Assembly: GCF_018555455.1 (NCBI RefSeq)
Contig: NZ_JAFEJU010000002.1
Coordinates: 62,001-126,000 of the forward strand
Source: Bifidobacterium colobi
GTDB taxonomy: Bacteria; Actinomycetota; Actinomycetes; Actinomycetales; Bifidobacteriaceae
Length of the DNA: 64,000 nucleotides
Reading direction: 5' to 3'
This document shows positions 1 through 64,000 of the stretch, one piece after another. The stretch's first letter is position 1. Every line of letters begins with the position of its first letter. The translations under genes were made by a program, and so were the position numbers. A model generated the notes under the pieces. It was given only the letters and a program-made list of their open reading frames with translations, did not search any database and was not told where the DNA came from.

Positions 1-1
1 G

Positions 2-124
2 ATTCAGGGCACTGCCGAGCATCGCCCGTTCAACCGAGCCGAGCTTGGTACGCTGCTCGACCTCGCGGAAAAGGGCAACAAGGAGCTGCAAGCCGCCCAG
101 CGCGCCGCCTTGGCTCTGGACTAG
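2..124 (+). CDS. rph: Ribonuclease PH, C-terminal fragment (partial)
   Basis: Only the last 40 codons are in the window; the gene begins upstream. The tail contains IQGTAEHRPFNRAELGTLLD followed by a helical, lysine- and alanine-rich end. This matches the C-terminus of RNase PH, the phosphorolytic 3'-5' exoribonuclease that trims tRNA precursors. The neighbour supports the call: rph is commonly followed by the XTP/dITP pyrophosphatase gene in actinobacteria, and that gene starts 244 nt downstream. The call rests on a short stretch plus gene order. Confidence 0.8.
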   Translation: MQGTAEHRPFNRAELGTLLDLAEKGNKELQAAQRAALALD

Positions 125-182
125 TCGGGGCGCGCTGAATTCAAATCAGGGGTGTCTGCCGAATCCAAGCCAGAATTACCTA

Positions 183-296
183 AAATCCTCACTATGTATG
201 CGTGATTACGATGTGTCTGCATACATAGTGAGGATTTGGGCCGTGAAAGCCTCACTATGTATGCGGAGTCTTCGTTGGGCCGCATACATAGTGAGG
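183..296. repeat. Two tandem hairpins with a shared 15-nt arm
   Basis: Two perfect inverted repeats lie between rph and rdgB. In the first, 183-201 pairs with 219-237 (19 bp stem, 17-nt loop). In the second, 250-266 pairs with 280-296 (17 bp stem, 13-nt loop). All four arms share CCTCACTATGTATGC or its complement, while the loops differ. Neither hairpin is followed by a T-run, so they are not ordinary terminators. The second ends 71 nt before the rdgB start. They could be operator pairs for a dimeric regulator or RNA processing hairpins. Confidence 0.85.
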
Positions 297-367
297 AGGA
301 TATACCCATGTTGAGGTGGGCACCCGTTCCCCGCATTCGTATACAACACCAATAAGGAGAAACCCTC

Positions 368-1108
368 ATGAAACTCGTCGTTGCGACGCATAACGAAGGC
401 AAACTGGTGGAAATTCGCCGCATCCTTGAAGAGGATTTGGGCGAAGACGCCGCAAGCATCGAGCTGGTCTCCGCCGGTAGCCTGCATCTGCCCGACCCTG
501 TGGAAACCGGCGTGACCTTTGAGGAGAATGCACTGCTCAAGGCGCGCGATGTGGCCAGCCGCACCGGCCTGCCCGCCATCGCCGACGATTCCGGCCTGAT
601 TGTGGATGTGATGGGTAACGCCCCCGGCATCCTGTCCGCCCGCTGGGCTGGCGCTCATGGCCATGACAAAGCCAACAATGCGCTGCTGCTCGCTCAGATT
701 GAGGACATTCCGGATGATAAGCGCACTGCTCGGTTCCGTTGCGCGGCTGCACTGGTCGTGCCGGATACCGAAGCGGCAGTGGATGTGACCGGCGATGCTC
801 AGGCTGAGGGTTCCGCAGCGGTTCAAAGTGCGCCGGTAACCGGTCGCTATGCTATCAAGTCCGAAGTGGTCAAGCTCGGCGACATGGTTGGTCGCATTAT
901 TCGCAAAGCCCGCGGTGAGCATGGTTTTGGCTACGATCCGCTGTTCGTGCCGGATGATCAGCCGGCGGGTCGCACCAGTACCGAGCCTGATTACGAAGGC
1001 GAGCCGCTGACCAGCGCCGAAATGACGCCGGCCGAAAAGAACGCTATCTCCCATCGTGGCAAGGCGCTGAAGGCTCTGGTGCCCGATATCGAGGCGCTGC
1101 TGAAGTAG
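368..1108 (+). CDS. rdgB: XTP/dITP diphosphatase (RdgB/HAM1 family)
   Basis: Hydrolyses non-canonical purine nucleoside triphosphates (ITP, dITP, XTP) to monophosphates, keeping deaminated purines out of DNA and RNA. Family motifs are visible: VVATHNEGK at the N-terminus, ADDSGL near residue 77, FGYDPLFVPDD near 195, and TPAEKNAISHRGKAL near the C-terminus. At 246 aa it is longer than the usual 190-210 aa; the extra length sits mid-protein, roughly residues 135-180, before the FGYDP motif. An AAGGAG-type ribosome site precedes the ATG. The gene follows rph, a common actinobacterial order. Two hairpins upstream may regulate it. Confidence 0.93.
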   Translation: MKLVVATHNEGKLVEIRRILEEDLGEDAASIELVSAGSLHLPDPVETGVTFEENALLKARDVASRTGLPAIADDSGLIVDVMGNAPGILSARWAGAHGHDKANNALLLAQIEDIPDDKRTARFRCAAALVVPDTEAAVDVTGDAQAEGSAAVQSAPVTGRYAIKSEVVKLGDMVGRIIRKARGEHGFGYDPLFVPDDQPAGRTSTEPDYEGEPLTSAEMTPAEKNAISHRGKALKALVPDIEALLK

Positions 1109-1298
1109 GTAGTACGCGGATTCGTGTGTAGTACAGCCCTGCAATGCGAGCAGATGGTGTTCGTTCCGTCAGCGGCGGCGGGGTTCGTGCACCTATCGGC
1201 TATGCTGACTGAGGATAAGAGAATAGCCCGTGTCGCGTAGAGAGATGCGGGTCTCGATGACTTGATTAAGTGAGAAAGCTAGGACAACAAGGAATAGC

Positions 1299-2573
1299 AT
1301 GCGTGATTTTGCGCTCGTGAAGTTAAATGATGATGAGTTCGATGAGTTTTCGGCTCATCATCCGCAAGGCAATTTTCAGCAGACCTCGCAGATGGGGCAT
1401 TTGCGTGCCAAGCAGGGCACTGAAGTCGAGTACCTTGCGGTGAAGGAGAATGGTGCGGTAGTCGCAGCGACGCTGTTTGAAATCCATCGTTCCCGATTGT
1501 CTACGTATGCGTGCATTCATGATGGTCCATTGGTTGATTTTCATGATGATGAGTTGCTGTCATTCCTGATGAATCAGCTGAAGCAGCATGCCAAGGCCAA
1601 GGGCGCCGCCCAGCTGGAGATTACGCCGGAATCCCCGTACCAGTTGCATGACTCCGATGGCAATGATTTGCCGTCCGACGTTCCGGGAAGCGCTCCGGAT
1701 GATCAGACGGTGGCATCGCTGAAGTCGCTGGGCTTCATTCACACCGGTTTCGTAATCGGATACACCGATGTTCCGCGTTGGCGTTATATCAAGGATTTGT
1801 CTGAATTCAAGGATGAGAAGTCCCTCCTTGAATCTTATGCAAAGAACACCCGACGCAATGTGAAGATCGCAAGGAACAGCGCGGTGAGCGTGACCAAGTT
1901 GACTCGTGATCAGCTGAATATCTTCCATGACATTTGCGAGCTGAGCTGCGAACGTCAAGGGTTTGAGAACCGTCCGCTCTCACATTTCGAAGACATCTTT
2001 GATGAATTCGGCGATACCGCTGATTTTCTAGTTGCGTCCATTGATATGAAGGAATATTTGGCCACATGGCAGGCCAAGCGCGACCGTTTTGCACAGGATA
2101 TTGAGAAGCTCAACAAGTCGTTGGAAACGTCCAAATATCCTGAAACCGTGCGTAAGAAAATCGCTACGGCGCAGTCCACGTATGACGCGGCGGTGAAGCG
2201 CGTAGAGAAGGCTCGTGAATATATCGAGGCGGATGGTGAGACCGTGCCGGTTGCGGCTGGTCTGTTCATCTGGCATGAGCGTGAGTGCGTGTACCTGTTC
2301 TCCGGCAGCGATGAGAAGTATGCGAAGTTCTATGCTCCTACTGCGATTCAGCATTACGTGATGGCGGAATGCCTGCGCCGTGGTGTGCAGCGATACAACT
2401 TCTACGGCATTGACGGCATTTTCGATGACCCAACCGTTCCCAGCCACGGCGTGCTTGAATTCAAGCAAGGCTTCAACGGGTACGTGGAAGAGCTCCTCGG
2501 TGAGTTCATTCTTCCAGTGCGTCCTCTGATGTACCGGTTGAAGCAGCTGGCACATCGTGTGCTTGGCCGATAA
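1299..2573 (+). CDS. FemAB-family peptidoglycan interpeptide bridge aminoacyltransferase
   Basis: A 424-aa FemA/FemB/MurM-type enzyme. These transfer amino acids from aminoacyl-tRNA to the side chain of the lipid-linked peptidoglycan precursor and so build the bridge between stem peptides. Evidence: family length; an N-terminal half with HPQGNFQQTSQMGHL and the tyrosine-rich DGPLVDFHD region; a charged coiled-coil arm at about residues 250-310, typical of Fem proteins; and a C-terminal GNAT-like half with YNFYGIDGIFDDP and GVLEFKQGFNG. AGGAAT lies before the ATG. It stands alone, with a hairpin after it. Which amino acid it adds cannot be read from sequence. Confidence 0.9.
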   Translation: MRDFALVKLNDDEFDEFSAHHPQGNFQQTSQMGHLRAKQGTEVEYLAVKENGAVVAATLFEIHRSRLSTYACIHDGPLVDFHDDELLSFLMNQLKQHAKAKGAAQLEITPESPYQLHDSDGNDLPSDVPGSAPDDQTVASLKSLGFIHTGFVIGYTDVPRWRYIKDLSEFKDEKSLLESYAKNTRRNVKIARNSAVSVTKLTRDQLNIFHDICELSCERQGFENRPLSHFEDIFDEFGDTADFLVASIDMKEYLATWQAKRDRFAQDIEKLNKSLETSKYPETVRKKIATAQSTYDAAVKRVEKAREYIEADGETVPVAAGLFIWHERECVYLFSGSDEKYAKFYAPTAIQHYVMAECLRRGVQRYNFYGIDGIFDDPTVPSHGVLEFKQGFNGYVEELLGEFILPVRPLMYRLKQLAHRVLGR

Positions 2574-2619
2574 ATCCGCTGGGGCCGGTTGAGAGGCGGC
2601 TCTACACACTATGAGCTAG

Positions 2620-2643
2620 GAGCGGCGCTAGTTGGCGCCGCTC
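2620..2643. terminator. Bidirectional terminator-like hairpin
   Basis: A 9-bp stem (2620-2628 with 2635-2643, GAGCGGCGC / GCGCCGCTC) with a 6-nt loop sits between the converging FemAB gene and the AEC permease gene. There is no strong T-run directly after it on either strand, so termination strength is uncertain. Confidence 0.6.
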
Positions 2644-2682
2644 AATTGTATATGCTCGTTTTGTGGTTCTTGGCGGCCTTGC

Positions 2683-3684
2683 TCACACACCCATCAGCGA
2701 ATGGGCGATGGCCATCAATACGAGTGCGATGATGGCGGTCAACGCCAGTGAGAATCCGGCAAGCTTGGCATTGCCGAGCACTTTATCGGTGAACAGTGTG
2801 GAGAAGATGGCAATCGGAGCCAAGCTTGCGATGACCGCCACGGCACGAATCGAAGCGTCAAACGGCAGCAGGAACCATGCGGCGCAAGCGAATGCGATGC
2901 TGAACGGCAGTCGCCAAGCCACAACAGCCAAAACCTCGCGGACATCATGCTTGGATTGCGGCAGATCCATCAGCATGCCCACCATCAGCATGGACATCAA
3001 CGCATTGGCGCCGCTGAGCGGCTCGCAAAGCGTGGCAATCCAACCAGGGATTTTCACATTCACAATCGTGAACACAATCATCAGAATATAGGTATCGAAC
3101 GGCACCGAGCCGAAGAAGCTCTTGACGATGTTGCGGAGCAATGCGCGCAGGGCCAGTCGTTTGGCATCACGATCCTTGGGCTTCGTATATGGCAACGTTG
3201 GCGCTGCGCCGGCGTGTTGCTCGGCAAGTGTTTTGCCGGGCTGAATATGCAGCAGCTGCTGGGTGAGCACATTGGTTCCGGCCGCCACCATAATGCAGTT
3301 GCCGATATCGAACATGGCAGCTGGTACCACCGCGCCGGCTCCCCAGAACGATTGCACGACCGGGAAGCAGAAGCAGCCGAGGTTGAAGCCGGCGCCGTTG
3401 AGCATCAGGAATGCGCGGTCGGTGACATTGCGTTTGCGGGTGGCGATGAAGATGCAGACTACAGGGATGAACGAGCAGAAGAATGCGAACAGCGAAATCC
3501 ACAGCAATGAGATATCGTGCGGATTCGTGGCGAACGAGTAGACGATGGCGCCAGGTAGCACAATGTTGAATTCGGCGGTTTGTAGGACTCGGTAATCCTT
3601 CTGTCCGAAGAGGCCAAAACGCCGAAACAGGTAGCCTGCAAGAATAATCAGCAACAGGCCGACTGGCGTAAGAATGGCAGACAC
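2683..3684 (-). CDS. AEC-family (auxin efflux carrier/malate permease) transporter
   Basis: A 333-aa membrane protein with about ten hydrophobic segments in the two five-helix repeats of the AEC family. It starts with a segment around VGLLLIILAGYLFRRFGLF and has the typical break around residues 165-185, where a charged loop separates the halves. Bacterial AEC members export or exchange small organic acids or amino acids; the substrate here is unknown. The start is GTG at 3684, supported by GAGGGAGAG a few bases upstream. It is monocistronic and converges on the FemAB gene. Confidence 0.85.
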   Translation of the reverse strand: MSAILTPVGLLLIILAGYLFRRFGLFGQKDYRVLQTAEFNIVLPGAIVYSFATNPHDISLLWISLFAFFCSFIPVVCIFIATRKRNVTDRAFLMLNGAGFNLGCFCFPVVQSFWGAGAVVPAAMFDIGNCIMVAAGTNVLTQQLLHIQPGKTLAEQHAGAAPTLPYTKPKDRDAKRLALRALLRNIVKSFFGSVPFDTYILMIVFTIVNVKIPGWIATLCEPLSGANALMSMLMVGMLMDLPQSKHDVREVLAVVAWRLPFSIAFACAAWFLLPFDASIRAVAVIASLAPIAIFSTLFTDKVLGNAKLAGFSLALTAIIALVLMAIAHSLMGV

Positions 3685-3950
3685 AGCTTCTCTCCCTCGG
3701 TTCGCGTACGGTTTTACTATCCTCGCCGTGGCGGACGTTGATGCGCGCGATGCTGGGGGTTTCTCATACCTTGGACTGATGACTGATGTATAGGTTCTAT
3801 GGAACTGCAGACCATGTATAGACTGTCGGTTTCCTAACGAATTATGTTGAAAAACGTTATTTGACGTGCAGCAGAACAGTGGAATGAATCATAGGGTGTC
3901 AGGCTATATATCCCTCGTACCTCATGTGAGTCAAGAGACGACATTATATG

Positions 3951-4026
3951 TGGAGCCACCCGAAAGAATCGAACTCCCGACCTTCCCGCAAACGATGGGG
4001 ATGCTCTACCACTGAGCTAAGGTGGC
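3951..4026 (-). tRNA. tRNA gene with abnormal anticodon arm, isotype uncertain
   Basis: A 76-nt tRNA with encoded CCA. The acceptor stem (GCCACCT with GGGTGGC), D arm (GCTC/GAGC), T arm (TTCGATT loop) and U73 all fit. The anticodon arm does not: TCCCC pairs with CGGGA only over four base pairs, leaving a C·C mismatch and an 8-nt loop ATCGTTTG instead of 7. If the U33 position is the T before CGT, the anticodon would be CGT (threonine), and the U73, D stem and variable region resemble the Thr gene 240 nt away. It could be a decayed copy or a real tRNA with an extended loop. The T stem also uses several G·U pairs. Confidence 0.75.
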
Positions 4027-4103
4027 ATGGCTTCAAGTTTTGCTTCAAGCCAAAACGGCAGTGTAGCACTATGGTCACAGCAATGCAAGCGGCCGGACTG
4101 CAC

Positions 4104-4187
4104 TGGTGCGCGAGATGGGACTTGAACCCACACGTCAAAGACACAGGAACCTAAATCCTGCGCGTCTACCAATTCCGCCACTCGCGC
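4104..4187 (-). tRNA. tRNA-Leu (anticodon TAG)
   Basis: An 84-nt class II tRNA with a long variable arm and encoded CCA. The acceptor stem GCGCGAG pairs with CTCGCGC. The anticodon stem CAGGA/TCCTG encloses TTTAGGT, giving anticodon TAG, which reads CUN leucine codons. It lies in a minus-strand cluster with two other tRNA genes. Confidence 0.95.
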
Positions 4188-4266
4188 ATTGCTGCATAGC
4201 GCTTGCATCGGTTGAAGCACGGCGATATGCAAAACCCTAGGCAGGCGAACCAGCCTAGGGTAGTCG

Positions 4267-4339
4267 AGCCACTTGTCAGAATCGAACTGACGACCTGCTC
4301 ATTACGAGTGAGCCGCTCTACCGACTGAGCTAAAGTGGC
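4267..4339 (-). tRNA. tRNA-Thr (anticodon CGT)
   Basis: A 73-nt tRNA: acceptor GCCACTT/AAGTGGC, D arm GCTC/GAGC, anticodon stem GCTCA/TGAGC around loop CTCGTAA (anticodon CGT, reading ACG), T loop TTCGATT and U73. CCA is not encoded, unlike the two neighbours, and must be added after transcription. Confidence 0.94.
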
Positions 4340-4649
4340 TTGTTTTGCGGAAAGCATTCGCTAACCGCGCACAAAACAATGAGTATAAGGCATGCCGTGG
4401 AAAAACGCCAATCGGCCGTGTTCGAGCACGAATTGGGCGGTTCGAGAAACGCCGACGATATTGCCGACACTGAGTGACCGAACGGTAGTTATATGTTGGC
4501 GTATGGCACAGGCAACGTAGTTTGACTTTACGACACTGACTGTTTTTGTTCTGTTCATGTCCGAATTTGTGAGTATTCTGTTTGGTGATACGGGGCATAA
4601 CCGAACTGTGTGCGAGGGTGCTCCAGTCACCGAGGAAAGGAAAATTCCA
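4340..4649. other. Intergenic region upstream of pgi
   Basis: No gene is supported between the tRNA cluster and pgi. An in-frame ATG at 4557 would add 31 residues to pgi, but that stretch has no ribosome site and does not look like glucose-6-phosphate isomerase. A -35-like TTGACT lies at 4522-4527; its -10 partner is unclear. Confidence 0.5.
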
Positions 4650-6350
4650 ATGGCAATCAATCCTCCTGTTGACGCCACCAAGACCCCTGCGTGGGTTGCG
4701 CTGCAGAAGCATTATGACGAACTTCAGGCCGAGGGCATCGACCTCAAGAAGTGGTTCGCTGAAGATCCCGACCGCGTCAAGGAACTGAGCTTCGACGCAG
4801 GCGACCTGCACTTCGACCTGTCCAAGAACCTGATCAAGCCGGAGACCCTGCGCCTGTTCACCTTCCTCGCCGACGAGGTTAAGCTCGGCGATCGCATCAA
4901 GGCCATGTACACCGGCGTGCACATCAACAACACCGAAGACCGCGCTGTGCTGCACACCGCACTGCGCCGTCCGGTTGAGGATGAGGGCAAGTACATCGTT
5001 GACGGTCAGGACACCGTCAAGGACGTGCGTGAGACCCTCGACAAGATCTACGCTTTCGCCGATGAGGTTCGTTCCGGCAAGTGGACCGGCGTGACCGGCC
5101 GCAAGATCGAGACCGTGGTCAACATCGGCATCGGCGGCTCCGACCTGGGTCCCGTCATGGCGTACGAAGCCCTGAAGCCGTATGCTGATGCCGGCATCTC
5201 CGCCCGTTACATCTCCAACATCGACCCGAACGATCTGGCCGAGAAGACCAAGGGCCTCGATCCGGAGACCACCCTGTTCATCATCGTTTCCAAGACCTTC
5301 ACCACTCTGGAAACCCTGACCAACGCTCGTGAAGCCCGCACTTGGCTGCTCGAGGAGCTCACCGCCAACGGCGCCATCGCCGAGGGCGACGAGGCTCAGC
5401 GCGCTGAAGCCATCAAGAAGCACTTCGTGGCCGTCTCCACCAACCTGGAGAAGGTCGAGGAGTTCGGCATTGACCCGGCCAACGCATTCGGCTTCTGGAA
5501 TTGGGTCGGCGGCCGTTACTCCGTCGATTCCGCTGTCGGCACCTCTCTGGCTGTGGTCTTCGGCCCGGCTCGCTTCGAGGAGTTTCTGCACGGCTTCCAC
5601 GAGATCGACGAATACTTCGCCAACACCCCGTTCGAGAAGAACGTCGTGGTGCTGCTCGGCATGCTGAATGTCTGGTACCGCAACTTCTTCAAGGCCGCTT
5701 CCCACGCTGTGCTGCCGTACGACCAGTACCTGCACCGCTTCCCGGCCTACCTGCAGCAGCTGACCATGGAGTCCAACGGCAAGTCCGTGCGTTGGGACGG
5801 CACCCCGGTCACCACCGAAACCGGTGAGATCTTCTGGGGCGAGCCCGGCACCAACGGCCAGCACGCCTTCTACCAGCTGATCCACCAGGGCACCCAGCTC
5901 ATCCCGGCCGACTTCATCGCGTTCGTTAACACCCCGAACCCGACCAAGGATGGCGACCAGGACGTGCACGAGCTGTTCCTCGGCAACTACTTGGCTCAGA
6001 CCAAGGCCCTCGCCTTCGGCAAGACCGCCGACGAGGTGCGTGCTGAAGGTACTCCGGAAGAGATCGTCCCGGCCCGCGTGTTCACCGGCAACCGTCCGAC
6101 CACCTCCATCTTCGGCGTGGCTCTGACCCCGTTCGCACTTGGCGAGCTGATTGCTCTGTACGAGCACATCACCTTCGTTGAGGGCACCGTGTGGGGCCTC
6201 GACTCCTACGATCAGTGGGGCGTCGAGCTCGGCAAGCAGCTGGCCAAGCAGATCACCCCGGCCATCTCCAAGGATGACGAAGCCCTGGCCGCCCAGGATG
6301 CTTCCACTCAGTCCCTGATTGAGTTCTACCGCAAGAACCGCGAGTTCTGA
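4650..6350 (+). CDS. pgi: Glucose-6-phosphate isomerase
   Basis: Interconverts glucose 6-phosphate and fructose 6-phosphate, the entry to the fructose-6-phosphate phosphoketolase (bifid) pathway. The 566-aa length and motifs fit: [18 protein letters not shown] in the sugar-phosphate site, the family signature [16 protein letters not shown], and the second signature [16 protein letters not shown] near the C-terminus. The start at 4650 is chosen because GAGGAAAGGA lies just upstream; the open frame extends to 4557 without support. Codon use is strongly biased to C- and G-ending codons, as in highly expressed genes. A clear terminator follows. Confidence 0.97.
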
Positions 6351-6385
6351 TCTCCACTTGCGTTCCGATCTCCACTCCTTCGTGT

Positions 6386-6430
6386 CTCCCTGAAGACGAG
6401 GGAGCTGTCACCGCTAGGTGACTGAGGGAG
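6386..6430. repeat. REP-like element, copy 1
   Basis: One of five copies in the window of a roughly 45-bp element. It has a first stem CTCCCT...AGGGAG, then GCTGTCA and a second stem, ending GACTGAGGGAG. This copy sits between pgi and its terminator hairpin. The other copies are at 18808, 20909, 23644 and 36608. Confidence 0.8.
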
Positions 6431-6436
6431 CAATCA

Positions 6437-6467
6437 AGCCCGGCAGTGCCATGCTGCCGGGCTTTTT
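6437..6467 (+). terminator. Rho-independent terminator after pgi
   Basis: A perfect 10-bp stem AGCCCGGCAG / CTGCCGGGCT (6437-6446 with 6454-6463), a 7-nt loop, and a T-run directly after. It closes pgi transcription. Confidence 0.93.
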
Positions 6468-6554
6468 GCATCAGTGCCTTCCCATCGGTCAAACTTCACA
6501 TTCCAGCGGTATCGTAGAGAATGAACGGTTCCATACCCTGCAAGGAGGCGGCAC

Positions 6555-7463
6555 ATGGTGGAAACGCATAATCACGACACCGACTATCCAATGGCGGCCA
6601 ACGTCTATTTCACAAGAGACATCAGCCCGGCTGGCCTCATGCGCGTCTATGAGGCGCTGGGCGCGCGCCCGCAGGGCAAAGTCGCAGTCAAGCTCAGCTC
6701 CGGCGAAGGCGGCAACACGCATTATCTGCAGCCAGCGCTTATTAAAGACCTCGTGCAGCATCTGGGCGGCACCATCGTGGAATGCAACACCGCATACCCC
6801 GGCACGCGCGATGTTTCTGAGCATCATTGGCAAACCATCAAAGACCACGGTTTCCTCGACATCGCACCCTGCGACATCCAAGATGAAGAAGGCGAAATCA
6901 CCATTCCGGTCGAAGGCGGCAAGCGCATCACCGGCGACATCGTCGGCTCGCACTTCCCGAACTACGATTACTACGCCGTGCTCTCCCACTTCAAAGGCCA
7001 TATGATGGGCGGCTTCGGCGGCGCGCTGAAAAACATCTCCATCGGCATGGCGTCATCCAACGGCAAGAAACGCCTGCACTCCGGTCAAGACGAGATCTTG
7101 CCCAACCCGTTCAGCGGCGACCAGGACTCCTTCCTCGAGGCCATGGCCGAAGCCGCAACCGCCGTGTTCAACGCGCTGAAAGGCAATATGCTCTTCATCA
7201 ACGTGATGAACAACCTGTCCGTGGACTGCGATTGCGACGGCAACCCGCACCCGCCCGTCATGGCCGACATCGGCATCTGCGCCTCGCTCGACCCGGTGGC
7301 CGTGGATCAGGCCTGCGTGGACATGGTCTACGTTTCGCACGACAACAAGGAACCATTGATCGAACGCATCGAATCCCGCCACGGCATCCACACCATCGAA
7401 CATGCCGTGGAAATGGGCTTGGGCTCACGTGACTACCATCTCGTCGACCTCGATCAACGGTAA
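6555..7463 (+). CDS. DUF362 domain-containing protein
   Basis: A 302-aa cytoplasmic protein of the DUF362 family, whose biochemical role is not settled. Visible features: KVAVKLSSGEGGNTHYL near residue 35, EHHWQTIKDHGF near 90, and the conserved core LSHFKGHMMGGFGGALKNIS near 145. A cysteine-rich spot, DCDCDGNPHPP, lies near 227, followed by CASLDPVAVDQACVD. AAGGAGG stands before the ATG. The gene is 26 nt upstream of an ECF transporter S component, so the two are probably co-transcribed; a link to uptake or use of a cofactor is inference. Confidence 0.85.
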   Translation: MVETHNHDTDYPMAANVYFTRDISPAGLMRVYEALGARPQGKVAVKLSSGEGGNTHYLQPALIKDLVQHLGGTIVECNTAYPGTRDVSEHHWQTIKDHGFLDIAPCDIQDEEGEITIPVEGGKRITGDIVGSHFPNYDYYAVLSHFKGHMMGGFGGALKNISIGMASSNGKKRLHSGQDEILPNPFSGDQDSFLEAMAEAATAVFNALKGNMLFINVMNNLSVDCDCDGNPHPPVMADIGICASLDPVAVDQACVDMVYVSHDNKEPLIERIESRHGIHTIEHAVEMGLGSRDYHLVDLDQR

Positions 7464-7489
7464 GAAGGGCAAGAAGAAGGAGCTTTATC

Positions 7490-8071
7490 ATGCAAACCAA
7501 TACCGCAGCACGTACATACGCACTGCCATCCATCACATTCCAATCCGCAGCCGCCGCGCTCGCCGTCATCGCCGCAGTGGCATTGCCGCAGGTCTTCCAT
7601 AGTGCCGGTGCCGCGCTCGGCCTGGGAACTGCCCTCGGCCAGACACTGCTGCCGATGCATCTGCCGGTGCTGTTGGTCGGTCTCTTGGCTGGTCCTTATG
7701 CCGGTGTGGCAACTGGTGCTTTTGCGCCGATCATCAGTTTTGCTTTAACCGGCATGCCGATGGCTCCAATGGTGCCGTTCATGGTCATTGAGCTTGCGGC
7801 GTACGGTTTGTTCGCAGGTCTGCTGCGCGGGGTGGCTTTGCCGCAGTTCATTCCTTCACCATTTGCTTGGTTGATTAAGTTGCTGGGTGCACAGGTCGCC
7901 GGTCGTATGGTTGATGCCATTGCGATCGCCGTGGCCGTCTACCTGCTGGGCAACGCTCAGATGTCCGTCGCCTCGGTTGCCGCTGCAGTCGTGACTGGTC
8001 TGCCGGGGTTGATTCTGCAATGGATTGCGATTCCGGTGATTATGTTTGCTGTGGATCGTAAGCGCGACTGA
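7490..8071 (+). CDS. ECF transporter S component (substrate-binding membrane subunit)
   Basis: A 193-aa hydrophobic protein with about six membrane segments and the pattern MHLPVLLVGLLAGPYAG followed by GMPMAPMVPF, seen in S components of energy-coupling factor transporters. Such subunits bind a vitamin or metal and dock on a shared EcfA/EcfA'/EcfT module, which must be encoded elsewhere because none is present here. Substrate is unknown and no riboswitch was recognised upstream. AGAAGGAG precedes the ATG. It is coupled to the DUF362 gene and followed by a hairpin. Confidence 0.8.
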   Translation: MQTNTAARTYALPSITFQSAAAALAVIAAVALPQVFHSAGAALGLGTALGQTLLPMHLPVLLVGLLAGPYAGVATGAFAPIISFALTGMPMAPMVPFMVIELAAYGLFAGLLRGVALPQFIPSPFAWLIKLLGAQVAGRMVDAIAIAVAVYLLGNAQMSVASVAAAVVTGLPGLILQWIAIPVIMFAVDRKRD

Positions 8072-8091
8072 GTGTCCGTAAACATCTGTGT

Positions 8092-8142
8092 ATTCCTCAT
8101 CGATTGCCGCCTGCTCCTTGACGGCAGCAGTCGATGAGGAAT
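8092..8142 (+). terminator. Terminator-like stem-loop after the ECF S gene
   Basis: ATTCCTCATCGA (8092-8103) pairs perfectly with TCGATGAGGAAT (8131-8142), and inner TGCCG/CGGCA extends the stem. There is no long T-run. The ribosome site of the next gene follows within 15 nt, so it may partly uncouple the DUF1893 gene. Confidence 0.6.
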
Positions 8143-8163
8143 TCTTGATAAGAAGGGGGAATC

Positions 8164-8592
8164 GTGTCCGATATTGAGCAGGCTCGAGCGTTGCTGCAAT
8201 CTGACCCGGCACTCGGATGCGTGGCCTGCCGCAGTGATGCTGAGACCCTGACCGGCACTGGCAGGGGAGTGCGTCCACTGCTGCAATGGCTTGCTGCCGG
8301 GCAGCGCTTGTCTGGCTACTCTGCCGCCGACCGCGTGGTCGGCAAAGGTGCCGCATTGCTCTACGCCAAACTCGGCGCCAAAGCCGTATATGCCGAAACT
8401 ATGAGCGAAGCAGGGCTGACAACTTTGCAAAACAATGGTATTGAAGCCTCGTACGGCACCCTGGTGCCGATGATTCTCAATCGCGCCGGCACCGGTATGT
8501 GTCCAATCGAGCAGTCAGTGGCTGATATTGACGACCCAGCTGCCGCCGAGCCAGCCATTCGCGCGGCCGTAGCCAGGCTGATGCAAGGTTAA
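8164..8592 (+). CDS. DUF1893 domain-containing protein
   Basis: A 142-aa soluble protein matching the small DUF1893 family. Visible features: a cysteine pair CVACR near residue 20, GRGVRPLLQWL near 37, and the central VVGKGAALLYAKLGAKAVYA, the most conserved part of the family. The function is unknown. The start is GTG at 8164, with AGAAGGGGGA close upstream. It follows the ECF S gene in the same direction and may belong to the same operon, though a stem-loop lies between them. Confidence 0.75.
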   Translation: MSDIEQARALLQSDPALGCVACRSDAETLTGTGRGVRPLLQWLAAGQRLSGYSAADRVVGKGAALLYAKLGAKAVYAETMSEAGLTTLQNNGIEASYGTLVPMILNRAGTGMCPIEQSVADIDDPAAAEPAIRAAVARLMQG

Positions 8593-8597
8593 CCTTG

Positions 8598-8758
8598 CAG
8601 CGAATCATTCTCATTAAGAACCGTGTGTGGATTTGAGCGGCAAATCGCGCGGCAGAACATAAAAAATGGCGGATCGCAATGATTCCGCCATTGTGCGTTT
8701 GAGTGTTTATGTGCGATTCCCGCGCACAGTTCGAGCGCCACCGCCAAACTGTGCGCGA
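8598..8758. repeat. Intergenic repeat family, copy A
   Basis: About 160 bp shared with copy B at 16954-17117. Common blocks: CAGCGAATCA near the left end; GGCGGATCGCAA with its inverted partner TTCCGCC in the middle; then TTTGAG, TTATGTGCGATT and a right-hand inverted repeat (CGCGCACAGTT with AACTGTGCGCG). Copy A lies directly downstream of the minus-strand ATPase gene. Part of the right half recurs upstream of that gene (copy C). Confidence 0.85.
8661..8692 (-). terminator. Terminator for the minus-strand ATPase, inside repeat A
   Basis: Read on the minus strand, AATGGCGGA pairs with TCCGCCATT (8665-8673 with 8684-8692), and a T-run follows (the A-run at 8661-8666 on plus). It fits a factor-independent terminator for the gene ending at 8774. 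Confidence 0.8.
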
Positions 8759-8773
8759 AACTGGTATCGCTGG

Positions 8774-9946
8774 TTATCGTTGTTCTACGAGTCTATTGAT
8801 GTCGTTGATGCCGATGACTTGGCCGTGGCGGGTGTCGAAGGTCTCGTTGCCTCCGTAGACGACGTACCGGTGATCCGGGTCGAGTCCCATTGCTGGGGCG
8901 AGGTCTTCGAGGTTTTCGAATGCCTTCGGCCTGTAGGTGGTGGATGACTTTACTTCGATGGCGTACTGCGGGCGTCCGCCCTTTTCGATGATGAAATCGA
9001 TTTCCTTCTGGTTGCTGTCCCTCCAGTAGAACAGTTTCGGCTCGCGGCCGATTGCCTGGTATTGCTTGATGATTTCAACGGCGATGGCGTTCTCATACAA
9101 GTTACCTCGATATTGACTGGTCAACAGTTGGTTGGAGGAGTCCATGCCCAGCAGGTTTGCGGCGAGTCCGGTGTCGTAGAAGTAGAGTTTCGGCGCTTTG
9201 ATGAGTCGTTTCCCGTAGTTTTTGTGGTAGGGGTGCAGTCGGAAGATGATGAAGCTTGTCTCCAGAACGGATAGCCAGTCCCGGGCGGTGTCGATGCTGA
9301 TGTCACAATCGTTGGCGAGACTGGTGATGTTGAGGACTTCGCCGACGCGGGTGGCGCACAGTGTGAGGAACGTGTTGAACTCGGGGATTTTCCTGACTCC
9401 AAGTTCAGTACGTATATCACGGTCTATATAGGTCTCCACGTAGCTGGGGAAGAAGTCGGCCGGGTTGATCCCCATCGTCAGGGGACGGGGATAGCAGCCG
9501 TTGAACAGGAAGTCGTCGATGGTGTCCGGGATTTGCCCGGCGGAGGTGATTTCCGCGTAGGACAAGGGGAGCAGATGGAGCACCGCGACGCGTCCGGCCA
9601 GTGATTGGGAGATGCGTTGCATGAGCAAGAAATTCTGCGACCCGGAAAGAATGTATTGGCCGGGCTCGTTGTGCTGATCAATTACACCTTGAAGATAGGA
9701 GAATAATCCGGGGACGCGTTGCACTTCGTCCAGGATTACGCGGTTGTTGTATCTGGAAAGGAAGGCCCTTGGATCATCCAGCGCAAGCTCTCGTATATCC
9801 TCGTTCTCGAGTGAGACGTAACGATAATCCGGGAACGCCTCTTTCACGAGCGTGGATTTGCCGCTTTGGCGTGGCCCGGTCAATGTAATCGCGGGAAAAA
9901 GCTTTGACAAAGCAAGCAGTTTGGCGGTAAGCGCGCGGGGAATCAT
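8774..9946 (-). CDS. AAA-family ATPase with DUF4143 domain
   Basis: A 390-aa protein with the AAA_14 plus DUF4143 architecture. Walker A is GPRQSGKSTL near residue 24, Walker B is VILDEVQRVP near 70, and ILSGSQNFLLMQ follows near 98. The C-terminal half has the DUF4143 pattern KLYFYDTGLAANLLGM and FYWRDSNQKEIDFIIEKGG, a nuclease-like fold core (E-x-DFI...AIEVKSS). Such proteins are widespread, often mobile or strain-variable; their role is unknown. It is a single gene, antisense to its neighbours and lying between repeat copies A and C, which suggests insertion as a unit. Confidence 0.88.
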   Translation of the reverse strand: MIPRALTAKLLALSKLFPAITLTGPRQSGKSTLVKEAFPDYRYVSLENEDIRELALDDPRAFLSRYNNRVILDEVQRVPGLFSYLQGVIDQHNEPGQYILSGSQNFLLMQRISQSLAGRVAVLHLLPLSYAEITSAGQIPDTIDDFLFNGCYPRPLTMGINPADFFPSYVETYIDRDIRTELGVRKIPEFNTFLTLCATRVGEVLNITSLANDCDISIDTARDWLSVLETSFIIFRLHPYHKNYGKRLIKAPKLYFYDTGLAANLLGMDSSNQLLTSQYRGNLYENAIAVEIIKQYQAIGREPKLFYWRDSNQKEIDFIIEKGGRPQYAIEVKSSTTYRPKAFENLEDLAPAMGLDPDHRYVVYGGNETFDTRHGQVIGINDINRLVEQR

Positions 9947-10020
9947 GTACTGCTCCTATCCGATTGCATACTCAACGGCATCGGGCCATAGAAGGTGCGA
10001 ACATCCTCGATGCATATCTA

Positions 10021-10108
10021 GTCGTCAATTCGCATAAGTTCTAATCGTTGATTTACATAAATTATACCCGGTGATTTGCATAATCCATAGTTGTTGATTT
10101 GCATGAAT
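10021..10108. repeat. AT-rich direct repeats upstream of the ATPase gene
   Basis: Four spaced copies of a motif close to GTTGATTTGCATAA, about 22-27 nt apart, between the divergent ATPase and LacI genes. The clearest copies start at about 10047 (GTTGATTTACATAA), 10070 (GTGATTTGCATAA) and 10092 (GTTGATTTGCATGAA); a weaker one starts near 10024. The stretch is much more AT-rich than its surroundings and could hold regulator sites. Confidence 0.65.
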
Positions 10109-10143
10109 CGAATAATCGCCACGTGTGACGATTTTTAGGGTTG

Positions 10144-10204
10144 TTTGAGCGCTTATGTGCGATTTGCGCGCATAGTTCAGATGTGATGGCCGAATCGTGC
10201 GCGG
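10144..10204. repeat. Intergenic repeat family, partial copy C
   Basis: It keeps only the right half of repeats A and B: TTTGAGCG, TTATGTGCGATTTGCGCGCA, then AGTTC and a diverged partner arm ending TGCGCG. It is in the same orientation as copy A, so A and C form imperfect direct repeats around the ATPase gene. Confidence 0.65.
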
Positions 10205-10273
10205 ATATGGTGCCATAGGCTATGCTGGAACCGCATCTGAAATTTTCAGAAAATCAGGTAGAAGGGTAGTTCG

Positions 10274-11302
10274 ATGGCCACAGGCTCACGCAAGGCAACG
10301 CTTCATGACGTGGCGAAGTGTGCGCATGTTTCGGTGGCGTCGGTTTCGAATTATCTCAATGATTACCCGTATATGCGGCCATCCACGCGAGAGCGTATTC
10401 AGAAGGCCATAGATGAGTTGGGGTATGTGACCAACCAGCAGGCGCGAAATCTGCGCTCTGGCCGCACCGGACTGATTTCGCTCTCATTGCCTGATTTGAA
10501 TCAGATTTATTTCGCCGAACTTGCCGAGGAAACCATCAAGCAGGCCCGCGAATATGGGTATCGGGTGATTATTGAGTCCACGGGTAACGATCGGCAGCGC
10601 GAAATCGACAGTGCGCGTGCAATGGCCAGCAATATGACCGATGGTCTGATTCTGAGCCCCACCCAGTTGCGTACGGAGGATATTCCCGAGTTGGAAGGTG
10701 ATTATCCGCTGGTGATGCTGGGCGAGCGCCTGTTTGGCGCGCCGGCACCGCATGTGGTGATGGCCAATGAGACTGCTGCGCAGGCGGCAACCGAGCATTT
10801 GCTAAAGGCTGGGTGCCGTACGATTGCGGTGGTTGGTGGAACCTTGGATGATTCCGTGCCGTCTTCTCGTTCGATGCGTACCAAGGGTTATGTGAATGCG
10901 TTGGTTGACCGCGGCCAATCGGTGCGCAGTGAACTGATTCGCGAAACCGGCGAATGGACCAGTGCCGAAGGGGCTCAAGCTGTACGGAACATGTATGCGC
11001 AGGGCATTCGCCCGGATGGCATTTTTGCGTTGAACGATCTGTTGGCTATGGGTGTGATCAGCCAACTGAGGGAGATGCGCGTGCGTATTCCGGAAAGCGT
11101 GCGTGTGGTGGGTTTCGATGATATCGACGAGGCGAAATACACCATTCCATCGCTGACGACGGTCGATCCAGGGCGTGCGACCATTGCCAAATTGGCGATT
11201 GAGTCGATTCTCAGCCAGCTCAAGAACGGGGCGCGCGCTCCGAGGAGCCGTATTGATGTGGCGTTCCAGCTGAAATATCGCGCGTCTTCGCCGCAGGTGT
11301 GA
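10274..11302 (+). CDS. LacI-family transcriptional regulator
   Basis: A 342-aa LacI/GalR-type regulator. The N-terminal helix-turn-helix with hinge spans residues 1-60 (TLHDVAKCAHVSVASVSNYL, then QARNLRSGRTG), followed by the periplasmic-binding-protein-like effector domain with VVGFDDIDEAKYTIPSLTTV near 275. GTAGAAGGG precedes the ATG. It stands upstream of a sugar ABC transporter/GH43 gene set, and the intergenic region holds three palindromes of the LacI type (core AAACGTT), so it probably represses that set until a sugar, likely an arabino-oligosaccharide or related ligand, binds. The ligand is inference. Confidence 0.92.
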   Translation: MATGSRKATLHDVAKCAHVSVASVSNYLNDYPYMRPSTRERIQKAIDELGYVTNQQARNLRSGRTGLISLSLPDLNQIYFAELAEETIKQAREYGYRVIIESTGNDRQREIDSARAMASNMTDGLILSPTQLRTEDIPELEGDYPLVMLGERLFGAPAPHVVMANETAAQAATEHLLKAGCRTIAVVGGTLDDSVPSSRSMRTKGYVNALVDRGQSVRSELIRETGEWTSAEGAQAVRNMYAQGIRPDGIFALNDLLAMGVISQLREMRVRIPESVRVVGFDDIDEAKYTIPSLTTVDPGRATIAKLAIESILSQLKNGARAPRSRIDVAFQLKYRASSPQV

Positions 11303-11411
11303 CTGCTCATCGGTCATCGGTAATGCACAGGGTACAGTGCTGAATGGGCGAAGCTTTTCGCGGCGTGTTGCCAGTGGTTTCAATGGGTTTATTGATGAAG
11401 CGACGTGCGAA

Positions 11412-11439
11412 TTGACAATCTTCTGAAACGTTATAGAAT
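11412..11439 (+). promoter_or_regulatory. Promoter overlapped by LacI-type operator O1
   Basis: A -35 box TTGACA (11412-11417) and a -10-like TAGAAT (11434-11439) are 16 nt apart. The near-palindrome TTCTGAAACGTTATAGAA (11421-11438) fills the spacer and -10, a position that would let a bound repressor block RNA polymerase. Confidence 0.7.
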
Positions 11440-11456
11440 TGTTACCAACAAAGAAA

Positions 11457-11472
11457 TCTGAAACGTTCTAGA
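11457..11472. promoter_or_regulatory. LacI-type operator O2
   Basis: TCTGAAACGTTCTAGA repeats the core and flanks of O1 36 nt downstream. It is centred on the same AACGTT core. Confidence 0.7.
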
Positions 11473-11548
11473 AAAGCGGCGCGCAGCTGCGCCGGCTCTA
11501 TGCGTTGAGACTTAGCCGCGATGGTGTCGCGGTGTTTTTTCGCACGTT

Positions 11549-11564
11549 TTCTGAAACGTTTCAC
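11549..11564. promoter_or_regulatory. LacI-type operator O3
   Basis: TTCTGAAACGTTTCAC contains the perfect 12-bp palindrome TGAAACGTTTCA at 11552-11563. It lies about 30 nt before the first permease start. Its position also argues against translation beginning at 11505. Confidence 0.72.
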
Positions 11565-11594
11565 AAAGTTGTGAGAGAACCGAGGGAGGTTGTC

Positions 11595-12590
11595 ATGACG
11601 GCAAGTGCAGCAAGCGTTTCCGCGCAGACGGAAACGGTCGCAAGCCACAGGGGAGAGGCGGTGAGCACATCGAAACAAACGCGACGTCGTACTGTGAAGG
11701 CCGGCGAATCCATGAACTCGTGGCAAAGCAAACTGCGCCCATACCTGTTCATCGCGCCGCTCGTCATATTGTCCGGCGTGTTCATCTACTACTGCATCGG
11801 ATTCACTGTGGCCACCTCGTTTACGGACTGGGATGGCATCTCCGATGAGATGGACTTCATCGGCCTGAAGAACTATGCGAAGCTGCTTGCTCCCGGCTCG
11901 GTATTCTGGACGGCTCTGAAGAACAACATCATCTTCATGGTGGTCACTGTGGTCATCCAAGCCGGTCTAGGACTCATCCTTGCAGTGATTCTGAAAGAGC
12001 GCATGCGCGGCTCGAATCTCTTCAAAGCCATCTTCTTCATGCCCATCGCCATGGCTCCGGTGATCATCGCCGCCATCTTCCGCATCATCATGGATCCGAA
12101 TGTTGGCGCCATCAACGAGGCCTTCCGCTTCCTGCATCTGGATTTCCTCGCGCAAAGTTGGCTGGGTGACCCGAAAATCGCTCTGTATTCGATTTGCGCC
12201 ATCAACATCTTCGAATGGATGGGCTTCTCGATGATTATCTACTACGCCGGCCTCATGTCCATCTCCGAGGACATCTATGAGGCTGCGAAAATCGATGGCT
12301 GCGGATTCTGGAACACCCTCTTCCGCATCATTATTCCGAACCTGTCCGGCACCACCAACACTTTGATATTGCTCGGCATTGTCGGCTCGCTGAAAACCTT
12401 CGATATCGTCATCCAGACCACTGGCGGCGGCCCCGGCCGCTCCACCGAATTCCTGAACACCTACCTCTACAAGGCCGGCGTGCAGCAGTTCAACGGTGGC
12501 CTGTCCGCAGCCATCGGCGTCATGGTGCTCATCATCGCCGTGGTGCTCTCCATCATCCAAGTCATCGTCAACAACAAGGCCAACAAGTAA
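11595..12590 (+). CDS. Carbohydrate ABC transporter permease (MalF type)
   Basis: A 331-aa inner-membrane subunit of a CUT1-type sugar importer. After about 45 polar residues comes the first membrane segment (YLFIAPLVILSGVFIYYCIG), then five more. The EAA loop that docks the ATPase is near residues 225-250 (EDIYEAAKIDGCGFWNTLFR). The start at 11595 is preferred because GAGGGAGG precedes it and an operator sits inside the longer frame. The next permease follows 15 nt later. No ATPase gene is nearby; CUT1 importers often share one encoded elsewhere (MsmK type). Confidence 0.93.
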   Translation: MTASAASVSAQTETVASHRGEAVSTSKQTRRRTVKAGESMNSWQSKLRPYLFIAPLVILSGVFIYYCIGFTVATSFTDWDGISDEMDFIGLKNYAKLLAPGSVFWTALKNNIIFMVVTVVIQAGLGLILAVILKERMRGSNLFKAIFFMPIAMAPVIIAAIFRIIMDPNVGAINEAFRFLHLDFLAQSWLGDPKIALYSICAINIFEWMGFSMIIYYAGLMSISEDIYEAAKIDGCGFWNTLFRIIIPNLSGTTNTLILLGIVGSLKTFDIVIQTTGGGPGRSTEFLNTYLYKAGVQQFNGGLSAAIGVMVLIIAVVLSIIQVIVNNKANK

Positions 12591-12605
12591 GGAAAGGACG
12601 GTACC

Positions 12606-13406
12606 ATGAAGCGCAAACTCAGCACCACGATCATCATGTACGTGGTCCTCTTCTTCTTCCTGGCCATCTGGCTGTTCCCCATCGTCACGGCTATTACCAA
12701 GTCCCTGCAGGTCGGTGGCTTCGCCAGCTATCATTCGGTGATCACCAATCCGGATGTGCATTACTTCCGCGTGGTGTTCAACTCACTGTTCATCGCACTC
12801 GTTACAGCCGTCGTTGTGGTGTTCATCACCTCGCTCGCGGGCTTCGCCTTCTCGAAGATGAAGTTCGTGGGACAGAACGTCATCTATGTGCTGATGCTCG
12901 CCTGCATGGCGGTGCCGATCGCCTCCGTGACCATGCCGCTGTTCTTCACGATTAAGACCTTCGGCCTGACCAACACCTACCTCGGTATGATCATTCCGCT
13001 CGTGGCTTTCAATGCTTTGCAGATGCTGCTGCTGTGGCGTAACTACTTCGATGGCATCCCCAATGAGATCATCGAGGCGGCACGCGTGGATGGTTGCTCC
13101 ACCTGGCGCATTTATCTGCGCATCCTCATGCCGATCTCCACCCCGATGATTGCCACCACTGGCGTGCTCACATTCGTCTACTCCTGGAACGAGTACCTGA
13201 TTCCGTTGCTGCTCATTCGCGATGAATCCAAGTACACGGTCACGCTGGCCTCCACCTACTTCATGGAGACGCGTAGCCAGACCCCGGAGATGGTGGCGCA
13301 GGAATACGCGGCTCTGATCTTGATGACCATTCCATCCATCATCGTCTATCTGATTAGCCAGAAGTGGCTGCAGTCCGGCATCACCGCCGGTGTCGTCAAG
13401 AGCTGA
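12606..13406 (+). CDS. Carbohydrate ABC transporter permease (MalG type)
   Basis: A 266-aa partner permease with six membrane segments and the EAA-type loop PNEIIEAARVDGCSTWRIYL near residues 155-175. AAGGAAAGGACGGT precedes the ATG. It lies between the MalF-type permease and the GH43 gene, with very short gaps, so the three should be one transcript. Together with the binding protein at 15619 it would form the import channel for sugars released by GH43 or by secreted glycanases. Confidence 0.93.
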   Translation: MKRKLSTTIIMYVVLFFFLAIWLFPIVTAITKSLQVGGFASYHSVITNPDVHYFRVVFNSLFIALVTAVVVVFITSLAGFAFSKMKFVGQNVIYVLMLACMAVPIASVTMPLFFTIKTFGLTNTYLGMIIPLVAFNALQMLLLWRNYFDGIPNEIIEAARVDGCSTWRIYLRILMPISTPMIATTGVLTFVYSWNEYLIPLLLIRDESKYTVTLASTYFMETRSQTPEMVAQEYAALILMTIPSIIVYLISQKWLQSGITAGVVKS

Positions 13407-13416
13407 GGTGAGTGAG

Positions 13417-15471
13417 ATGTCTGCAACAATCGCCCCGCTGACCGGCAGCACGTATGTGAACCCGGTTGCATATGCGGATGGCAAAGCCCACACCGCTCCG
13501 GATCCGTTCGTCATCCGCTACCGCAGTCTGTACTACTGCTACGCCACCGACGAGCACGGCATCCTGGTCTCCACTTCGCCCGACCTCGTTCGCTGGACCT
13601 CACACGGATACTGCTACACCGAAGCCGGACGTAAGAACTTCTGGGCGCCATCCGTGATTCTCATCAATGGCATATTCCATATGTACTTCTCGAACATGCC
13701 GGAGCATGAGGCGGATACCCACAACGAAATCATGCGTGTGGCCACCAGTGCCAACCCGCTCGGACCATTCGAGAAGCGTGCGGAGCTGTTCAACACCTTC
13801 GCCATCGACTCCCAGGTGGTATGGGGTGATGACGGCAATCTGTACCTGCTTTACGCAGACAACCAAGTCACCGGCCTGTCCGAAGACCGCCCAGGCACCT
13901 CGGTGATGATTGACCGGCTGGCTACGCCGTTCGTTCGCGAAGGTAACCCGCGCCCGCTGATCGTGCCCACCATGGACGAGGAGATCTTCGCCCGCAACCG
14001 CTTCGGCGACGGCCGCGATTGGCACACCGTGGAAGGTGCCACCTACTTCACCTACCGCGACCGCGCGTTCATCACCTACTCGGCCAACGCCTACGAGCAT
14101 GAGGATTACTTCGTGGGATATTCCGCCGCTCCGTTGCCCGACGACCCGGCAGCAGCGCATATCGACGAGATGGATTGGAGCAAGCAGCTCAACGGCACCA
14201 GCTTCGACCCGCTGCTGATTCGCAGTCCGCAGGTGGAAGGCACCGGCCATAATTCCATCGTCAAAGCGCCCAACGCCATTGATGATTGGATCGTCTACCA
14301 TGGTCGCAACGCCGACGACGAACTGTACGTGGGCACCGAACAGCGCGTGATGCGCATCGATCCGCTCTATTACGCGGAAAACGGACTGGATACGCCCGGT
14401 CCCACCGCGGATGAGCAGGATGGCCCGCTGCGCGGCACCGTTCAGGATGACTTCGCGCAAGGTCTGGGACAGCAGTGGGCTGTGATCTCCGGTGCCGCAC
14501 ATGCCGCGATCGGCGACAACGCCGATGGGGAAGGCTCCACCGCCTTGGTTGCCGACGAAGCCGGTACGTTCGTCGCTGTGGCAGGCGAGTCGTCTGCCAC
14601 CCAGGTGGTGGATGTATGGGCCAAAGCGCCGGTCAATCCGCTGGGTGCCCGGTTCGGCATCGTGGTGCGCTACGTGGATGATCGCAACCTCACGAAAGTC
14701 GAAATCGACGCTGGACGCAACCTGATTGCTGTTGTCGATGTGATCGGTGGTGTGGTCTCCGAACGTGCGGTCCGCACTCGGTTCGAAGGCTTCGATTTCA
14801 CGGCCTGGCATGAGTACCGCGTCGAACGACGCTATTGCCGACTGGGCGTGACCATCGACGGTCGTTGCTTCGAATCCTGCACCATCAGCGATCAGCCCGG
14901 ACGCGCCGGCCTGTTCGCGGTACGGACCGCTGCGGAGTTCAGTGCGTACGTGGCCACCGAACATGTGAACCTCTGGGGTGCCCGTCTGCGTGACTTCGGC
15001 CGTGAGATCACCACAGATAGCCTGCTGACCATCAGCGATGGCATACGTCCGCGTGGCGTCAAGCCAGCCGACATCACACTCCGCGCCCCGCTGAACGGCA
15101 ATCGTTTCGTTCTGGACTTCGCATCGCATACGGATAATGGCCGGACCCTCGTGGCCGTGGGCGATTATCGCCTGTCCATTACCGCTGCTGGCGCGAATCT
15201 CATGCACGATGGCGTGGCGCTGAACGCCGCTGCACAGCCGGTGCGTTTGCGCGAACTGAATCATCAGATTCGTCGCGGCCAACTCGGCCGAGCAATACTC
15301 ACCGTTCGTATCGAAGCGCTGAATGGTCTGCTGCGCATCCATGTGCGCGGCAAAAGCTGGCAAGTGCCATGCGCCGACGATGATGCGCATGCGTGCATCA
15401 CTCTTGACCGCACTTCTTTGACCGGATATACGAGGACCGCTCTCGTGGCCGACGGCAGGAAAGGAGCGTAA
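13417..15471 (+). CDS. Glycoside hydrolase family 43 protein (putative arabinofuranosidase/xylosidase type)
   Basis: A 684-aa protein without a signal peptide, so probably cytoplasmic. The N-terminal five-bladed beta-propeller of GH43 shows the three expected acidic residues: Asp29 in TAPDPFV (base), Asp131 in FAIDSQVVWGDDG (pKa modulator) and Glu274 in QVEGTGHNSIV (acid). The C-terminal half (from about 340) is beta-rich, a likely carbohydrate-binding or LamG-like region. GH43 enzymes cleave arabinose or xylose residues from plant polysaccharide fragments. The start at 13417 has GAGGTGAG upstream. Its place with a sugar importer, just before the araBDA locus, suggests an arabinose-containing substrate. 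Confidence 0.88.
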   Translation: MSATIAPLTGSTYVNPVAYADGKAHTAPDPFVIRYRSLYYCYATDEHGILVSTSPDLVRWTSHGYCYTEAGRKNFWAPSVILINGIFHMYFSNMPEHEADTHNEIMRVATSANPLGPFEKRAELFNTFAIDSQVVWGDDGNLYLLYADNQVTGLSEDRPGTSVMIDRLATPFVREGNPRPLIVPTMDEEIFARNRFGDGRDWHTVEGATYFTYRDRAFITYSANAYEHEDYFVGYSAAPLPDDPAAAHIDEMDWSKQLNGTSFDPLLIRSPQVEGTGHNSIVKAPNAIDDWIVYHGRNADDELYVGTEQRVMRIDPLYYAENGLDTPGPTADEQDGPLRGTVQDDFAQGLGQQWAVISGAAHAAIGDNADGEGSTALVADEAGTFVAVAGESSATQVVDVWAKAPVNPLGARFGIVVRYVDDRNLTKVEIDAGRNLIAVVDVIGGVVSERAVRTRFEGFDFTAWHEYRVERRYCRLGVTIDGRCFESCTISDQPGRAGLFAVRTAAEFSAYVATEHVNLWGARLRDFGREITTDSLLTISDGIRPRGVKPADITLRAPLNGNRFVLDFASHTDNGRTLVAVGDYRLSITAAGANLMHDGVALNAAAQPVRLRELNHQIRRGQLGRAILTVRIEALNGLLRIHVRGKSWQVPCADDDAHACITLDRTSLTGYTRTALVADGRKGA

Positions 15472-15493
15472 AGCCATCGATTGAATCATCGCG

Positions 15494-15540
15494 TCATGGC
15501 TGACCGGGCTCCTCCTCGCCTGTGCGTCAGCCGTGATGCA
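15494..15540 (+). other. Intercistronic stem-loop between GH43 and the binding protein
   Basis: GCGTCATGGCTGAC pairs with GTCAGCCGTGATGC allowing two G·U pairs, with a 17-nt loop. There is no T-run after it. Such hairpins between transporter genes often stabilise or process mRNA so that the binding protein is made in excess; that role here is inference. Confidence 0.6.
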
Positions 15541-15618
15541 AACCACTACTCCTTCGAACCAATACAACTTCCGCTTTCCACAACGGTGTGAAACAACAAG
15601 AGAAATAAGGAGAACATC

Positions 15619-16944
15619 ATGTTCAATATGAAGAAGACAATTGCCGCAGTAGGCGCGCTGGCTATGTCCGCTGGCCTTCTGGCCGGTTGCGGATCCAGCA
15701 CCGGTGGCTCCGATGAAGGACTGGGCACCGCCGACAATCCGGTGACCCTGACCTTCTGGACCTGGCAGCCCACCGATGCTCAGTGGAAGAGCATCTACGC
15801 CGCATTCGAGAAGAAGTATCCGAACATCAAGATCGACTGGTGGCGTACCTCCGAGATGGCTGACTACCAGAAGAAGCTGCAGACCTCGATGGCCGGCGGC
15901 GAAGGCCCGGATGTGTTCGGTGTGCAGGCCGGCTCCACGGTGGAGCAGTACGGTCGCTTTGCCGAAGACATGAAGGGTCTGGCCGACAAATACATGCCGG
16001 GCTGGGATTCCAAGGTCGCTGAAGGTGCTGTGGAGCAGACCACCAACGCGGACGGCAAGATGGTAGCCATGCCGACTATCACCTCCGGTTCCGAGTACAT
16101 TCTGTACAACAAGACCTTGCTGGATGAAAACGGCGTCAAGGTGCCGACCACCTACGACGAGCTGGTGGAAGCCAACAAGACCCTGGTCTCCAAGGGACTC
16201 ATGCCGATGGCCCTCGGCGCCAAGGACGGCTGGCATCTGGACGATATCTTCGTGTGGCTGTCGAACCAGTATGGCGAAGGTGACGTATACAAGGCCGCTG
16301 AAGGCAAGGCCAAGTTCACCGATGAAACCTTCGTCAAGACCATGAAGGCTTGGAAGCAGATGATCGATGACGGTCTGTTCCAGGATGGCGCCGTGGGCAC
16401 CGCCACCTACCCGGATGCTCGCGATAACTACTTCTACGCTCGTAAGACCGCGTTCTTCCCGACCGGCTCCTGGCATGTTTCCGCTGTGCTGCCCAACGAT
16501 GAGACCAAGGGCACTGCAGTGGAGAAGGATGAGCTGGGCATGATGGAATTCCCGACCGTGGGCGACAAGGCCACTGGCCCGACCACCGGCGTGGACTTCG
16601 GTCTGGCTGTGAACAAGGATTCCAAGAAGCAGGAAGCCGCAATGAAGTTCATCGAATTCATGACCACCGGCGAAGGCCAGCAGGAATGGATCAACACCCT
16701 GCAGGGTGCTCCGGTCGACAAGGACATGAAGGTCGAAGTGCCGTCTGACGCCACCGAATCCGCCAAGGCCAGCATCGATCTGGTGACCAAGGGCCAGGCC
16801 GAGTCCAAGCTCCAGCGCAAGCTCACCTCCCAGGAGCTCAATGATGAGATAGGCGTGCAGATGCAGAACATCTACACTGGCGATGCCACGGTGGAATCGG
16901 CCCTGAAGTCCATCCAGCAGGTCAACGAGTCGATTGATCGTTAG
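15619..16944 (+). CDS. Sugar ABC transporter substrate-binding lipoprotein
   Basis: A 441-aa extracellular binding protein (family 1 type). A lipoprotein signal peptide ends at LLAGC, with Cys24 as the lipid-attached residue. The mature part opens with VTLTFWTWQPTDAQWK, typical of CUT1 sugar-binding proteins, and has EYILYNKTLLDENGVKVPTT near residue 155 and GVDFGLAVNKDSKKQEAAMK near 325. AAGGAG precedes the ATG. It serves the two permeases upstream. The gene comes last in the operon, after GH43, behind a stem-loop that may raise its expression. Confidence 0.94.
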   Translation: MFNMKKTIAAVGALAMSAGLLAGCGSSTGGSDEGLGTADNPVTLTFWTWQPTDAQWKSIYAAFEKKYPNIKIDWWRTSEMADYQKKLQTSMAGGEGPDVFGVQAGSTVEQYGRFAEDMKGLADKYMPGWDSKVAEGAVEQTTNADGKMVAMPTITSGSEYILYNKTLLDENGVKVPTTYDELVEANKTLVSKGLMPMALGAKDGWHLDDIFVWLSNQYGEGDVYKAAEGKAKFTDETFVKTMKAWKQMIDDGLFQDGAVGTATYPDARDNYFYARKTAFFPTGSWHVSAVLPNDETKGTAVEKDELGMMEFPTVGDKATGPTTGVDFGLAVNKDSKKQEAAMKFIEFMTTGEGQQEWINTLQGAPVDKDMKVEVPSDATESAKASIDLVTKGQAESKLQRKLTSQELNDEIGVQMQNIYTGDATVESALKSIQQVNESIDR

Positions 16945-16953
16945 CCGACCACA

Positions 16954-17117
16954 CAGCGAATCAATCTCAATAAGAAGCGTGTGCGGAATGCCTGAGGCAA
17001 ATCGCATATAATGCACTGACATAATGGCGGATCGCAACGATTCCGCCATTATGCGTTTGAGCGATTATGTGCGATTTGCGCGCACGGTTCGAGCGCCGCC
17101 ACCAAACTGTGCGCGAA
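16954..17117. repeat. Intergenic repeat family, copy B
   Basis: Same blocks and order as copy A at 8598-8758, with about four fifths of positions alike by eye. It has the central inverted repeat AATGGCGGA/TCCGCCATT without the poly-A found in copy A, and the right-hand arms CGCGCACGGTT and AACTGTGCGCG. It lies just after the binding-protein stop and before the rplS leader. Confidence 0.85.
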
Positions 17118-17348
17118 TAGATGCACGTCCATAAGCTGCCGTAAACTTTGCTTTGCTGTGTCGAGAAGCAGGCCGCCGCATAAGCCGGCTTCTCCCAGGG
17201 TCCAGTCGAACCTGACTTTCGGCGGATCGGCAGGCCTCCCAAGGGCAAACCCGCGGGATGATGAAAAGCGATTACGCCCGGCAATGCAACAACGCGGGCA
17301 GTGATCCTTGACCTGGGGCTGGTATGCGGCAGCACTGAAGGAACAACA
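17118..17348 (+). promoter_or_regulatory. rplS leader region
   Basis: About 230 nt without a gene. It contains a stem GAGAAGC (17163-17169) with GCTTCTC (17188-17194) and several GC-rich inverted segments before the ribosome site. Ribosomal protein genes often carry autoregulatory leaders, but no known leader motif was identified here. Confidence 0.35.
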
Positions 17349-17714
17349 ATGGTTAACGCTATTGAGGCTTTTGACGCCAAGCACATGAAGCCGGCTGAGG
17401 AAATCCCGGCCTTCCGTCCCGGCGACACCGTCGACGTGAACGTGAAGATCAAGGAAGGCAACAACTCCCGTATCCAGACCTTCACCGGCGTGGTGATCGC
17501 TCGTCAGGGTGCTGGCGTTCGTGAGACCTTCGTGGTCCGCAAGATCAGCTTCGGCACTGGTGTGGAGCGTCGTTTCCCGGTTCACTCCCCGTCCATCGAG
17601 TCCATCAAGCTCGTGCGTAAGGGCCGTGTGCGCCGCGCCAAGCTGTACTACCTGCGTGCTCTGCGCGGCAAGGCTGCTCGTATCGTCGAGCGCCGCGACA
17701 ACTCCGCTAAGTGA
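17349..17714 (+). CDS. rplS: 50S ribosomal protein L19
   Basis: A 121-aa protein at the 30S-50S interface. Family core: [33 protein letters not shown], then [20 protein letters not shown] and [16 protein letters not shown]. The start at 17349 follows a GAAGGA site; a GTG at 17301 would add 16 residues not seen in L19. It is followed by a strong hairpin and the signal peptidase gene. The order rplS-lepB-rnhB is common in actinobacteria. Confidence 0.97.
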
Positions 17715-17771
17715 GTTCGTCGGTAGGTTTGTTACAGCCAGCGACTCTAGAGTCGCGCGAATAAACCGTGA

Positions 17772-17809
17772 AATTCAGCCCGGAATCGTTGGTGGTTCCG
17801 GGCTGAATT
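17772..17809 (+). terminator. Strong hairpin after rplS
   Basis: A perfect 14-bp stem AATTCAGCCCGGAA (17772-17785) with TTCCGGGCTGAATT (17796-17809) and a 10-nt loop. The downstream bases are not T-rich, so it may terminate weakly or protect the mRNA end. Confidence 0.7.
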
Positions 17810-17896
17810 CGTATTGGGCAAGTAATATAGAGCGCGCTTGTATGCCGGTTACCGGCAGTGCCAAGCGACAGTCGGTCAAAACCACGGAGGATAGCC

Positions 17897-18793
17897 ATGC
17901 AGGATAATCAGGATAACGAGTCGCTCCCGATTTCCGTGATTGCCGAACATGCCGACTCTGCTGCGGTACAAGACGACAGCGAGCTGCCCGCCGCAGCACA
18001 GGCTGCCGATGCCGAATCCTCAGTGCGTGATTCGCGCACACTGCAAGTGGCCGATCACGGCATCGACTTATCCCCGGTACCGCCGGCTGTACCATTGCCG
18101 TCTGCGGCAACGCAGCAGTCACCCGCCCCGCATACTCCCGCGCGGCATGCCGCAGCAACAACCAAGAACGATGACCGGTTCACACTGCGCGATTTCTTCC
18201 TCTGGTGCGGCATGCCCGTACTGATTGTGATATTGGTGCGCGTATTCCTGCTGGGATTCTATGAAATCCCGTCACGCTCCATGATGGACACCATCGTGCC
18301 CGGCGACCGAGTAGTGGCGAGCAAGCTCTCACCGAAGTATATTGACCTGCACCGTGGCGATGTGGTGGTGTTCAAAGATCCGAATAATTGGCTCAGCGCC
18401 GAACAAAGCAGCGGACTCGGCGGTGGATTTCTCATCAAGCGATTGATTGGTTTGCCGGGCGACACCGTGGAATGCAAAGGCGTTGGCCAGCCGATCACCA
18501 TCAATGGCGTGGCAATCAATGAATCCTCCTATATTCGCCCCGGCGTGGATCCCAGTGCGTTCCCATTCTCGGTGACCGTCACCGAAGGCCACGTGTTCGT
18601 GATGGGTGACAATCGCGCAAATTCCGCCGATTCCCGCTACCATCAAGATGACGGCGATCATGGCTTGGTGCCGATGAGTGACATTGTGGGCACCGGTTTG
18701 GTAACATACTGGCCCTTAGATCGCATCGGCACACTCGAGGCCCATCACGAGGTATTCGCCAATGTGCCCGACCGCACCGCATCCGCCTCCTGA
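17897..18793 (+). CDS. lepB: Signal peptidase I
   Basis: A 298-aa membrane-bound serine protease that removes Sec and Tat signal peptides. About 95 residues of polar, alanine- and proline-rich sequence precede one membrane segment (GMPVLIVILVRVFLLGF). The catalytic Ser128 is in IPSRSMMDTI and the general-base Lys181 in GGGFLIKRLIGLPGDT; FVMGDNRANSADSR near residue 235 is the conserved box E. The ATG at 17897 is chosen for its CGGAGGA site; an in-frame GTG at 17858 lacks one. The long N-terminal cytoplasmic region is larger than in most signal peptidases. Confidence 0.94.
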   Translation: MQDNQDNESLPISVIAEHADSAAVQDDSELPAAAQAADAESSVRDSRTLQVADHGIDLSPVPPAVPLPSAATQQSPAPHTPARHAAATTKNDDRFTLRDFFLWCGMPVLIVILVRVFLLGFYEIPSRSMMDTIVPGDRVVASKLSPKYIDLHRGDVVVFKDPNNWLSAEQSSGLGGGFLIKRLIGLPGDTVECKGVGQPITINGVAINESSYIRPGVDPSAFPFSVTVTEGHVFVMGDNRANSADSRYHQDDGDHGLVPMSDIVGTGLVTYWPLDRIGTLEAHHEVFANVPDRTASAS

Positions 18794-18807
18794 ATTCCTT
18801 TTTCCTC

Positions 18808-18852
18808 GGCTCCTCTTGTTAGGGGAGCTGTCGGTGAAGCCGACTGAGGGGT
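18808..18852. repeat. REP-like element, copy 2
   Basis: GGCTCCTCTTGTTAGGGGAG, then CTGTCGG/CCGAC as second stem, ending GACTGAGGGGT. It lies between lepB and rnhB. Confidence 0.8.
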
Positions 18853-18890
18853 AGTGCTCAACGCATTGAGTTGTCTGTTGGAGGGAAGTC

Positions 18891-19589
18891 ATGCCGAAAA
18901 TCACACCAACGCTTGACCTTGAACATAACCTTGCCGATCAGGGCTTTGATCTGATCGCCGGATTCGATGAGGTTGGCCGTGGCGCGCTCGCCGGTCCGGT
19001 CATGGTCGGCTGCGCGGCGATTTGGTCACGTGACCTAAACGCTCTCGAAGTGCCCGCAGGCGTAGCCGATTCCAAAATGCTCACCGAACATCGTCGCGAA
19101 GCCATCGTCGATGAACTGTGCGATTGGTGTGCAGCTTGGGCGGTCGGTCAGGCCAGCAATACCGAAATCGATGATTGGGGTATCTCCTATGCGCTCGGCA
19201 TCGCGGCGTTGCGCGCGCTCGCCGCAGTCGAACGACAGCTTGAGCTGGGTGAGGCCAATGCTCAGCCGTTGCGCGTCGGTGCAATCCTCGATGGGCCGAA
19301 TGACTACATCACCAAAGCATTAGGTACTTTTGACGCTCCAGAGGTACCGATTCCAGCCACCGTTACCACCAAAGTCAAAGGTGATCAGCATTGCGCCACC
19401 GTGGCCAGTGCGGCGGTGATCGCCAAAGTCACCCGAGATCGGCTCATGGTCGACCTCGCGCACAGTAATCCGGCGTATGCGCCATATGAGTGGGAACATA
19501 ACAAAGGATATGGTTCCGCCGCACATCGCGCCGCCATTGCCGAGCATGGCCCGAGCCCACTGCATCGCATCAGCTGGCATCTGACCTGA
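18891..19589 (+). CDS. rnhB: Ribonuclease HII
   Basis: A 232-aa endonuclease that cleaves RNA in RNA-DNA hybrids and starts removal of single ribonucleotides from DNA. The metal-binding acidic residues are in AGFDEVGRGALAGPVMVG (residues 23-40, Asp and Glu) and in the AILDGPNDYI region; the C-terminal acidic motif is GDQHCATVASAAVIAKVTRD. TTGGAGGGAAG precedes the ATG. It follows lepB with a REP-like element between them. Confidence 0.95.
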   Translation: MPKITPTLDLEHNLADQGFDLIAGFDEVGRGALAGPVMVGCAAIWSRDLNALEVPAGVADSKMLTEHRREAIVDELCDWCAAWAVGQASNTEIDDWGISYALGIAALRALAAVERQLELGEANAQPLRVGAILDGPNDYITKALGTFDAPEVPIPATVTTKVKGDQHCATVASAAVIAKVTRDRLMVDLAHSNPAYAPYEWEHNKGYGSAAHRAAIAEHGPSPLHRISWHLT

Positions 19590-19661
19590 CAGTGCCGGGA
19601 ACGGGTGAGCATTGCCGCAATCATGCAGAGGCAGATGGCTTATCCCACGCGACACGGCCAA

Positions 19662-19677
19662 TGTGAGCGTTAACGCA
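19662..19677. promoter_or_regulatory. LacI-type operator before the ara regulator
   Basis: TGTGAGCGTTAACGCA closely matches the operator-like TGTGAGCGCTAACACA found upstream of araB at 21089-21104. It is about 90 nt before the regulator start, suggesting autoregulation. Confidence 0.65.
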
Positions 19678-19767
19678 ACTGTCTGAAAACGCGCTAAAGT
19701 CATTGGTAGTGCAATTCACAACGGTCGTGCAACGGATGCCGACCGCAAGCGGAAAGGTTCAGGTGGT

Positions 19768-20883
19768 ATGGTGAACAGCCGCAAACCAAGCAAGCGCCCG
19801 TCCATGTTTGAAGTAGCCAAACTCGCGGGGGTCAGCCACCAAACCGTATCCCGCGTCATCAACAATTCGCCGGACGTTTCCGATGCCACACGAGCCAAAG
19901 TGCAGGCGGCAGTCGATCAGCTCGGCTACCGTCCGTCCAATTCCGCGCGCGCACTGGCCTCCCGCCGTTCGCGCACGATCGGCCTTATTGCCGGCGGCAT
20001 GAAGTTCTTCGGTCCGATTTCCGCCATCGCATCCATTGAATCCATCGCGCGTGAGCATGGCCTGTTCATGAGCGTCATGATGGTGCATGAGGCGCTGTGC
20101 ACCCAAGCTGAATTCGACAACCTCTGCGATACGTTCATCGAACAGAACGTGGACGCCTTCATTTTCCTGACACCAACGGATGTGATGTTCGCCGCCGCGT
20201 GCCGTGCGAAAGTCAACCAGCCACGCGTCATTGTCACCTCCACGCACGGGCAGATGACCGTACGTGAGGGATTGAGTCTGATTTCGGCGGAAAACAAGCG
20301 CCGCACCGCGATTGTGGGCATCGACCAGTGGGATGCGATGGCCAAAGTAGTGGGGCTGATGAGCGAATACGGACATAAATCCGCGCTGTATTTCGCGGGG
20401 CCCAACGAATGGCGAGACGCGCACACCCGTCTGGATGCATGGCGCAAGCTTTCGGCCATGCATTCCATCGACTCCCAGATTGCGCGCTGCCATACGTGGA
20501 ATTCGGACGAATCCTACGCGCAGATGAATCATCTGTTGGATGAATACGGTATGAAGGGCCTGCCATTGCCCACCGCAGTGGTATCGGCCAACGATAGCCA
20601 GGCGGTTGGCATCATCCGTTCGCTGCATGAGCATAAGCTGCGGATTCCGCAGGACATCAGCGTGGTGGGCTTCGATGACATGCCGGGCATGGATAATCTG
20701 TATCCGCCGCTGACCACCGTGCACCCTGATTTCGAGGCGTTGGGTGGCGTGGCGATGCGTGAAACATTGCGTTTGCTGGGGGAAGGCTCCGAACCGGTGT
20801 TCCTGACGAATCAGCACGGCGTGGGTCTGATCCCCGCCAAAGTGATGAGTCGCAGCTCGCTGGGGCCGGCTCCGCGTAGGTAG
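19768..20883 (+). CDS. LacI-family regulator of the arabinose operon (AraR-like role)
   Basis: A 371-aa regulator. The helix-turn-helix and hinge occupy residues 10-66 (FEVAKLAGVSHQTVSRVINN, then NSARALASRRSRTIG). The effector domain ends in VVGFDDMPGMDNLYPPLTTV. AAGGTTCAGGT precedes the ATG. It is directly upstream of araB-araD-araA, and a shared palindrome lies before both itself and araB, so it is probably the local arabinose-responsive repressor. It belongs to the LacI family, unlike the GntR-type AraR of Bacillus or the activator AraC of E. coli. Ligand is inferred. Confidence 0.9.
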   Translation: MVNSRKPSKRPSMFEVAKLAGVSHQTVSRVINNSPDVSDATRAKVQAAVDQLGYRPSNSARALASRRSRTIGLIAGGMKFFGPISAIASIESIAREHGLFMSVMMVHEALCTQAEFDNLCDTFIEQNVDAFIFLTPTDVMFAAACRAKVNQPRVIVTSTHGQMTVREGLSLISAENKRRTAIVGIDQWDAMAKVVGLMSEYGHKSALYFAGPNEWRDAHTRLDAWRKLSAMHSIDSQIARCHTWNSDESYAQMNHLLDEYGMKGLPLPTAVVSANDSQAVGIIRSLHEHKLRIPQDISVVGFDDMPGMDNLYPPLTTVHPDFEALGGVAMRETLRLLGEGSEPVFLTNQHGVGLIPAKVMSRSSLGPAPRR

Positions 20884-20908
20884 CATGCCGGCAATCGCTT
20901 CGCTCTTT

Positions 20909-20955
20909 GGCTCCCTCTGTCGGGGGGAGCTGGAGGCGAGGCCGACTGAGGGGTG
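20909..20955. repeat. REP-like element, copy 3
   Basis: GGCTCCCTCTGTCGGGGGGA then GCTGGAGGCGAGGCCGACTG and AGGGGTGG. It lies between the LacI regulator and araB. Confidence 0.75.
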
Positions 20956-21087
20956 GTTATTGCAAGAAATGAAGTTTGTGTCGTGGCTCTATTGAGCCAA
21001 TTTGCTTGCTGTTATCGATTCGTTATAAACGAAATAACGCTATAAGTTGTGTCGAACCTCGGTTATAGGTACAATGATTTTCGGAAA

Positions 21088-21104
21088 TTGTGAGCGCTAA
21101 CACA
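21088..21104. promoter_or_regulatory. LacI-type operator before araB
   Basis: TTGTGAGCGCTAACACA, a palindrome around AGCGCT, is 51 nt upstream of the araB start. It matches the site before the LacI regulator. Confidence 0.75.
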
Positions 21105-21154
21105 GAACCCAAAGAAGGGGAGGAAAGCCGGCGCTCCGCAGGGTAAGGATAGAT

Positions 21155-22801
21155 ATGGCAGTTATCGACAACGCGGCCGAACAGGTCGCACACATCGCTG
21201 AAAAGATTCGCGCGGGCAAGACCACGCTGGGCATTGAATTCGGCTCCACCCGAATCAAGGCCGTTCTGATCGACGACACCTTCCACACCATCGCCTCCGG
21301 CGATTACAGCTGGGCCTCCCATCTGGAGGATGGCCTGTGGAGCTACTCCACCGAAGAAATCTGGGGCGGCCTGCAGCACGCTTACGCCTCCATGGCCAAC
21401 GATGTGGAGACCGCATACGGTGAGAAGCTCACCCACATCGGTCACATCGGCTTCTCCGCCATGATGCACGGCTATCTGGCCTTCGACGAGAACGGTGAGC
21501 TGCTGGTCCCGTTCCGCACCTGGCAGAACACCAACACTTCCGAAGCTCACCAGAAGCTTTCCGAGCTGTTCCAGTACAACATTCCTGAGCGCTGGTCCAT
21601 CGCACACCTCTACCAGGCCGTGCTCAACAAGGAAGAGCACGTCTCCAAGGTCACCTACTTCACCACGCTGGCCGGTTACGTGCACTGGAAGCTCACCGGC
21701 AAGAAGGTGCTCGGCGTGGGCGATGCCTCCGGCATGTTCCCGATCGACCCGACCACCCACACCTACGAGACCGAATTCATCGAGAAGTTCGATGCCCTGC
21801 CCGAAGTCGCCGCCCAGCCGTGGAAGCTCGAGAACCTGCTGCCGACTCCGCTCGTCGCCGGCACCCCGGCCGGTGAGCTGACCGAGGAAGGCGCCAAGCT
21901 GCTCGACCCGTCCGGCACCCTGAAGCCGGGCATCGTGCTCGCACCGCCGGAAGGCGATGCAGGCACCGGCATGGTGGCCACCAACTCCGTGCGCGTGCGC
22001 ACCGGTAACGTCTCCGCCGGCACCTCCATCTTCGCCATGGTCGTGCTCGAGCACAAGCTCAAGGCCCTGCACCCCGAAGTCGATCTGGTCACCACCCCGG
22101 CCGGCGATCTGGCCGGTATGAGCCACGCCAACAACTTCACCTCCGACCTGAATGCATGGGTTGGCCTCTTCGGCGAGTTCGCCAAGGCCATTGGCCAGCC
22201 TGTCGACGCCGGCACCCTGTACGGCACCCTGTTCCGTGCGGCCATCGCCGACGACGTGGACGCCAACTGCGGCGGCCTGCTGAACTACCCGTTCCGCTCC
22301 GGTGAGTTCCTCGCCGGTCTGCCCGAAGGCCGTCCGCTGTTCGCCCGCAGCCCTGAGGCTCACATGACCCTCGGCAACTTCATGCGCGCACAGCTCTTCT
22401 CCGCATTCTCCCCGGTCAAGATCGGCATGGATGTCATGACCAAGCAGGAGCACGTGCAGATCGACTCCCTCGTGGGCCACGGTGGCATCTTCACCACCCC
22501 GAAGGTCGCCCAGAAGATTCTGGCCGCAGCCTTCAACACCCCGATCAAGGTCATGTCCACCGCAGCCGAAGGCGGCGCATGGGGCATGGCAGTGCTCGCC
22601 AACTACCTGTGGAACACCAACGAAGACCACTCCAACCTGGCCGACTACCTTGACGGCTGCGTCTTCAAGGACGCACAGTCCGTCACCGAGACCCCTGTGG
22701 CCTCCGACGTGATCGGCTTCGAGGACTTCTTCGAGCGTTTCTCCAAGGGACTGCCGATCGAGCACACCGCCATCGAGACCATCGATCTCGAAGACAAGTA
22801 A
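21155..22801 (+). CDS. araB: L-ribulokinase (FGGY family)
   Basis: Phosphorylates L-ribulose to L-ribulose 5-phosphate in arabinose catabolism. The 548-aa length and FGGY fold fit: the N-terminal phosphate loop LGIEFGSTRIKAVLIDD at residues 28-44, GFSAMMHGYLAFDENGELL near 105, and the C-terminal GHGGIFTTPKVAQKI and TAAEGGAWGMAVLANYL, which close the ATP site. The adjacent araD and araA genes support the assignment over xylulokinase. GGTAAGGATAG lies before the ATG. Strong codon bias suggests high expression on arabinose. Confidence 0.92.
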   Translation: MAVIDNAAEQVAHIAEKIRAGKTTLGIEFGSTRIKAVLIDDTFHTIASGDYSWASHLEDGLWSYSTEEIWGGLQHAYASMANDVETAYGEKLTHIGHIGFSAMMHGYLAFDENGELLVPFRTWQNTNTSEAHQKLSELFQYNIPERWSIAHLYQAVLNKEEHVSKVTYFTTLAGYVHWKLTGKKVLGVGDASGMFPIDPTTHTYETEFIEKFDALPEVAAQPWKLENLLPTPLVAGTPAGELTEEGAKLLDPSGTLKPGIVLAPPEGDAGTGMVATNSVRVRTGNVSAGTSIFAMVVLEHKLKALHPEVDLVTTPAGDLAGMSHANNFTSDLNAWVGLFGEFAKAIGQPVDAGTLYGTLFRAAIADDVDANCGGLLNYPFRSGEFLAGLPEGRPLFARSPEAHMTLGNFMRAQLFSAFSPVKIGMDVMTKQEHVQIDSLVGHGGIFTTPKVAQKILAAAFNTPIKVMSTAAEGGAWGMAVLANYLWNTNEDHSNLADYLDGCVFKDAQSVTETPVASDVIGFEDFFERFSKGLPIEHTAIETIDLEDK

Positions 22802-22842
22802 GTTTTAGCAAGCTTCCAACTAAGTGGAAAGGAAAACCAACA

Positions 22843-23535
22843 ATGGCAACTTTGGCTGATTACGGCCCCGAGGTTCGCGCCGAGGTCAAGCAGGTCCGTG
22901 AGGTCGTCTCCAACCTGCACCAGCAGCTGATCAAGTGGAACCTGGTCGTCTGGACCGCAGGCAACGTCTCCCAGCGTCTGCACACCGCCGACCTGTTCGT
23001 CATCAAGCCCTCCGGCGTTCGCTATGAGAACCTGACCCCGAACTCCATGGTCGTCGTTGATCTTGACGGCAACGTTGTAGACGGCACCGAAGCCCCGTCC
23101 TCCGACACCGCTTCCCACGCCTACATCTACCGCAACATGCCTGACGTCTACGGTGTCGTGCACACCCACTCCACCTACGCCACCGCATGGGCCGCCACCG
23201 GCCAGAACATTCCTTGCGGCCTGACCATGATGGGCGACGAATTCGGCGGCCCGGTTCCGGTCGGTCCGTTCCGTCTCATCGGTTCCGAAGCCATCGGCAA
23301 GGGCGTTGTCGAGACCCTCAAGAAGTACCCGAAGTCCCCGGCCGTCCTCATGCAGAACCACGGCCCCTTCACCATCGGCAAGGATGCAGAAGGCGCCGTC
23401 AAGGCCGCTGCCATGACCGAGGAAGTCGCTCACACCATGTGGGCCGCCAAGCAGCTCGGCGACATCATCGAGATCGACCAGGCCGATATCGATAAGCTTA
23501 ACGACCGCTATCAGAACGTCTACGGTCAGCACTGA
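22843..23535 (+). CDS. araD: L-ribulose-5-phosphate 4-epimerase
   Basis: Converts L-ribulose 5-phosphate to D-xylulose 5-phosphate, the substrate of phosphoketolase. The 230-aa length is typical. The zinc-binding histidines are in GVVHTHSTYATAW (near residues 106-108) and in MQNHGPFTIG (near 171); WTAGNVSQR and KPSGVRYENLTP make up the substrate site. GTGGAAAGGA precedes the ATG. It lies 41 nt after araB and is co-transcribed with it. Confidence 0.96.
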   Translation: MATLADYGPEVRAEVKQVREVVSNLHQQLIKWNLVVWTAGNVSQRLHTADLFVIKPSGVRYENLTPNSMVVVDLDGNVVDGTEAPSSDTASHAYIYRNMPDVYGVVHTHSTYATAWAATGQNIPCGLTMMGDEFGGPVPVGPFRLIGSEAIGKGVVETLKKYPKSPAVLMQNHGPFTIGKDAEGAVKAAAMTEEVAHTMWAAKQLGDIIEIDQADIDKLNDRYQNVYGQH

Positions 23536-23558
23536 TTTGATGGAGCGTCCTCGTCGTT

Positions 23559-23599
23559 GTGGAAGGCTCGAAGTACCTTCGTACTCCTTCGCCTTCCAC
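23559..23599 (+). other. Stem-loop between araD and araA
   Basis: GTGGAAGGC (23559-23567) pairs with GCCTTCCAC (23591-23599), and the inner CGAAGTAC pairs with GTACTCCTTCG around CTTC with a small bulge. With the REP-like element that follows, it makes a 245-nt structured spacer that could set the araD:araA ratio. Confidence 0.65.
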
Positions 23600-23643
23600 G
23601 CCTAGAGGCCGCACACATCAAATAGCTATTGATTCTCTTTCCT

Positions 23644-23690
23644 GGCTCCCTCTGATGAGGGAGCTGGCAGCCGAAGGCTGACTGAGGGAG
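23644..23690. repeat. REP-like element, copy 4
   Basis: The cleanest copy: GGCTCCCTCTGATGAGGGAG, then CTGGCAGCC with GGCTG and the end ACTGAGGGAG. It lies between araD and araA, inside the operon. Confidence 0.85.
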
Positions 23691-23780
23691 AGAAGTAGAA
23701 AAACGGCAGGCTTCGTGAGAAGCCTCCCAATACTTACATCCAAATCCTCGTACACAACGAAGTAAATAAAAGGAGCCATT

Positions 23781-25298
23781 ATGGCAATGGAAAACCCCTT
23801 TGAGGGCAAGGAAATCTGGTTCGGCGTCGGTTCTCAGGACCTGTACGGCGAGGAAGCTCTGCGTCAGGTCGCTGAGCACTCCGCTGAAATGGTCGACTAC
23901 CTGAACAAGACCGGCAAGATCCCGGCCAAGATCGTTCTCAAGCCGACCCTGAAGTCCTCCGACGGCGTCAAGCAGTTCATGGTTGAAGCCTCCGCCAACC
24001 CGAACGTCATCGGTGTCATCACCTGGTGCCACACCTTCTCCCCGGCCAAGATGTGGATCCGTGGCCTCGAAGTGCTGACCAAGCCGCTGCTGCAGCTGGC
24101 CACCCAGCACCACAAGGAGATCCCGTGGGAGACCATCGACATGGACTTCATGAACCTGAACCAGGCCGCACACGGCGACCGCGAGTTCGGTTACATCGTC
24201 TCCCGCCTCGGCATTCCGCGCAAGATCGTCGTCGGCCACTACACCGATCCGGAAGTCGCCGAGAAGGTCGGCACCTGGGCTCGCGCTTGCGCCGGCTGGG
24301 ATGCTTCCAACAACATGAAGGTCATGCGCTGGGGCGACAACATGCGTAACGTTGCCGTCACCGAGGGCGACAAGACCGAAGCCGAGCGCGTGTTCGGCGC
24401 TTCCATCAACACCTGGGCTGTCAACGAGCTCGTCGCCGCATACGACGCCGTCAAGGACGACCAGGTCAAGGAAATCATCGAAGACTACAAGGCCAAGTAC
24501 GACGTTGACCCGGCTCTGCTGGACGCCAAGTACGACTCCCTGTTCATCGCAGCCAAGGAAGAGGCTGCCATGGTCAACATGATGCGCGCCAACGGCTGCA
24601 CCGCCGGCGTCGACAACTTCGAAGACCTTGGCGCTCTGCCGCAGCTGCCGGGCGTTGGCCCGCAGCGCTTCCCGTCCGAGTACGGCTGGGGCTTCTCCGC
24701 TGAAGGTGACTGGAAGACCGCTGTGCTGGTTCGCATCGGCGCTGTGATGGGCTACGGCCTCGAGGGTGGCGCCTCCCTGATGGAGGACTACTCCTACAAC
24801 TTCACCGAGGGCAACGAGCTCGACATGGGCTCCCACATGCTCGAGGTCTCCCCGGCCATCGGCACCATCGCCAAGCCGAAGCTGGAGATCCACCCGCTGG
24901 GCATCGGTGGCAAGGCCGATCCGGTCCGCCTGGTCTTCTCCGGCGCTCCGAAGAAGGACGCAGTCGTGGTCTCCATGGCCGACGAGCGCGAGCGCTTCCG
25001 CCTGCTCATGGACGTTGTCGACGTTGTCGAGCCGCAGGGCTCCCTCAAGGAACTGCCGTGCGCACGCGCCGTCTGGAAGCCGCAGCCTGACCTGAAGACC
25101 GCTGTCCAGTGCTGGATCACCGCTGGCGGTTCTCACCACACCTGCATGACCACTTCTGTTGGTCGCGAGGCTTGGGAAGACTTCGCCCGCATCGCCGGCG
25201 TTGAGCTCGCCGTCATCGACGATAAGACCACCGCTCGCCAGTTCGAGAAGGAACTGCAGCTGTCCGAGATGTACCACCGCTTGGATAATCGTCACTGA
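23781..25298 (+). CDS. araA: L-arabinose isomerase
   Basis: Converts L-arabinose to L-ribulose, the first step of the pathway; Mn-dependent. The 505-aa length fits. Landmarks: GVITWCHTFSPAKMWIRGLE near residue 80, the active-site region around EGDWKTAVLVRIGAVMGYGL near 305, and GSHMLEVSPAIG near 350, whose His is a metal ligand. AAAGGAG precedes the ATG. It is third in the ara operon after a 245-nt spacer with hairpins, and ends at a clear terminator. Confidence 0.97.
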   Translation: MAMENPFEGKEIWFGVGSQDLYGEEALRQVAEHSAEMVDYLNKTGKIPAKIVLKPTLKSSDGVKQFMVEASANPNVIGVITWCHTFSPAKMWIRGLEVLTKPLLQLATQHHKEIPWETIDMDFMNLNQAAHGDREFGYIVSRLGIPRKIVVGHYTDPEVAEKVGTWARACAGWDASNNMKVMRWGDNMRNVAVTEGDKTEAERVFGASINTWAVNELVAAYDAVKDDQVKEIIEDYKAKYDVDPALLDAKYDSLFIAAKEEAAMVNMMRANGCTAGVDNFEDLGALPQLPGVGPQRFPSEYGWGFSAEGDWKTAVLVRIGAVMGYGLEGGASLMEDYSYNFTEGNELDMGSHMLEVSPAIGTIAKPKLEIHPLGIGGKADPVRLVFSGAPKKDAVVVSMADERERFRLLMDVVDVVEPQGSLKELPCARAVWKPQPDLKTAVQCWITAGGSHHTCMTTSVGREAWEDFARIAGVELAVIDDKTTARQFEKELQLSEMYHRLDNRH

Positions 25299-25321
25299 TG
25301 CTTAACCAGTGAAACTGCCTA

Positions 25322-25355
25322 GGGTCGCTTCGGGAAACCGGAGCGGCCCTTTTTT
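25322..25355 (+). terminator. Rho-independent terminator of the ara operon
   Basis: A 12-bp stem GGGTCGCTTCGG (25322-25333) with CCGGAGCGGCCC (25338-25349, two G·U pairs), loop GAAA, then six T. Confidence 0.95.
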
Positions 25356-25373
25356 GTATGCAATGTTGCAAAC

Positions 25374-25395
25374 AAAAAGGGCTCCGAAGAGCCCT
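25374..25395 (-). terminator. Rho-independent terminator of the acyl-CoA ligase gene
   Basis: On the minus strand AGGGCTC pairs with GAGCCCT around TTCG and a T-run follows (A-run at 25374-25378 on plus). It faces the ara operon terminator 20 nt away. Confidence 0.92.
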
Positions 25396-25412
25396 GGTAA
25401 TGCTTACTACGC

Positions 25413-27254
25413 TCAGTGCTTGCCGTTATAGATTTCGCTGTCGATTACGTCAGCGAACACGCGGTTCACCGCTGGACGCACCACTTTCAGCGACGGCGTC
25501 AGGCACTTGTTCTCCTGCGTGAACTGCGTATCCAGCACCGCGAACTTACGCACGGATTCCGCGCGGGAAACCGTGGCGTTCGCCTTATCCACATACTGCT
25601 GAATCTCCTCACGCACGGCGGCATTCACAGCTAGGCGATCCACCGGCGTATCGGCGGACAGGCCATGAGCCGGCAGCCAAGCCGCCAGTGCTTCCGGGTC
25701 AAGCGTCACCAACGCGCCGATGAACGGACGGCGATCGCCCACCACTACGCAATGCTCCACAATCGGGCACTTGGCAATCTCCTCTTCCAGCGGAATCGGG
25801 GAGACGTTCTTGCCGCCTGCGGTAATGATGATGTCCTTGATACGGCCGGTGATGATAATACGGCCGGCATCATCAATCTCCGCCAAATCGCCAGTCCTGA
25901 GCCATCCGTCGGCAGTGAACGCCTCGGCAGTCTTCTCCGGCAGATTGTGGTAGCCGCGGAACACATTCGGCCCCTTGACCTGCAGCTCGCCCTCATCGGA
26001 AATACGAATCGAGGAACCCGGAGCCGGCTGGCCAACCGTGCCGATCACATTGTCGGTCACACGCGTGGCGGCGAACGGAGCCGCGGTTTCGGTCATGCCG
26101 TACCCCTGAATCATCGGTAGACCAATGCCGTTGTAGAAGTGCGCCAGATCCAAGGAGAGCGGCGCGCCGCCACAAGCCACGTACTTGATCTTCGGGCCCA
26201 AAGCGCCACGAACCGTGCGGTACACCAGCGTCTCATACTTGGCATGCTCGGCGATTTCGGCCAGTGTATGCTTCTCTCCGGCCTGTTCCTTACGGCTCCA
26301 CACGCGAGCGGCTTCGGCGGCCTTGAGGAACAAGCGGCCCTTCCAACCGGTGCCGGCCTTACGCGATGCGGCGTTGTACACCTTCTCGAACACACGCGGC
26401 ACGCCAAGCAGATATGTCGGTTCGAAGGAACGCAGGTCGGGAAGCAGGGACTTGGTGTCCGGCAGGTAGCCAACCACGCCATCATCGGAGGCGATGGAAG
26501 CGTACTGGATGAAGCGTGCGAAGCAGTGGGCGAGCGGCAGGAACAGCAGCAGACGCGGATGATCGTCGAGAATCACCTCATGCAGTGCCTGGGAAGCCGC
26601 AATCGTAATGGAAACGAAGTTCTTATGCGTCAGCTCCGCACCCTTCGGGTTGCCGGTGGAACCGGACGTGTACACAATGGTGGCCAGATCATCGATATGC
26701 ACCGAAGCCACACGTTCCTCAAACTCTTCATCGGACACGGTGACGCCCAAGCCTTCGAGCGCGCCAAGCGCATTGCCGTCGAACATCAGAATCTGACGCA
26801 ACGTGGGGCAGTGATCCTTCACGGAATCAAGACGGTCGAAGCGCTCGCGATTGTCGGCCACGGCGAGCTTGACTTCGGAGTCATTCATAATGCGCTGGGC
26901 TTGGGAGGCGGAATCGGTGTCGTAGATCGGCACGCTTACCGCGCCCACGGCGGCCAGCGCGAAGTCGAGGATGCCCCATTCCAGACGGGTGGAGGAGAAG
27001 ATGGTCACGGCATCGCCCTTATTGATGCCGAGGGCAATCAGGCCTTTGGCGGCGGAGATCACCCGCTTGTGGAATTCCCCGGTGGTCACATTCTGCCAGC
27101 GGCCGGGGCCGAGCTTCTTGGCGGCGATTACCGTATCCTCGCCGGTGCGAAGGATTCGGTTTGTAAGCAAGGAGTAGATGGTTTGATCGTTGCGCAGCTC
27201 GATGGAGGAGCCGGGAGTGGTGTATTCGGTGAGCATTGGTGCCTGTTCTTTCAT
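25413..27254 (-). CDS. Long-chain acyl-CoA synthetase (AMP-binding)
   Basis: An ANL-superfamily enzyme of about 613 aa that activates fatty acids as acyl-AMP and then acyl-CoA. The P-loop is YTSGSTGNPKGAELTH. Later motifs are QGYGMTETAAP, GWLRTGDLAEIDDAGR and IKDIIITAGGKNVSP, the hinge region. It resembles FadD15-type proteins of actinobacteria. Bifidobacteria have no complete beta-oxidation, so it probably supports lipid remodelling or exogenous fatty-acid use; that is inference. Start is uncertain: ATG at 27254 or 27236; the frame is open to 27359 but without similarity or a ribosome site. Confidence 0.9.
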   Translation of the reverse strand: MKEQAPMLTEYTTPGSSIELRNDQTIYSLLTNRILRTGEDTVIAAKKLGPGRWQNVTTGEFHKRVISAAKGLIALGINKGDAVTIFSSTRLEWGILDFALAAVGAVSVPIYDTDSASQAQRIMNDSEVKLAVADNRERFDRLDSVKDHCPTLRQILMFDGNALGALEGLGVTVSDEEFEERVASVHIDDLATIVYTSGSTGNPKGAELTHKNFVSITIAASQALHEVILDDHPRLLLFLPLAHCFARFIQYASIASDDGVVGYLPDTKSLLPDLRSFEPTYLLGVPRVFEKVYNAASRKAGTGWKGRLFLKAAEAARVWSRKEQAGEKHTLAEIAEHAKYETLVYRTVRGALGPKIKYVACGGAPLSLDLAHFYNGIGLPMIQGYGMTETAAPFAATRVTDNVIGTVGQPAPGSSIRISDEGELQVKGPNVFRGYHNLPEKTAEAFTADGWLRTGDLAEIDDAGRIIITGRIKDIIITAGGKNVSPIPLEEEIAKCPIVEHCVVVGDRRPFIGALVTLDPEALAAWLPAHGLSADTPVDRLAVNAAVREEIQQYVDKANATVSRAESVRKFAVLDTQFTQENKCLTPSLKVVRPAVNRVFADVIDSEIYNGKH

Positions 27255-27869
27255 GCCGCGCCGGTGTGCTCGGCGTGCTGCTAAGTCTTGGATTGTGGGT
27301 GGGTGCAGCTGAGCCGCAACTCGGCAGCACCGTGAGCGAGAAAGCCAATGCATTGACATTTCTTGCCATTCTGTTAGCTGAGGTTACGCTGGCGTAGCGT
27401 ACGGCGCGTTGTGCCCGGCGGAAAAGTCGTGCTCGCCCTTTTGTGGATTGCCTACAAGCTGCCGTGGTTACCGGTATGCAGCTGTGTTGCTACTACCGCT
27501 GTGTTGCTGTGCGCAACTGGGGGGATGCTATTCCAGTGCCAGTAGCACAGACGATTCGTCTGGGCGACAAAATCGAGCAAAGGCGAAAATTTTCGCGCCG
27601 AAACAACAACGACACAGCGCGTGAAAAGCCACGAAACGATAACGAATCAACAACGCAATGATAACAATGGAGCCATTTTCAGGCAGTGTTCGTAACGGTT
27701 CTACAACGATTCGCGCGTGTGATAGTTTTTGAGCGTTTTTGCGCAAAAAAGGGCATAACATACCATTCGGCAATCGGTGATAGCGCAAACATTACCGATA
27801 AAGCAAAACAAAGCAAACAATTGTGAACGCATATGCACGTTCAAACAGACGTAAAAGAGAGGAAGCATT
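27255..27869. other. Intergenic region between acyl-CoA ligase and GPH symporter
   Basis: About 600 nt between divergent genes. The short reading frames present show no recognisable protein and no ribosome sites. The right half is AT-richer than average and must hold the promoters for both genes. No operator palindrome comparable to those at 11421 or 21088 was seen. Confidence 0.5.
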
Positions 27870-29324
27870 ATGTCTGTTGCTTTGACTGGTCAGGTGTCAA
27901 CCGCCGCCGGTAGGGCGAAAGAATTCGAAGCCGAGGAGCCTTTCGGCGGCACGCTGCCGCTCAAGGAGAAGGTCTCCTACCTGAGCACCGATATGGCAGG
28001 CAACCTGCTGTACTCCTCACTCGGCACCTACATCATGTTCTTCTACACCGATGTGTTCGGCATCACCGCAGCCGCCGCAGGCTGGATTCTGCTGATCGCC
28101 CGCATCGGCGACTGCATCTCCGCTCCGGTGTGGGGCTCCATCGTGGACCACACCAAGACCAAGTGGGGTCAATCCCGCCCGTTCTTCCTGTGGATGGCTG
28201 TGCCGTTCGCCATCACCGTGTTCCTGGCGTTCACCGCACCTGATCTGCCGCCGTTCGGCAAGGTCGTTTACGCCACCATCACCTACATCCTGGCCGCCGG
28301 TCTGGTCTACACCGGCATCCAGACGCCTATCACCGCTATTCTTTCCAACCTCACCCCGGATCCGAACGAGCGCGTGAAGGCCAACACCTTCCGCCTCTCC
28401 GGTGGCCTGTTCGGCACGTTCATCACCGCCGTGTGCACCATTCCGCTGGTCAACTGGGCTGGCAAGGCCATCACCGGTCACACTGACCAGAAGATCGGCT
28501 TCATGTTCACCTTTGCCGTCTACGGCGTCATCGCCGTGGCGCTGCTCTGGTTCGCCTTCCGTAACATCCGCGAACACAACTACGATCCCAAGACCCAGAA
28601 CCCGCTGCCGTTCAAGGAAAGCCTGCACGCCATCAAGGGCAACTGGCCGTGGATCACATTGATCGTCGCCTTCGTGATCTTCTGGATCGCTCAGGAAGAC
28701 CGCATGTCCGTGGCCGTGTACTACGCCAAGTACAACCTGAACAATGAGAACCTGGCCACCGTGCTCAACGGCATGCAGATCCTGGGCCTTGTAACCACCT
28801 TCCTCATTCCTGTCATCTCCAAGCGTTTCGGCAAGGCCGGCAAGACCGACACCATGATCCTCGGCATGGTCATGGCCATCATCGGCCAGCTCCTGCTACT
28901 CACCGCATCCCACAGCTTCGCACTGTTCGTGGTGTTCTGGGCCATCTCCATCCTCGGCGCCGCCATGGCCCTCGCCATGCCGTTCGCCATGCTGGCCGAT
29001 ACCGTTGATTACGGCGAGTGGAAGAACGGCATCCGCGCTGCCGGTCTGCTTTCCGCAGTCGGTGCTTCCTTCTGCATCCAGTTCGGCTCCGGCCTCGGCA
29101 ACCTGATCCCCTCCAAGATCATGGCCGCCGCTGGCTACGTGGCCAATCAGCAGCAGAGCGCCCAAGCGTTGGAAGCCATCCAGTTCTGCTTCATCTGGCT
29201 GCCAATCATCGTGTACGCAATCTGCATCTTCATCATGCTCTTCTACCGTAAGTTCGAGAAGAACGAGCCGATTATCCGCGCTGAGCTGGCCAAGCGTCGC
29301 GCCATCGCCGACGCTGCAGCCTGA
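27870..29324 (+). CDS. GPH-family glycoside/sugar:cation symporter
   Basis: A 484-aa protein with twelve membrane segments, of the glycoside-pentoside-hexuronide family (LacS/MelB type). Visible: LSTDMAGNLLYSSLGTYIMF in helix 1, RIGDCISAPVWGSIVDHTKT, the family loop motif near residue 90, and MLADTVDYGEWKNGIRAAG near 375. The N-terminus (EPFGGTLPLKEKVSYL) is polar; there is no C-terminal EIIA domain, unlike streptococcal LacS. AGAGAGGAAG precedes the ATG. It is monocistronic with its own terminator. The sugar is unknown, with no glycosidase gene beside it. Confidence 0.9.
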   Translation: MSVALTGQVSTAAGRAKEFEAEEPFGGTLPLKEKVSYLSTDMAGNLLYSSLGTYIMFFYTDVFGITAAAAGWILLIARIGDCISAPVWGSIVDHTKTKWGQSRPFFLWMAVPFAITVFLAFTAPDLPPFGKVVYATITYILAAGLVYTGIQTPITAILSNLTPDPNERVKANTFRLSGGLFGTFITAVCTIPLVNWAGKAITGHTDQKIGFMFTFAVYGVIAVALLWFAFRNIREHNYDPKTQNPLPFKESLHAIKGNWPWITLIVAFVIFWIAQEDRMSVAVYYAKYNLNNENLATVLNGMQILGLVTTFLIPVISKRFGKAGKTDTMILGMVMAIIGQLLLLTASHSFALFVVFWAISILGAAMALAMPFAMLADTVDYGEWKNGIRAAGLLSAVGASFCIQFGSGLGNLIPSKIMAAAGYVANQQQSAQALEAIQFCFIWLPIIVYAICIFIMLFYRKFEKNEPIIRAELAKRRAIADAAA

Positions 29325-29396
29325 GCTGATGCCGCCGCACAATAACCGGCGCTAACTTATGCTGATAGCTGTGGAATAAGACGGCGATTGCAGCAG

Positions 29397-29429
29397 AGCG
29401 CAGCCCATCCTAGGATGGACTGCGCTTTT
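29397..29429 (+). terminator. Terminator after the GPH symporter
   Basis: AGCGCAGCCCATCC (29397-29410) pairs with GGATGGACTGCGCT (29413-29426) with one mismatch; TTTT follows. Confidence 0.85.
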
Positions 29430-29524
29430 GTATTTCAGGTCAGTGCGTCAGCTGCACGCGTTTATTCGCGCCATCGCACTCATGCCTGAGCCAAAACAGA
29501 GGATTCAAGAAGAGGAACATCGCA

Positions 29525-31099
29525 ATGAAGAAGACCCGCACGTTCAGTGCCCTTCGCACAGCGCTCACGGCTGCAACCGCCGCCGTGCTCGCCATTTCGC
29601 TCGCCGCATGCTCACAGACCGGTGGCTCCACCACGGCCGGCACCAGCGCATCCGGCGATCAGACCACGTTCACCTACGCCCGCTCCGCAGCCGTGACTTC
29701 GCTCAACCTGTGGACCGAAATCACCTCCAACAACGCGTTTGCCATCGATAAGATCTTCGAACCGCTCGTCAGCTTCGACAAGAACGGCAAGATCATCGAC
29801 TGGCTCGCCAAATCCCACAAGATCTCGGACGATGGCCTGACCTACACCTTCACCCTGCGCGATGGCCTCAAGTTCTCCAATGGCAAGAACGTGACCGCTG
29901 AAGATGCCGTGTTCTCCATCGAACAGCATCAGGCTGAGAAGGATGCCGCCCTGCCGCTCACCGCGGACATCGCATCCGTCACCGCTCCGGACGAGAAGAC
30001 CGTGGAAATCAAGCTCAACAGCCCCTACACCCCGCTGCTCGCCGAGCTGGCCAACTTCTCCAACGGCGTCGTGCCCAAGGACTTCGGCGGCAAGTCCGAG
30101 AAGGACTTCTTCGCCAACCCGGTGGGCACCGGCCCGTTCGTGGTCTCCAAGTGGGATAAGTCCGGCGACCTGACCTTCACCAAGAACGAACACTACTGGC
30201 AGAAGGGCAAGCCCGGCATCACCAAGCTCGTCTACAAGCTGGTGGAAGACGGCACCCAGGCCGTGAACCAGCTCAAGGCCGGTCAGGTGGATGGCATCGA
30301 AGACCCGGCTCTCGAGAATCTTGACGAACTTGAGAACGGCAACGACACCAAGGTGGAAACCGCAGGCAGCTGGGTAACCCACACCTTCTTCTTCAACACC
30401 GCCGATGAGCACTTCTCCGACGTGCATGTGCGCCGCGCACTGGCCTATGCGCTGAACCGCTCCGATGTGACCAAGGCCGTCTCCTTCGGCCACGCCGACA
30501 CCGCCAAGACCGTGCTGCCGAAGGCCATCGAATACAGCACCCAGGATTCCATCAAGCCGGTGGACAATGACCTCGCCAAGGCCAAGGAAGAGCTCGCCCA
30601 GTCCAAGTACCCGAGCGGCTTCGACGCCAAGATCCTGCTCGCATCCGGCAACAACGCCTACTCCCAGGCCGCTCAGCTGCTGCAGTCCGCAGCCGCCAAG
30701 ATCGGCGTGAAGTTGGAGATCGAGTCCGTGGACATCGCCACCTTCCGCTCCCGCTTCAAGGCGTTCGACTACCAGATCATGATCAACTCCGCACAGGCCG
30801 ACTACCCGGATGCCGACTCGATCATCGACTTCCAAGCCGATCCGGATGGCTTCAGCAAGTCCTACTGGACCAGCTACTCCAATCCTGAGGTCACCGACGA
30901 GCTCAAGAAGGCCCAGGTGACCCCGGACGGTGACGAGCGTGCCGCCCTGTACGAGAAGATCCAGCAGACGCTGGCCGACGAAGTGCCGTACATTCCGCTG
31001 TACTCCCCGCAGATCGTCAAGGCCGTGCGCAAGAACGTGACCGGTCTCGAGGTGCTGCCGAACAACTCCGTGCGCTTCCAGGATGTCAAGATCGGCTGA
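29525..31099 (+). CDS. Peptide/nickel-type ABC transporter substrate-binding lipoprotein (OppA/DppA family)
   Basis: A 524-aa family 5 solute-binding protein. The signal peptide ends in the lipobox AISLAAC with Cys29 lipidated. The mature protein has LTYTFTLRDGLKFSNGKNVT near residue 110, the cluster 5 signature region, then NEHYWQKGKPGITKLVYKLV and VRRALAYALNRSDVTKAVSF near 305. AGAAGAGGAAC precedes the ATG. The four genes that follow encode matching permeases and ATPases. Ligand cannot be told from sequence: di- or oligopeptides are likely, nickel or glycans possible. Confidence 0.92.
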   Translation: MKKTRTFSALRTALTAATAAVLAISLAACSQTGGSTTAGTSASGDQTTFTYARSAAVTSLNLWTEITSNNAFAIDKIFEPLVSFDKNGKIIDWLAKSHKISDDGLTYTFTLRDGLKFSNGKNVTAEDAVFSIEQHQAEKDAALPLTADIASVTAPDEKTVEIKLNSPYTPLLAELANFSNGVVPKDFGGKSEKDFFANPVGTGPFVVSKWDKSGDLTFTKNEHYWQKGKPGITKLVYKLVEDGTQAVNQLKAGQVDGIEDPALENLDELENGNDTKVETAGSWVTHTFFFNTADEHFSDVHVRRALAYALNRSDVTKAVSFGHADTAKTVLPKAIEYSTQDSIKPVDNDLAKAKEELAQSKYPSGFDAKILLASGNNAYSQAAQLLQSAAAKIGVKLEIESVDIATFRSRFKAFDYQIMINSAQADYPDADSIIDFQADPDGFSKSYWTSYSNPEVTDELKKAQVTPDGDERAALYEKIQQTLADEVPYIPLYSPQIVKAVRKNVTGLEVLPNNSVRFQDVKIG

Positions 31100-31122
31100 T
31101 TGCTAGCCGTACAATAACCACT

Positions 31123-32112
31123 ATGACTACATCACGACCTGCCGCCTTAGCCAAATGGCTGGGCGGCATTGTCGTTCATATGCTGCTGGTGCTGGTGCTC
31201 GTCACCATCGGTGTGTTCCTAATTGTGCGCATTGTGCCCGGCGACCCGGCGCAAATGGTGCTGGGACTCAAGGCACGGCCTGAACAGATTGCGGACATGC
31301 ATCATCGCCTTGGTCTCGACCAACCCATCGGCCAGCAGTTCATCTCCTTTGTCGGCACGCTGTTCACCACCGGCGACACCGGTCAGTCCATCGCCTACAA
31401 CGTATCCTCAAAAGCACTGGTGCTCAGCAGACTGCCGGTCTCCCTGTGGTTGATTGGCTGCTCGGCCGTGCTGGTGGTGGCCATATCGCTGCCGCTCGCC
31501 ATGGTCGCAGCGCTCCACAAAGGCAGTTGGATTGACCAATTGGTGCGCATTGTGCCCACCATTACCCTTGGTATGCCGGAATTCTGGGTGGGATTGGTGT
31601 TCGTGCTGCTGTTCGCAGTGACGCTCAAAATCTTCCCGGTCGGCGGCATACAGCCCGGCATCGATGGCATGCTCTATTCGATGGCGCTACCGTCATTGAC
31701 CATCGCGCTCGCGCAAACGCCGTTTATCGTACGTTCGCTGCGCACTAGGATTCTGGAAGTGCTGAAATCTGATTATGTAGTGACACTTCGCGCGGCCCAC
31801 CTACCCGAGCGTGTGATTCACCGGCATGTGCTGCGCAACGCGTTGCTGCCGGCACTGCAACTTTATGGCATGAAGATCTCGTTTCTTGTTGGCGGCACTT
31901 TGGTGGTCGAACAGGTATTCGGTCTGCCCGGTGTAGGCTCGCTGCTGTTCAGCGCCATCACCGCCCGAGATTTTCCGCTGATTCAAGCCATTGCCATCTA
32001 CTGTGCGCTTGGCGTGGTGCTGATTTCCGTGATTGTGGAAATCATCGGAGGGCTCATCGACTACCGAGTGCGCGGCGAGCTTGGGTGTGAGCAGGCGGGG
32101 GAAGCGGCATGA
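31123..32112 (+). CDS. ABC transporter permease (DppB/OppB type)
   Basis: A 329-aa membrane protein with six hydrophobic segments and the family N-terminus (MLLVLVLVTIGVFLIVRIVP, then GDPAQMVLG). The EAA-like loop RILEVLKSDYVVTLRAAHLP near residue 220 contacts the ATPases. No ribosome site is seen before the ATG; instead TACAAT at 31110-31115 ends 7 nt upstream, so this gene may be started by its own promoter as a leaderless transcript. It overlaps the next permease by 4 nt. Confidence 0.93.
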   Translation: MTTSRPAALAKWLGGIVVHMLLVLVLVTIGVFLIVRIVPGDPAQMVLGLKARPEQIADMHHRLGLDQPIGQQFISFVGTLFTTGDTGQSIAYNVSSKALVLSRLPVSLWLIGCSAVLVVAISLPLAMVAALHKGSWIDQLVRIVPTITLGMPEFWVGLVFVLLFAVTLKIFPVGGIQPGIDGMLYSMALPSLTIALAQTPFIVRSLRTRILEVLKSDYVVTLRAAHLPERVIHRHVLRNALLPALQLYGMKISFLVGGTLVVEQVFGLPGVGSLLFSAITARDFPLIQAIAIYCALGVVLISVIVEIIGGLIDYRVRGELGCEQAGEAA

Positions 32113-32933
32113 ATCAATTCACCGCAGTGCTGCGTCGTGCACCCCGTACTTTGGTAGCTGGCATTGCGCTGCTTGCCATTATGGTGCTGGCGGTGCTCAT
32201 CATTCCGTTGCTATCTCCATACAATCCCACGGCGGAAGACATTTCCTCGATGTTGCAGCCGCCATCGTTGGCGCATCCGTTCGGCACCGATCAGCTTGGG
32301 CGCGACATGTTAGTGCGCGTGGCTGCGGCTGGCAGGGTCGACTTGGCATTGATGATTGGTGTGGAACTGCTGCCGTTCATCATCGGTACGGCGGCCGGTC
32401 TTATTGCCGGCTACTATGGCGGTTGGCCGAACCGCGCTATCACATTGCTGTCTGATGCGCTGATCGCTTTCCCGTTCTACCTGCTGGTGGCCGTGGTTGC
32501 ATTCGTGACCGGTACGGGAATCACCGGTATTTTCCTGACGTTCCTCATCATGGGCTGGATCATCTTCGCGCGCACGGTCAAAGGTGCCACGGCTTCGCTC
32601 GCAGGCGCGGAATGGGTGGAAAGCGCGCGCGTGATGGGGTTTTCGGATACGTCGATTCTGGTGCATCAGATGCTGCCGAACGTGCTCTCCCAGGCGGTAA
32701 TCGTGTTGGTGAGCGATATGGTGGCGCTGCTCGTGGCGATTGTGACATTAGGCTATCTGGGTCTCGGTGTCACGCCGCCCACCCCAGATTGGGGCACGAT
32801 GATTGCGGGCGGACAGTCGTTCTTGGCCACCCGCTGGTGGGTGTCCACGTTGCCGGGTGCCGCTGTGGTACTGGTCGGCGTTGCGCTGGCCTTGATCGGC
32901 GACGGACTCAACGATGCAAGGCGGCAGGCATGA
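32109..32933 (+). CDS. ABC transporter permease (DppC/OppC type)
   Basis: A 274-aa partner permease with six membrane segments. It has HPFGTDQLGRDMLVRVA near residue 55, the hallmark of DppC/OppC, and the docking loop SLAGAEWVESARVMGFSDTS near 165. It overlaps its neighbours by ATGA on both sides, showing tight translational coupling. Confidence 0.93.
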   Translation: MNQFTAVLRRAPRTLVAGIALLAIMVLAVLIIPLLSPYNPTAEDISSMLQPPSLAHPFGTDQLGRDMLVRVAAAGRVDLALMIGVELLPFIIGTAAGLIAGYYGGWPNRAITLLSDALIAFPFYLLVAVVAFVTGTGITGIFLTFLIMGWIIFARTVKGATASLAGAEWVESARVMGFSDTSILVHQMLPNVLSQAVIVLVSDMVALLVAIVTLGYLGLGVTPPTPDWGTMIAGGQSFLATRWWVSTLPGAAVVLVGVALALIGDGLNDARRQA

Positions 32934-33685
32934 GCGCGATTATCAGTGTTAAGAACCTTGGTATTCACGCTACAGCCAGCGGGCGTGCGCTCGTGGATGG
33001 CATCTCCTTTGACGTGCACCCCGGTGAAACCGTGGGACTGGTCGGCGAATCAGGCTCCGGCAAAAGCCTCACTTTGCGCGCGATTATGGGGCTGCTGCCC
33101 GAAGGCGTGACCCTTACGGATACGGAATCGATTACCGTAGCCGAACAGAAGCGCCTCGCCATGATCTTCCAAGATCCGGTCTCCTCACTCGATCCGTTGA
33201 CCGGAGTGGTCAAACAAGTCGCTGAAGTACTGCGATACAACCAGCACATGAACCGGCATGAAGCGCGAGTCCAAGCTGCTGACCTGCTCATCAGCCTTGG
33301 TCTACCGCAGTCCTTACGTACCGCCGACCGCTATCCCGGGCAGCTGTCCGGCGGACAATGCCAGCGCGTCGGCATCGCCATCGCGCTCGCCACCAAGCCG
33401 AATATCCTGCTATGCGACGAGCCGACCACGGCGTTGGACGTCACCGTACAGCTCCAGATCCTCGATCTGCTTGCCGATTTACGCCAGCGCCTTGGCCTCA
33501 CCATGCTGTTCGTGACCCACAATCTTGGTGTTGCCGCGCACGTGTGTGATCGGCTCATCGTGATGCAGCATGGGCATATCGTGGAAACCGGGCCTACCAC
33601 AGCAGTACTGCATCATCCACAGCAGGAGTACACGCGGCGCCTGGTCAGCGCGATTCTGCCGATTCCAGGAGAACAGCACCGATGA
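32930..33685 (+). CDS. ABC transporter ATP-binding protein (DppD/OppD type)
   Basis: A 251-aa ATPase subunit. Walker A is GESGSGKSLT near residue 40, the signature is LSGGQCQRVGIAIAL near 137, and Walker B is ILLCDEPTTALDV near 157. It is shorter than the usual 320-330 aa DppD and lacks the C-terminal oligopeptide/dipeptide extension with its iron-sulfur site. The frame is open further upstream, but the ATG at 32930 in the ATGA overlap with the permease is clearly the start. Confidence 0.92.
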   Translation: MSAIISVKNLGIHATASGRALVDGISFDVHPGETVGLVGESGSGKSLTLRAIMGLLPEGVTLTDTESITVAEQKRLAMIFQDPVSSLDPLTGVVKQVAEVLRYNQHMNRHEARVQAADLLISLGLPQSLRTADRYPGQLSGGQCQRVGIAIALATKPNILLCDEPTTALDVTVQLQILDLLADLRQRLGLTMLFVTHNLGVAAHVCDRLIVMQHGHIVETGPTTAVLHHPQQEYTRRLVSAILPIPGEQHR

Positions 33686-34497
33686 CACCAACTGCATCAC
33701 CAGCATTGCTTGAACTGCGCGATATCACTGTGCGATATGGCGGGTTTACCGCAGTGGATCATGTGTCGTTCAGTTTGCCGCGTGGTGGAGCGCTCGGCAT
33801 TGTGGGGGAGTCCGGCGCAGGCAAATCCACATTGGCGCGCGTAGCTGCCGGGCTGGTGGCGCCGGCAGGAGGCCAAGTGGTGCTCGACGGCCAGACGCTT
33901 GCACCGATTCGACGCACGCGCGAACAACGCCGACGTATCCAAATGGTGTTTCAGAATCCTGATTCCACGCTCAATCCGAGCCACAGCATCTACCGTATTC
34001 TTTCCGAAGGCATGGTGTTGCATCACACGCTGGAAACCAATGGTGTAAAGCCTTCCCGCGAAGCCATTACCCAGCGATGCCTCGAGCTGCTGCATATGGT
34101 CGGTCTCGGTGAAGATGCGCACGACATATTGCACCGCCATCCGCAGGCATTTTCCGGCGGCCAACGCCAGCGCATCGCCATCGCGCGTGCGCTCGGCGTG
34201 AAGCCGGATGTGCTCATTGCCGACGAACCAACCAGTGCGCTGGACGTCTCCGTGCAGCATGAGATTCTGGACCTGCTGGCGCAAATGCGCCACACCCAAG
34301 GCTTGAGCCTGATGCTCATCACCCATGATTTGGGTGTGGCCAACGCACTGTGCGATTGCATCATGGTGATGCGCGGCGGCACAAGCGTGGTCCAGAAATC
34401 AACAGAGCAGTTTTTCGCCGATCCGGGCCCACAATACGCAAAGGACCTGCTCACCGCAGCCCGCAGCGTCAGCATTGCGCCCAATATGCGCGGATAA
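33682..34497 (+). CDS. ABC transporter ATP-binding protein (DppF/OppF type)
   Basis: A 271-aa ATPase subunit that pairs with the one upstream. Walker A is GESGAGKSTLARVAAG near residue 40, the signature is FSGGQRQRIAIARALG near 156, and Walker B is VLIADEPTSALDVS near 176. It overlaps the previous gene by 4 nt and ends the importer operon. A weak GC stem (34535-34552) followed by CTTTTCC may end transcription. Confidence 0.93.
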   Translation: MTPTASPALLELRDITVRYGGFTAVDHVSFSLPRGGALGIVGESGAGKSTLARVAAGLVAPAGGQVVLDGQTLAPIRRTREQRRRIQMVFQNPDSTLNPSHSIYRILSEGMVLHHTLETNGVKPSREAITQRCLELLHMVGLGEDAHDILHRHPQAFSGGQRQRIAIARALGVKPDVLIADEPTSALDVSVQHEILDLLAQMRHTQGLSLMLITHDLGVANALCDCIMVMRGGTSVVQKSTEQFFADPGPQYAKDLLTAARSVSIAPNMRG

Positions 34498-34603
34498 GCT
34501 GTATACAGGCTTCTGTGACGTATTTCGCTATCGGCGGCACTGGCGTGTGCCGGGCTTTTCCATTACGGTGAAAAGGATTGCGTGACACACATTGAGGGGA
34601 AGC

Positions 34604-37600
34604 ATGTTTGATAAGCGACTATTTCAATTAACGCCCGGTCTTGGCAGACTTGTAGCCGGCAAAGTGGCCTTGATGTGGGTGGGATTACTCGCCAACATCG
34701 GCTTTGTACTGTCTGTGGTCATGCTGTTGGACAATGCGCTGACCGCAGTCGATCCGCCGCTCTTCCAATGCGATAGCACATCGCCTGACGCATGGCCCTG
34801 CCCCACACAGTTGCAAGACGTGGCAGGCAGCAGCGTGCTCCCCATGGCCGGCGACATCATGTTCTATGTGCTGCTGGCACTGCTGTGCGCTGCGATACGA
34901 TACACGGTGACCACGCATGCCACTCGGCTTGGTACAGAAGCCGCGGAACGCGTCAAACTGGCGTTGCGCTCCAAGCTCTACCGCAAGATGATCAAGCTTG
35001 GCCCCTCGTATGCGAGCCGCGTCAAGACTTCCGACGTGGTGCAGTCCGCTGGCGAGGGCGTGGAACAGATTCAAAGCTTCTTCGAACTGTTCCTACCGCA
35101 ATTGTTCTATGCGATTCTCGCGCCGCTCACACTGTTCGTGGCCATCGCGCCGATTGATGTGCCGGCAGCGCTGACCATGCTCATCTGCGCTCCGCTGATC
35201 ATCATCGTGACCGGCATGGTGTCAATGACCGCCGCCCGTGCCTTCAAAAAGTATTGGGGACGCTACACCGACATGGGTGCCGCCTTCCTCGACAACCTTC
35301 AGGGTCTCGAAACACTGAAGAACTTCGATGCCGACGATCGTGCCGCCGCTGAAATGGACAAGAAGGCCGAAGACTTCCGCGTGATGACCATGCGCGTGCT
35401 GCAGATCCAGCTGCGCTCGCTGACTGCTATGGACGTGGTGGCCTATGGCGGCGCGGCGGCCGGCATTGGCGTGGCGCTCTGGCGTTACGCGCACGCCCAT
35501 GTGTTCGATACCGGCATATCGATGGTATTTCTTGCGCATCGAGTGCCCGAAGCACTCCGGTATCCGGTATATGGTTTGCAATACCTGCTGCCGTTCGGTA
35601 TCGGCTACCCGCTGACTTTGGCCGGAGTGCTGTTCATTGTGCTGCTGTCCGCCGAATTCTTCATTCCGATGCGTCAGCTTGGCTCGTTCTTCCATGTGGC
35701 TATGAACGGCATGACCTCCACGAAGCGTATTTTCGCGTTGCTCGATGCTCCGGAACCTGCGCATGGCACTGCTGTGCTGCCGGCCGGTGCCGCGAGCAAG
35801 GATGCTGCATTCGATGTTGATTGTGCTCATGTGTCCTTTGCCTATGATGATGGCACCGAAGCATTGTCTGACATTTCCTTGAACGCCCATGCCGGTCAGC
35901 TCACCGCCATCGTTGGCGTATCCGGCTCCGGCAAATCCACGGCAGCGGCACTGATTGCCGGCACGCTCGCTGGATATCAGGGATCACTGACCATCGGTGG
36001 AACTGAGGTTCGCGACCTGTCTGGTGCCACGCTTGCCAACAATGTGACGTTGATTGGCGCGCGCAGTCACTTGTTCGCTGGCACGTTGCGCGAGAATCTG
36101 ATGATGGCATTGCCTCCCAGCATTGCAGCCAGTACTGATGCGTCTCCATCGTCGGCGCCGCTGGAAGCAAGGCTGTGGTCGGCGCTGGAACAAGCCCGCA
36201 TCGCTGACTTTGTGCGTACGCAGCCAGCCGGACTGGACATGATTATTGAGCCGGATGCGGCGAACTTGTCCGGCGGTCAACGCCAGCGCATCGCCATCGC
36301 CCGCGCACTGCTCCATGATGCTCCGATCATTATCTGCGATGAGGCCACAAGTAGCGTGGATGTGGAATCCGAGGAACTGATTCTTGCCGCGATTCGTGAA
36401 TTGGCCGAAACGCATGGCAAGACGGTGATCATGATCACGCATCGCATGGCCAATGCCGAACATGCCGATCATGTGGTGGTGCTCGACCATGCACATGTGG
36501 TGGAATCCGGTACCCATGATGCGCTGATGGCAGCGCACGGCCGATACGCCGAGCTTTTCACCGCGCAAGCCGATATCGAGCATTTTGCCGATGCATCCGG
36601 TGTGCAGGCCCCCTCTGACGAGGGGGCTCCCGGTCGTAGGCCGGGTGGGGGAGAGACCTCGCGCAGTGAGAACAGTCAGCCCGCAGCATCGGCCTCCGCA
36701 TCATCCGAAGCCATCGCAGCCAGCACCATTCAACCGGCTCAGCTTTCCACCTTCCAAACCGTCAAGCGTCTGCTCAAGGTGGCGGCCCCGCTGACCCGTC
36801 TGATGGTCACGGCCACCATTGCCGGCTCCATCGGTCACCTTGCCGCGACCTTCCTGCCGGTGTTCGGCATCGTCGCAGCCTTTGCCGTCGCCGGCTACCC
36901 GGTGTGGGGTATGAACGTCACCGCAGCGGTCATCGGCATGATCATCTGCGCGCTGCTCAGAGGCATCACCCGATATGTCGAACAGTATCTGAACCATAAT
37001 GTGGCCTTCCATCTGCTCGCGCTTTTCCGCTCCCGAGCGTTCGCGGCATTGCGCCGACTCGCTCCCGCCAAACTTGCCGGCAAAGGCAAGGGCAACCTGA
37101 TCGCCATGCTCACCACGGATGTGGAACTGCTCGAAATCTTCTTTGCCCACACCATCAGCCCGTTCGCCATCGCAGTGACTACCACAGTCATGTACGCGAT
37201 TATTGCGGCGACGCTGAACCCGTGGATGGCGCTCGCCCTGATTGCCGCTCATTTGGTAATCGGCGTGGTGATTCCGAAGTTCTTCGCCACCGGTGTGCAT
37301 AATCTCGGCCCGGTCATTCGCGGTGCCGCAGGCAGACTCGACGACGTGATGCTCGACGATATGCGCGGCCTTGATGAAATCATCCGTTTCGGCCGTGGCG
37401 AGGAGCGCGCGCAGGCCATCGAACAACGCACGCTCGCGCTCTGGCGTGACCATGCCAAGCTCAGCCGTGTCAACGGACGATTCGCCGGCATCGGAGGGCT
37501 ATTGGTCTTCCTGCTCAATATGGGAGCCATTGCGCTGGTGCTCAATCAGGCGGTGAGCGCTCCGTTGCATATCCCGGCATTGGTGAGCGCATTCGTGCTC

Positions 37601-38446
37601 TTCACCAGCTCCTTTGGCCCGACATTGGCCTTGAGCGCGCTGCCGGCGAACCTTACGCAGACCTTTGCCGCCGCTCGCCGCCTGTTCGGTCTTATGGACG
37701 AGCAACCGGCCATTCACGAGCAGGGAACCGAAACGCCTGTATACGAGGGAATGGCGCTGGACCATGTGACCTTCACCTATCCCATGCCCGGGAAGACCGG
37801 CGCTCGCGCCAATGCGCCGGTGCTCGACAATTACTCGCTGAATGTGCCAAGCCAGGGCATTCTCGGCATCCAAGGACCATCCGGTCGCGGCAAGTCCACC
37901 ATGCTGAAACTGATGATGCGCTACTGGGATCCGCAATCCGGCCAAGTGTACTTCTCCGGTACGCCTGTACCGCAAGTCGACGCCCATTATCGCCGCCGCG
38001 CTCAGGCGATGATGAGTCAGGAAACGCATCTGTTCGACGGTACGATTCGCGATAATCTGCTCATCGCACTGCCTGAATCGCAGTTGGCAACGGTATCTGA
38101 TGATCGTTTGCGTGACGCGCTGGCCAAAGCTTCGGTACTGGAGCTGATTGATTCGCTGCCGCACGGTTTGGATACCCAAGTGGGCGAGCTTGGCGATCGC
38201 CTTTCGGAAGGCGAACGCCAGCGCATCGGATTGGCGCGCGTATTCCTACGGGATGCCGATCTGGTGCTGTTCGATGAGCCGACCAGCCGGCTTGATGCAC
38301 TGAACGAGGCGATGATTCTGCGATCGATTCAAGAGCTCAGCACTGCGCATCGCCGGAAGGATTCGGATGATTGCGGTACCGCCGTGGTATTGGTATCGCA
38401 TCGCGCATCCGCCATGCGCATCGCGAACGAAATCGTGACCTTGTAA
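34604..38446 (+). CDS. Fused ABC exporter with two membrane and two ATPase domains (CydDC-like)
   Basis: A 1280-aa single-chain transporter: membrane domain 1 (about 10-340), ATPase 1 (Walker A GVSGSGKST near 436, signature LSGGQRQRIAIARALL near 555), a linker, membrane domain 2 (about 725-1010) and ATPase 2 (Walker A GPSGRGKST near 1090, signature LSEGERQRIGLARVFL near 1200). The order and motifs resemble CydD fused to CydC, exporters of cysteine and glutathione in cytochrome bd bacteria. No cytochrome genes are nearby, so the substrate is open. ATG at 34604 follows GAGGGGA. Residues 669-684 are encoded by a REP-like element inserted in frame. Confidence 0.9.
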   Translation: MFDKRLFQLTPGLGRLVAGKVALMWVGLLANIGFVLSVVMLLDNALTAVDPPLFQCDSTSPDAWPCPTQLQDVAGSSVLPMAGDIMFYVLLALLCAAIRYTVTTHATRLGTEAAERVKLALRSKLYRKMIKLGPSYASRVKTSDVVQSAGEGVEQIQSFFELFLPQLFYAILAPLTLFVAIAPIDVPAALTMLICAPLIIIVTGMVSMTAARAFKKYWGRYTDMGAAFLDNLQGLETLKNFDADDRAAAEMDKKAEDFRVMTMRVLQIQLRSLTAMDVVAYGGAAAGIGVALWRYAHAHVFDTGISMVFLAHRVPEALRYPVYGLQYLLPFGIGYPLTLAGVLFIVLLSAEFFIPMRQLGSFFHVAMNGMTSTKRIFALLDAPEPAHGTAVLPAGAASKDAAFDVDCAHVSFAYDDGTEALSDISLNAHAGQLTAIVGVSGSGKSTAAALIAGTLAGYQGSLTIGGTEVRDLSGATLANNVTLIGARSHLFAGTLRENLMMALPPSIAASTDASPSSAPLEARLWSALEQARIADFVRTQPAGLDMIIEPDAANLSGGQRQRIAIARALLHDAPIIICDEATSSVDVESEELILAAIRELAETHGKTVIMITHRMANAEHADHVVVLDHAHVVESGTHDALMAAHGRYAELFTAQADIEHFADASGVQAPSDEGAPGRRPGGGETSRSENSQPAASASASSEAIAASTIQPAQLSTFQTVKRLLKVAAPLTRLMVTATIAGSIGHLAATFLPVFGIVAAFAVAGYPVWGMNVTAAVIGMIICALLRGITRYVEQYLNHNVAFHLLALFRSRAFAALRRLAPAKLAGKGKGNLIAMLTTDVELLEIFFAHTISPFAIAVTTTVMYAIIAATLNPWMALALIAAHLVIGVVIPKFFATGVHNLGPVIRGAAGRLDDVMLDDMRGLDEIIRFGRGEERAQAIEQRTLALWRDHAKLSRVNGRFAGIGGLLVFLLNMGAIALVLNQAVSAPLHIPALVSAFVLFTSSFGPTLALSALPANLTQTFAAARRLFGLMDEQPAIHEQGTETPVYEGMALDHVTFTYPMPGKTGARANAPVLDNYSLNVPSQGILGIQGPSGRGKSTMLKLMMRYWDPQSGQVYFSGTPVPQVDAHYRRRAQAMMSQETHLFDGTIRDNLLIALPESQLATVSDDRLRDALAKASVLELIDSLPHGLDTQVGELGDRLSEGERQRIGLARVFLRDADLVLFDEPTSRLDALNEAMILRSIQELSTAHRRKDSDDCGTAVVLVSHRASAMRIANEIVTL
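36608..36654. repeat. REP-like element, copy 5, inside a coding sequence
   Basis: GGCCCCCTCTGACGAGGGGG then CTCCCGGTCGTAGGCCGGGT and GGGGGAG. It has the same two-stem plan as the four intergenic copies, but is translated in frame as part of the linker between the halves of the fused ABC protein. Confidence 0.8.
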
Positions 38447-38471
38447 TCAGCTGCGAGTCGGCAGTATGGTG

Positions 38472-38519
38472 CTGTGGGCTGCAAAACTGCCGAATATACG
38501 ACAGTTCTGCAGCCCACAG
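38472..38519. terminator. Long hairpin between converging genes
   Basis: An 18-bp stem CTGTGGGCTGCAAAACTG (38472-38489) with CAGTTCTGCAGCCCACAG (38502-38519), one mismatch that becomes a G·U pair on the minus strand. No T-run follows on either side. It is placed to end both the ABC and MFS transcripts. Confidence 0.65.
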
Positions 38520-38531
38520 TGTTGTTCGTGA

Positions 38532-40562
38532 TTATTCCTTGATGAATGCATCCAGCGAATCGAGCGCCTGATCGATGGCTTTGGCCTCGCGGGCGTTTTC
38601 CGCGGCATCATACGCAGGAGCAGTGGTATCGCTGAGTACTGCCTCGCGCGCGATATCAGCGTTCTCAATGCCGTTGGGCTGCGCCGGTATGGATACTGCG
38701 CTGACATGTTCCGGTACCGGCACCGGAATCTGCCCGGGAGCCGGAACCGGCGTGATGACGCTTGCGGCAAGAGCATCGACTGCAGCACGGGCAGACGAAT
38801 CGATATCCTCGTCCACCATGTTGCCGGTTGAAGCAGAGGCGTTGACACTATCCGCAGCCTGCACAGCATCAGCATGAGCAGGCAGCGATGGCTGGCGCTG
38901 TGCCTGAGCGGACTGCAACGTTGCCTTGGCCTTGCGCTGTGCTTTCTGTTCCTGACGTTCGCGTTCAGCCTGCTGTTGCTGCGCTTCCAAAGCGAACACC
39001 TGCCGTTGCGCGGTAAGCCGAGCGCGTTCCGCAGCAGTCATAATGCCCAAAGCCTGCAATCGTTCGTTTTCCACACGGCGCAACGTTGCTTCCGCGTGAC
39101 GAATATTCGCATCTGCGGAACTCAACGCATACTTTGCGGCAGCCATTTCGGTTTTCGGCTGCCACAGATGCTCAATCTCCTCAAGCGTACGGCCCATCGT
39201 TTCCGGTACCAGCACAATGATGCCGAAGAGACCTAGCAGATCAAGCGCGCCGAAAATAGCAAAGGAGATGCCGCCACCCCATCCATCAATCATGAGCGGA
39301 GTGAACTGGGCGATAATCCAGTTTGCGATCAGCAGGCACATGACGCACAGGCCGGTGGCACGGCCGCGCAGATACGTGGGGAAAAGTTCGGGAATCACAA
39401 TCCAAGGAATCGGCCCCATGGAGAATGCGAACGATGCGGTGAATCCCATGACGAAAATCAACGTCAACAGCGAGCTATCCATGGCGTACGCCACCGCGAT
39501 GCACCAAGCGAACAGGCACATCAGCCCAGTGCCGATTTCCATCAGTCGCTTGCGTCCGAACGTATCAATCAGATACATGCCCACTACGGTGGCCACCAGC
39601 TCCACACCGCCCACGCATGCGGCGGCAAGGAACTCGGTATCGCCGCCGAAGCCAAGATCGGAGAACATCACCGGACCGTAATAGGAGATGGCGTTCATGC
39701 CGATGAGCTGATTGAAGACGGCAAGAAAAATGCCAATGCACAAGGCTTTGCGTAGGCCCGGGCGGAACAGGTCATGGAATTCGCTGGACATTTCGCTTTC
39801 CAAGCGAACGGAAGCACTGATGTCGTCGGCGCGAAGACGAGCGCGTTCGGTGCCGAGAATATGTTCCAGTACGGTGAAACCCTCATCATTGCGGTCCATG
39901 CGAATCAGGAATCTGGGGCTTTCCGGAGCGCGCATCATAGCGAGCAGGAAAGCGGCGGCCGGAATGGCGCCAAGTCCCAGCATCCATCGCCAACCGGTGC
40001 TGACATCCCAGTGATGCGCGCCATAGGAGGCGATGATGTAATTGATGACGTTGGTGAGGAAGATGCCGCAGACGGCGAGCATCTGATAGGAGAACGCTAA
40101 TAGGCCGCGAATATTCGACGGAGCGGATTCGGTGATGTAGGTGACCGCCAATGCCGCAGTCAAGCCGATGCCCAAACCGCCGACCATACGCGAAACCAGC
40201 AGATCATAAGGGCCTACGGTCAGCGCACTCCAAATCGCGGCCACCAGGAAAAGCCAGCCGCCAACAAGCAGCAATCGTTTGCGGCCGAATTTATCCGAAA
40301 GGAAACCGGCAAGCGCGGCGCCGGGAATGGCGCCGATCATGATGGAGGAGATCATGAAACCCTCCATCAGCGTGCTGAGATCATATTTGGCGCGAAGGAA
40401 TTCAATGGCACCGGAAATGGATACCGTATCATAGCCGTACAGTAATCCGGCGAGGCCGGCGCTTAACGCCAAACCAAACGTGTATTTCCCTGAACCTTGT
40501 GTGCGAATAGCTGTTCCCAACGGGTTTGTTTGTTTTGTGGCATCCTGAAACAGACCCGCCAT
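38532..40562 (-). CDS. Sugar porter family MFS transporter with long C-terminal tail
   Basis: A 676-aa protein. Residues 1-465 are a typical twelve-helix sugar porter: GLLYGYDTVSISGAIEFLRA in helix 1, DKFGRKRLLLVGG after helix 2, PESPRFLIR in the central loop and PETMGRTLEEIEHLW at the end. It should take up a sugar by proton symport. The extra 200 residues form first a charged, glutamine-rich coiled-coil stretch (about 470-550), then an alanine- and proline-rich disordered region. Family members normally stop near 480-520. GAGAGGAAGAG precedes the ATG. The tail's role is unknown. Confidence 0.9.
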   Translation of the reverse strand: MAGLFQDATKQTNPLGTAIRTQGSGKYTFGLALSAGLAGLLYGYDTVSISGAIEFLRAKYDLSTLMEGFMISSIMIGAIPGAALAGFLSDKFGRKRLLLVGGWLFLVAAIWSALTVGPYDLLVSRMVGGLGIGLTAALAVTYITESAPSNIRGLLAFSYQMLAVCGIFLTNVINYIIASYGAHHWDVSTGWRWMLGLGAIPAAAFLLAMMRAPESPRFLIRMDRNDEGFTVLEHILGTERARLRADDISASVRLESEMSSEFHDLFRPGLRKALCIGIFLAVFNQLIGMNAISYYGPVMFSDLGFGGDTEFLAAACVGGVELVATVVGMYLIDTFGRKRLMEIGTGLMCLFAWCIAVAYAMDSSLLTLIFVMGFTASFAFSMGPIPWIVIPELFPTYLRGRATGLCVMCLLIANWIIAQFTPLMIDGWGGGISFAIFGALDLLGLFGIIVLVPETMGRTLEEIEHLWQPKTEMAAAKYALSSADANIRHAEATLRRVENERLQALGIMTAAERARLTAQRQVFALEAQQQQAERERQEQKAQRKAKATLQSAQAQRQPSLPAHADAVQAADSVNASASTGNMVDEDIDSSARAAVDALAASVITPVPAPGQIPVPVPEHVSAVSIPAQPNGIENADIAREAVLSDTTAPAYDAAENAREAKAIDQALDSLDAFIKE

Positions 40563-40704
40563 GTGCTCTTCCTCTCAATAACAGCTCGGGGGACATTTGC
40601 ATATAGTAGCCGGAGCACACGGTTTCGGCGTGAAAATATCATAAATAATTGGTAATGGAGCGTTGTTGCCAAGACTTGCCATTGCATTGGATTACGTTGG
40701 CGAT

Positions 40705-40764
40705 GCGCTTTCAGGGGCTTTCGTGGGCTTTCATCGGCTTTCATGGGCTTTCATCGGCTTTCAT
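40705..40764. repeat. Six tandem 10-bp repeats
   Basis: Six uninterrupted units close to GGGCTTTCAT or CGGCTTTCAT, the first two diverged. They lie 57 nt upstream of the aldo/keto reductase start and upstream of the divergent MFS gene. A 10-bp period is close to one helical turn. Confidence 0.9.
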
Positions 40765-40820
40765 CGGGGTAAGAACCGTGTACAGTGGCGTGTAGTGAGC
40801 CGTAATAAAGGAGCGTCGTC

Positions 40821-41690
40821 ATGACCAATGGGCATATCAATCCCGCCAACGTACCGGACATCGCATTGAAAGATGGCCATTCGATTCCGCAGATCGGCCT
40901 CGGCGTGCTGCGCATCGATGATGACGGCGTGACCCCGGTGGTCGAATCCGCGTTGGAGGCCGGTTACCGTCACATCGATGGAGCCGCCGGCTATAACAAT
41001 GAGGCCGGCGTGGGGCGCGCGCTCGCCGCCACCGGCTACAACAAGGGTGCCGCGCGCGAGACCCTGTGGGTCACCACCAAACTGCGTGACTCCCAGCAGG
41101 GGTATGATTCCGCGCTCAAGGCGTTCGATGATTCTTTGAACAAACTCCAGCTCGATTATGTGGACATGTATATGATTCACTGGCCCACGCCGTTCGACTG
41201 GCGCAGCACCGACACGTGGAAGGCGTTCATGAAGCTGCGTGAGGAGGGGCGCGCCCGCACGTTGGGCGTATGCAACTTCATGCCCGCCGATTTGAAGCGC
41301 CTCTATGGGGAAACCGGTTCCTGGCCGGCTGTGAACCAGATTGAGCTGCACCCCACATGGCAGCAGCGTGACGTGGTGGCCTACTGCAAGGAGCATGGCA
41401 TTGCCGTGGAAGCCTATTCGCCGATGGCTCGCGGCGCCGACCTCAATGCCGGAGACGGCACGATTGAGCGTATCGCCGAAGCGCATCAGGTGAGCCCGGC
41501 TCAGGTGATTCTGCGCTGGCATATCGAAAACGGCACGATTATCATTCCGAAGTCTGTGCACGCCGCGCGCCAGCAGGAAAACCTGGATCTCTTCGGCTTC
41601 GAGCTGACCGCCGACGAGCATGCGGCCATCGACGCGTTGGATGGTCCGACCCGCGCAGGCCACGATCCCGCCACCTTCACCTACGCGTGA
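40821..41690 (+). CDS. Aldo/keto reductase
   Basis: A 289-aa NADPH-dependent oxidoreductase of the AKR5-like group (2,5-diketo-gluconate reductase type). The catalytic tetrad is visible: Asp in HIDGAAGYNNEAGVG, Tyr in the same motif, Lys in LWVTTKL and His in DMYMIHWP. The cofactor-binding tail is TIIIPKSVHAARQQENLDLF near residue 235. AAAGGAGCG precedes the ATG. The physiological carbonyl substrate is unknown. The next gene starts 5 nt after its stop. Confidence 0.93.
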   Translation: MTNGHINPANVPDIALKDGHSIPQIGLGVLRIDDDGVTPVVESALEAGYRHIDGAAGYNNEAGVGRALAATGYNKGAARETLWVTTKLRDSQQGYDSALKAFDDSLNKLQLDYVDMYMIHWPTPFDWRSTDTWKAFMKLREEGRARTLGVCNFMPADLKRLYGETGSWPAVNQIELHPTWQQRDVVAYCKEHGIAVEAYSPMARGADLNAGDGTIERIAEAHQVSPAQVILRWHIENGTIIIPKSVHAARQQENLDLFGFELTADEHAAIDALDGPTRAGHDPATFTYA

Positions 41691-41694
41691 ATCG

Positions 41695-42459
41695 ATGCCA
41701 CGTCGTACTTCGTACCGTCGTTCTCGTTCCGCGCACTTCCGCCGTGGATTCAACGCGTCCAATCCGCTGGAGCGCATACTGATTCTGTTGGTGATTGCCG
41801 CCATTATCGGCGTCACTGTCGGACTGTTATTGCCGCAAGTGAGTCCTACCGCGGGCAAAATCACTGGCAACTACACCGCCACCGGTTCCGCAGCAGATAC
41901 CCTGAACCGGCTCACTGTGGACGATGCGCAGAACCCGGCGGGCTACGATCGCGACTCGTTCGGCTTCCGTGAAACCGATACCGACGGTAACGGATGCGAT
42001 GCGCGCGAGGATGTGCTTGCCCGCGACCTGACCGACGTACAAGTCAAATACGCTGGTTCCTGCGAAGTCACCTCCGGCACACTGAACGATCCCTACACCG
42101 GCCAGACCATCCATTTTGTGCGCGGACGAACCACCAGCGCCAAAGTACAGATTGATCATGTGGTGGCTTTGGAAAACGCCTGGCAATCCGGGGCGCGCGA
42201 TTGGACCACTGCCGAGCGTCACCAGTTTGGCAATGACCCGTATAATCTACTGGCTGTGGACGGCCCCGCCAACCAAGAGAAGGGCTCAGCTTCCGCAGCC
42301 TACTGGCTGCCCACCAACGCAGCCTACCGGTGCGACTATGTGGCCCGGCAGATCGGAGTCAAAGACAAATACAAACTCACCGTGACCAGCCAGGAGAAGG
42401 ATGCGATGCTTGCCGTACTGCATGCCTGTCCCGGGCAGGCAGTCCCAGCAGACCAGTAA
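41695..42459 (+). CDS. Secreted or membrane-anchored HNH nuclease (DUF1524)
   Basis: A 254-aa protein with an arginine-rich N-terminus (MPRRTSYRRSRSAHFRR) and one membrane segment (RILILLVIAAIIGVTVGLLL), so the domain lies outside the cell. The C-terminal HNH core is VQIDHVVALENAWQSGARDW, then FGNDPYNLLAVDGPANQEKG, which carry the His, Asn and Lys/Gly positions of DUF1524 nucleases. Two cysteines (CDARED, GSCEV) may form a disulfide. Such enzymes degrade extracellular DNA, for nutrition or against foreign DNA. The start is 5 nt after the reductase stop, implying co-transcription. Confidence 0.88.
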   Translation: MPRRTSYRRSRSAHFRRGFNASNPLERILILLVIAAIIGVTVGLLLPQVSPTAGKITGNYTATGSAADTLNRLTVDDAQNPAGYDRDSFGFRETDTDGNGCDAREDVLARDLTDVQVKYAGSCEVTSGTLNDPYTGQTIHFVRGRTTSAKVQIDHVVALENAWQSGARDWTTAERHQFGNDPYNLLAVDGPANQEKGSASAAYWLPTNAAYRCDYVARQIGVKDKYKLTVTSQEKDAMLAVLHACPGQAVPADQ

Positions 42460-42556
42460 TCATGCGTGGTCGTTGATGGTCCCGTTGTGTTGACTCAGAA
42501 ACATGGTGACGCTATAACAGTGGCCGGGGAATACTAAGAGAGGCACGAACGAGCAC

Positions 42557-44110
42557 ATGAGCGTCAACGCGAGCACGGATAATCAAGCGGATAATCAGTC
42601 GAATACATCAGTGAATAATCACACCAATACTCAGTCAAAAAACCAGTCGAATAATCAGCGCATGCCGCGCACCAACGATCCGACCATTGCCAGCAACACC
42701 CACGGCCGCGGTTATGGCCGTATGCACACCATCGATAAGCGTCGCACCATCCACCCTGAGCAGGAGCGACTCACCGCCAAACATCCTGAGCTCAACATTG
42801 TGGACGCGCAAACCGTGGCCAGCATCGAGCGAGGCGACGCGGAAATCGACAAGGAGCGTGCGGCGGCCCGTGCGCAGGCGGCGAACAAACCAGCCCATCA
42901 TGGTCATGCGCTCGCCGGCATTCTGGGGCCTGCCTTTGTGGCGGCCGTGGCGTACGTGGATCCGGGCAATGTGGCGGCCAACGTGACCTCCGGTGCCCGG
43001 TACGGTTATCTGCTGGTCTGGGTGTTGGTGCTTGCCAATGCCATGAGTGTGCTGATTCAATACCAATCCGCCAAGCTCGGCATTGTCACCGGCAAATCAC
43101 TGCCGGAACTGCTGGGCGAGCGTATGCATGATGCCGGCCGATTCATGTTCTTCATGCAAGCCGAGGTCATCGCCATCGCCACCGATTTGGCGGAGCTGAT
43201 CGGCGGTGCCATCGCGCTGAACCTGCTGTTCGGATTGCCGCTGTTCGTCGGCGGCGTGGTGATTGGCGCTGTTTCCACCGTGCTACTGCTGTTCGAGGGC
43301 GGCAAAACGCACCGCCTGTTCGAGAAAATGGTGATCGCCCTGCTGTTGGTGATTACGTTCGGTTTCATTGCCGGACTGTTCATCGCGCCACCGAACCCAG
43401 CCGACGTGGCCGGCGGTCTCATTCCGCATTTCACCACCACGGACTCCGTGCTGATGGCATCCTCCATGCTGGGTGCCACGGTGATGCCGCATGCGATTTA
43501 TTTGCATTCCACGCTGGTGAACGATCATTACGCCGGCGGTCAGGCCAAGCCTTCCATCAAACGTCTACTTGATGGGTCCAAAGTCGATGTGTTTTGGGCG
43601 TTGGTGCTGGCCGGTACGGTGAATCTGAGTCTGCTGATTCTCGCCGCCAATTCCCTGTACGGCATGAAGGGCACTGATTCGATTGAGGGTGCCCAGCATG
43701 CGATTGTTTCCGTGCTCGGTCCGGTGATTGGTACGATCTTCTCCGTCGGATTGCTGGCCTCTTCGCTGAGTTCCACGTCGGTGGGTACGTATGCCGGTTC
43801 TGAGATCATGCATGGTTTACTGCGTATCAAGGCGCCGATGTGGGCTTGCCGCGTGGTGACGTTGGTGCCGGGTTTGATTGTGCTGTGGTTCGCGCCGAAT
43901 CCAACCGAAGCGTTGGTGATTGGTCAGGTGATTCTTTCCGTCGGCATCCCATTCGCCATCATTCCGTTGATGCGTTACACGCACGATAAGCAACTCATGG
44001 GCAAATGGGTGGACGGCCCGGTCAAACATGTGATCTTCATTGCTGTGGCCGCACTGATTATCGCGCTGAACGTGCTGCTCATCGTGCTGACGGTCCTCGG
44101 CAAAGCATGA
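42557..44110 (+). CDS. mntH: NRAMP-family divalent metal (Mn2+/Fe2+) transporter
   Basis: A 517-aa proton-coupled importer. The metal-site motifs are clear: DPGNVAANVTSGARYGYLLV in helix 1 and VMPHAIYLHS in helix 6. It has about eleven membrane segments. The N-terminus carries 115 extra residues; the first 40 are asparagine-, glutamine- and serine-rich, then a charged stretch follows. Most MntH proteins are 400-430 aa. AGAGAGG lies 13 nt before the ATG. The last 20 bases of the gene, stop codon included, are exactly duplicated next to it. Confidence 0.93.
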   Translation: MSVNASTDNQADNQSNTSVNNHTNTQSKNQSNNQRMPRTNDPTIASNTHGRGYGRMHTIDKRRTIHPEQERLTAKHPELNIVDAQTVASIERGDAEIDKERAAARAQAANKPAHHGHALAGILGPAFVAAVAYVDPGNVAANVTSGARYGYLLVWVLVLANAMSVLIQYQSAKLGIVTGKSLPELLGERMHDAGRFMFFMQAEVIAIATDLAELIGGAIALNLLFGLPLFVGGVVIGAVSTVLLLFEGGKTHRLFEKMVIALLLVITFGFIAGLFIAPPNPADVAGGLIPHFTTTDSVLMASSMLGATVMPHAIYLHSTLVNDHYAGGQAKPSIKRLLDGSKVDVFWALVLAGTVNLSLLILAANSLYGMKGTDSIEGAQHAIVSVLGPVIGTIFSVGLLASSLSSTSVGTYAGSEIMHGLLRIKAPMWACRVVTLVPGLIVLWFAPNPTEALVIGQVILSVGIPFAIIPLMRYTHDKQLMGKWVDGPVKHVIFIAVAALIIALNVLLIVLTVLGKA

Positions 44111-44130
44111 CGGTCCTCGGCAAAGCATGA
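44091..44130. repeat. Exact 20-bp tandem duplication at the mntH stop codon
   Basis: CGGTCCTCGGCAAAGCATGA occurs at 44091-44110 and again at 44111-44130. The first copy encodes the last residues and TGA stop of mntH; the second is non-coding and abuts the 21-bp repeat array. Confidence 0.97.
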
Positions 44131-44145
44131 CCGTCATTTTCACCG

Positions 44146-44282
44146 TTAACTGACGGTTTTATAACACTGACTGACGGTTATTAAACGCTGACTGACGGTT
44201 TTATAACGAATTCCGTTGGAAATCCTTCAGTCAATGTGAGAAATCCGTCAGTCAATGTTGGGAAACCGTCAGTTATTGTGTG
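44146..44282. repeat. Mirrored 21-bp repeat array, left copy
   Basis: Three 21-bp units of the type CTGACTGACGGTTTTATAACG (44146, 44167, 44188), an 11-nt centre AATTCCGTTGG (44209-44219), then three 21-bp units of inverted sense, type AAATCCGTCAGTCAATG plus 4 nt (44220, 44241, 44262). The two sides can pair through TTGACTGACGG/CCGTCAGTCAA, forming one long cruciform. Confidence 0.92.
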
Positions 44283-44333
44283 TGGGCGGCAGTAGGGACC
44301 TGTCTCCCATGAGGACTGTCTCGGACTATGCGT

Positions 44334-44375
44334 AATCGGTAGAACTGTCTTCAGAATCGGTAGAACCGTCTTCAG
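44334..44375. repeat. Two direct 21-bp repeats
   Basis: The unit begins AATCGGTAGAACTGTC and ends TTCAG; the second copy (44355-44375) differs at one base. A fragment of a third follows. The length equals the units of the neighbouring array but the sequence is unrelated. Confidence 0.85.
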
Positions 44376-44440
44376 AATATGTAGTCGGTTTTGATCACCT
44401 TGTGTGATTCCGACATAACGCGCAGATTGATAAGCGTCGA

Positions 44441-44465
44441 TGTGGATAACCAAAAGTTATCCACA
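44441..44465. promoter_or_regulatory. Inverted pair of DnaA-box sequences / candidate operator
   Basis: TGTGGATAA (44441-44449), 7 nt, TTATCCACA (44457-44465). Each half is the consensus DnaA box on opposite strands. As a hairpin it is a 10-bp stem with a 5-nt loop. It lies 80 nt upstream of the AbiEi-like gene, so it could equally be an autoregulatory inverted repeat. Confidence 0.7.
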
Positions 44466-44544
44466 GTGGTTGTTACTCCGTCATAGTATCCACAATTGCC
44501 GGAAGAGCTTGCGTAGTTTCGACCAACCCTTTTAGCGTTGGAAC

Positions 44545-45546
44545 ATGGGTACGTATTCATTAATCATGGAAAAGCTAATTGACGCTCAACGTCGAGGTCA
44601 GTGTATGAGAGCTTCGGGAGCTTCGGAGTACATGTTGCTCAAACGAATGACGGAGCGAGGCGAAGTCGTTCGAACATATCCCAATATGTACATGAACGGC
44701 GGCTACTGGAATGGACTGACACCTGCTGCACAGATGCTGCATATCATGCGAGCGATTTCAGCCGACAGTCCCGATACGGTGTTTGCTGGAATTTCGGCAG
44801 CATGTGCGTGGAATCTGGACCATTCGACGTACTTGCATACCCGGGATAGTCGAATTGTGATGGCTGCAAGTGGTGGGACGACTGCAAATGGTTATTGCAA
44901 GCAGATACGCAGATTCTATGTGCCGCAACATGAAATCGAACAGGCACAATGTGTTGCCGGGGTTAAAGTCACGAGTATTCAGCGTACGTTATTCGACTGC
45001 GGTCGCATGTATGAGCCTCGTAGTGCTCTGTCATTTTATGATTCAGCTATACGCCAAGGTTTGATTACTCAAGAGGACATTCTGAAATATACGTATGAAA
45101 AGCATCGCTGCCGTAATCAATTCCCGGCCCGTGCCCTTGCTGGTTTTGCCAATGGCCTTAGTGAAAATGGTGGCGAATCATTTTGCTATGCAACGATGGC
45201 TGAAGAAGGGATTAGTCTGCCGGAACAGCAGGTTGAATTTATTGATGTGAATAATGCAAACGCCGCGTATCGCGTTGATTATTTATGGAGATTGTCTGAT
45301 GGAAGCATAGTAGTTGGTGAGTTTGACGGACAAAAGAAGTACGTAGATCCTTCAATGGCCCAAGGCCAGAATGTCAGCGGCGTGGTCAGCCAGGAACGCA
45401 GTCGTCAGAATGCGCTGATGGCGCTCGGTGTGGATCGTTGTGTGCGATGGTTCTTTGCCGATGCGTACCATCGATTGCCTATGAAAAAAACTTTGGAGAA
45501 GGCTGGTGTGCCTATAGGCAAACCATATGCGCCATGGCTCCGATGA
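44545..45546 (+). CDS. AbiEi-like protein with nuclease-like C-terminus
   Basis: A 333-aa protein of a type common in actinobacteria. The N-terminal half resembles AbiEi antitoxins: a winged-helix start (ASEYMLLKRMTERGEVVRTY), LTPAAQMLHIMRAISADSPD and the core FAGISAACAWNL, then VTSIQRTLFDCGR near residue 155. The C-terminal part has a PD-(D/E)XK-like order: Glu near 211 (GGESFCYATM), Asp near 245 (VDYLWRL) and VVGEFDGQKKY near 259. No AbiEii toxin gene follows, so it is solitary. It is AT-richer than its surroundings and bracketed by repeat arrays. The start has no clear ribosome site; ATG 44566 is an alternative. Confidence 0.75.
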   Translation: MGTYSLIMEKLIDAQRRGQCMRASGASEYMLLKRMTERGEVVRTYPNMYMNGGYWNGLTPAAQMLHIMRAISADSPDTVFAGISAACAWNLDHSTYLHTRDSRIVMAASGGTTANGYCKQIRRFYVPQHEIEQAQCVAGVKVTSIQRTLFDCGRMYEPRSALSFYDSAIRQGLITQEDILKYTYEKHRCRNQFPARALAGFANGLSENGGESFCYATMAEEGISLPEQQVEFIDVNNANAAYRVDYLWRLSDGSIVVGEFDGQKKYVDPSMAQGQNVSGVVSQERSRQNALMALGVDRCVRWFFADAYHRLPMKKTLEKAGVPIGKPYAPWLR

Positions 45547-45759
45547 TTATAAGAGCGATTTTTGCTGCTGCTTGCTGCTTAACGCTAGTGTTTTCGTCGC
45601 CTATAATGATTGCTTTTTGTGTCCGCATTGCGTTAGTCATATCTATCGGCGGTTCGAATTAGTTGACATCTGTTGCTTGTCTGAGCCTAGCTGCTTGGTT
45701 CGTTGCTTGGTTCGGTGACAGGATTTCAGAAATCGAACTCAGTCCTCTCCTCAGCTTGA
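45547..45759. other. AT-rich intergenic segment after the AbiEi-like gene
   Basis: About 210 nt of lower GC than the chromosome. Short reading frames here are rich in Cys and hydrophobic residues but resemble no protein, and none has a convincing start. No convincing RNA or terminator seen. Confidence 0.45.
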
Positions 45760-45917
45760 TTGACTGACGGTTATCTAACATTGACTGACGGTTATTTAAC
45801 GCTGACTGACGGTTTTATAACGAATTTCGTTGGAAATCCTTCAGTCAATGTGAGGAATCCGTCAGTCGGTGTGGGAAATCCGTCAGTCAATGTGGGAAAT
45901 CCGTCAGTCAGTGGAGA
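45760..45917. repeat. Mirrored 21-bp repeat array, right copy
   Basis: Three plus-sense units (45760, 45781, 45802), an 11-nt centre AATTTCGTTGG (45823-45833), then four units of inverted sense (45834, 45855, 45876, 45897). The block 45802-45854 equals 44188-44240 at 52 of 53 positions. The last unit supplies the stop codon of the minus-strand MFS gene. Confidence 0.93.
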
Positions 45918-47614
45918 GAATGGAGCCGTTCGCGCAATGCGTGGAGTGATATGGCGTCGCGCATGTGGCCGGCACCGTCACCGCGCACGCCAAAGGCCAC
46001 CATGAGCACCATCACGAAGCAGATGCCGGCGGAAATACGCAGCGCCCACTGAATACCGAAAATCGAGGCAGCCACGTTGGATGCGCCGGAGGCGTGATTC
46101 CACGCGGCGAACGTTTCCATCAGAATCACCAGGACCGGAGCGCCCACCGCACCGGCAATCTGGCGTGCCGTGTTGGTCACCGATGAGCCAGCGGACACTT
46201 CATCCGGCCCGTTCAAACAATTCAACGACCATGTGGTAATCGGCATCAGCAGGAATCCCATGCCAATCTGGCGGACGAACTGGCAGATCGACACCCACCA
46301 GATCCACGTGTCCATCGCAACCAAAGACATGCCGATGGTACCAATCGTCAGCACGATCGAACCGAACAGGGCCACGGGTCGTGCGCCAAAGCGGTCCATG
46401 GCGCGCCCGCCAAAGAACTGGGAGACGCATTGGCCGATGGCGCCCGGCAGCATAATCAGGCCGCTCATCGTTGCCGTGAACCCACGATCGGTCTGGATAT
46501 AGAGCGGCATGATGACCAGAATCGAACTGAAGGCAAAGAACGCCAGCGACGCGGTAATGGTGCCTACGGTAAAGGAGCGGTTCTTCAGCACGCGAAGATC
46601 AAGCAGTGGAGGCTGCGGAAGGGCGTGCGGATGGGTTGGTGTTTCTGCTGTGGCGTTTACGCTGCTCATGCCCGCCGCCGCAATTCTGGCCTTGGCTTCA
46701 CGATAACGACGTCCGTGGCGCAGATTGCGCAGTACAAACCAGATGATGCCAATCAGGCCCACGATCATCGGCCCCCACACGGCTGGTGCGGCGAACCCGT
46801 AGGTTTCCGAATTGGTGAAGCCGAACATCAGCCCGCCGAAGCCGATCACCGACAGCGACACCGAGAAGAAGTCCGCGCGGGCGGAAGGATCGTGGGAACC
46901 GAAGTTATGCAGCCAGAATACGGCGGCGAGCAACGACAGTACGCCGATAATCGTCATGGTCAGGAAGATCGATCGCCATCCGTTGGCATCGGTTTGCCAT
47001 CCGCCCAACGTCGGTCCGATGGCCGGGGCGACGCTCATGGCCATGCCCACGGTGCCCATCGCGAAACCGCGGCGTGACAGCGGATAAATCGAGAATACGG
47101 TGATTTGCAGCACCGGCCACATCACGCCTGTACCCGCGGCCTCAAGCACGCGGCCGAGCAGCACCCACACAAAGTTCGGCCCGAGCCATGCCATGATCGA
47201 ACCGACGGTGAACACCGCCATCGAACAGATCACGATTTGGCGGGTGGAGAATCGGCGGGTCAGATATGCGGTCAATGGCACCATAACGCCCATGACCAGC
47301 TGGAATACGGATGTGAGCCATTGGCCGGTGGTGACGGAGATGCCGAATTCGCTAACGATGATTGGCAGCGCGGAACTTAATTGCAGCTGGGTAAAGTTTC
47401 CAACAAAAGTGATGAAGGTAAGAATGGCGATGGAAACGAATGCTGCACGGCTGAGTTTGCCGTCCACATAGGATTCCTCTTGGCTTAGTACACGCTGCAA
47501 TTCGCTAGTGCGATGTTTGATTCCGCTCTCTCCAGCCACACAACACTCCACTTCTGCGCTCGGTCGGAAAAGCTTAGGACTGGTGATTCGGCTCGGTGAT
47601 ACAGCCTGTTTCAT
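45908..47614 (-). CDS. MFS drug exporter, DHA2 family (14 TM)
   Basis: A roughly 568-aa multidrug efflux protein. Landmarks: LPIIVSEFGISVTTGQWLTS after helix 1, LTRRFSTRQIVICSMAVF (motif A region), VLLGRVLEAAGTGVMWPVLQ, and WRSIFLTMTIIGVLSLLAAV; a polar loop with an alanine/threonine-rich segment lies mid-protein. The frame is open to a GTG at 47683, but ATG 47614 has AGGGG next to it and is preferred; the first 60 residues are polar and poorly conserved in either case. Its TGA stop lies in the last 21-bp unit of the right repeat array. Confidence 0.87.
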   Translation of the reverse strand: MKQAVSPSRITSPKLFRPSAEVECCVAGESGIKHRTSELQRVLSQEESYVDGKLSRAAFVSIAILTFITFVGNFTQLQLSSALPIIVSEFGISVTTGQWLTSVFQLVMGVMVPLTAYLTRRFSTRQIVICSMAVFTVGSIMAWLGPNFVWVLLGRVLEAAGTGVMWPVLQITVFSIYPLSRRGFAMGTVGMAMSVAPAIGPTLGGWQTDANGWRSIFLTMTIIGVLSLLAAVFWLHNFGSHDPSARADFFSVSLSVIGFGGLMFGFTNSETYGFAAPAVWGPMIVGLIGIIWFVLRNLRHGRRYREAKARIAAAGMSSVNATAETPTHPHALPQPPLLDLRVLKNRSFTVGTITASLAFFAFSSILVIMPLYIQTDRGFTATMSGLIMLPGAIGQCVSQFFGGRAMDRFGARPVALFGSIVLTIGTIGMSLVAMDTWIWWVSICQFVRQIGMGFLLMPITTWSLNCLNGPDEVSAGSSVTNTARQIAGAVGAPVLVILMETFAAWNHASGASNVAASIFGIQWALRISAGICFVMVLMVAFGVRGDGAGHMRDAISLHALRERLHSLH

Positions 47615-47720
47615 CCCCTGCTGGACTCGGTGGCAGGTGCCATTTGCTTCTGTGCTTGGCCGGGCGGCACCTTTAGAAAGCACTCACATACACTACGCCG
47701 CGGGGTGGTCTGATGATGAT

Positions 47721-47758
47721 ATGCGAACGCGCCGGCTGTTGCTCCGGCGCGTTCGCAT
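47721..47758. terminator. Perfect 15-bp hairpin
   Basis: ATGCGAACGCGCCGG (47721-47735) pairs exactly with CCGGCGCGTTCGCAT (47744-47758), 8-nt loop. It follows the gene ending at 47789 on the minus strand. There is no T-run, so it is terminator-like only. Confidence 0.7.
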
Positions 47759-47788
47759 AAACAGTGAAGATTGCTGCTGATTCGGTGA

Positions 47789-48220
47789 TCAGGCGGCCTT
47801 CTTGCGACCGCGACGCTTCATGATGCCGGATACGGCTGAGTCAGCGTCGAAGATAACCGTTTTGTTTTCCGGATATGCCGCGCCGTTGACCGCCTGGTAG
47901 GCGACTTCGCCTTCAGGAGCTTCAGGCAGAGTGAAGAATGCCTTAACGGCTTCCACCAGCGTTGGCTCCTTGATATTCGCCGATGACGCGGTGCCGGCGA
48001 CCTTGCTGAACTTGATGGCGTTATCCGCTTTGGCGGTGGTCGGAGTGACGGCGATCTGTCGGGTCTTCTCGTTGATCAGGACCTTGACATACGCGGGGGA
48101 GCCCAGCACTTCGGAGGTGGCCTTGTTAAAACGGATGGCGGTTTCGGTCACGGTCATCACGGTTTTGCCGACCGGCTTGACGAGCTGGACTTCCTCAAAA
48201 CCTTGCAATAATGAAGCCAT
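47789..48220 (-). CDS. Conserved hypothetical protein with basic C-terminal tail
   Basis: A 143-aa soluble protein not recognised. The first 85 residues are mixed alpha/beta (MTVTETAIRFNKATSEVLGS, YVKVLINEKTRQIAVTP), the last 40 include an acidic stretch (LPEAPEGEVAYQ) and a very basic end (MKRRGRKKAA). The basic tail suggests contact with nucleic acid, but this is a guess. An AGGAG site 7 nt before the ATG supports it as a real gene. It lies alone between hairpins. Confidence 0.7.
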   Translation of the reverse strand: MASLLQGFEEVQLVKPVGKTVMTVTETAIRFNKATSEVLGSPAYVKVLINEKTRQIAVTPTTAKADNAIKFSKVAGTASSANIKEPTLVEAVKAFFTLPEAPEGEVAYQAVNGAAYPENKTVIFDADSAVSGIMKRRGRKKAA

Positions 48221-48353
48221 AATAATGCTCCTATATGAAACAGAATTCCCGATATTGTTTTCTCGATAATTCTAACTAAATAATCGAAAATATTGCAAAT
48301 TACCAGCAGAATTGCGAGGTCCTTTTTGAACCTTTTTGAATGTAGGGATACGC

Positions 48354-48379
48354 AAAAGCCCCGCCTGATGGCAGGGCTT
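48354..48379 (-). terminator. Rho-independent terminator of the Rpf-like gene
   Basis: On the minus strand AAGCCCTGCC pairs with GGCGGGGCTT around ATCA, followed by TTTT. Confidence 0.88.
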
Positions 48380-48419
48380 ATTGTGAAGAGTATCGTGCAA
48401 GCTATATCACTTATGAATC

Positions 48420-49427
48420 CTAGTAGCTCTTGTACTGCTGCCAATGCGCATAGGCGCCGGCAATCGATCCATAGCGGCCGTTGCAATAATTCACGAACCA
48501 CTTGAACTGGGTCTGGTAGTTTGTGGCCCAGTCGGAACCGGCCGAAGCCATCTTGCTGCCAGGCAGCGCCTGAGGAAGACCGTAGGCGCCGGAGGAAGGA
48601 TTCGTGGCAGTGGGATTCCAGCCGGATTCATGGTTGATGATGAAGTTCGCGGCGGTGAAGTCCTCTTCGCTGTACCCGTTGGAAAGCAGCCAATCATGTG
48701 CCCAAGTCTGCATTTCACCGGCCGGCACTGTGGTGCCCAAGCTGGTCGACGAGCTGGAAGATGACGACGAGGAGCCGGTGCCCACCAGAATCACCTTATC
48801 GACCGGAGCCTTCTTGACCCAGGATGCGAACACGTTGGAGGACACGACCTTGTTGCCGGCGCGGGTCACCAGGGAGGTGGTCTCCATCACGCCGTTCTGA
48901 CCTTCGGTCTCCACCTTTTCGGTGCCCTTGGGCAGGCTGGAGGTTTCCTTGCGGACCTCGTTGAACGGAATATCCGTGTCGCTGGTCTCCACCTCAGCGC
49001 CTGCACGGTTAATGGTGATGACCGTGGACTCGGTGACCTTGCTCTTCAACGACGGGGACACGGTGTCGCTCGGATCCAGTGTGATATTGCCGGCTTCGAG
49101 CACGTCCTTAACGGTTTTCATCTCGCTTTTCTCGCCAAGCACCACACGCGAATCGCCGTTGATCTTCACGGTGACGTACGTGGTGTTCTTGTCTGCGCCG
49201 TTCAGATTGCCGCGCGCTGCGGAACGTGAGGCTGCGGAGTCGGTGACGGAGAACGCACTGAGCTGGGTGTTGGGCTGCACGGTATCCGACTGGTAGAAGT
49301 TGCGGGATACGAATCCTGCACCGGCGATCAACCCTCCGGCGGCAATCACCGCACCGATTTTGGCCCACTGACGCTTGCTGAGGCTCAGGGACTTGAGGGG
49401 GGAGGTTTTCCTGCCGTGTCTCGTCAT
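48420..49427 (-). CDS. G5-domain cell-wall lytic protein (Rpf/transglycosylase-like)
   Basis: A 335-aa exported protein. A basic N-terminus precedes a membrane or signal segment (IGAVIAAGGLIAGAGFV, residues 25-41). A DUF348 repeat (TYVTVKINGDSRVVLGEKSE) is followed by a G5 domain (IPFNEVRKETSSLPKGTEKV near 152). After a serine-rich linker comes a lysozyme-like domain with the probable catalytic Glu in INHESGWNPTATNPSSGAYG. This is the layout of resuscitation-promoting factors and related peptidoglycan hydrolases, which cut glycan strands during growth. Start at 49427, preceded by CAAGGAGCG. It has its own terminator. Confidence 0.9.
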   Translation of the reverse strand: MTRHGRKTSPLKSLSLSKRQWAKIGAVIAAGGLIAGAGFVSRNFYQSDTVQPNTQLSAFSVTDSAASRSAARGNLNGADKNTTYVTVKINGDSRVVLGEKSEMKTVKDVLEAGNITLDPSDTVSPSLKSKVTESTVITINRAGAEVETSDTDIPFNEVRKETSSLPKGTEKVETEGQNGVMETTSLVTRAGNKVVSSNVFASWVKKAPVDKVILVGTGSSSSSSSSSTSLGTTVPAGEMQTWAHDWLLSNGYSEEDFTAANFIINHESGWNPTATNPSSGAYGLPQALPGSKMASAGSDWATNYQTQFKWFVNYCNGRYGSIAGAYAHWQQYKSY

Positions 49428-49564
49428 TACGCTCCTTGCGTTGATTGCAACTCGATGAACGACTATATAACCGCATCAATTGTGCAGATGGTGTATGGCG
49501 TATTGCCTATGACCAAGCTGCACACATCGCTCTCCATGATAGACGGGGCGGTGGATGAACAACG

Positions 49565-49603
49565 ATATGCCGACTCTGCGAGAGATGGCAGAAGTCGGCA
49601 TAT
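49565..49603 (-). terminator. Hairpin downstream of trxA
   Basis: ATATGCCGACT (49565-49575) pairs with AGTCGGCATAT (49593-49603); inner CTGC/GCAG extends the stem past a bulge. A second stem GGTGATTGC (49641-49649) with GCAATCACC (49673-49681) lies closer to trxA. Together they fill the 300-nt gap to the Rpf-like gene, which contains no gene of its own. Confidence 0.6.
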
Positions 49604-49693
49604 GTAGTGGTTGGCTTGGCTGAATAGCGCCAAATATAGTGGTGATTGCTGATGCGCCTGCTTCAGTGATCGGCAATCACCATTCAGTCGGCG

Positions 49694-49732
49694 ATTACTC
49701 GTCGATTACTCGTCGATTACTCGTCGATTACT
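49694..49732. repeat. Tandem 11-bp repeats overlapping the trxA stop
   Basis: The unit TCGATTACTCG (with its neighbours) repeats about four times at 11-bp spacing: CGATTACTCG at 49692, 49703, 49714 and, ending differently, 49725. The TAA stop of trxA lies in the last unit, and each unit carries another TAA on that strand. Confidence 0.9.
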
Positions 49733-50099
49733 CAGCGGCTTGCGCGGCTGCTTGTGCCTTGGCGGCAGCAAGGTCGAGCGCCCTGGCCTGACCGATCAGA
49801 TCGTCCAGGTCGGCGGCCTGCAATGCGCCGGCCTGCTGGAAGATGACCTCGCCCTGCTTGGCGATCATCAGCGTGGGCACGGCCTGAATGCCGGCTGCCT
49901 GAGCCAGATCCTGATTGGCATCGATGTCCACCTTCACGAACGCGATGTCCTTATTCTCCGGCTTGTCGGAAGCCGCCTCGAAAATCGGGCCGAATGCGCG
50001 GCACGGGCCGCACCAGGTGGCCCAGAAGTCCACGAACACGATTTCATTGTCGGTGATCGTCTGCTCGAATTGCGCGGAAGTGATGGCCTTGGTCGCCAT
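49728..50099 (-). CDS. trxA: Thioredoxin
   Basis: A 123-aa thioredoxin: the active site is FWATWCGPCRAFG (Cys31 and Cys34), with VKVDIDANQDLAQAAGIQAV and the cis-proline in VPTLMIAKQG. It reduces protein disulfides in the cytoplasm. ATG 50099 is preferred: AAGGAGAGG lies just upstream, and the frame beyond it (to 50441) is not thioredoxin-like. The last 20 residues form an alanine-rich tail beyond the normal fold. Short tandem repeats overlap the stop codon. Confidence 0.95.
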   Translation of the reverse strand: MATKAITSAQFEQTITDNEIVFVDFWATWCGPCRAFGPIFEAASDKPENKDIAFVKVDIDANQDLAQAAGIQAVPTLMIAKQGEVIFQQAGALQAADLDDLIGQARALDLAAAKAQAAAQAAE

Positions 50100-50286
50100 A
50101 TGCCTCTCCTTGATGGTTGTGTTGGTGATATGTGGTGCGTTCTGGGCTCCAGCTTGACAGCACCACCCAACAATTCGCGCATGGAAAAGACCGGACGCGC
50201 CGTTGACTACGCCACAAGCCAAACGTTTGCCCATATTTCGCTGAAAGATGAGCCGCCACCCAATTACGCGCGCGATAATGGGAACC

Positions 50287-50919
50287 ATGCCAGTCATGAA
50301 TGATGAAGTGCCCGACGAGGGCGATTTCGATGCAGGCCGCAAGCGCGGCGAATTCGACAACATCACTCCCGAGGACTTCATCCACGGAGGTGGGGCGGGA
50401 CACAGCAATCCTCCGGGGTGGCTTGGCCCCGCGGACATCAATCGTGCGCGCCATCAGATGCCGATTGCCTATGTGGAGATTGTGCCGGTGCGCACCGATG
50501 ATATGGGTCGCATCGCACAGGTCGGCTCGCTACTGCGCGTTTCGGATGATGGATCGATCGAACGCACGCTGATTACCGGCCGAGTGCTGTTCCATGAGAC
50601 GTTGCGCGAGGCCATCGCCCGCAATGTGGCCAAGGATCTGGGCGATATCGCGCTGCCGTTGCTGCCCGCTTCGCTCCAGCCGTTCACCGTGGCCGAGTTC
50701 TTCCCGACCCCGGGCCTGAGCGAATACTATGACCCACGCCAGCATGCGATCGCCTTGTGCTACGTAGTGGCCATCGCCGGTGACTGCAAACCGCAGGATG
50801 AGACGCTTGACGTGGAGTGGGTCGATCCCAAGAGCGATCTGATGGACAAGTTCGTGGACCAGATGGTCAATGGACATGGGCGCATTGTGCGTCAGGCGCT
50901 GGCTTGGGCAGGCGTGTGA
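50287..50919 (+). CDS. Nudix-fold protein (DUF4916 type)
   Basis: A 210-aa protein resembling actinobacterial DUF4916 proteins, which have a Nudix hydrolase fold. It has IAYVEIVPVRTDDMGRIAQV near residue 60, RVLFHETLREAIARNVAKDL near 95 in the place of the Nudix helix, and AEFFPTPGLSEYYDPRQHAI. The canonical GX5EX7REUXEEXGU box is not intact (no REVQEE), so catalytic activity is doubtful. The start at 50287 is chosen because GATAAT at 50274-50279 ends 7 nt upstream, the arrangement of a leaderless promoter; no ribosome site is seen. Confidence 0.8.
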   Translation: MPVMNDEVPDEGDFDAGRKRGEFDNITPEDFIHGGGAGHSNPPGWLGPADINRARHQMPIAYVEIVPVRTDDMGRIAQVGSLLRVSDDGSIERTLITGRVLFHETLREAIARNVAKDLGDIALPLLPASLQPFTVAEFFPTPGLSEYYDPRQHAIALCYVVAIAGDCKPQDETLDVEWVDPKSDLMDKFVDQMVNGHGRIVRQALAWAGV

Positions 50920-51025
50920 ACGCGCGGCGGTAATACCGCATTGCAGCGGCGACTGCGCCGGTAATGCAGCTACCGCATGGTGGCATGTTGAATACGTGTT
51001 GAATCTCGAATTCAAGGAAGTGCAT

Positions 51026-51871
51026 ATGGCAATCGAATTGGTCAATCATGTCTATCGCGAAGGCGAAGGCGTGCCGGTGGTGCTGATGAACGCCTATCCG
51101 GTGGATCACCGCATGTGGGACGTGTGCGCGAAGGCGCTCGCGGATCTTTCTTACCTGAATGATGTGCCTCCGTTCCCGATCTGGGCGCCGGATATGGCAG
51201 GCTCCGGCGAATCCCCGGTGCCAAGCGCCGAGGATTCCGGCCCTCAACTGGCGAACGGCGCTTATACCGAGGCGCTTGACCGTTTGGCGGACGCTTATGT
51301 GGCGCTGATCAACGATGCCGGCTACAGCCAAGCCATCTGGGTGGGATTGTCGATGGGCGGTTATGTGGCGATGGATATCCAGCGCCGCCACCCTGAAACG
51401 GTGGCCGGTCTGGCCCTATGCGACACCATGGCCGCATCCGACGGCACCGGCGGCGAAGGCCGCCTTGCTATGGCGGATGCCGCAGAGCAGACCAACTCCG
51501 TGGAACCGGTCATGCATTTCGCCAAGCCGGCAGACGGCGATTCTACAGTGAAGAAAACCCCGGAATTCATCACCACCATGACCACATGGATTGAGGAACA
51601 GAATCCCGCCGGCCTGGCATGGCGTCAACGCATGACGTACGGCCGCCCGGACATGGGTAATGTTCCGGAAACCATCACCGCCCCGACTGTGGTGGTGTCC
51701 GGTGAACTCGATCCCACCAGCAACCCGAGTGTGATGAAGCCGCTCGCCGACCGCATCGCCGGCGCACAATTCGTCGACATTCCTGATTGCGGACACTTCA
51801 GCGCCGTTGAACATCCGGAGACCGTGGCGCGCGCGCTGCTGTCCCTGGTCCGCCGCGTACAGGAGCAGTAA
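51026..51871 (+). CDS. Alpha/beta-fold hydrolase
   Basis: A 281-aa serine hydrolase. The nucleophile is in the elbow WVGLSMGGYVAM (Ser near residue 113). The acid is probably Asp in VVSGELDPTSNPSV near 229 and the base His in IPDCGHFSAVEHPE near 254. The oxyanion region is LMNAYPVDHRMWD. It is cytoplasmic with no signal peptide. Substrate unknown: esters, lactones or peptides are possible. AAGGAAG precedes the ATG; the long open frame to 50870 overlaps the previous gene and is not used. It is followed 6 nt later by nudC. Confidence 0.9.
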   Translation: MAIELVNHVYREGEGVPVVLMNAYPVDHRMWDVCAKALADLSYLNDVPPFPIWAPDMAGSGESPVPSAEDSGPQLANGAYTEALDRLADAYVALINDAGYSQAIWVGLSMGGYVAMDIQRRHPETVAGLALCDTMAASDGTGGEGRLAMADAAEQTNSVEPVMHFAKPADGDSTVKKTPEFITTMTTWIEEQNPAGLAWRQRMTYGRPDMGNVPETITAPTVVVSGELDPTSNPSVMKPLADRIAGAQFVDIPDCGHFSAVEHPETVARALLSLVRRVQEQ

Positions 51872-51877
51872 TCAGCC

Positions 51878-53119
51878 ATGACCGCAGATATTCATTTCTC
51901 ACCGCTTGCACTGACCCGTGCGCTGCCGTTCCTGCCGCTCGCGCAAGGCGATATCGACTACCAAGTCGATCGTCGCAGCGAGCCAGGGCTTATTGACGAG
52001 TTGCTGCAGAATCCCAATACCAAAGTGATTCTGACCCGTGCAGGTCGCATCGCCGTGCCGCGCGGACAGGGCGAACTCGTCGACTACGAAAACGTCAAAA
52101 TGCGGCTCGCCACATTGCCCGGCGCCTACGTGACCGCGGAACTCAACCGGTACCCCGAGGCGGTAGCCATGTTCCTCGGCTCCTACGGCGGCGTGCGCGG
52201 CGAATCCGTGGTGGCAGTGGATATCTCGCGTGTGCCTGCGCCGGGTGAACACACCGATACGCACCATCATGCGGGCAGTGCAGCCGGATGCGACGGCTGC
52301 ACCACGGCAGGCCAGCATGGTACGACTGCCAGTGTGACCGGCGTGCTCGGCACCGAGGATCACGGTACCGTCGACGGTGCGCTCAGCGTACCGGATTCCG
52401 CCGGTCAAGGTGCCGACGATGCATTCGATGAAACCGTCGACCTCACAACGCAACAGCACCCGCAGCCCAAGCCAACATTGCTGCAACAGTCCGTGGAACG
52501 ATTCGATTGGGTCGATTTGCGCGGTTTTGCGCCACATGCCAACGCGCGCGAAGCCGGGCAGGCCACCAGCGCCATCACCCTGAGCATCTGGCACTCCCGC
52601 CAACGGTTCTGCCCCACCTGTGGCGCACCGGTCGAAACAGCGCTCGCCGGATGGGCGCAGCGTTGCTCCAATGCGGCGGATGGACACCGTATTCTGTTCC
52701 CGCGCGTCGAACCGGCGGTAATCACTGCCATCGTGGACGGACAGGATCGTCTGCTGCTGCAACACAATGCCGCATGGAAGGACGAACGACTCTACTCGGT
52801 GTCTGCAGGATTCGTGGAGGCGGGGGAGAACCTTGAACATGCATGCCGCCGCGAGGCTTTGGAGGAAACCGGCATCAAGCTCGGCGAAGTGCGCTACCTC
52901 GGCTCCCAGCCATGGCCGTTCCCGGCGTCATTGATGATGGCGTTCAAGGCGCACGCCGTGACTACGGATGTGCATGTGGACGGTGAAGAGACCGTTACCG
53001 CGCGCTGGGTCACCCGCGACGAGTACACCGCCGAACTGATCTCCGGACGCATGGCGGCACCGGGGCGTGCCACCATTGCACGATACATGATTGAGGAGTG
53101 GCTCGGACGTGAGCTGTAA
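51878..53119 (+). CDS. nudC: NADH/NAD+ pyrophosphatase (NudC type) with insertion
   Basis: A 413-aa Nudix enzyme that cleaves NADH to NMNH and AMP and may decap NAD-RNA. The Nudix box is GFVEAGENLEHACRREALEE followed by TGI (near residue 310), and the family-specific SQPWPFPASLM follows near 346. The zinc ribbon FCPTCG is present near 243, but its second CxxC is replaced by RCSNAADGH. An N-terminal domain precedes an extra stretch of about 75 residues (near 125-200) rich in His, Cys, Gly and Asp. The usual length is 260-310 aa. It is translationally close to the hydrolase upstream. Confidence 0.9.
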   Translation: MTADIHFSPLALTRALPFLPLAQGDIDYQVDRRSEPGLIDELLQNPNTKVILTRAGRIAVPRGQGELVDYENVKMRLATLPGAYVTAELNRYPEAVAMFLGSYGGVRGESVVAVDISRVPAPGEHTDTHHHAGSAAGCDGCTTAGQHGTTASVTGVLGTEDHGTVDGALSVPDSAGQGADDAFDETVDLTTQQHPQPKPTLLQQSVERFDWVDLRGFAPHANAREAGQATSAITLSIWHSRQRFCPTCGAPVETALAGWAQRCSNAADGHRILFPRVEPAVITAIVDGQDRLLLQHNAAWKDERLYSVSAGFVEAGENLEHACRREALEETGIKLGEVRYLGSQPWPFPASLMMAFKAHAVTTDVHVDGEETVTARWVTRDEYTAELISGRMAAPGRATIARYMIEEWLGREL

Positions 53120-53169
53120 GGTAGCCGCAGGCTCGCCGAATATGGGGAATATGGGATAGGCTTATGACT

Positions 53170-53571
53170 ATGAGTGAAGAAACTGAACAGCCATTGAACC
53201 TGGACATTCCCGATCATCTGGAATACTCCGACGAGCATGTCTGGGTCGATCGCTCCGGCGAGCTCGCCATCCTCGGCATCACCGAATACGCCGCCGACCA
53301 GCTCGGTGAACTCGTGTTCGTGGATTTGCCCGAACCTGGTTCGCGCGTCGAAGCGGGCGACGAAATCGTGGAATTGGAATCCTCCAAGGCCGTGCAACCG
53401 ATGATCAGCCCGGTGGCTGGCGTCATCAAATACGTCAACCGTGATGTTTCGGACGATCCGTCCGTTATCAACGGCGATCCGTACGGTGAAGGCTGGATCT
53501 TGAAGGTCGAGCTTGACGACGATGAGCCCGACCTGCTGACCGCCGAGGAATACGCCAAGGTGATTCGCTGA
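53170..53571 (+). CDS. gcvH: Glycine cleavage system H-like lipoyl protein
   Basis: A 133-aa lipoyl-domain protein. YSDEHVWVDRSGELAILGIT at the start and VFVDLPEPGSRVEAGDEIVE are GcvH hallmarks; the lipoylated lysine is Lys73 in ELESSKAVQPM. No gcvP or gcvT gene is present here, so it may act outside glycine cleavage, for example in lipoate relay or with another partner protein. An ATG also exists at 53164, but the -10-like TAGGCT (53157-53162) ends 7 nt before the ATG at 53170, and no ribosome site is present, so a leaderless start at 53170 is preferred. Confidence 0.9.
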   Translation: MSEETEQPLNLDIPDHLEYSDEHVWVDRSGELAILGITEYAADQLGELVFVDLPEPGSRVEAGDEIVELESSKAVQPMISPVAGVIKYVNRDVSDDPSVINGDPYGEGWILKVELDDDEPDLLTAEEYAKVIR

Positions 53572-53618
53572 AGCCATTCGTAGCGTTCTCATAGCACCCA
53601 TGGCCTATAGTTAGGGGC

Positions 53619-54965
53619 ATGAGAAGCCCACGCGAGGATTTTGAAGCCGCAGGCAAGCGTCTTGAAGCGTTGCATCTGTTGCATCGCGGCGAGACGCATG
53701 CGCCTGTGGGCGCAGATGATGCGACGCGCAACACCGCAGCCGGTGACTCGCCGGCAGCCGCCGGTACGTCCACCGGTAATGCCGACGATGCCATGCCTAC
53801 GGTGCCGATTCCCGCGCGCAGTGCCGTCACCACCTTTGACGCAGCCTCCAAACGTGAGCGGATTGAGGTCAAGCCCCCGCTGATTCGTCTGATGCGCCGC
53901 GTTATTACCAATACATTCGGCGTGTGGTCGCATGCGTCCGCGCTCGTAGCGCAGCGGCTCGGCTGGTTCCCTCGCGTGGAGCCTTATGTGGGCTACGGCA
54001 CCGGCGACTACTCGCGCCTGATTTGCCGAACGGTGTACGCGCCGGTACATGGTCAGTCCGGTCTGCTGATTCGCGGCATCCGCGGCATGCTCACCATCCC
54101 TGCACCGCGCACGCATGTACAGGCCAGCATCGATGACACCCCGCTCAACACCGTGCAGATTGGGGACTCGGAAGTCTACGACAAAGTCGATCGCAGCCGC
54201 GACCTGAGCGGTGAATACGCGATTTCCGATTCTGCAGGCTACCTTGATCTGGTGGCCGAACACCGTCTGACACCCGGCATCCATCGTGTGTCCTACAGTG
54301 TGGACAACCGTAAACCGGTGAGCGCCAACCTATACACCATTCCAGCCAGCGCCAAAGTGGGCATCATCTCGGACGTGGACGACACCATCATGATTACCCA
54401 GGCGCCGGTGCTCTGGAAGGCCGCCTACAATCTGCTGTTCCTGAATCCCAAGAAAAAAGCTTCGGTACCGGGCATGAGCGTACTGTTCGCGCGCATATCC
54501 GATCTATTCCCGGATGCGCCGTTCTTCTATCTTTCCACGTCGCCGTGGAATGTGGAAAGCTCGATTCGCCATTTCATCACCGACCATGGTTTCCCGGAAG
54601 GTCCGCTGCTCTTGCGTGACCTCGACCCACGTCCCAAGACGTTCGTGCCGTCCGGTCCGCAGCACAAGCTGGAGTTCGCCGAGCAGCTGATGGCCGACTT
54701 CCCGGATATGAAGTTCATTCTGGTCGGCGACGATGGACAGAAGGATCCCACTACCTACGCCACCATCGCCAAGCGCTATCCGGGTCGCGTGCTGGCCATC
54801 GCCATCCGTCAACTGAGCCCCAAGGAAACCCCGGGACTTGCTTCCGTGGCGGGACTTACTTCCACGCAGCCGATGCCGGTCACCGAAGTGCCGGTGTTCA
54901 CGGGCACCACGGGCGCGAACATTCTCAAAACCATGCTGCCGTACCTGAAAGAGCATGCACGGTAG
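53619..54965 (+). CDS. App1-type phosphatase (DUF2183 family)
   Basis: A 448-aa protein. The C-terminal half carries the phosphatidate phosphatase APP1 catalytic domain: the DxDxT motif IISDVDDTIMITQAP near residue 250, FFYLSTSPWNVESSIRHFI near 308, and VGDDGQKDPTTYATIAKRYP near 369, as in HAD-like phosphatases. The N-terminal 90 residues are alanine- and threonine-rich. Members remove phosphate from phosphatidic acid in yeast; bacterial substrates are uncertain. TATAGT at 53606-53611 ends 7 nt before the ATG with no ribosome site, another leaderless candidate. Confidence 0.87.
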   Translation: MRSPREDFEAAGKRLEALHLLHRGETHAPVGADDATRNTAAGDSPAAAGTSTGNADDAMPTVPIPARSAVTTFDAASKRERIEVKPPLIRLMRRVITNTFGVWSHASALVAQRLGWFPRVEPYVGYGTGDYSRLICRTVYAPVHGQSGLLIRGIRGMLTIPAPRTHVQASIDDTPLNTVQIGDSEVYDKVDRSRDLSGEYAISDSAGYLDLVAEHRLTPGIHRVSYSVDNRKPVSANLYTIPASAKVGIISDVDDTIMITQAPVLWKAAYNLLFLNPKKKASVPGMSVLFARISDLFPDAPFFYLSTSPWNVESSIRHFITDHGFPEGPLLLRDLDPRPKTFVPSGPQHKLEFAEQLMADFPDMKFILVGDDGQKDPTTYATIAKRYPGRVLAIAIRQLSPKETPGLASVAGLTSTQPMPVTEVPVFTGTTGANILKTMLPYLKEHAR

Positions 54966-55023
54966 CGCAAGTGTGCGCTATGCCGGGGCATAAGTCCCTT
55001 ACCGGCGCGTACAATCGCGTGAT

Positions 55024-57555
55024 ATGACTGAGAAGACCCAGCAGAGCGAAGCAATGAAGCCGCCCGTGGCCAAGCGCGAACCCACGCGCCGCGAATTTCA
55101 CGGTGACGTGTTTATCGATAACTACGAATGGATGCGCAATAAGGAATCCGACGAAGTACGCGATTATGTAGCCGAGCAGAACCGGTATTGCGAAGCGCGT
55201 ATGAGCCATCTGGCAGGGATGCGCCACACATTGTTCGAGGAACTGAAAGCGCACGTGGAGGAGACGGACATGTCCGTGCCCACGCGCATCAACGATTACT
55301 GGTATTTCACCCGCACCCAGCAGGGCAAACAGTACGGCGTGCAATGCCGTATGCCGGTACGTGGCGCCGACGATTGGGATCCGCCGGTGGTGGACCCGCA
55401 AGGCGCGCCCGGTTCCATGCCCGGCGAGCAGGTGGTATTCGATGCCAATGTGGAATCGGAAGGTCATGATTTCTTCCGCTTGGGCGGTTTGGATTTGAGC
55501 CATGATGGCCGTTGGATGCTGTACGGCGTGGATGTGAGCGGCGACGAGCGCTACGATTTTCGCATTCGCGACCTTGACGAAACCCTGCGGCAGGGGCATC
55601 CGGTGGAGTTGCCGGAGCTGTTCGCCGGCATCGGCGGCGCATGCTTCACGCCGGACGGCCAATGGGTGTTCTGGACCGAGGTCGATGACTCGTGGCGTCC
55701 GTGCGCCATTTGGCGTCACCATGTGGGCGCGCCGGTGGACTCTGACGTCTGCGTGTACCGTGAGGCCGACGAGCGGTTCTGGGTGGGCGCCGGCATCAGT
55801 TTCGATGAACGCAGCATTGTGATCGGCACTGGCTCGAAAACCACCACCGAAGTGCTGATGCTGCCGGTGGCCACGCCGGAAGGTGAATTCCAAGCGTTTA
55901 TTCCCCGCAAAACCGATGTGGAATACGATGTGAGCTTCGCTTGCTTCGAAGGTGCGGGGGAGCACGGCGAAGATGTGCCGCTGGCCGTGGTCTACCACAA
56001 CGCCAAGAATCCGAATTTCGAAATCGATGTGATTGATATGCGCGCGCACAAGCCACCGTATCGCCTGGGCGAAGGCGTATGCGTGGCAGCGGGCTCGCCG
56101 TACGGCTGCGAACAGGGTGAGCCGGACAGGCCAATCACCGAAGCGTACTTTAACCCCGGTAATCCCACGATTCTGCAGGGTGCGCATGGTCTTGGTATAG
56201 AAGGCATCGCCTTGCATAAGTATTTCGTGACGCTGAGCTATCGCTCGGATGGTCAGACGCGCGTGGCATACACCACTAAAGCCGCGGCGGCTGAGGATTT
56301 TCTGGCCGGCCGTCCGTGGCGATTCACGGAACTGTTGCCGCCGCCGCTCGACAATGACTGGGATATGGTCGCCGCCGACCGCTTCGACGAAACCGGTGAC
56401 CATGGCGAACGACTGTGGACTGCGGATTCGGCGCCGCAGGACAGTACCTCTTCGTTCGACGGTGCGAGCGACGATCATCTGCCCGGCGAGACCCGACGGT
56501 TGTACAGCATTGGTACCGGCGGCAATCCCTCCTATGATGCGCCACGCATGCGCTACTCGTTCGCCAGCTACACTCGCCCCGGCGAACTGCACGAAATCGA
56601 CCCTGCCGCCGGCCGCGATACGTTGCTGAAGCGCGGCAAAGTGCTCGGCAACTTCGACCCGCGCGATTATATGGAACGTCGCGTATGGATCACTGCACGC
56701 GATGGCGAACGGATTCCGGTCTCGCTGGTGTGGCGTCGTGACTTCCCGGCGCAGGATTCACCGATGTTCATCACCGGATACGGTGCGTATGAAATCTCAT
56801 CGGATCCCGGTTTCTCCGTGGCCCGCCTAAGCATGCTCGATCGCGGCGTGCTGTATGCGGTGCCGCATATTCGCGGCGGCGGCGAAATGGGGCGCGCTTG
56901 GTATGAGCAGGGGCGACGACTCAATAAGAAGCATTCGTTCGAGGACTTTGTGGATGCCACGCGCGCGTTGCAGGCCGCTCATTTGGCTGATCCTCGGCGC
57001 ACTGTGGCCAATGGTGGCTCGGCAGGTGGTCTGCTGATGGGCGCGGTGGCCAATATGGCACCGGAATGCTATGCCGGCATTGAAGCGGATGTGCCGTTCG
57101 TGGATGCGCTGACTTCGATTCTGAACCCGGATCTGCCGCTGACCGTCACCGAATGGGATGAGTGGGGCGACCCGCTGCATGATGCGGATGTGTACCGGTA
57201 TATGAAGTCGTACACGCCATACGAGAATGTGCCGGTTGCTGAGGTCGCCGAGACTGCCGAGACCGCTGAAACTGCTGAAGCCGCTGTGACTGCGGAGTCC
57301 ACTGCAGCCACTGAGCCAGCTGTTTGCGGTAAGGACTTCCCGCGCATCTTCATCACCACTTCGATGAACGACACCCGCGTGCTCTACGTTGAGCCATTGA
57401 AATGGTTGGCGCGCCTGCAATCCGCAGGAGTGGACGCCGTGGCGAAAATCGAGGTCGAAGCCGGCCACGGCGGCTTGTCCGGACGATACAAGCAGTGGGC
57501 GGAAGTCTCCTACGAAAACGCCTGGTGCTTGGCGGTGATGCATATCACGCGGTAA
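55024..57555 (+). CDS. ptrB: S9-family serine peptidase (oligopeptidase B type)
   Basis: An 843-aa cytosolic oligopeptidase. The N-terminal beta-propeller (about 80-540) limits substrate size; the catalytic alpha/beta domain follows. The triad is Ser666 in NGGSAGGLLMG, Asp783 in SMNDTRVLYVEP and His815 in EAGHGG. HIRGGGEMGRAWYEQGR near 618 is a family motif. Oligopeptidase B is normally about 690-710 aa; the extra length comes from loops, including an alanine/glutamate/threonine repeat (ETAETAETAEAAV) near 740-765 between Ser and Asp. No ribosome site; TACAAT at 55010-55015 ends 8 nt upstream, suggesting leaderless initiation. Confidence 0.92.
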   Translation: MTEKTQQSEAMKPPVAKREPTRREFHGDVFIDNYEWMRNKESDEVRDYVAEQNRYCEARMSHLAGMRHTLFEELKAHVEETDMSVPTRINDYWYFTRTQQGKQYGVQCRMPVRGADDWDPPVVDPQGAPGSMPGEQVVFDANVESEGHDFFRLGGLDLSHDGRWMLYGVDVSGDERYDFRIRDLDETLRQGHPVELPELFAGIGGACFTPDGQWVFWTEVDDSWRPCAIWRHHVGAPVDSDVCVYREADERFWVGAGISFDERSIVIGTGSKTTTEVLMLPVATPEGEFQAFIPRKTDVEYDVSFACFEGAGEHGEDVPLAVVYHNAKNPNFEIDVIDMRAHKPPYRLGEGVCVAAGSPYGCEQGEPDRPITEAYFNPGNPTILQGAHGLGIEGIALHKYFVTLSYRSDGQTRVAYTTKAAAAEDFLAGRPWRFTELLPPPLDNDWDMVAADRFDETGDHGERLWTADSAPQDSTSSFDGASDDHLPGETRRLYSIGTGGNPSYDAPRMRYSFASYTRPGELHEIDPAAGRDTLLKRGKVLGNFDPRDYMERRVWITARDGERIPVSLVWRRDFPAQDSPMFITGYGAYEISSDPGFSVARLSMLDRGVLYAVPHIRGGGEMGRAWYEQGRRLNKKHSFEDFVDATRALQAAHLADPRRTVANGGSAGGLLMGAVANMAPECYAGIEADVPFVDALTSILNPDLPLTVTEWDEWGDPLHDADVYRYMKSYTPYENVPVAEVAETAETAETAEAAVTAESTAATEPAVCGKDFPRIFITTSMNDTRVLYVEPLKWLARLQSAGVDAVAKIEVEAGHGGLSGRYKQWAEVSYENAWCLAVMHITR

Positions 57556-57575
57556 TCGTTGCCGCTTCACCAAAG

Positions 57576-57642
57576 CCCCCGATTTGCCGCTGTTGTGCTG
57601 CGCGTCGATTGCGACGCAGCACAACAGTGCGGCAATCGGGGG
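57576..57642 (+). terminator. Long terminator-like hairpin after ptrB
   Basis: CCCCCGATTTGCCGC followed by TGTTGTGCTGCG pairs with CGCAGCACAACA and GCGGCAATCGGGGG, with small bulges and a compact tip; TTCTTCTC follows. The stem is over 25 bp in total. Confidence 0.8.
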
Positions 57643-57667
57643 TTCTTCTCTATGTCCTTATATATAA

Positions 57668-57735
57668 GGTGCGTGTCGTGCAGGGTGTTTGCCGCTCAAG
57701 GTGTGTGCTACTCAAGGTGTGTGCCGCTCAGGGTG
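57668..57735. repeat. Imperfect 16-bp tandem repeats
   Basis: At least three units of the type TGTGTGCCGCTCAAGG (57686, 57702, 57718), with more diverged units on either side. They lie in the intergenic region between ptrB and the surface-protein gene. Confidence 0.75.
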
Positions 57736-57790
57736 CGAGTCGCACAGCATAGAGGATGGAGAGGCCGCGCGTCGGCTGCTTGGCTTTCTC

Positions 57791-57846
57791 TGTTCTGTTT
57801 CCGTTGTTCTGTTTCCTTTGTTCTGTTCCCGCTGCTTTGTTCCCAT
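57791..57846. repeat. Four tandem 14-bp pyrimidine-rich repeats
   Basis: Units TGTTCTGTTTCCGT, TGTTCTGTTTCCTT, TGTTCTGTTCCCGC and TGCTTTGTTCCCAT run without gaps. They are about 300 bp upstream of the surface-protein start. Confidence 0.9.
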
Positions 57847-57865
57847 TGTCCTGCAAACGTAATCA

Positions 57866-57915
57866 ATGCAAACATTTGCATATCGGCGTTTCTTAACAAA
57901 AAACGCTGAAATATC
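57866..57915. promoter_or_regulatory. AT-rich inverted repeats upstream of the surface-protein gene
   Basis: ATGCAAACATTTGCAT (near 57867-57882) is a near-palindrome, and GGCGTTTCTTAACAAAAAAC continues to GCTG so that GCGTTT pairs with AAACGC. These may be regulator sites or part of the promoter. The rest of 57643-58149 has no supported gene; an open frame 57866-58153 ends in ATGA overlap with the next gene but shows no recognisable protein. Confidence 0.5.
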
Positions 57916-58149
57916 AACATTCATATGGTTTTGCATACTTATGCACTGTGTGATATCTTGTCAGCAGAAGAAGAACGAACCAGCCACCGTTGGCAGCCCG
58001 TCGATGAAGCCGGTTGCTGTTGCCGCAAGTCCCAGAAGGACGGCAACCCCAGCTAGTTCCATACGGGCGTCCCCGCAGAACGCTGGTCACACATACGTCC
58101 GGGCGTATTTGCTGGCGCTCGGGTTACAAAGAGGGATGGGAGATCCCGC

Positions 58150-61100
58150 ATGAGCAAGGCCATGCATCAAGACAAGCAACGTCATGCCAAGCTGTACACC
58201 AAGGTTGCCGCCGCCATAGCGGCATTGGCGACCTTATTCGCCTGCATGATTGTGGGTGTCGGCTCCGCCGAGGCTGTGGAACGCAACCTCGCCGACTACG
58301 TTGATAAGGGTGACCAGACCTCCACGGTGATGGTGTGCCGCGGCGGTTCCTCCTGCACCACTTGGGAACCGTATGTCGAGGGCATGAAGCTGGACTACAA
58401 CGACAAGATTCGTGCCAACATCCGCTGGGCCATCCCCAATAACATCCAAGTCAAGAAGGGTGACGTCTTCGTCTACGAGCTGCCCAAGGGATTGCAATTC
58501 GACACGTCAGGCAAATCCTATCCGCTGTATAACGGCGGTGATGTAGACGGCAGCTTCACCATCAAGGACGGCAAGCTCATCGCCACCTACACCAAGGATG
58601 AAGGCTCCAACGTGACCGGTCGCGCCTCCATCGACGCCACCATCACATCGAAAAGCATCGGCAACAATGACGGCGGCAAGCAGGAATTCGATTTCCCGGG
58701 CCATGGCAAGGTGACCGTGGATGTGACGCCTATTCGCCAAGTGGTGGCCAAGAAGCAGAAGGGTGCCTCGGTGGCCGGGCAGCCTGATCTGTTCGACTTC
58801 CGCATCAAGGTTGATTCCACCGGCACCAACAGCAACATCACATTGAACGATTCGATGGGTGACCTGCTTTCGCTCGCCGACCAGAACCAGTGGCCGCTCG
58901 CCATCTACACCGACGCCAACTGCACCAAACTCTGGAACGGTCAGTTCACCATGACCGGCAATGAAGGCGATAAGAACTTCTCCGTCACCATTCCCACCAT
59001 CCCCGACAACACCACCCTGTACGTGCGCTATTACGTCAAGGGCGACCGCAACAAGCTGATGGATTCCACCGGCAAGGGCAGCGCCAGCGTCGATGAACGC
59101 ACCAATAAGGTGGTCTACAACTGGGACGGCAACACCGAAGGCGATAAGGAAACCGAAAGCCGCATCGACGTGGACACCACATGGTCGGTCAGCAAGAAGG
59201 GCGCGCTTGAAGGCAACAACAACGCCAAGTGGACCATCACCATCAGCCCCGGCCAGTACGGCAATGCCAACGGAACCAAGATTCTCGATACGCTTGGCCC
59301 TGATGTTGAGGCTCCCACCGGTCCGGTGACCATGACCTGCTACGGCAAGACCGCCGACGGCGGCATCAGCTGGTACCCCACTGTGGATTGCGCCACCGGA
59401 CAGCCGTCCGGCAATGGCGATGCGGCGAAGACCACGGTGGACTGGAATGCGTTGGCCAACGGCACATTCCAGCTCTCCAACGATCTTGGCCAGTATGTCA
59501 TCGAATACACTACGCCGCTGAACAATGTGCCCGGCGACAGTGATTCCACGTCGAAGACCTGGACCAACACCGTGGATGTGACTCCGGGTGATGGCTCGGG
59601 CATCATCAGCCGCCCCGGTACCGTGACCATCGACAACGATAAGGGCGATATCAGCAAGCAGTATGTTGGTTCGGCAACCGAACGTAAGCATCTTCCATGG
59701 CTGACCACATTCACCGCCGAAAAGGACGTGAACACCGTAGTCATCGAGGATACGCTCGATCTCGACGGCAAGGGCAAGAGCATCGGCGACTACCAGACCT
59801 TGGACGCCGACAGCATCAAGGTCTGCAAGGACGCCGACTGCAAGGCGCAGTACACGGCAGCCGATTACACGCTGAACACCACCGAAAAGAGCTATACGCT
59901 GCGGTTCACCGCGGGCCTCAAGCAGGGTGAGAAGCTGTATGTGTCGTATTCGTCCACAGTGCGCGACGGCGTGAACGTGACCACATTCCATAACGGCACC
60001 ACGGCGTTCGGCAAGTATGCACATGCCAAGCACACCGTGACCACCGACAATATGGACAAGAGCGCCATGTACAACAACGATCACCGTATGGATTGGTCGC
60101 TGAAGGTGCACGATATTCCGGAAACGGCCAACAATGTAACCATCACCGATACACTGCCGGAAGGCACGGTGTACGTGGATGGTTCGGTAAGCGCCAGGAA
60201 GTCGCAATACAATGCCTCCAGCGCGCTGAGCGGCGTAAGTGCGAAAGCCAACGGCGATGGCACGGTGACCTTCACCATCGCCCCCGGTTCCCCGGCATTC
60301 AAGCGCGCGCTCACCGACAACCTGTACATTGTCTACGGCATTCAGGTCGCGGATTACCTCAACGCACCGGCGAACAAGGAATACTCCAACAGCGCGGTGA
60401 TTTCCATCGACGGCCAAGCCCAGGCTCCGGACGTGTCGTCGCAATGGTATGGGCCGGGCGATCTGCTGGATAAGCAGGCCAAGTACGACGACGACACGGC
60501 ACCGTTCGTGGAATACACCATCGATGTGAATCCAGGTGCATTCACCCTCAACAAGGGCAATGCACTGACCTTGACCGATACGATGAGCAGCGCACTGTCG
60601 CTGCGCATGGACTCCATCAAGGCCGTTGACGCCAATGGCAAGGCCATCGACGGATGGACCTACGCCTACAATCCCGAACAGCATCAACTGACCTTCTCCC
60701 TGCCGGATGCCAAAGCCATTACCGTCAGCTATAAGGCTCAGGTACTGCTGAATACCGGCGAGAATCTCAAGGCTTCCAACAAGGCGGTGCTCAAGGGCTA
60801 TGAGGAGCACGGTGGCAGCACCACGAATACGTTGGATACCATGGTGGTCGAATCCAAGGGTGAGACCACTTCGGAAACATTCGGCCTGAAGGTCTACAAG
60901 TACGCCGGTTCCGATGCGGCAGCCAAACTGCCGGATGCCGAATTCGTGATCGAAAAGGTGCCGATGAAGTCCACGGCGGGCACCAAGTGGACCGTTGACG
61001 AAGACCATGCGGAGAAGATCGGCACCATTACCTCCGGTGCCGACGGCTACACCACCACGCAATATGGTCTGCTCGCCGACAATGTGTACCGCGTGCGGGA

Positions 61101-64000
61101 AACCAAGGCACCCACCGGATTCGAGGTGGCCGACCCGATCTATGTGGTCTTCCCAGGCCAAAGCGCGGCGAACTATGGCAACTATCAGGGCGTTACCGTG
61201 AACGGCAAGACGCTGCAGCTGGCAGTCAACAACGAGGGCGGCGCTACGCTGCACCAGCAGGTGGTGTTCGTCTCCGATGCCGAGCAGCCGAAGGAATACC
61301 CGGTGGCCATCACCAAGGTGTCCGAAGACGGCAAGACGCCGCTGGAAGGCGCCACGCTCGAACTGCGCGATATCACCGATGGCGGCACCGGCAAGCTCAT
61401 CGATTCCTGGAAGTCCACTGATACCGCGCATACGGTGATGCTCACGCACTCCGGTCTGTACCAGCTTGTTGAAACCGCGGCCCCCACCAACTATCAGCAA
61501 GCGCAGGCCCAGCAGTTCCGCGTGACCCAGGACGGCAAGATCGTCGACCTGAACGGCCGCAACCTTATCGTGAACGGCGTTGGTCGCATTGTGATGCAGG
61601 ATAACCCTGAGGAAACCGAACTCAACGCCACCAAGGTGTGGAAGGACGGCGACAATCAGGACGGCAAGCGTCCAACCGTCACCGTGCAACTGTGGAAGAA
61701 GGTTGGATCCAAGGCCGAACAGCATGTGGCCGGCCAGGATTGGGTGATTAAGCCCGGTGACACCGGCGAAGCGCTGACCTATACGTGGACCAAGCTGCAG
61801 GTGCTGGAGAACGGGCAGAAAGTCACGTGGTCCGTGAAGGAAGTGGCTCCCGGCAACGGATACAGCTCCGCCATTACCGGCTCGATGCAGTCCGGATACA
61901 CCATTACCAATACGCGTACCCCGGAAACCACGGATATCAAGGTGTCCAAGGCTTGGAAGGACAACAACAACCAGGACGGCGTACGCCCGGATGAGATTGT
62001 TGTGGAGCTCAAGGCCGACGGCCAGCCAACCGGGCACACAGTGAAGCTGAACGCGGCCAACCAGTGGTCCGCCAGCTTCACCGGACTGCCGAAGTACAAC
62101 GCTGGTGCATTGATTCGATACAGCGTTGAGGAGCAGAACGTACCTGCCGGCTATAAGCTGACCATGAGCGGCAATGCATCATCCGGATACACGCTGACTA
62201 ATACGCATACGCCGGAAACCACATCCATCCAAGGTGTCAAGGTCTGGGATGACAACAACAACCTGACCGGCAAGCGTCCGGCTTCCGTGACCGTGACCCT
62301 GAACGCCAATGGCAAATCCACGGGCAAAACCGCAGTGGCCACCGCAGCGGTGGGCTGGAAGTGGAGCTTCACAAACCTGCCGAAGTACGAGAACGGCAAG
62401 ATCATTGCCTACACCGTTACCGAATCACCGGTGAATGGTTACGACAGCACGGTGACCGGATCGGCGGCAGATGGATTCACCATCACCAACACCATCAAAA
62501 CCACCACGGTCAAACTGGCCAAGGTCGATGAATCCGGCAATCCGCTGGCTGATGCAGGACTCAGCCTGAAGCTGACCGACGCATCCGGTGTGGAAGTGGA
62601 CAGCTGGACGACCGACTCCGGCGCGGTGCACGAGGCGAAACTGGCACCTGGCACTTACGTGCTGGTGGAGGAATCCGCGCCAGCCGGCTATCTGACGGCG
62701 TCGCCCATCACCTTCAGCGTTCAGGCCGATGGCACAGTGATGCAGAACGGCAAGAAGGTGGATATGGCCACCATCACCATGACCGATGCGCTGGAACGCA
62801 CCAGCATCACCGGTACCAAGACATGGGATGACCAGAACAACCAGGATGGCAAGCGCCCCACCTCCGTGACGGTTCGTCTGCACGCGGACGGCGCGGACAC
62901 TGGCAAGAGTGCAGTGGCCAGCGCTGCAGGAAACTGGACCTATGCGTTCACCAACCTGCCCGCCAAGCACACCGAAGGTGCCCTGGCCGGTCAGCCCATC
63001 AACTACACCGTGGTTGAGGAAGCGGTGAACGGCTACACGCCGCAAATCAACGGCAACGCGATCACCAACCAGCACACGCCGGAAACCACGTCGATCCAGG
63101 GCAGCAAGGTCTGGGATGACCAGAACGATCAGGATGGTAAGCGCCCTGCCTTGGTGACCATTGGACTGTACGCGAATGGTGCAGCGGTGAAGGATGCGAA
63201 CGGCAATGCCATGACCACGGTTGCCAATGAGCAAACGCAATGGCAGTGGAGCTTCACCGGTTTGCCGAAGTATGCGGGCGGCAAGGCGATCGACTATACG
63301 GTTCGTGAGCTGAACGTGCCGGAAGGCTACACGGCACATGTCACTGGCTCGGCCGCACAAGGCTACACCGTGACCAACTCCTACCGTCCTGAGGAAACCT
63401 CCATCACCGTATATAAGGCGTGGAATGATGCCGCGGCTCGCAGCATCAGCGACGTTAACTCGGGTAACCGTCCGAAGACGGTGACCATGGAGCTCTACGC
63501 TGATGGCAAGAAGGCCACCACGGCCAACGGCTTGCAGTCCGATGCCGACGCCACGGTAACGCTGAACGCGCAAGGTGGTTGGAGCCATACGTGGAGCGGA
63601 CTGAAGAAGAAGGCCAACGGCAAGGACATCGCCTATACGGTTAAGGAGACCAAGGGCTCCGATGCCTACGAATCCAATCAGCCGGCCGATGGCGCCAAGC
63701 CCGACGCTTCAGGCTCGGTGGTCATCACCAACACCATCAAGCGTCATAAGGTGCGCTTCGCCAAGGTGAACGCCAACGACACGACCCAGTATGTGGCCGG
63801 CGCCACGCTGCGCGTCACCGATATGAACGGTGTGACCGTGGTCGACGCATGGAAGACCACAGGCCAGGCCGATCAGGAGAAGGAAGTCGCATTGGCGCCC
63901 GGCAACTACCGCTTGGTGGAGGATGCCGCCCCGGCCGGCTTCGAACTGGCCGCTCCGGTACCGTTCACCGTGAACGAAGACGGTTCCATTGCCGGCAACG
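58150..64000 (+). CDS. Giant Cna_B/SpaA-domain surface protein (partial, runs off window)
   Basis: 1950 codons are open from the ATG at 58150 to the window end, so the protein is larger than 1950 aa. A signal peptide spans residues 1-45 (VAAAIAALATLFACMIVG, then GSAEA). Residues 50-900 are beta-rich adhesin-like domains with repeated ITDTLPEG- or LTDTM-like motifs. SpaA-type domains begin near 911, 1047, 1450 and 1865; Cna_B repeats begin near 1158, 1260, 1358, 1552, 1647 and 1750, each opening with KVWDD or KAWKD types, then GKRP, and closing with YTVxE and TITN. Lys, Glu and Asn there can form isopeptide bonds. GGGAG (58138-58142) is the ribosome site. A sortase signal is expected beyond the window. 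Likely an adhesin or pilus subunit. Confidence 0.93.
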   Translation, partial: MSKAMHQDKQRHAKLYTKVAAAIAALATLFACMIVGVGSAEAVERNLADYVDKGDQTSTVMVCRGGSSCTTWEPYVEGMKLDYNDKIRANIRWAIPNNIQVKKGDVFVYELPKGLQFDTSGKSYPLYNGGDVDGSFTIKDGKLIATYTKDEGSNVTGRASIDATITSKSIGNNDGGKQEFDFPGHGKVTVDVTPIRQVVAKKQKGASVAGQPDLFDFRIKVDSTGTNSNITLNDSMGDLLSLADQNQWPLAIYTDANCTKLWNGQFTMTGNEGDKNFSVTIPTIPDNTTLYVRYYVKGDRNKLMDSTGKGSASVDERTNKVVYNWDGNTEGDKETESRIDVDTTWSVSKKGALEGNNNAKWTITISPGQYGNANGTKILDTLGPDVEAPTGPVTMTCYGKTADGGISWYPTVDCATGQPSGNGDAAKTTVDWNALANGTFQLSNDLGQYVIEYTTPLNNVPGDSDSTSKTWTNTVDVTPGDGSGIISRPGTVTIDNDKGDISKQYVGSATERKHLPWLTTFTAEKDVNTVVIEDTLDLDGKGKSIGDYQTLDADSIKVCKDADCKAQYTAADYTLNTTEKSYTLRFTAGLKQGEKLYVSYSSTVRDGVNVTTFHNGTTAFGKYAHAKHTVTTDNMDKSAMYNNDHRMDWSLKVHDIPETANNVTITDTLPEGTVYVDGSVSARKSQYNASSALSGVSAKANGDGTVTFTIAPGSPAFKRALTDNLYIVYGIQVADYLNAPANKEYSNSAVISIDGQAQAPDVSSQWYGPGDLLDKQAKYDDDTAPFVEYTIDVNPGAFTLNKGNALTLTDTMSSALSLRMDSIKAVDANGKAIDGWTYAYNPEQHQLTFSLPDAKAITVSYKAQVLLNTGENLKASNKAVLKGYEEHGGSTTNTLDTMVVESKGETTSETFGLKVYKYAGSDAAAKLPDAEFVIEKVPMKSTAGTKWTVDEDHAEKIGTITSGADGYTTTQYGLLADNVYRVRETKAPTGFEVADPIYVVFPGQSAANYGNYQGVTVNGKTLQLAVNNEGGATLHQQVVFVSDAEQPKEYPVAITKVSEDGKTPLEGATLELRDITDGGTGKLIDSWKSTDTAHTVMLTHSGLYQLVETAAPTNYQQAQAQQFRVTQDGKIVDLNGRNLIVNGVGRIVMQDNPEETELNATKVWKDGDNQDGKRPTVTVQLWKKVGSKAEQHVAGQDWVIKPGDTGEALTYTWTKLQVLENGQKVTWSVKEVAPGNGYSSAITGSMQSGYTITNTRTPETTDIKVSKAWKDNNNQDGVRPDEIVVELKADGQPTGHTVKLNAANQWSASFTGLPKYNAGALIRYSVEEQNVPAGYKLTMSGNASSGYTLTNTHTPETTSIQGVKVWDDNNNLTGKRPASVTVTLNANGKSTGKTAVATAAVGWKWSFTNLPKYENGKIIAYTVTESPVNGYDSTVTGSAADGFTITNTIKTTTVKLAKVDESGNPLADAGLSLKLTDASGVEVDSWTTDSGAVHEAKLAPGTYVLVEESAPAGYLTASPITFSVQADGTVMQNGKKVDMATITMTDALERTSITGTKTWDDQNNQDGKRPTSVTVRLHADGADTGKSAVASAAGNWTYAFTNLPAKHTEGALAGQPINYTVVEEAVNGYTPQINGNAITNQHTPETTSIQGSKVWDDQNDQDGKRPALVTIGLYANGAAVKDANGNAMTTVANEQTQWQWSFTGLPKYAGGKAIDYTVRELNVPEGYTAHVTGSAAQGYTVTNSYRPEETSITVYKAWNDAAARSISDVNSGNRPKTVTMELYADGKKATTANGLQSDADATVTLNAQGGWSHTWSGLKKKANGKDIAYTVKETKGSDAYESNQPADGAKPDASGSVVITNTIKRHKVRFAKVNANDTTQYVAGATLRVTDMNGVTVVDAWKTTGQADQEKEVALAPGNYRLVEDAAPAGFELAAPVPFTVNEDGSIAGN

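Follow-up and report, generated by a model that had tools for sequence, protein, structure and literature searches.

In a 64,000-nucleotide stretch of Bifidobacterium colobi DNA (the whole stretch analysed here, hereafter the window), the gap between mntH and a gene for an MFS transporter contains one gene flanked by a pair of mirrored arrays, each built from 21-bp units. What ties this gene to the repeats on either side of it? A sequence-only reading had proposed a small mobile or recombining unit, an insertion hotspot, or a repeat pair through which the island could be lost. We compared the arrays, the gene and the places they occupy among Bifidobacterium genomes, and followed the protein family beyond the genus.

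Organization of the island

Both arrays are present as first described, with 3+3 units on the left and 3+4 on the right, spaced 21 bp apart in both, and the two arms of an array join at a short dyad, AACG-N5-CGTT (Table 1). The near-identical inner core is slightly longer than the 53 bp claimed: 57 bp (44184-44240) with one mismatch. With the left array as BLAST query, the right array was matched at an E-value of 1.6e-46, while the strongest match beyond the island had 1.8e-31. The gene begins 264 nt after the end of the left array. Its lower GC is confirmed (0.485, with 0.479 for all sequence between the arrays and 0.581 for the 64-kb window), as is the earlier remark that the right array supplies the MFS stop codon, which lies inside the last unit at 45908-45910. 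The duplicated mntH end noticed before the left array is an exact 20-bp tandem copy (44088-44127) and occurs on one side of the island only.

Table 1. Features of the island and its neighbours, in window coordinates
Feature	Position	Strand	Details
mntH (Nramp), left neighbour	42557..44110	+	last 20 bp before stop repeated once, 44108-44127
Left mirrored array	44146..44280	.	3+3 units of 21 bp, GACTGACGGwTTnnnAACnnT
Left array units	44147, 44168, 44189 (+); 44224, 44245, 44266 (-)		
Left array dyad centre	44205-44217		AACGAATTCCGTT
DnaA box	44441..44449	-	TTATCCACA; faces next box
DnaA box	44457..44465	+	TTATCCACA; 88 nt before start codon
DnaA-box-like site	44486..44494	+	GTATCCACA; 59 nt before start codon; same place in G021 and G070
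Predicted AbiEi-fold / PD-(D/E)xK nuclease-fold gene	44545..45546	+	333 aa
AbiEi-like part	44545..45153	+	residues 1-203, winged helix about 1-58
PD-(D/E)xK nuclease-like part	45163..45510	+	residues 207-322
Right mirrored array	45760..45915	.	3+4 units; carries MFS stop codon
Right array units	45761, 45782, 45803 (+); 45838, 45859, 45880, 45901 (-)		
Right array dyad centre	45819-45831		AACGAATTTCGTT
MFS efflux-type transporter, right neighbour, convergent	45908..47683	-	

The bracketed gene and its predicted product

The 333-aa protein matches no Pfam or NCBIfam family at cut-off, and its family is labelled only 'hypothetical protein' or 'CTP synthase' in the source records. The structure model joins an AbiEi-like fold to a PD-(D/E)xK nuclease-like fold. 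Residues D245, E259, D261, G262, K265 and Y266 are invariant among 36 aligned homologues, and the nuclease motif is found in 50 of 50 homologues, whose reading frames were chosen with the ExDG motif as a bonus. From the modelled folds, the product is predicted to bind and to cut DNA. No transposase was matched in Pfam at E-values up to 1 in the 10 proteins searched.

Two readings were considered and rejected. For a known defence system, PADLOC returned AbiEi models only, as weak matches, and PHROGs a single match at chance level. Nor do phages or plasmids appear to be the source: nothing matched the gene among 50,697 phage records, and among 72,556 plasmid records a single match, at 30% identity, was found, while the exact array core was absent from the viral contigs and the left array from the plasmids.

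A dispersed family of arrays

The interpretation offered by the sequence-only reading is supported in part. That reading was right about arrays around a gene and mistaken in treating them as a pair: asking where else the core occurs shows that they belong to a dispersed family, gene-free copies included. With the left array as BLAST query, 20 places were found in the genome, itself and the right array among them. A relaxed 43-bp core occurs 21 times on each strand and adds one place missed by BLAST, giving at least 21. The smallest copy has one unit per side (L026), and the number of units varies within one slot, from 1+1 to 3+5 at L026 and from 2+4 to 6+4 at L025. The arrays are intergenic, with none inside a predicted gene at the examined loci of four species, and lie at a median of 51 nt from the 3' end of a gene. 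No avoidance of divergent gaps was seen for the arrays of this genome; a bias away from such gaps over four species (7 of 63 versus 41 of 210, p 0.14) was not significant and was dropped.

Mirrored sequence can fold and many arrays lie near 3' ends, as would be expected of elements acting at the RNA level, such as bidirectional terminators or 3'-end hairpins. Yet opposed units within an array show no more similarity to each other than do units taken from separate arrays (identity 0.59 versus 0.60 in this genome, and 0.64 versus 0.70, 0.66 versus 0.65 and 0.67 versus 0.69 in the others), so pairing is not maintained; this result refers to the 21-bp array in four species, and the palindromic repeat types of the wider family lie outside it. 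Moreover, none of the four terminator-like sites between 43900 and 46100 falls at either array, the only Rfam hits were two weak ones to a microRNA family, well below its gathering score, and the insignificant bias away from divergent gaps does not help the proposal. We rejected it as highly improbable. The lack of covariation in these alignments speaks against a hairpin and suggests that the arrays are recognised as DNA rather than as RNA.

Distribution of gene and arrays among relatives

Among 112 Bifidobacterium genomes, the strict core was found in three and the relaxed core in five. The array genomes are that of B. colobi itself (G000), B. cebidarum (G021), B. felsineum TRE H (G031), B. 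saguini (G070) and, with a variant array, G052, whose unit is very different (TGTCGGATTTCGACG type). In genome_contigs (84,980 species, possibly not including the own record), the exact core was found in 32 stretches, which belong only to B. cebidarum, B. felsineum and B. saguini. These three are also the nearest genomes by mntH identity (92-93%); the assignment to B. longum implied in the sequence-only reading is not established.

Orthologues with 62-71% identity are present in G021, G070 and G052, and the next best homologue has 46%. An orthologue occurs in four of the five array genomes and in none of the 107 others (Fisher p 8e-7, uncorrected for kinship). Each genome has one ortholog-level copy, and the order array, gene, array is found at one and the same place, between mntH and the MFS gene, in all four orthologue genomes, the own one included. 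In the mntH tree, four of the five array genomes group as a single clade; the co-occurrence of gene and arrays is partly a matter of shared descent, and it leans on one clade plus G052.

The B. felsineum genome G031 carries 13-14 arrays and no orthologue, and its mntH lies directly beside the MFS gene with neither gene nor array between them. In the mntH tree, G031 falls within the clade that also contains B. colobi, B. saguini and B. cebidarum (100/97); its position as the sister of B. cebidarum is moderately supported (92/85). Arrays in a genome without the orthologue imply that they either outlive the gene or do not need it. Another B. felsineum record contains a protein 71% identical over all 333 residues, and the presence of the gene may vary within this species.

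Such variable presence, together with the kinship of AbiEi to phage defence proteins, would suit a defence or selfish addiction module whose nuclease spares array-bearing DNA and attacks DNA without arrays; the persistence of arrays in G031 without the orthologue runs against such a module, which we consider very improbable indeed. Separately, the island-free gap downstream of mntH in this genome (L173, G031:C15) holds another repeat, of GGAGCTGTCAGCGAAGCTGAC type, and stretches resembling it were seen by eye around L092 and L118.

Old slots and changing units

At least 19 arrays lie outside the island in this genome, and 18 of them were compared between species (the array at C13:371777 lies outside this comparison). 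The relatives' arrays are those among the matches listed, and a slot without a counterpart is no proof of absence. For at least 16 of the 18 dispersed arrays, one or more of the three relatives has an array between the corresponding genes (among the matches listed). A 17th slot (L013; L242, L243) has an array in B. colobi and B. cebidarum, while in B. felsineum and B. saguini (L244, L241) the same slot is a short gap with no array; alignment of the slot with and without the array showed too much divergence for a target-site duplication to be read. L009 had no counterpart among the loci compared.

At these shared slots the unit itself differs genome-wide, GACTGACGG in B. colobi versus GACTGTAGG in the relatives. 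Across 18 shared slots, of which the island contributes two, the B. colobi units have the form GACTG-AC-GG in 64 of 97 cases, with AA instead in 15 and TA in 13; the TA form makes up 72 of 78 units in B. cebidarum, 39 of 46 in B. felsineum and 83 of 90 in B. saguini. Counted by slot, AC or AA has the majority in 15 of 18 in B. colobi, and TA in 15 of 15, 7 of 8 and 14 of 14 in B. cebidarum, B. felsineum and B. saguini, respectively. At the remaining variable positions, sharing a slot brought units no greater similarity than occupying different slots in five of six species pairs (p over 0.1), with B. felsineum-B. saguini as the exception (p 0.03; 5 to 15 slots per species pair). The central dyads behave differently, being identical in 13-71% of comparisons within slots versus 2-6% between slots.

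Judging by these comparisons, the slots are old and the units turn over, which is concerted change; it probably came about either through selection for binding or through copying. The presence of GACTGACGG in one lineage versus GACTGTAGG at the same slots looks like a natural switch of specificity, and this would make the joint evolution of a DNA-binding protein and its sites across the genome directly testable. Rapid evolution of the winged helix was considered as proof of such a switch and dropped. The winged helix is the most divergent part of the protein in every orthologue pair, for example in B. colobi and B. cebidarum (57% identity versus 73-75% in other parts) and in B. cebidarum and B. 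saguini (81% versus 87-90%). It is equally so in pairs that share a unit, and is therefore not specially fast where the unit changed. In one shared slot (L019, L065, L066, L169), the dyad has one orientation in B. colobi and B. felsineum and the opposite one in B. cebidarum and B. saguini, as though the inner array had been inverted within its slot.

Repeats around a gene and dispersed gene-free copies of them are also what an IS/MITE-type miniature element would leave, with the bracketed gene as its transposase and array, gene and array moving as a whole. Such movement fits poorly with one ortholog-level copy per genome in one slot of four genomes, with old slots, with zero phage matches and a single plasmid match at 30%, and with a protein of no transposase family; we regard it as improbable.

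Repeats of their own around homologous genes

The protein family extends far beyond the island, to 88 of the 112 Bifidobacterium genomes (E 1e-15 or better) and to 78 of 198 genomes of the order (E 1e-20), in 34 of 72 genera. A bracket test compared the 700 bp upstream with the 700 bp downstream of a gene, with a score of 35 or more as a pass. It was applied to 50 homologue loci, 30 of them the best match per genome and 20 hand-picked from the same list. The former were bracketed in 21 cases and the latter in 7, so that 28 of 50 homologues have their own repeat pair and 22 failed the test; none of 75 control ORFs, taken from this genome only, passed (maximum 31). At a score of 20 or more the counts were 32 of 50 homologues versus 4 of 75 controls. 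Mismatched pairs of loci with less than 50% protein identity reached 35 in 2 of 1104 cases, and thinning at 70% identity left 40 loci, of which 21 were bracketed. The L102 locus is truncated at a contig end. At L092 the score is due to a different repeat closer to the gene, the 21-bp arrays of this locus being about 714 and about 478 nt away.

The form of the repeat differs by gene, with mirrored arrays of 20-21 bp at L093, L095 and L097 and palindromes in clusters at L096, L100, L104 and L117. Specificity was assessed on gene-oriented flanks of the 28 bracketed loci, because synteny between close orthologues confounds a comparison that ignores orientation; upstream repeats were set against the downstream repeats of other genes, and 30 or more counted as a match. 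Matches fell with protein identity, from 8 of 8 pairs at 80% or more, through 5 of 8 at 60-80% (three pairs had no common repeat) and 5 of 28 at 50-60%, to 0 of 334 below 50%. The L104 repeat occurs at 11 places in its own genome (G041) and the L095 repeat at 14 in its own (G053), neither is found in 11 other genomes searched, and in both cases the two best copies adjoin the gene. The G052 array has 22 places in its genome; of the 10 other genomes searched, 8 have none, and G031 and G070 each contain a single weak match.

In another class, the homologue of Collinsella aerofaciens is bracketed with a score of 62, and its repeat occurs at 10 places in its 900-kb record. That record (L201, NZ_OY725717.1) is labelled as a plasmid and has glutamate synthase; the label may be wrong. 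Outside the Bifidobacteriaceae, 8 of 20 loci (L211-L231 without L219, which yielded no reading frame) score 50 or more, against a background raised by high GC; among these 20, the match of L225 looks like coding sequence, and the frames of L218 and L220 lack the usual motif. In the own genome, a second gene of the family (L122, G000:C19:63042-63974) is flanked by a different 50-nt palindrome that is 92% alike on both sides, one stop codon being counted in the match.

Since many homologues are bracketed by a private repeat pair, it is likely that every such protein both recognises the repeats belonging to it and renews them. The arrays could instead be host regulatory or chromosome-organising sites, bound by the AbiEi-fold protein or another factor (insulation, looping) and never copied, with the bracket reflecting autoregulation and a shared ancestral site. 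Slots common to several species, the intergenic position of the arrays at a median of 51 nt from a 3' end, and the autoregulation of AbiEi proteins through inverted repeats, reported in PMC7319586, are compatible with such sites. But different repeat types per gene lineage fit poorly with a fixed organiser site, as do the changing number of units within a slot, the slot that has an array in some species and none in others, and the retention of the nuclease motif by 50 of 50 homologues. We therefore judge host sites unlikely.

DnaA boxes before the gene

The TTATCCACA sequence found twice before the gene is box type A of B. longum, as listed in PMC2430713. A perfect copy lies within 300 bp upstream of 36 of 50 homologue genes and downstream of none of the 50, with a background of 10 in 558,940 bp, or 0.005 per 300 bp. 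When the seven B. longum box types given there are counted, 38 of 50 genes have one, versus a background of 0.018. Boxes are equally common before bracketed (22 of 28) and not bracketed genes (16 of 22), and were found at only 3 of 20 loci outside the Bifidobacteriaceae. Genes with quite different repeats share one box; from this pattern, DnaA would be a likelier reader of the box than the protein itself.

A possible repeat-renewing module and its known counterparts

Taken together, we think it probable, though well short of assured, that the island is a two-part module in which the protein recognises its own type of double-stranded DNA array and maintains the array population by cutting and repair-copying. 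By analogy with AbiEi proteins and their inverted repeats, each predicted winged helix would occupy a single unit, with a pair of them at the central dyad. The nuclease would act at or near the arrays, and repair of the cuts would bring in units copied from other arrays and from sister copies; the slots would then last while their units are replaced. DnaA may couple expression of the gene to replication. Units could also change in place through selection on binding sites alone, without copying.

The nearest parallel is the RAYT-REP pair (REPtron). RAYT genes, too, have REPs on their flanks (PMC2817692), exist as single copies passed on vertically (PMC8049555), and evolve together with their REPs (PMC8266576). 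The likeness to the island (PMC2817692, PMC8266576, PMC8049555) includes (i) a gene between cognate palindromic repeats with dispersed gene-free copies; (ii) a single-copy gene kept in place; (iii) repeats that follow the protein; and (iv) near absence from plasmids. The differences are that the island combines an AbiEi fold with PD-(D/E)xK where the REPtron, as described there, has an HUH/Y1 transposase, and that its array consists of 21-bp units without hairpin covariation. The island would work like a REPtron but is not one, having neither HUH transposase nor paired hairpins. By this analogy, it would correspond to the RAYT-REP pair while relying on an unrelated protein in place of the transposase that other bacteria use.

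Other systems share single traits. AbiE type IV toxin-antitoxin systems (AbiEi of Streptococcus agalactiae, Rv2827c; PMC7319586) have the fold of residues 1-203, and their AbiEi proteins bind 23-bp inverted repeats (PMC7319586), whereas here a nuclease is fused and the sites are dispersed through the genome; no AbiEii toxin lies next to the gene, whose neighbours are Nramp and MFS transporters. BIMEs, the mosaic clusters of REPs (PMC2817692), also have intergenic units in both orientations, but here tandem units flank one dyad on each side, 21 bp apart, and no similarity to REPs is claimed. The mobile integrase cassettes of B. longum (PMC2430713) consist of three xerC integrases and IS3 elements and differ in sequences and proteins. 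In the open-licence literature, we found no published treatment of this pairing of gene and repeat.

More tentatively, and with somewhat less than even confidence, we propose that the Actinomycetota may have invented the REPtron a second, independent time, as AbiEi-fold/PD-(D/E)xK nucleases with private mirrored or palindromic repeats, read as double-stranded DNA, that are renewed in place by cutting and copying under DnaA-timed expression, such that a change in protein specificity rewrites the repeats of a genome. The DnaA boxes hint that maintenance of the repeats is connected with replication. Where no RAYT transposase is present, short dispersed repeats of bacteria often lack an explanation. 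Should this protein family prove to be the partner of such repeats in the Actinomycetota, a large class of orphan genes and orphan repeats would account for each other.
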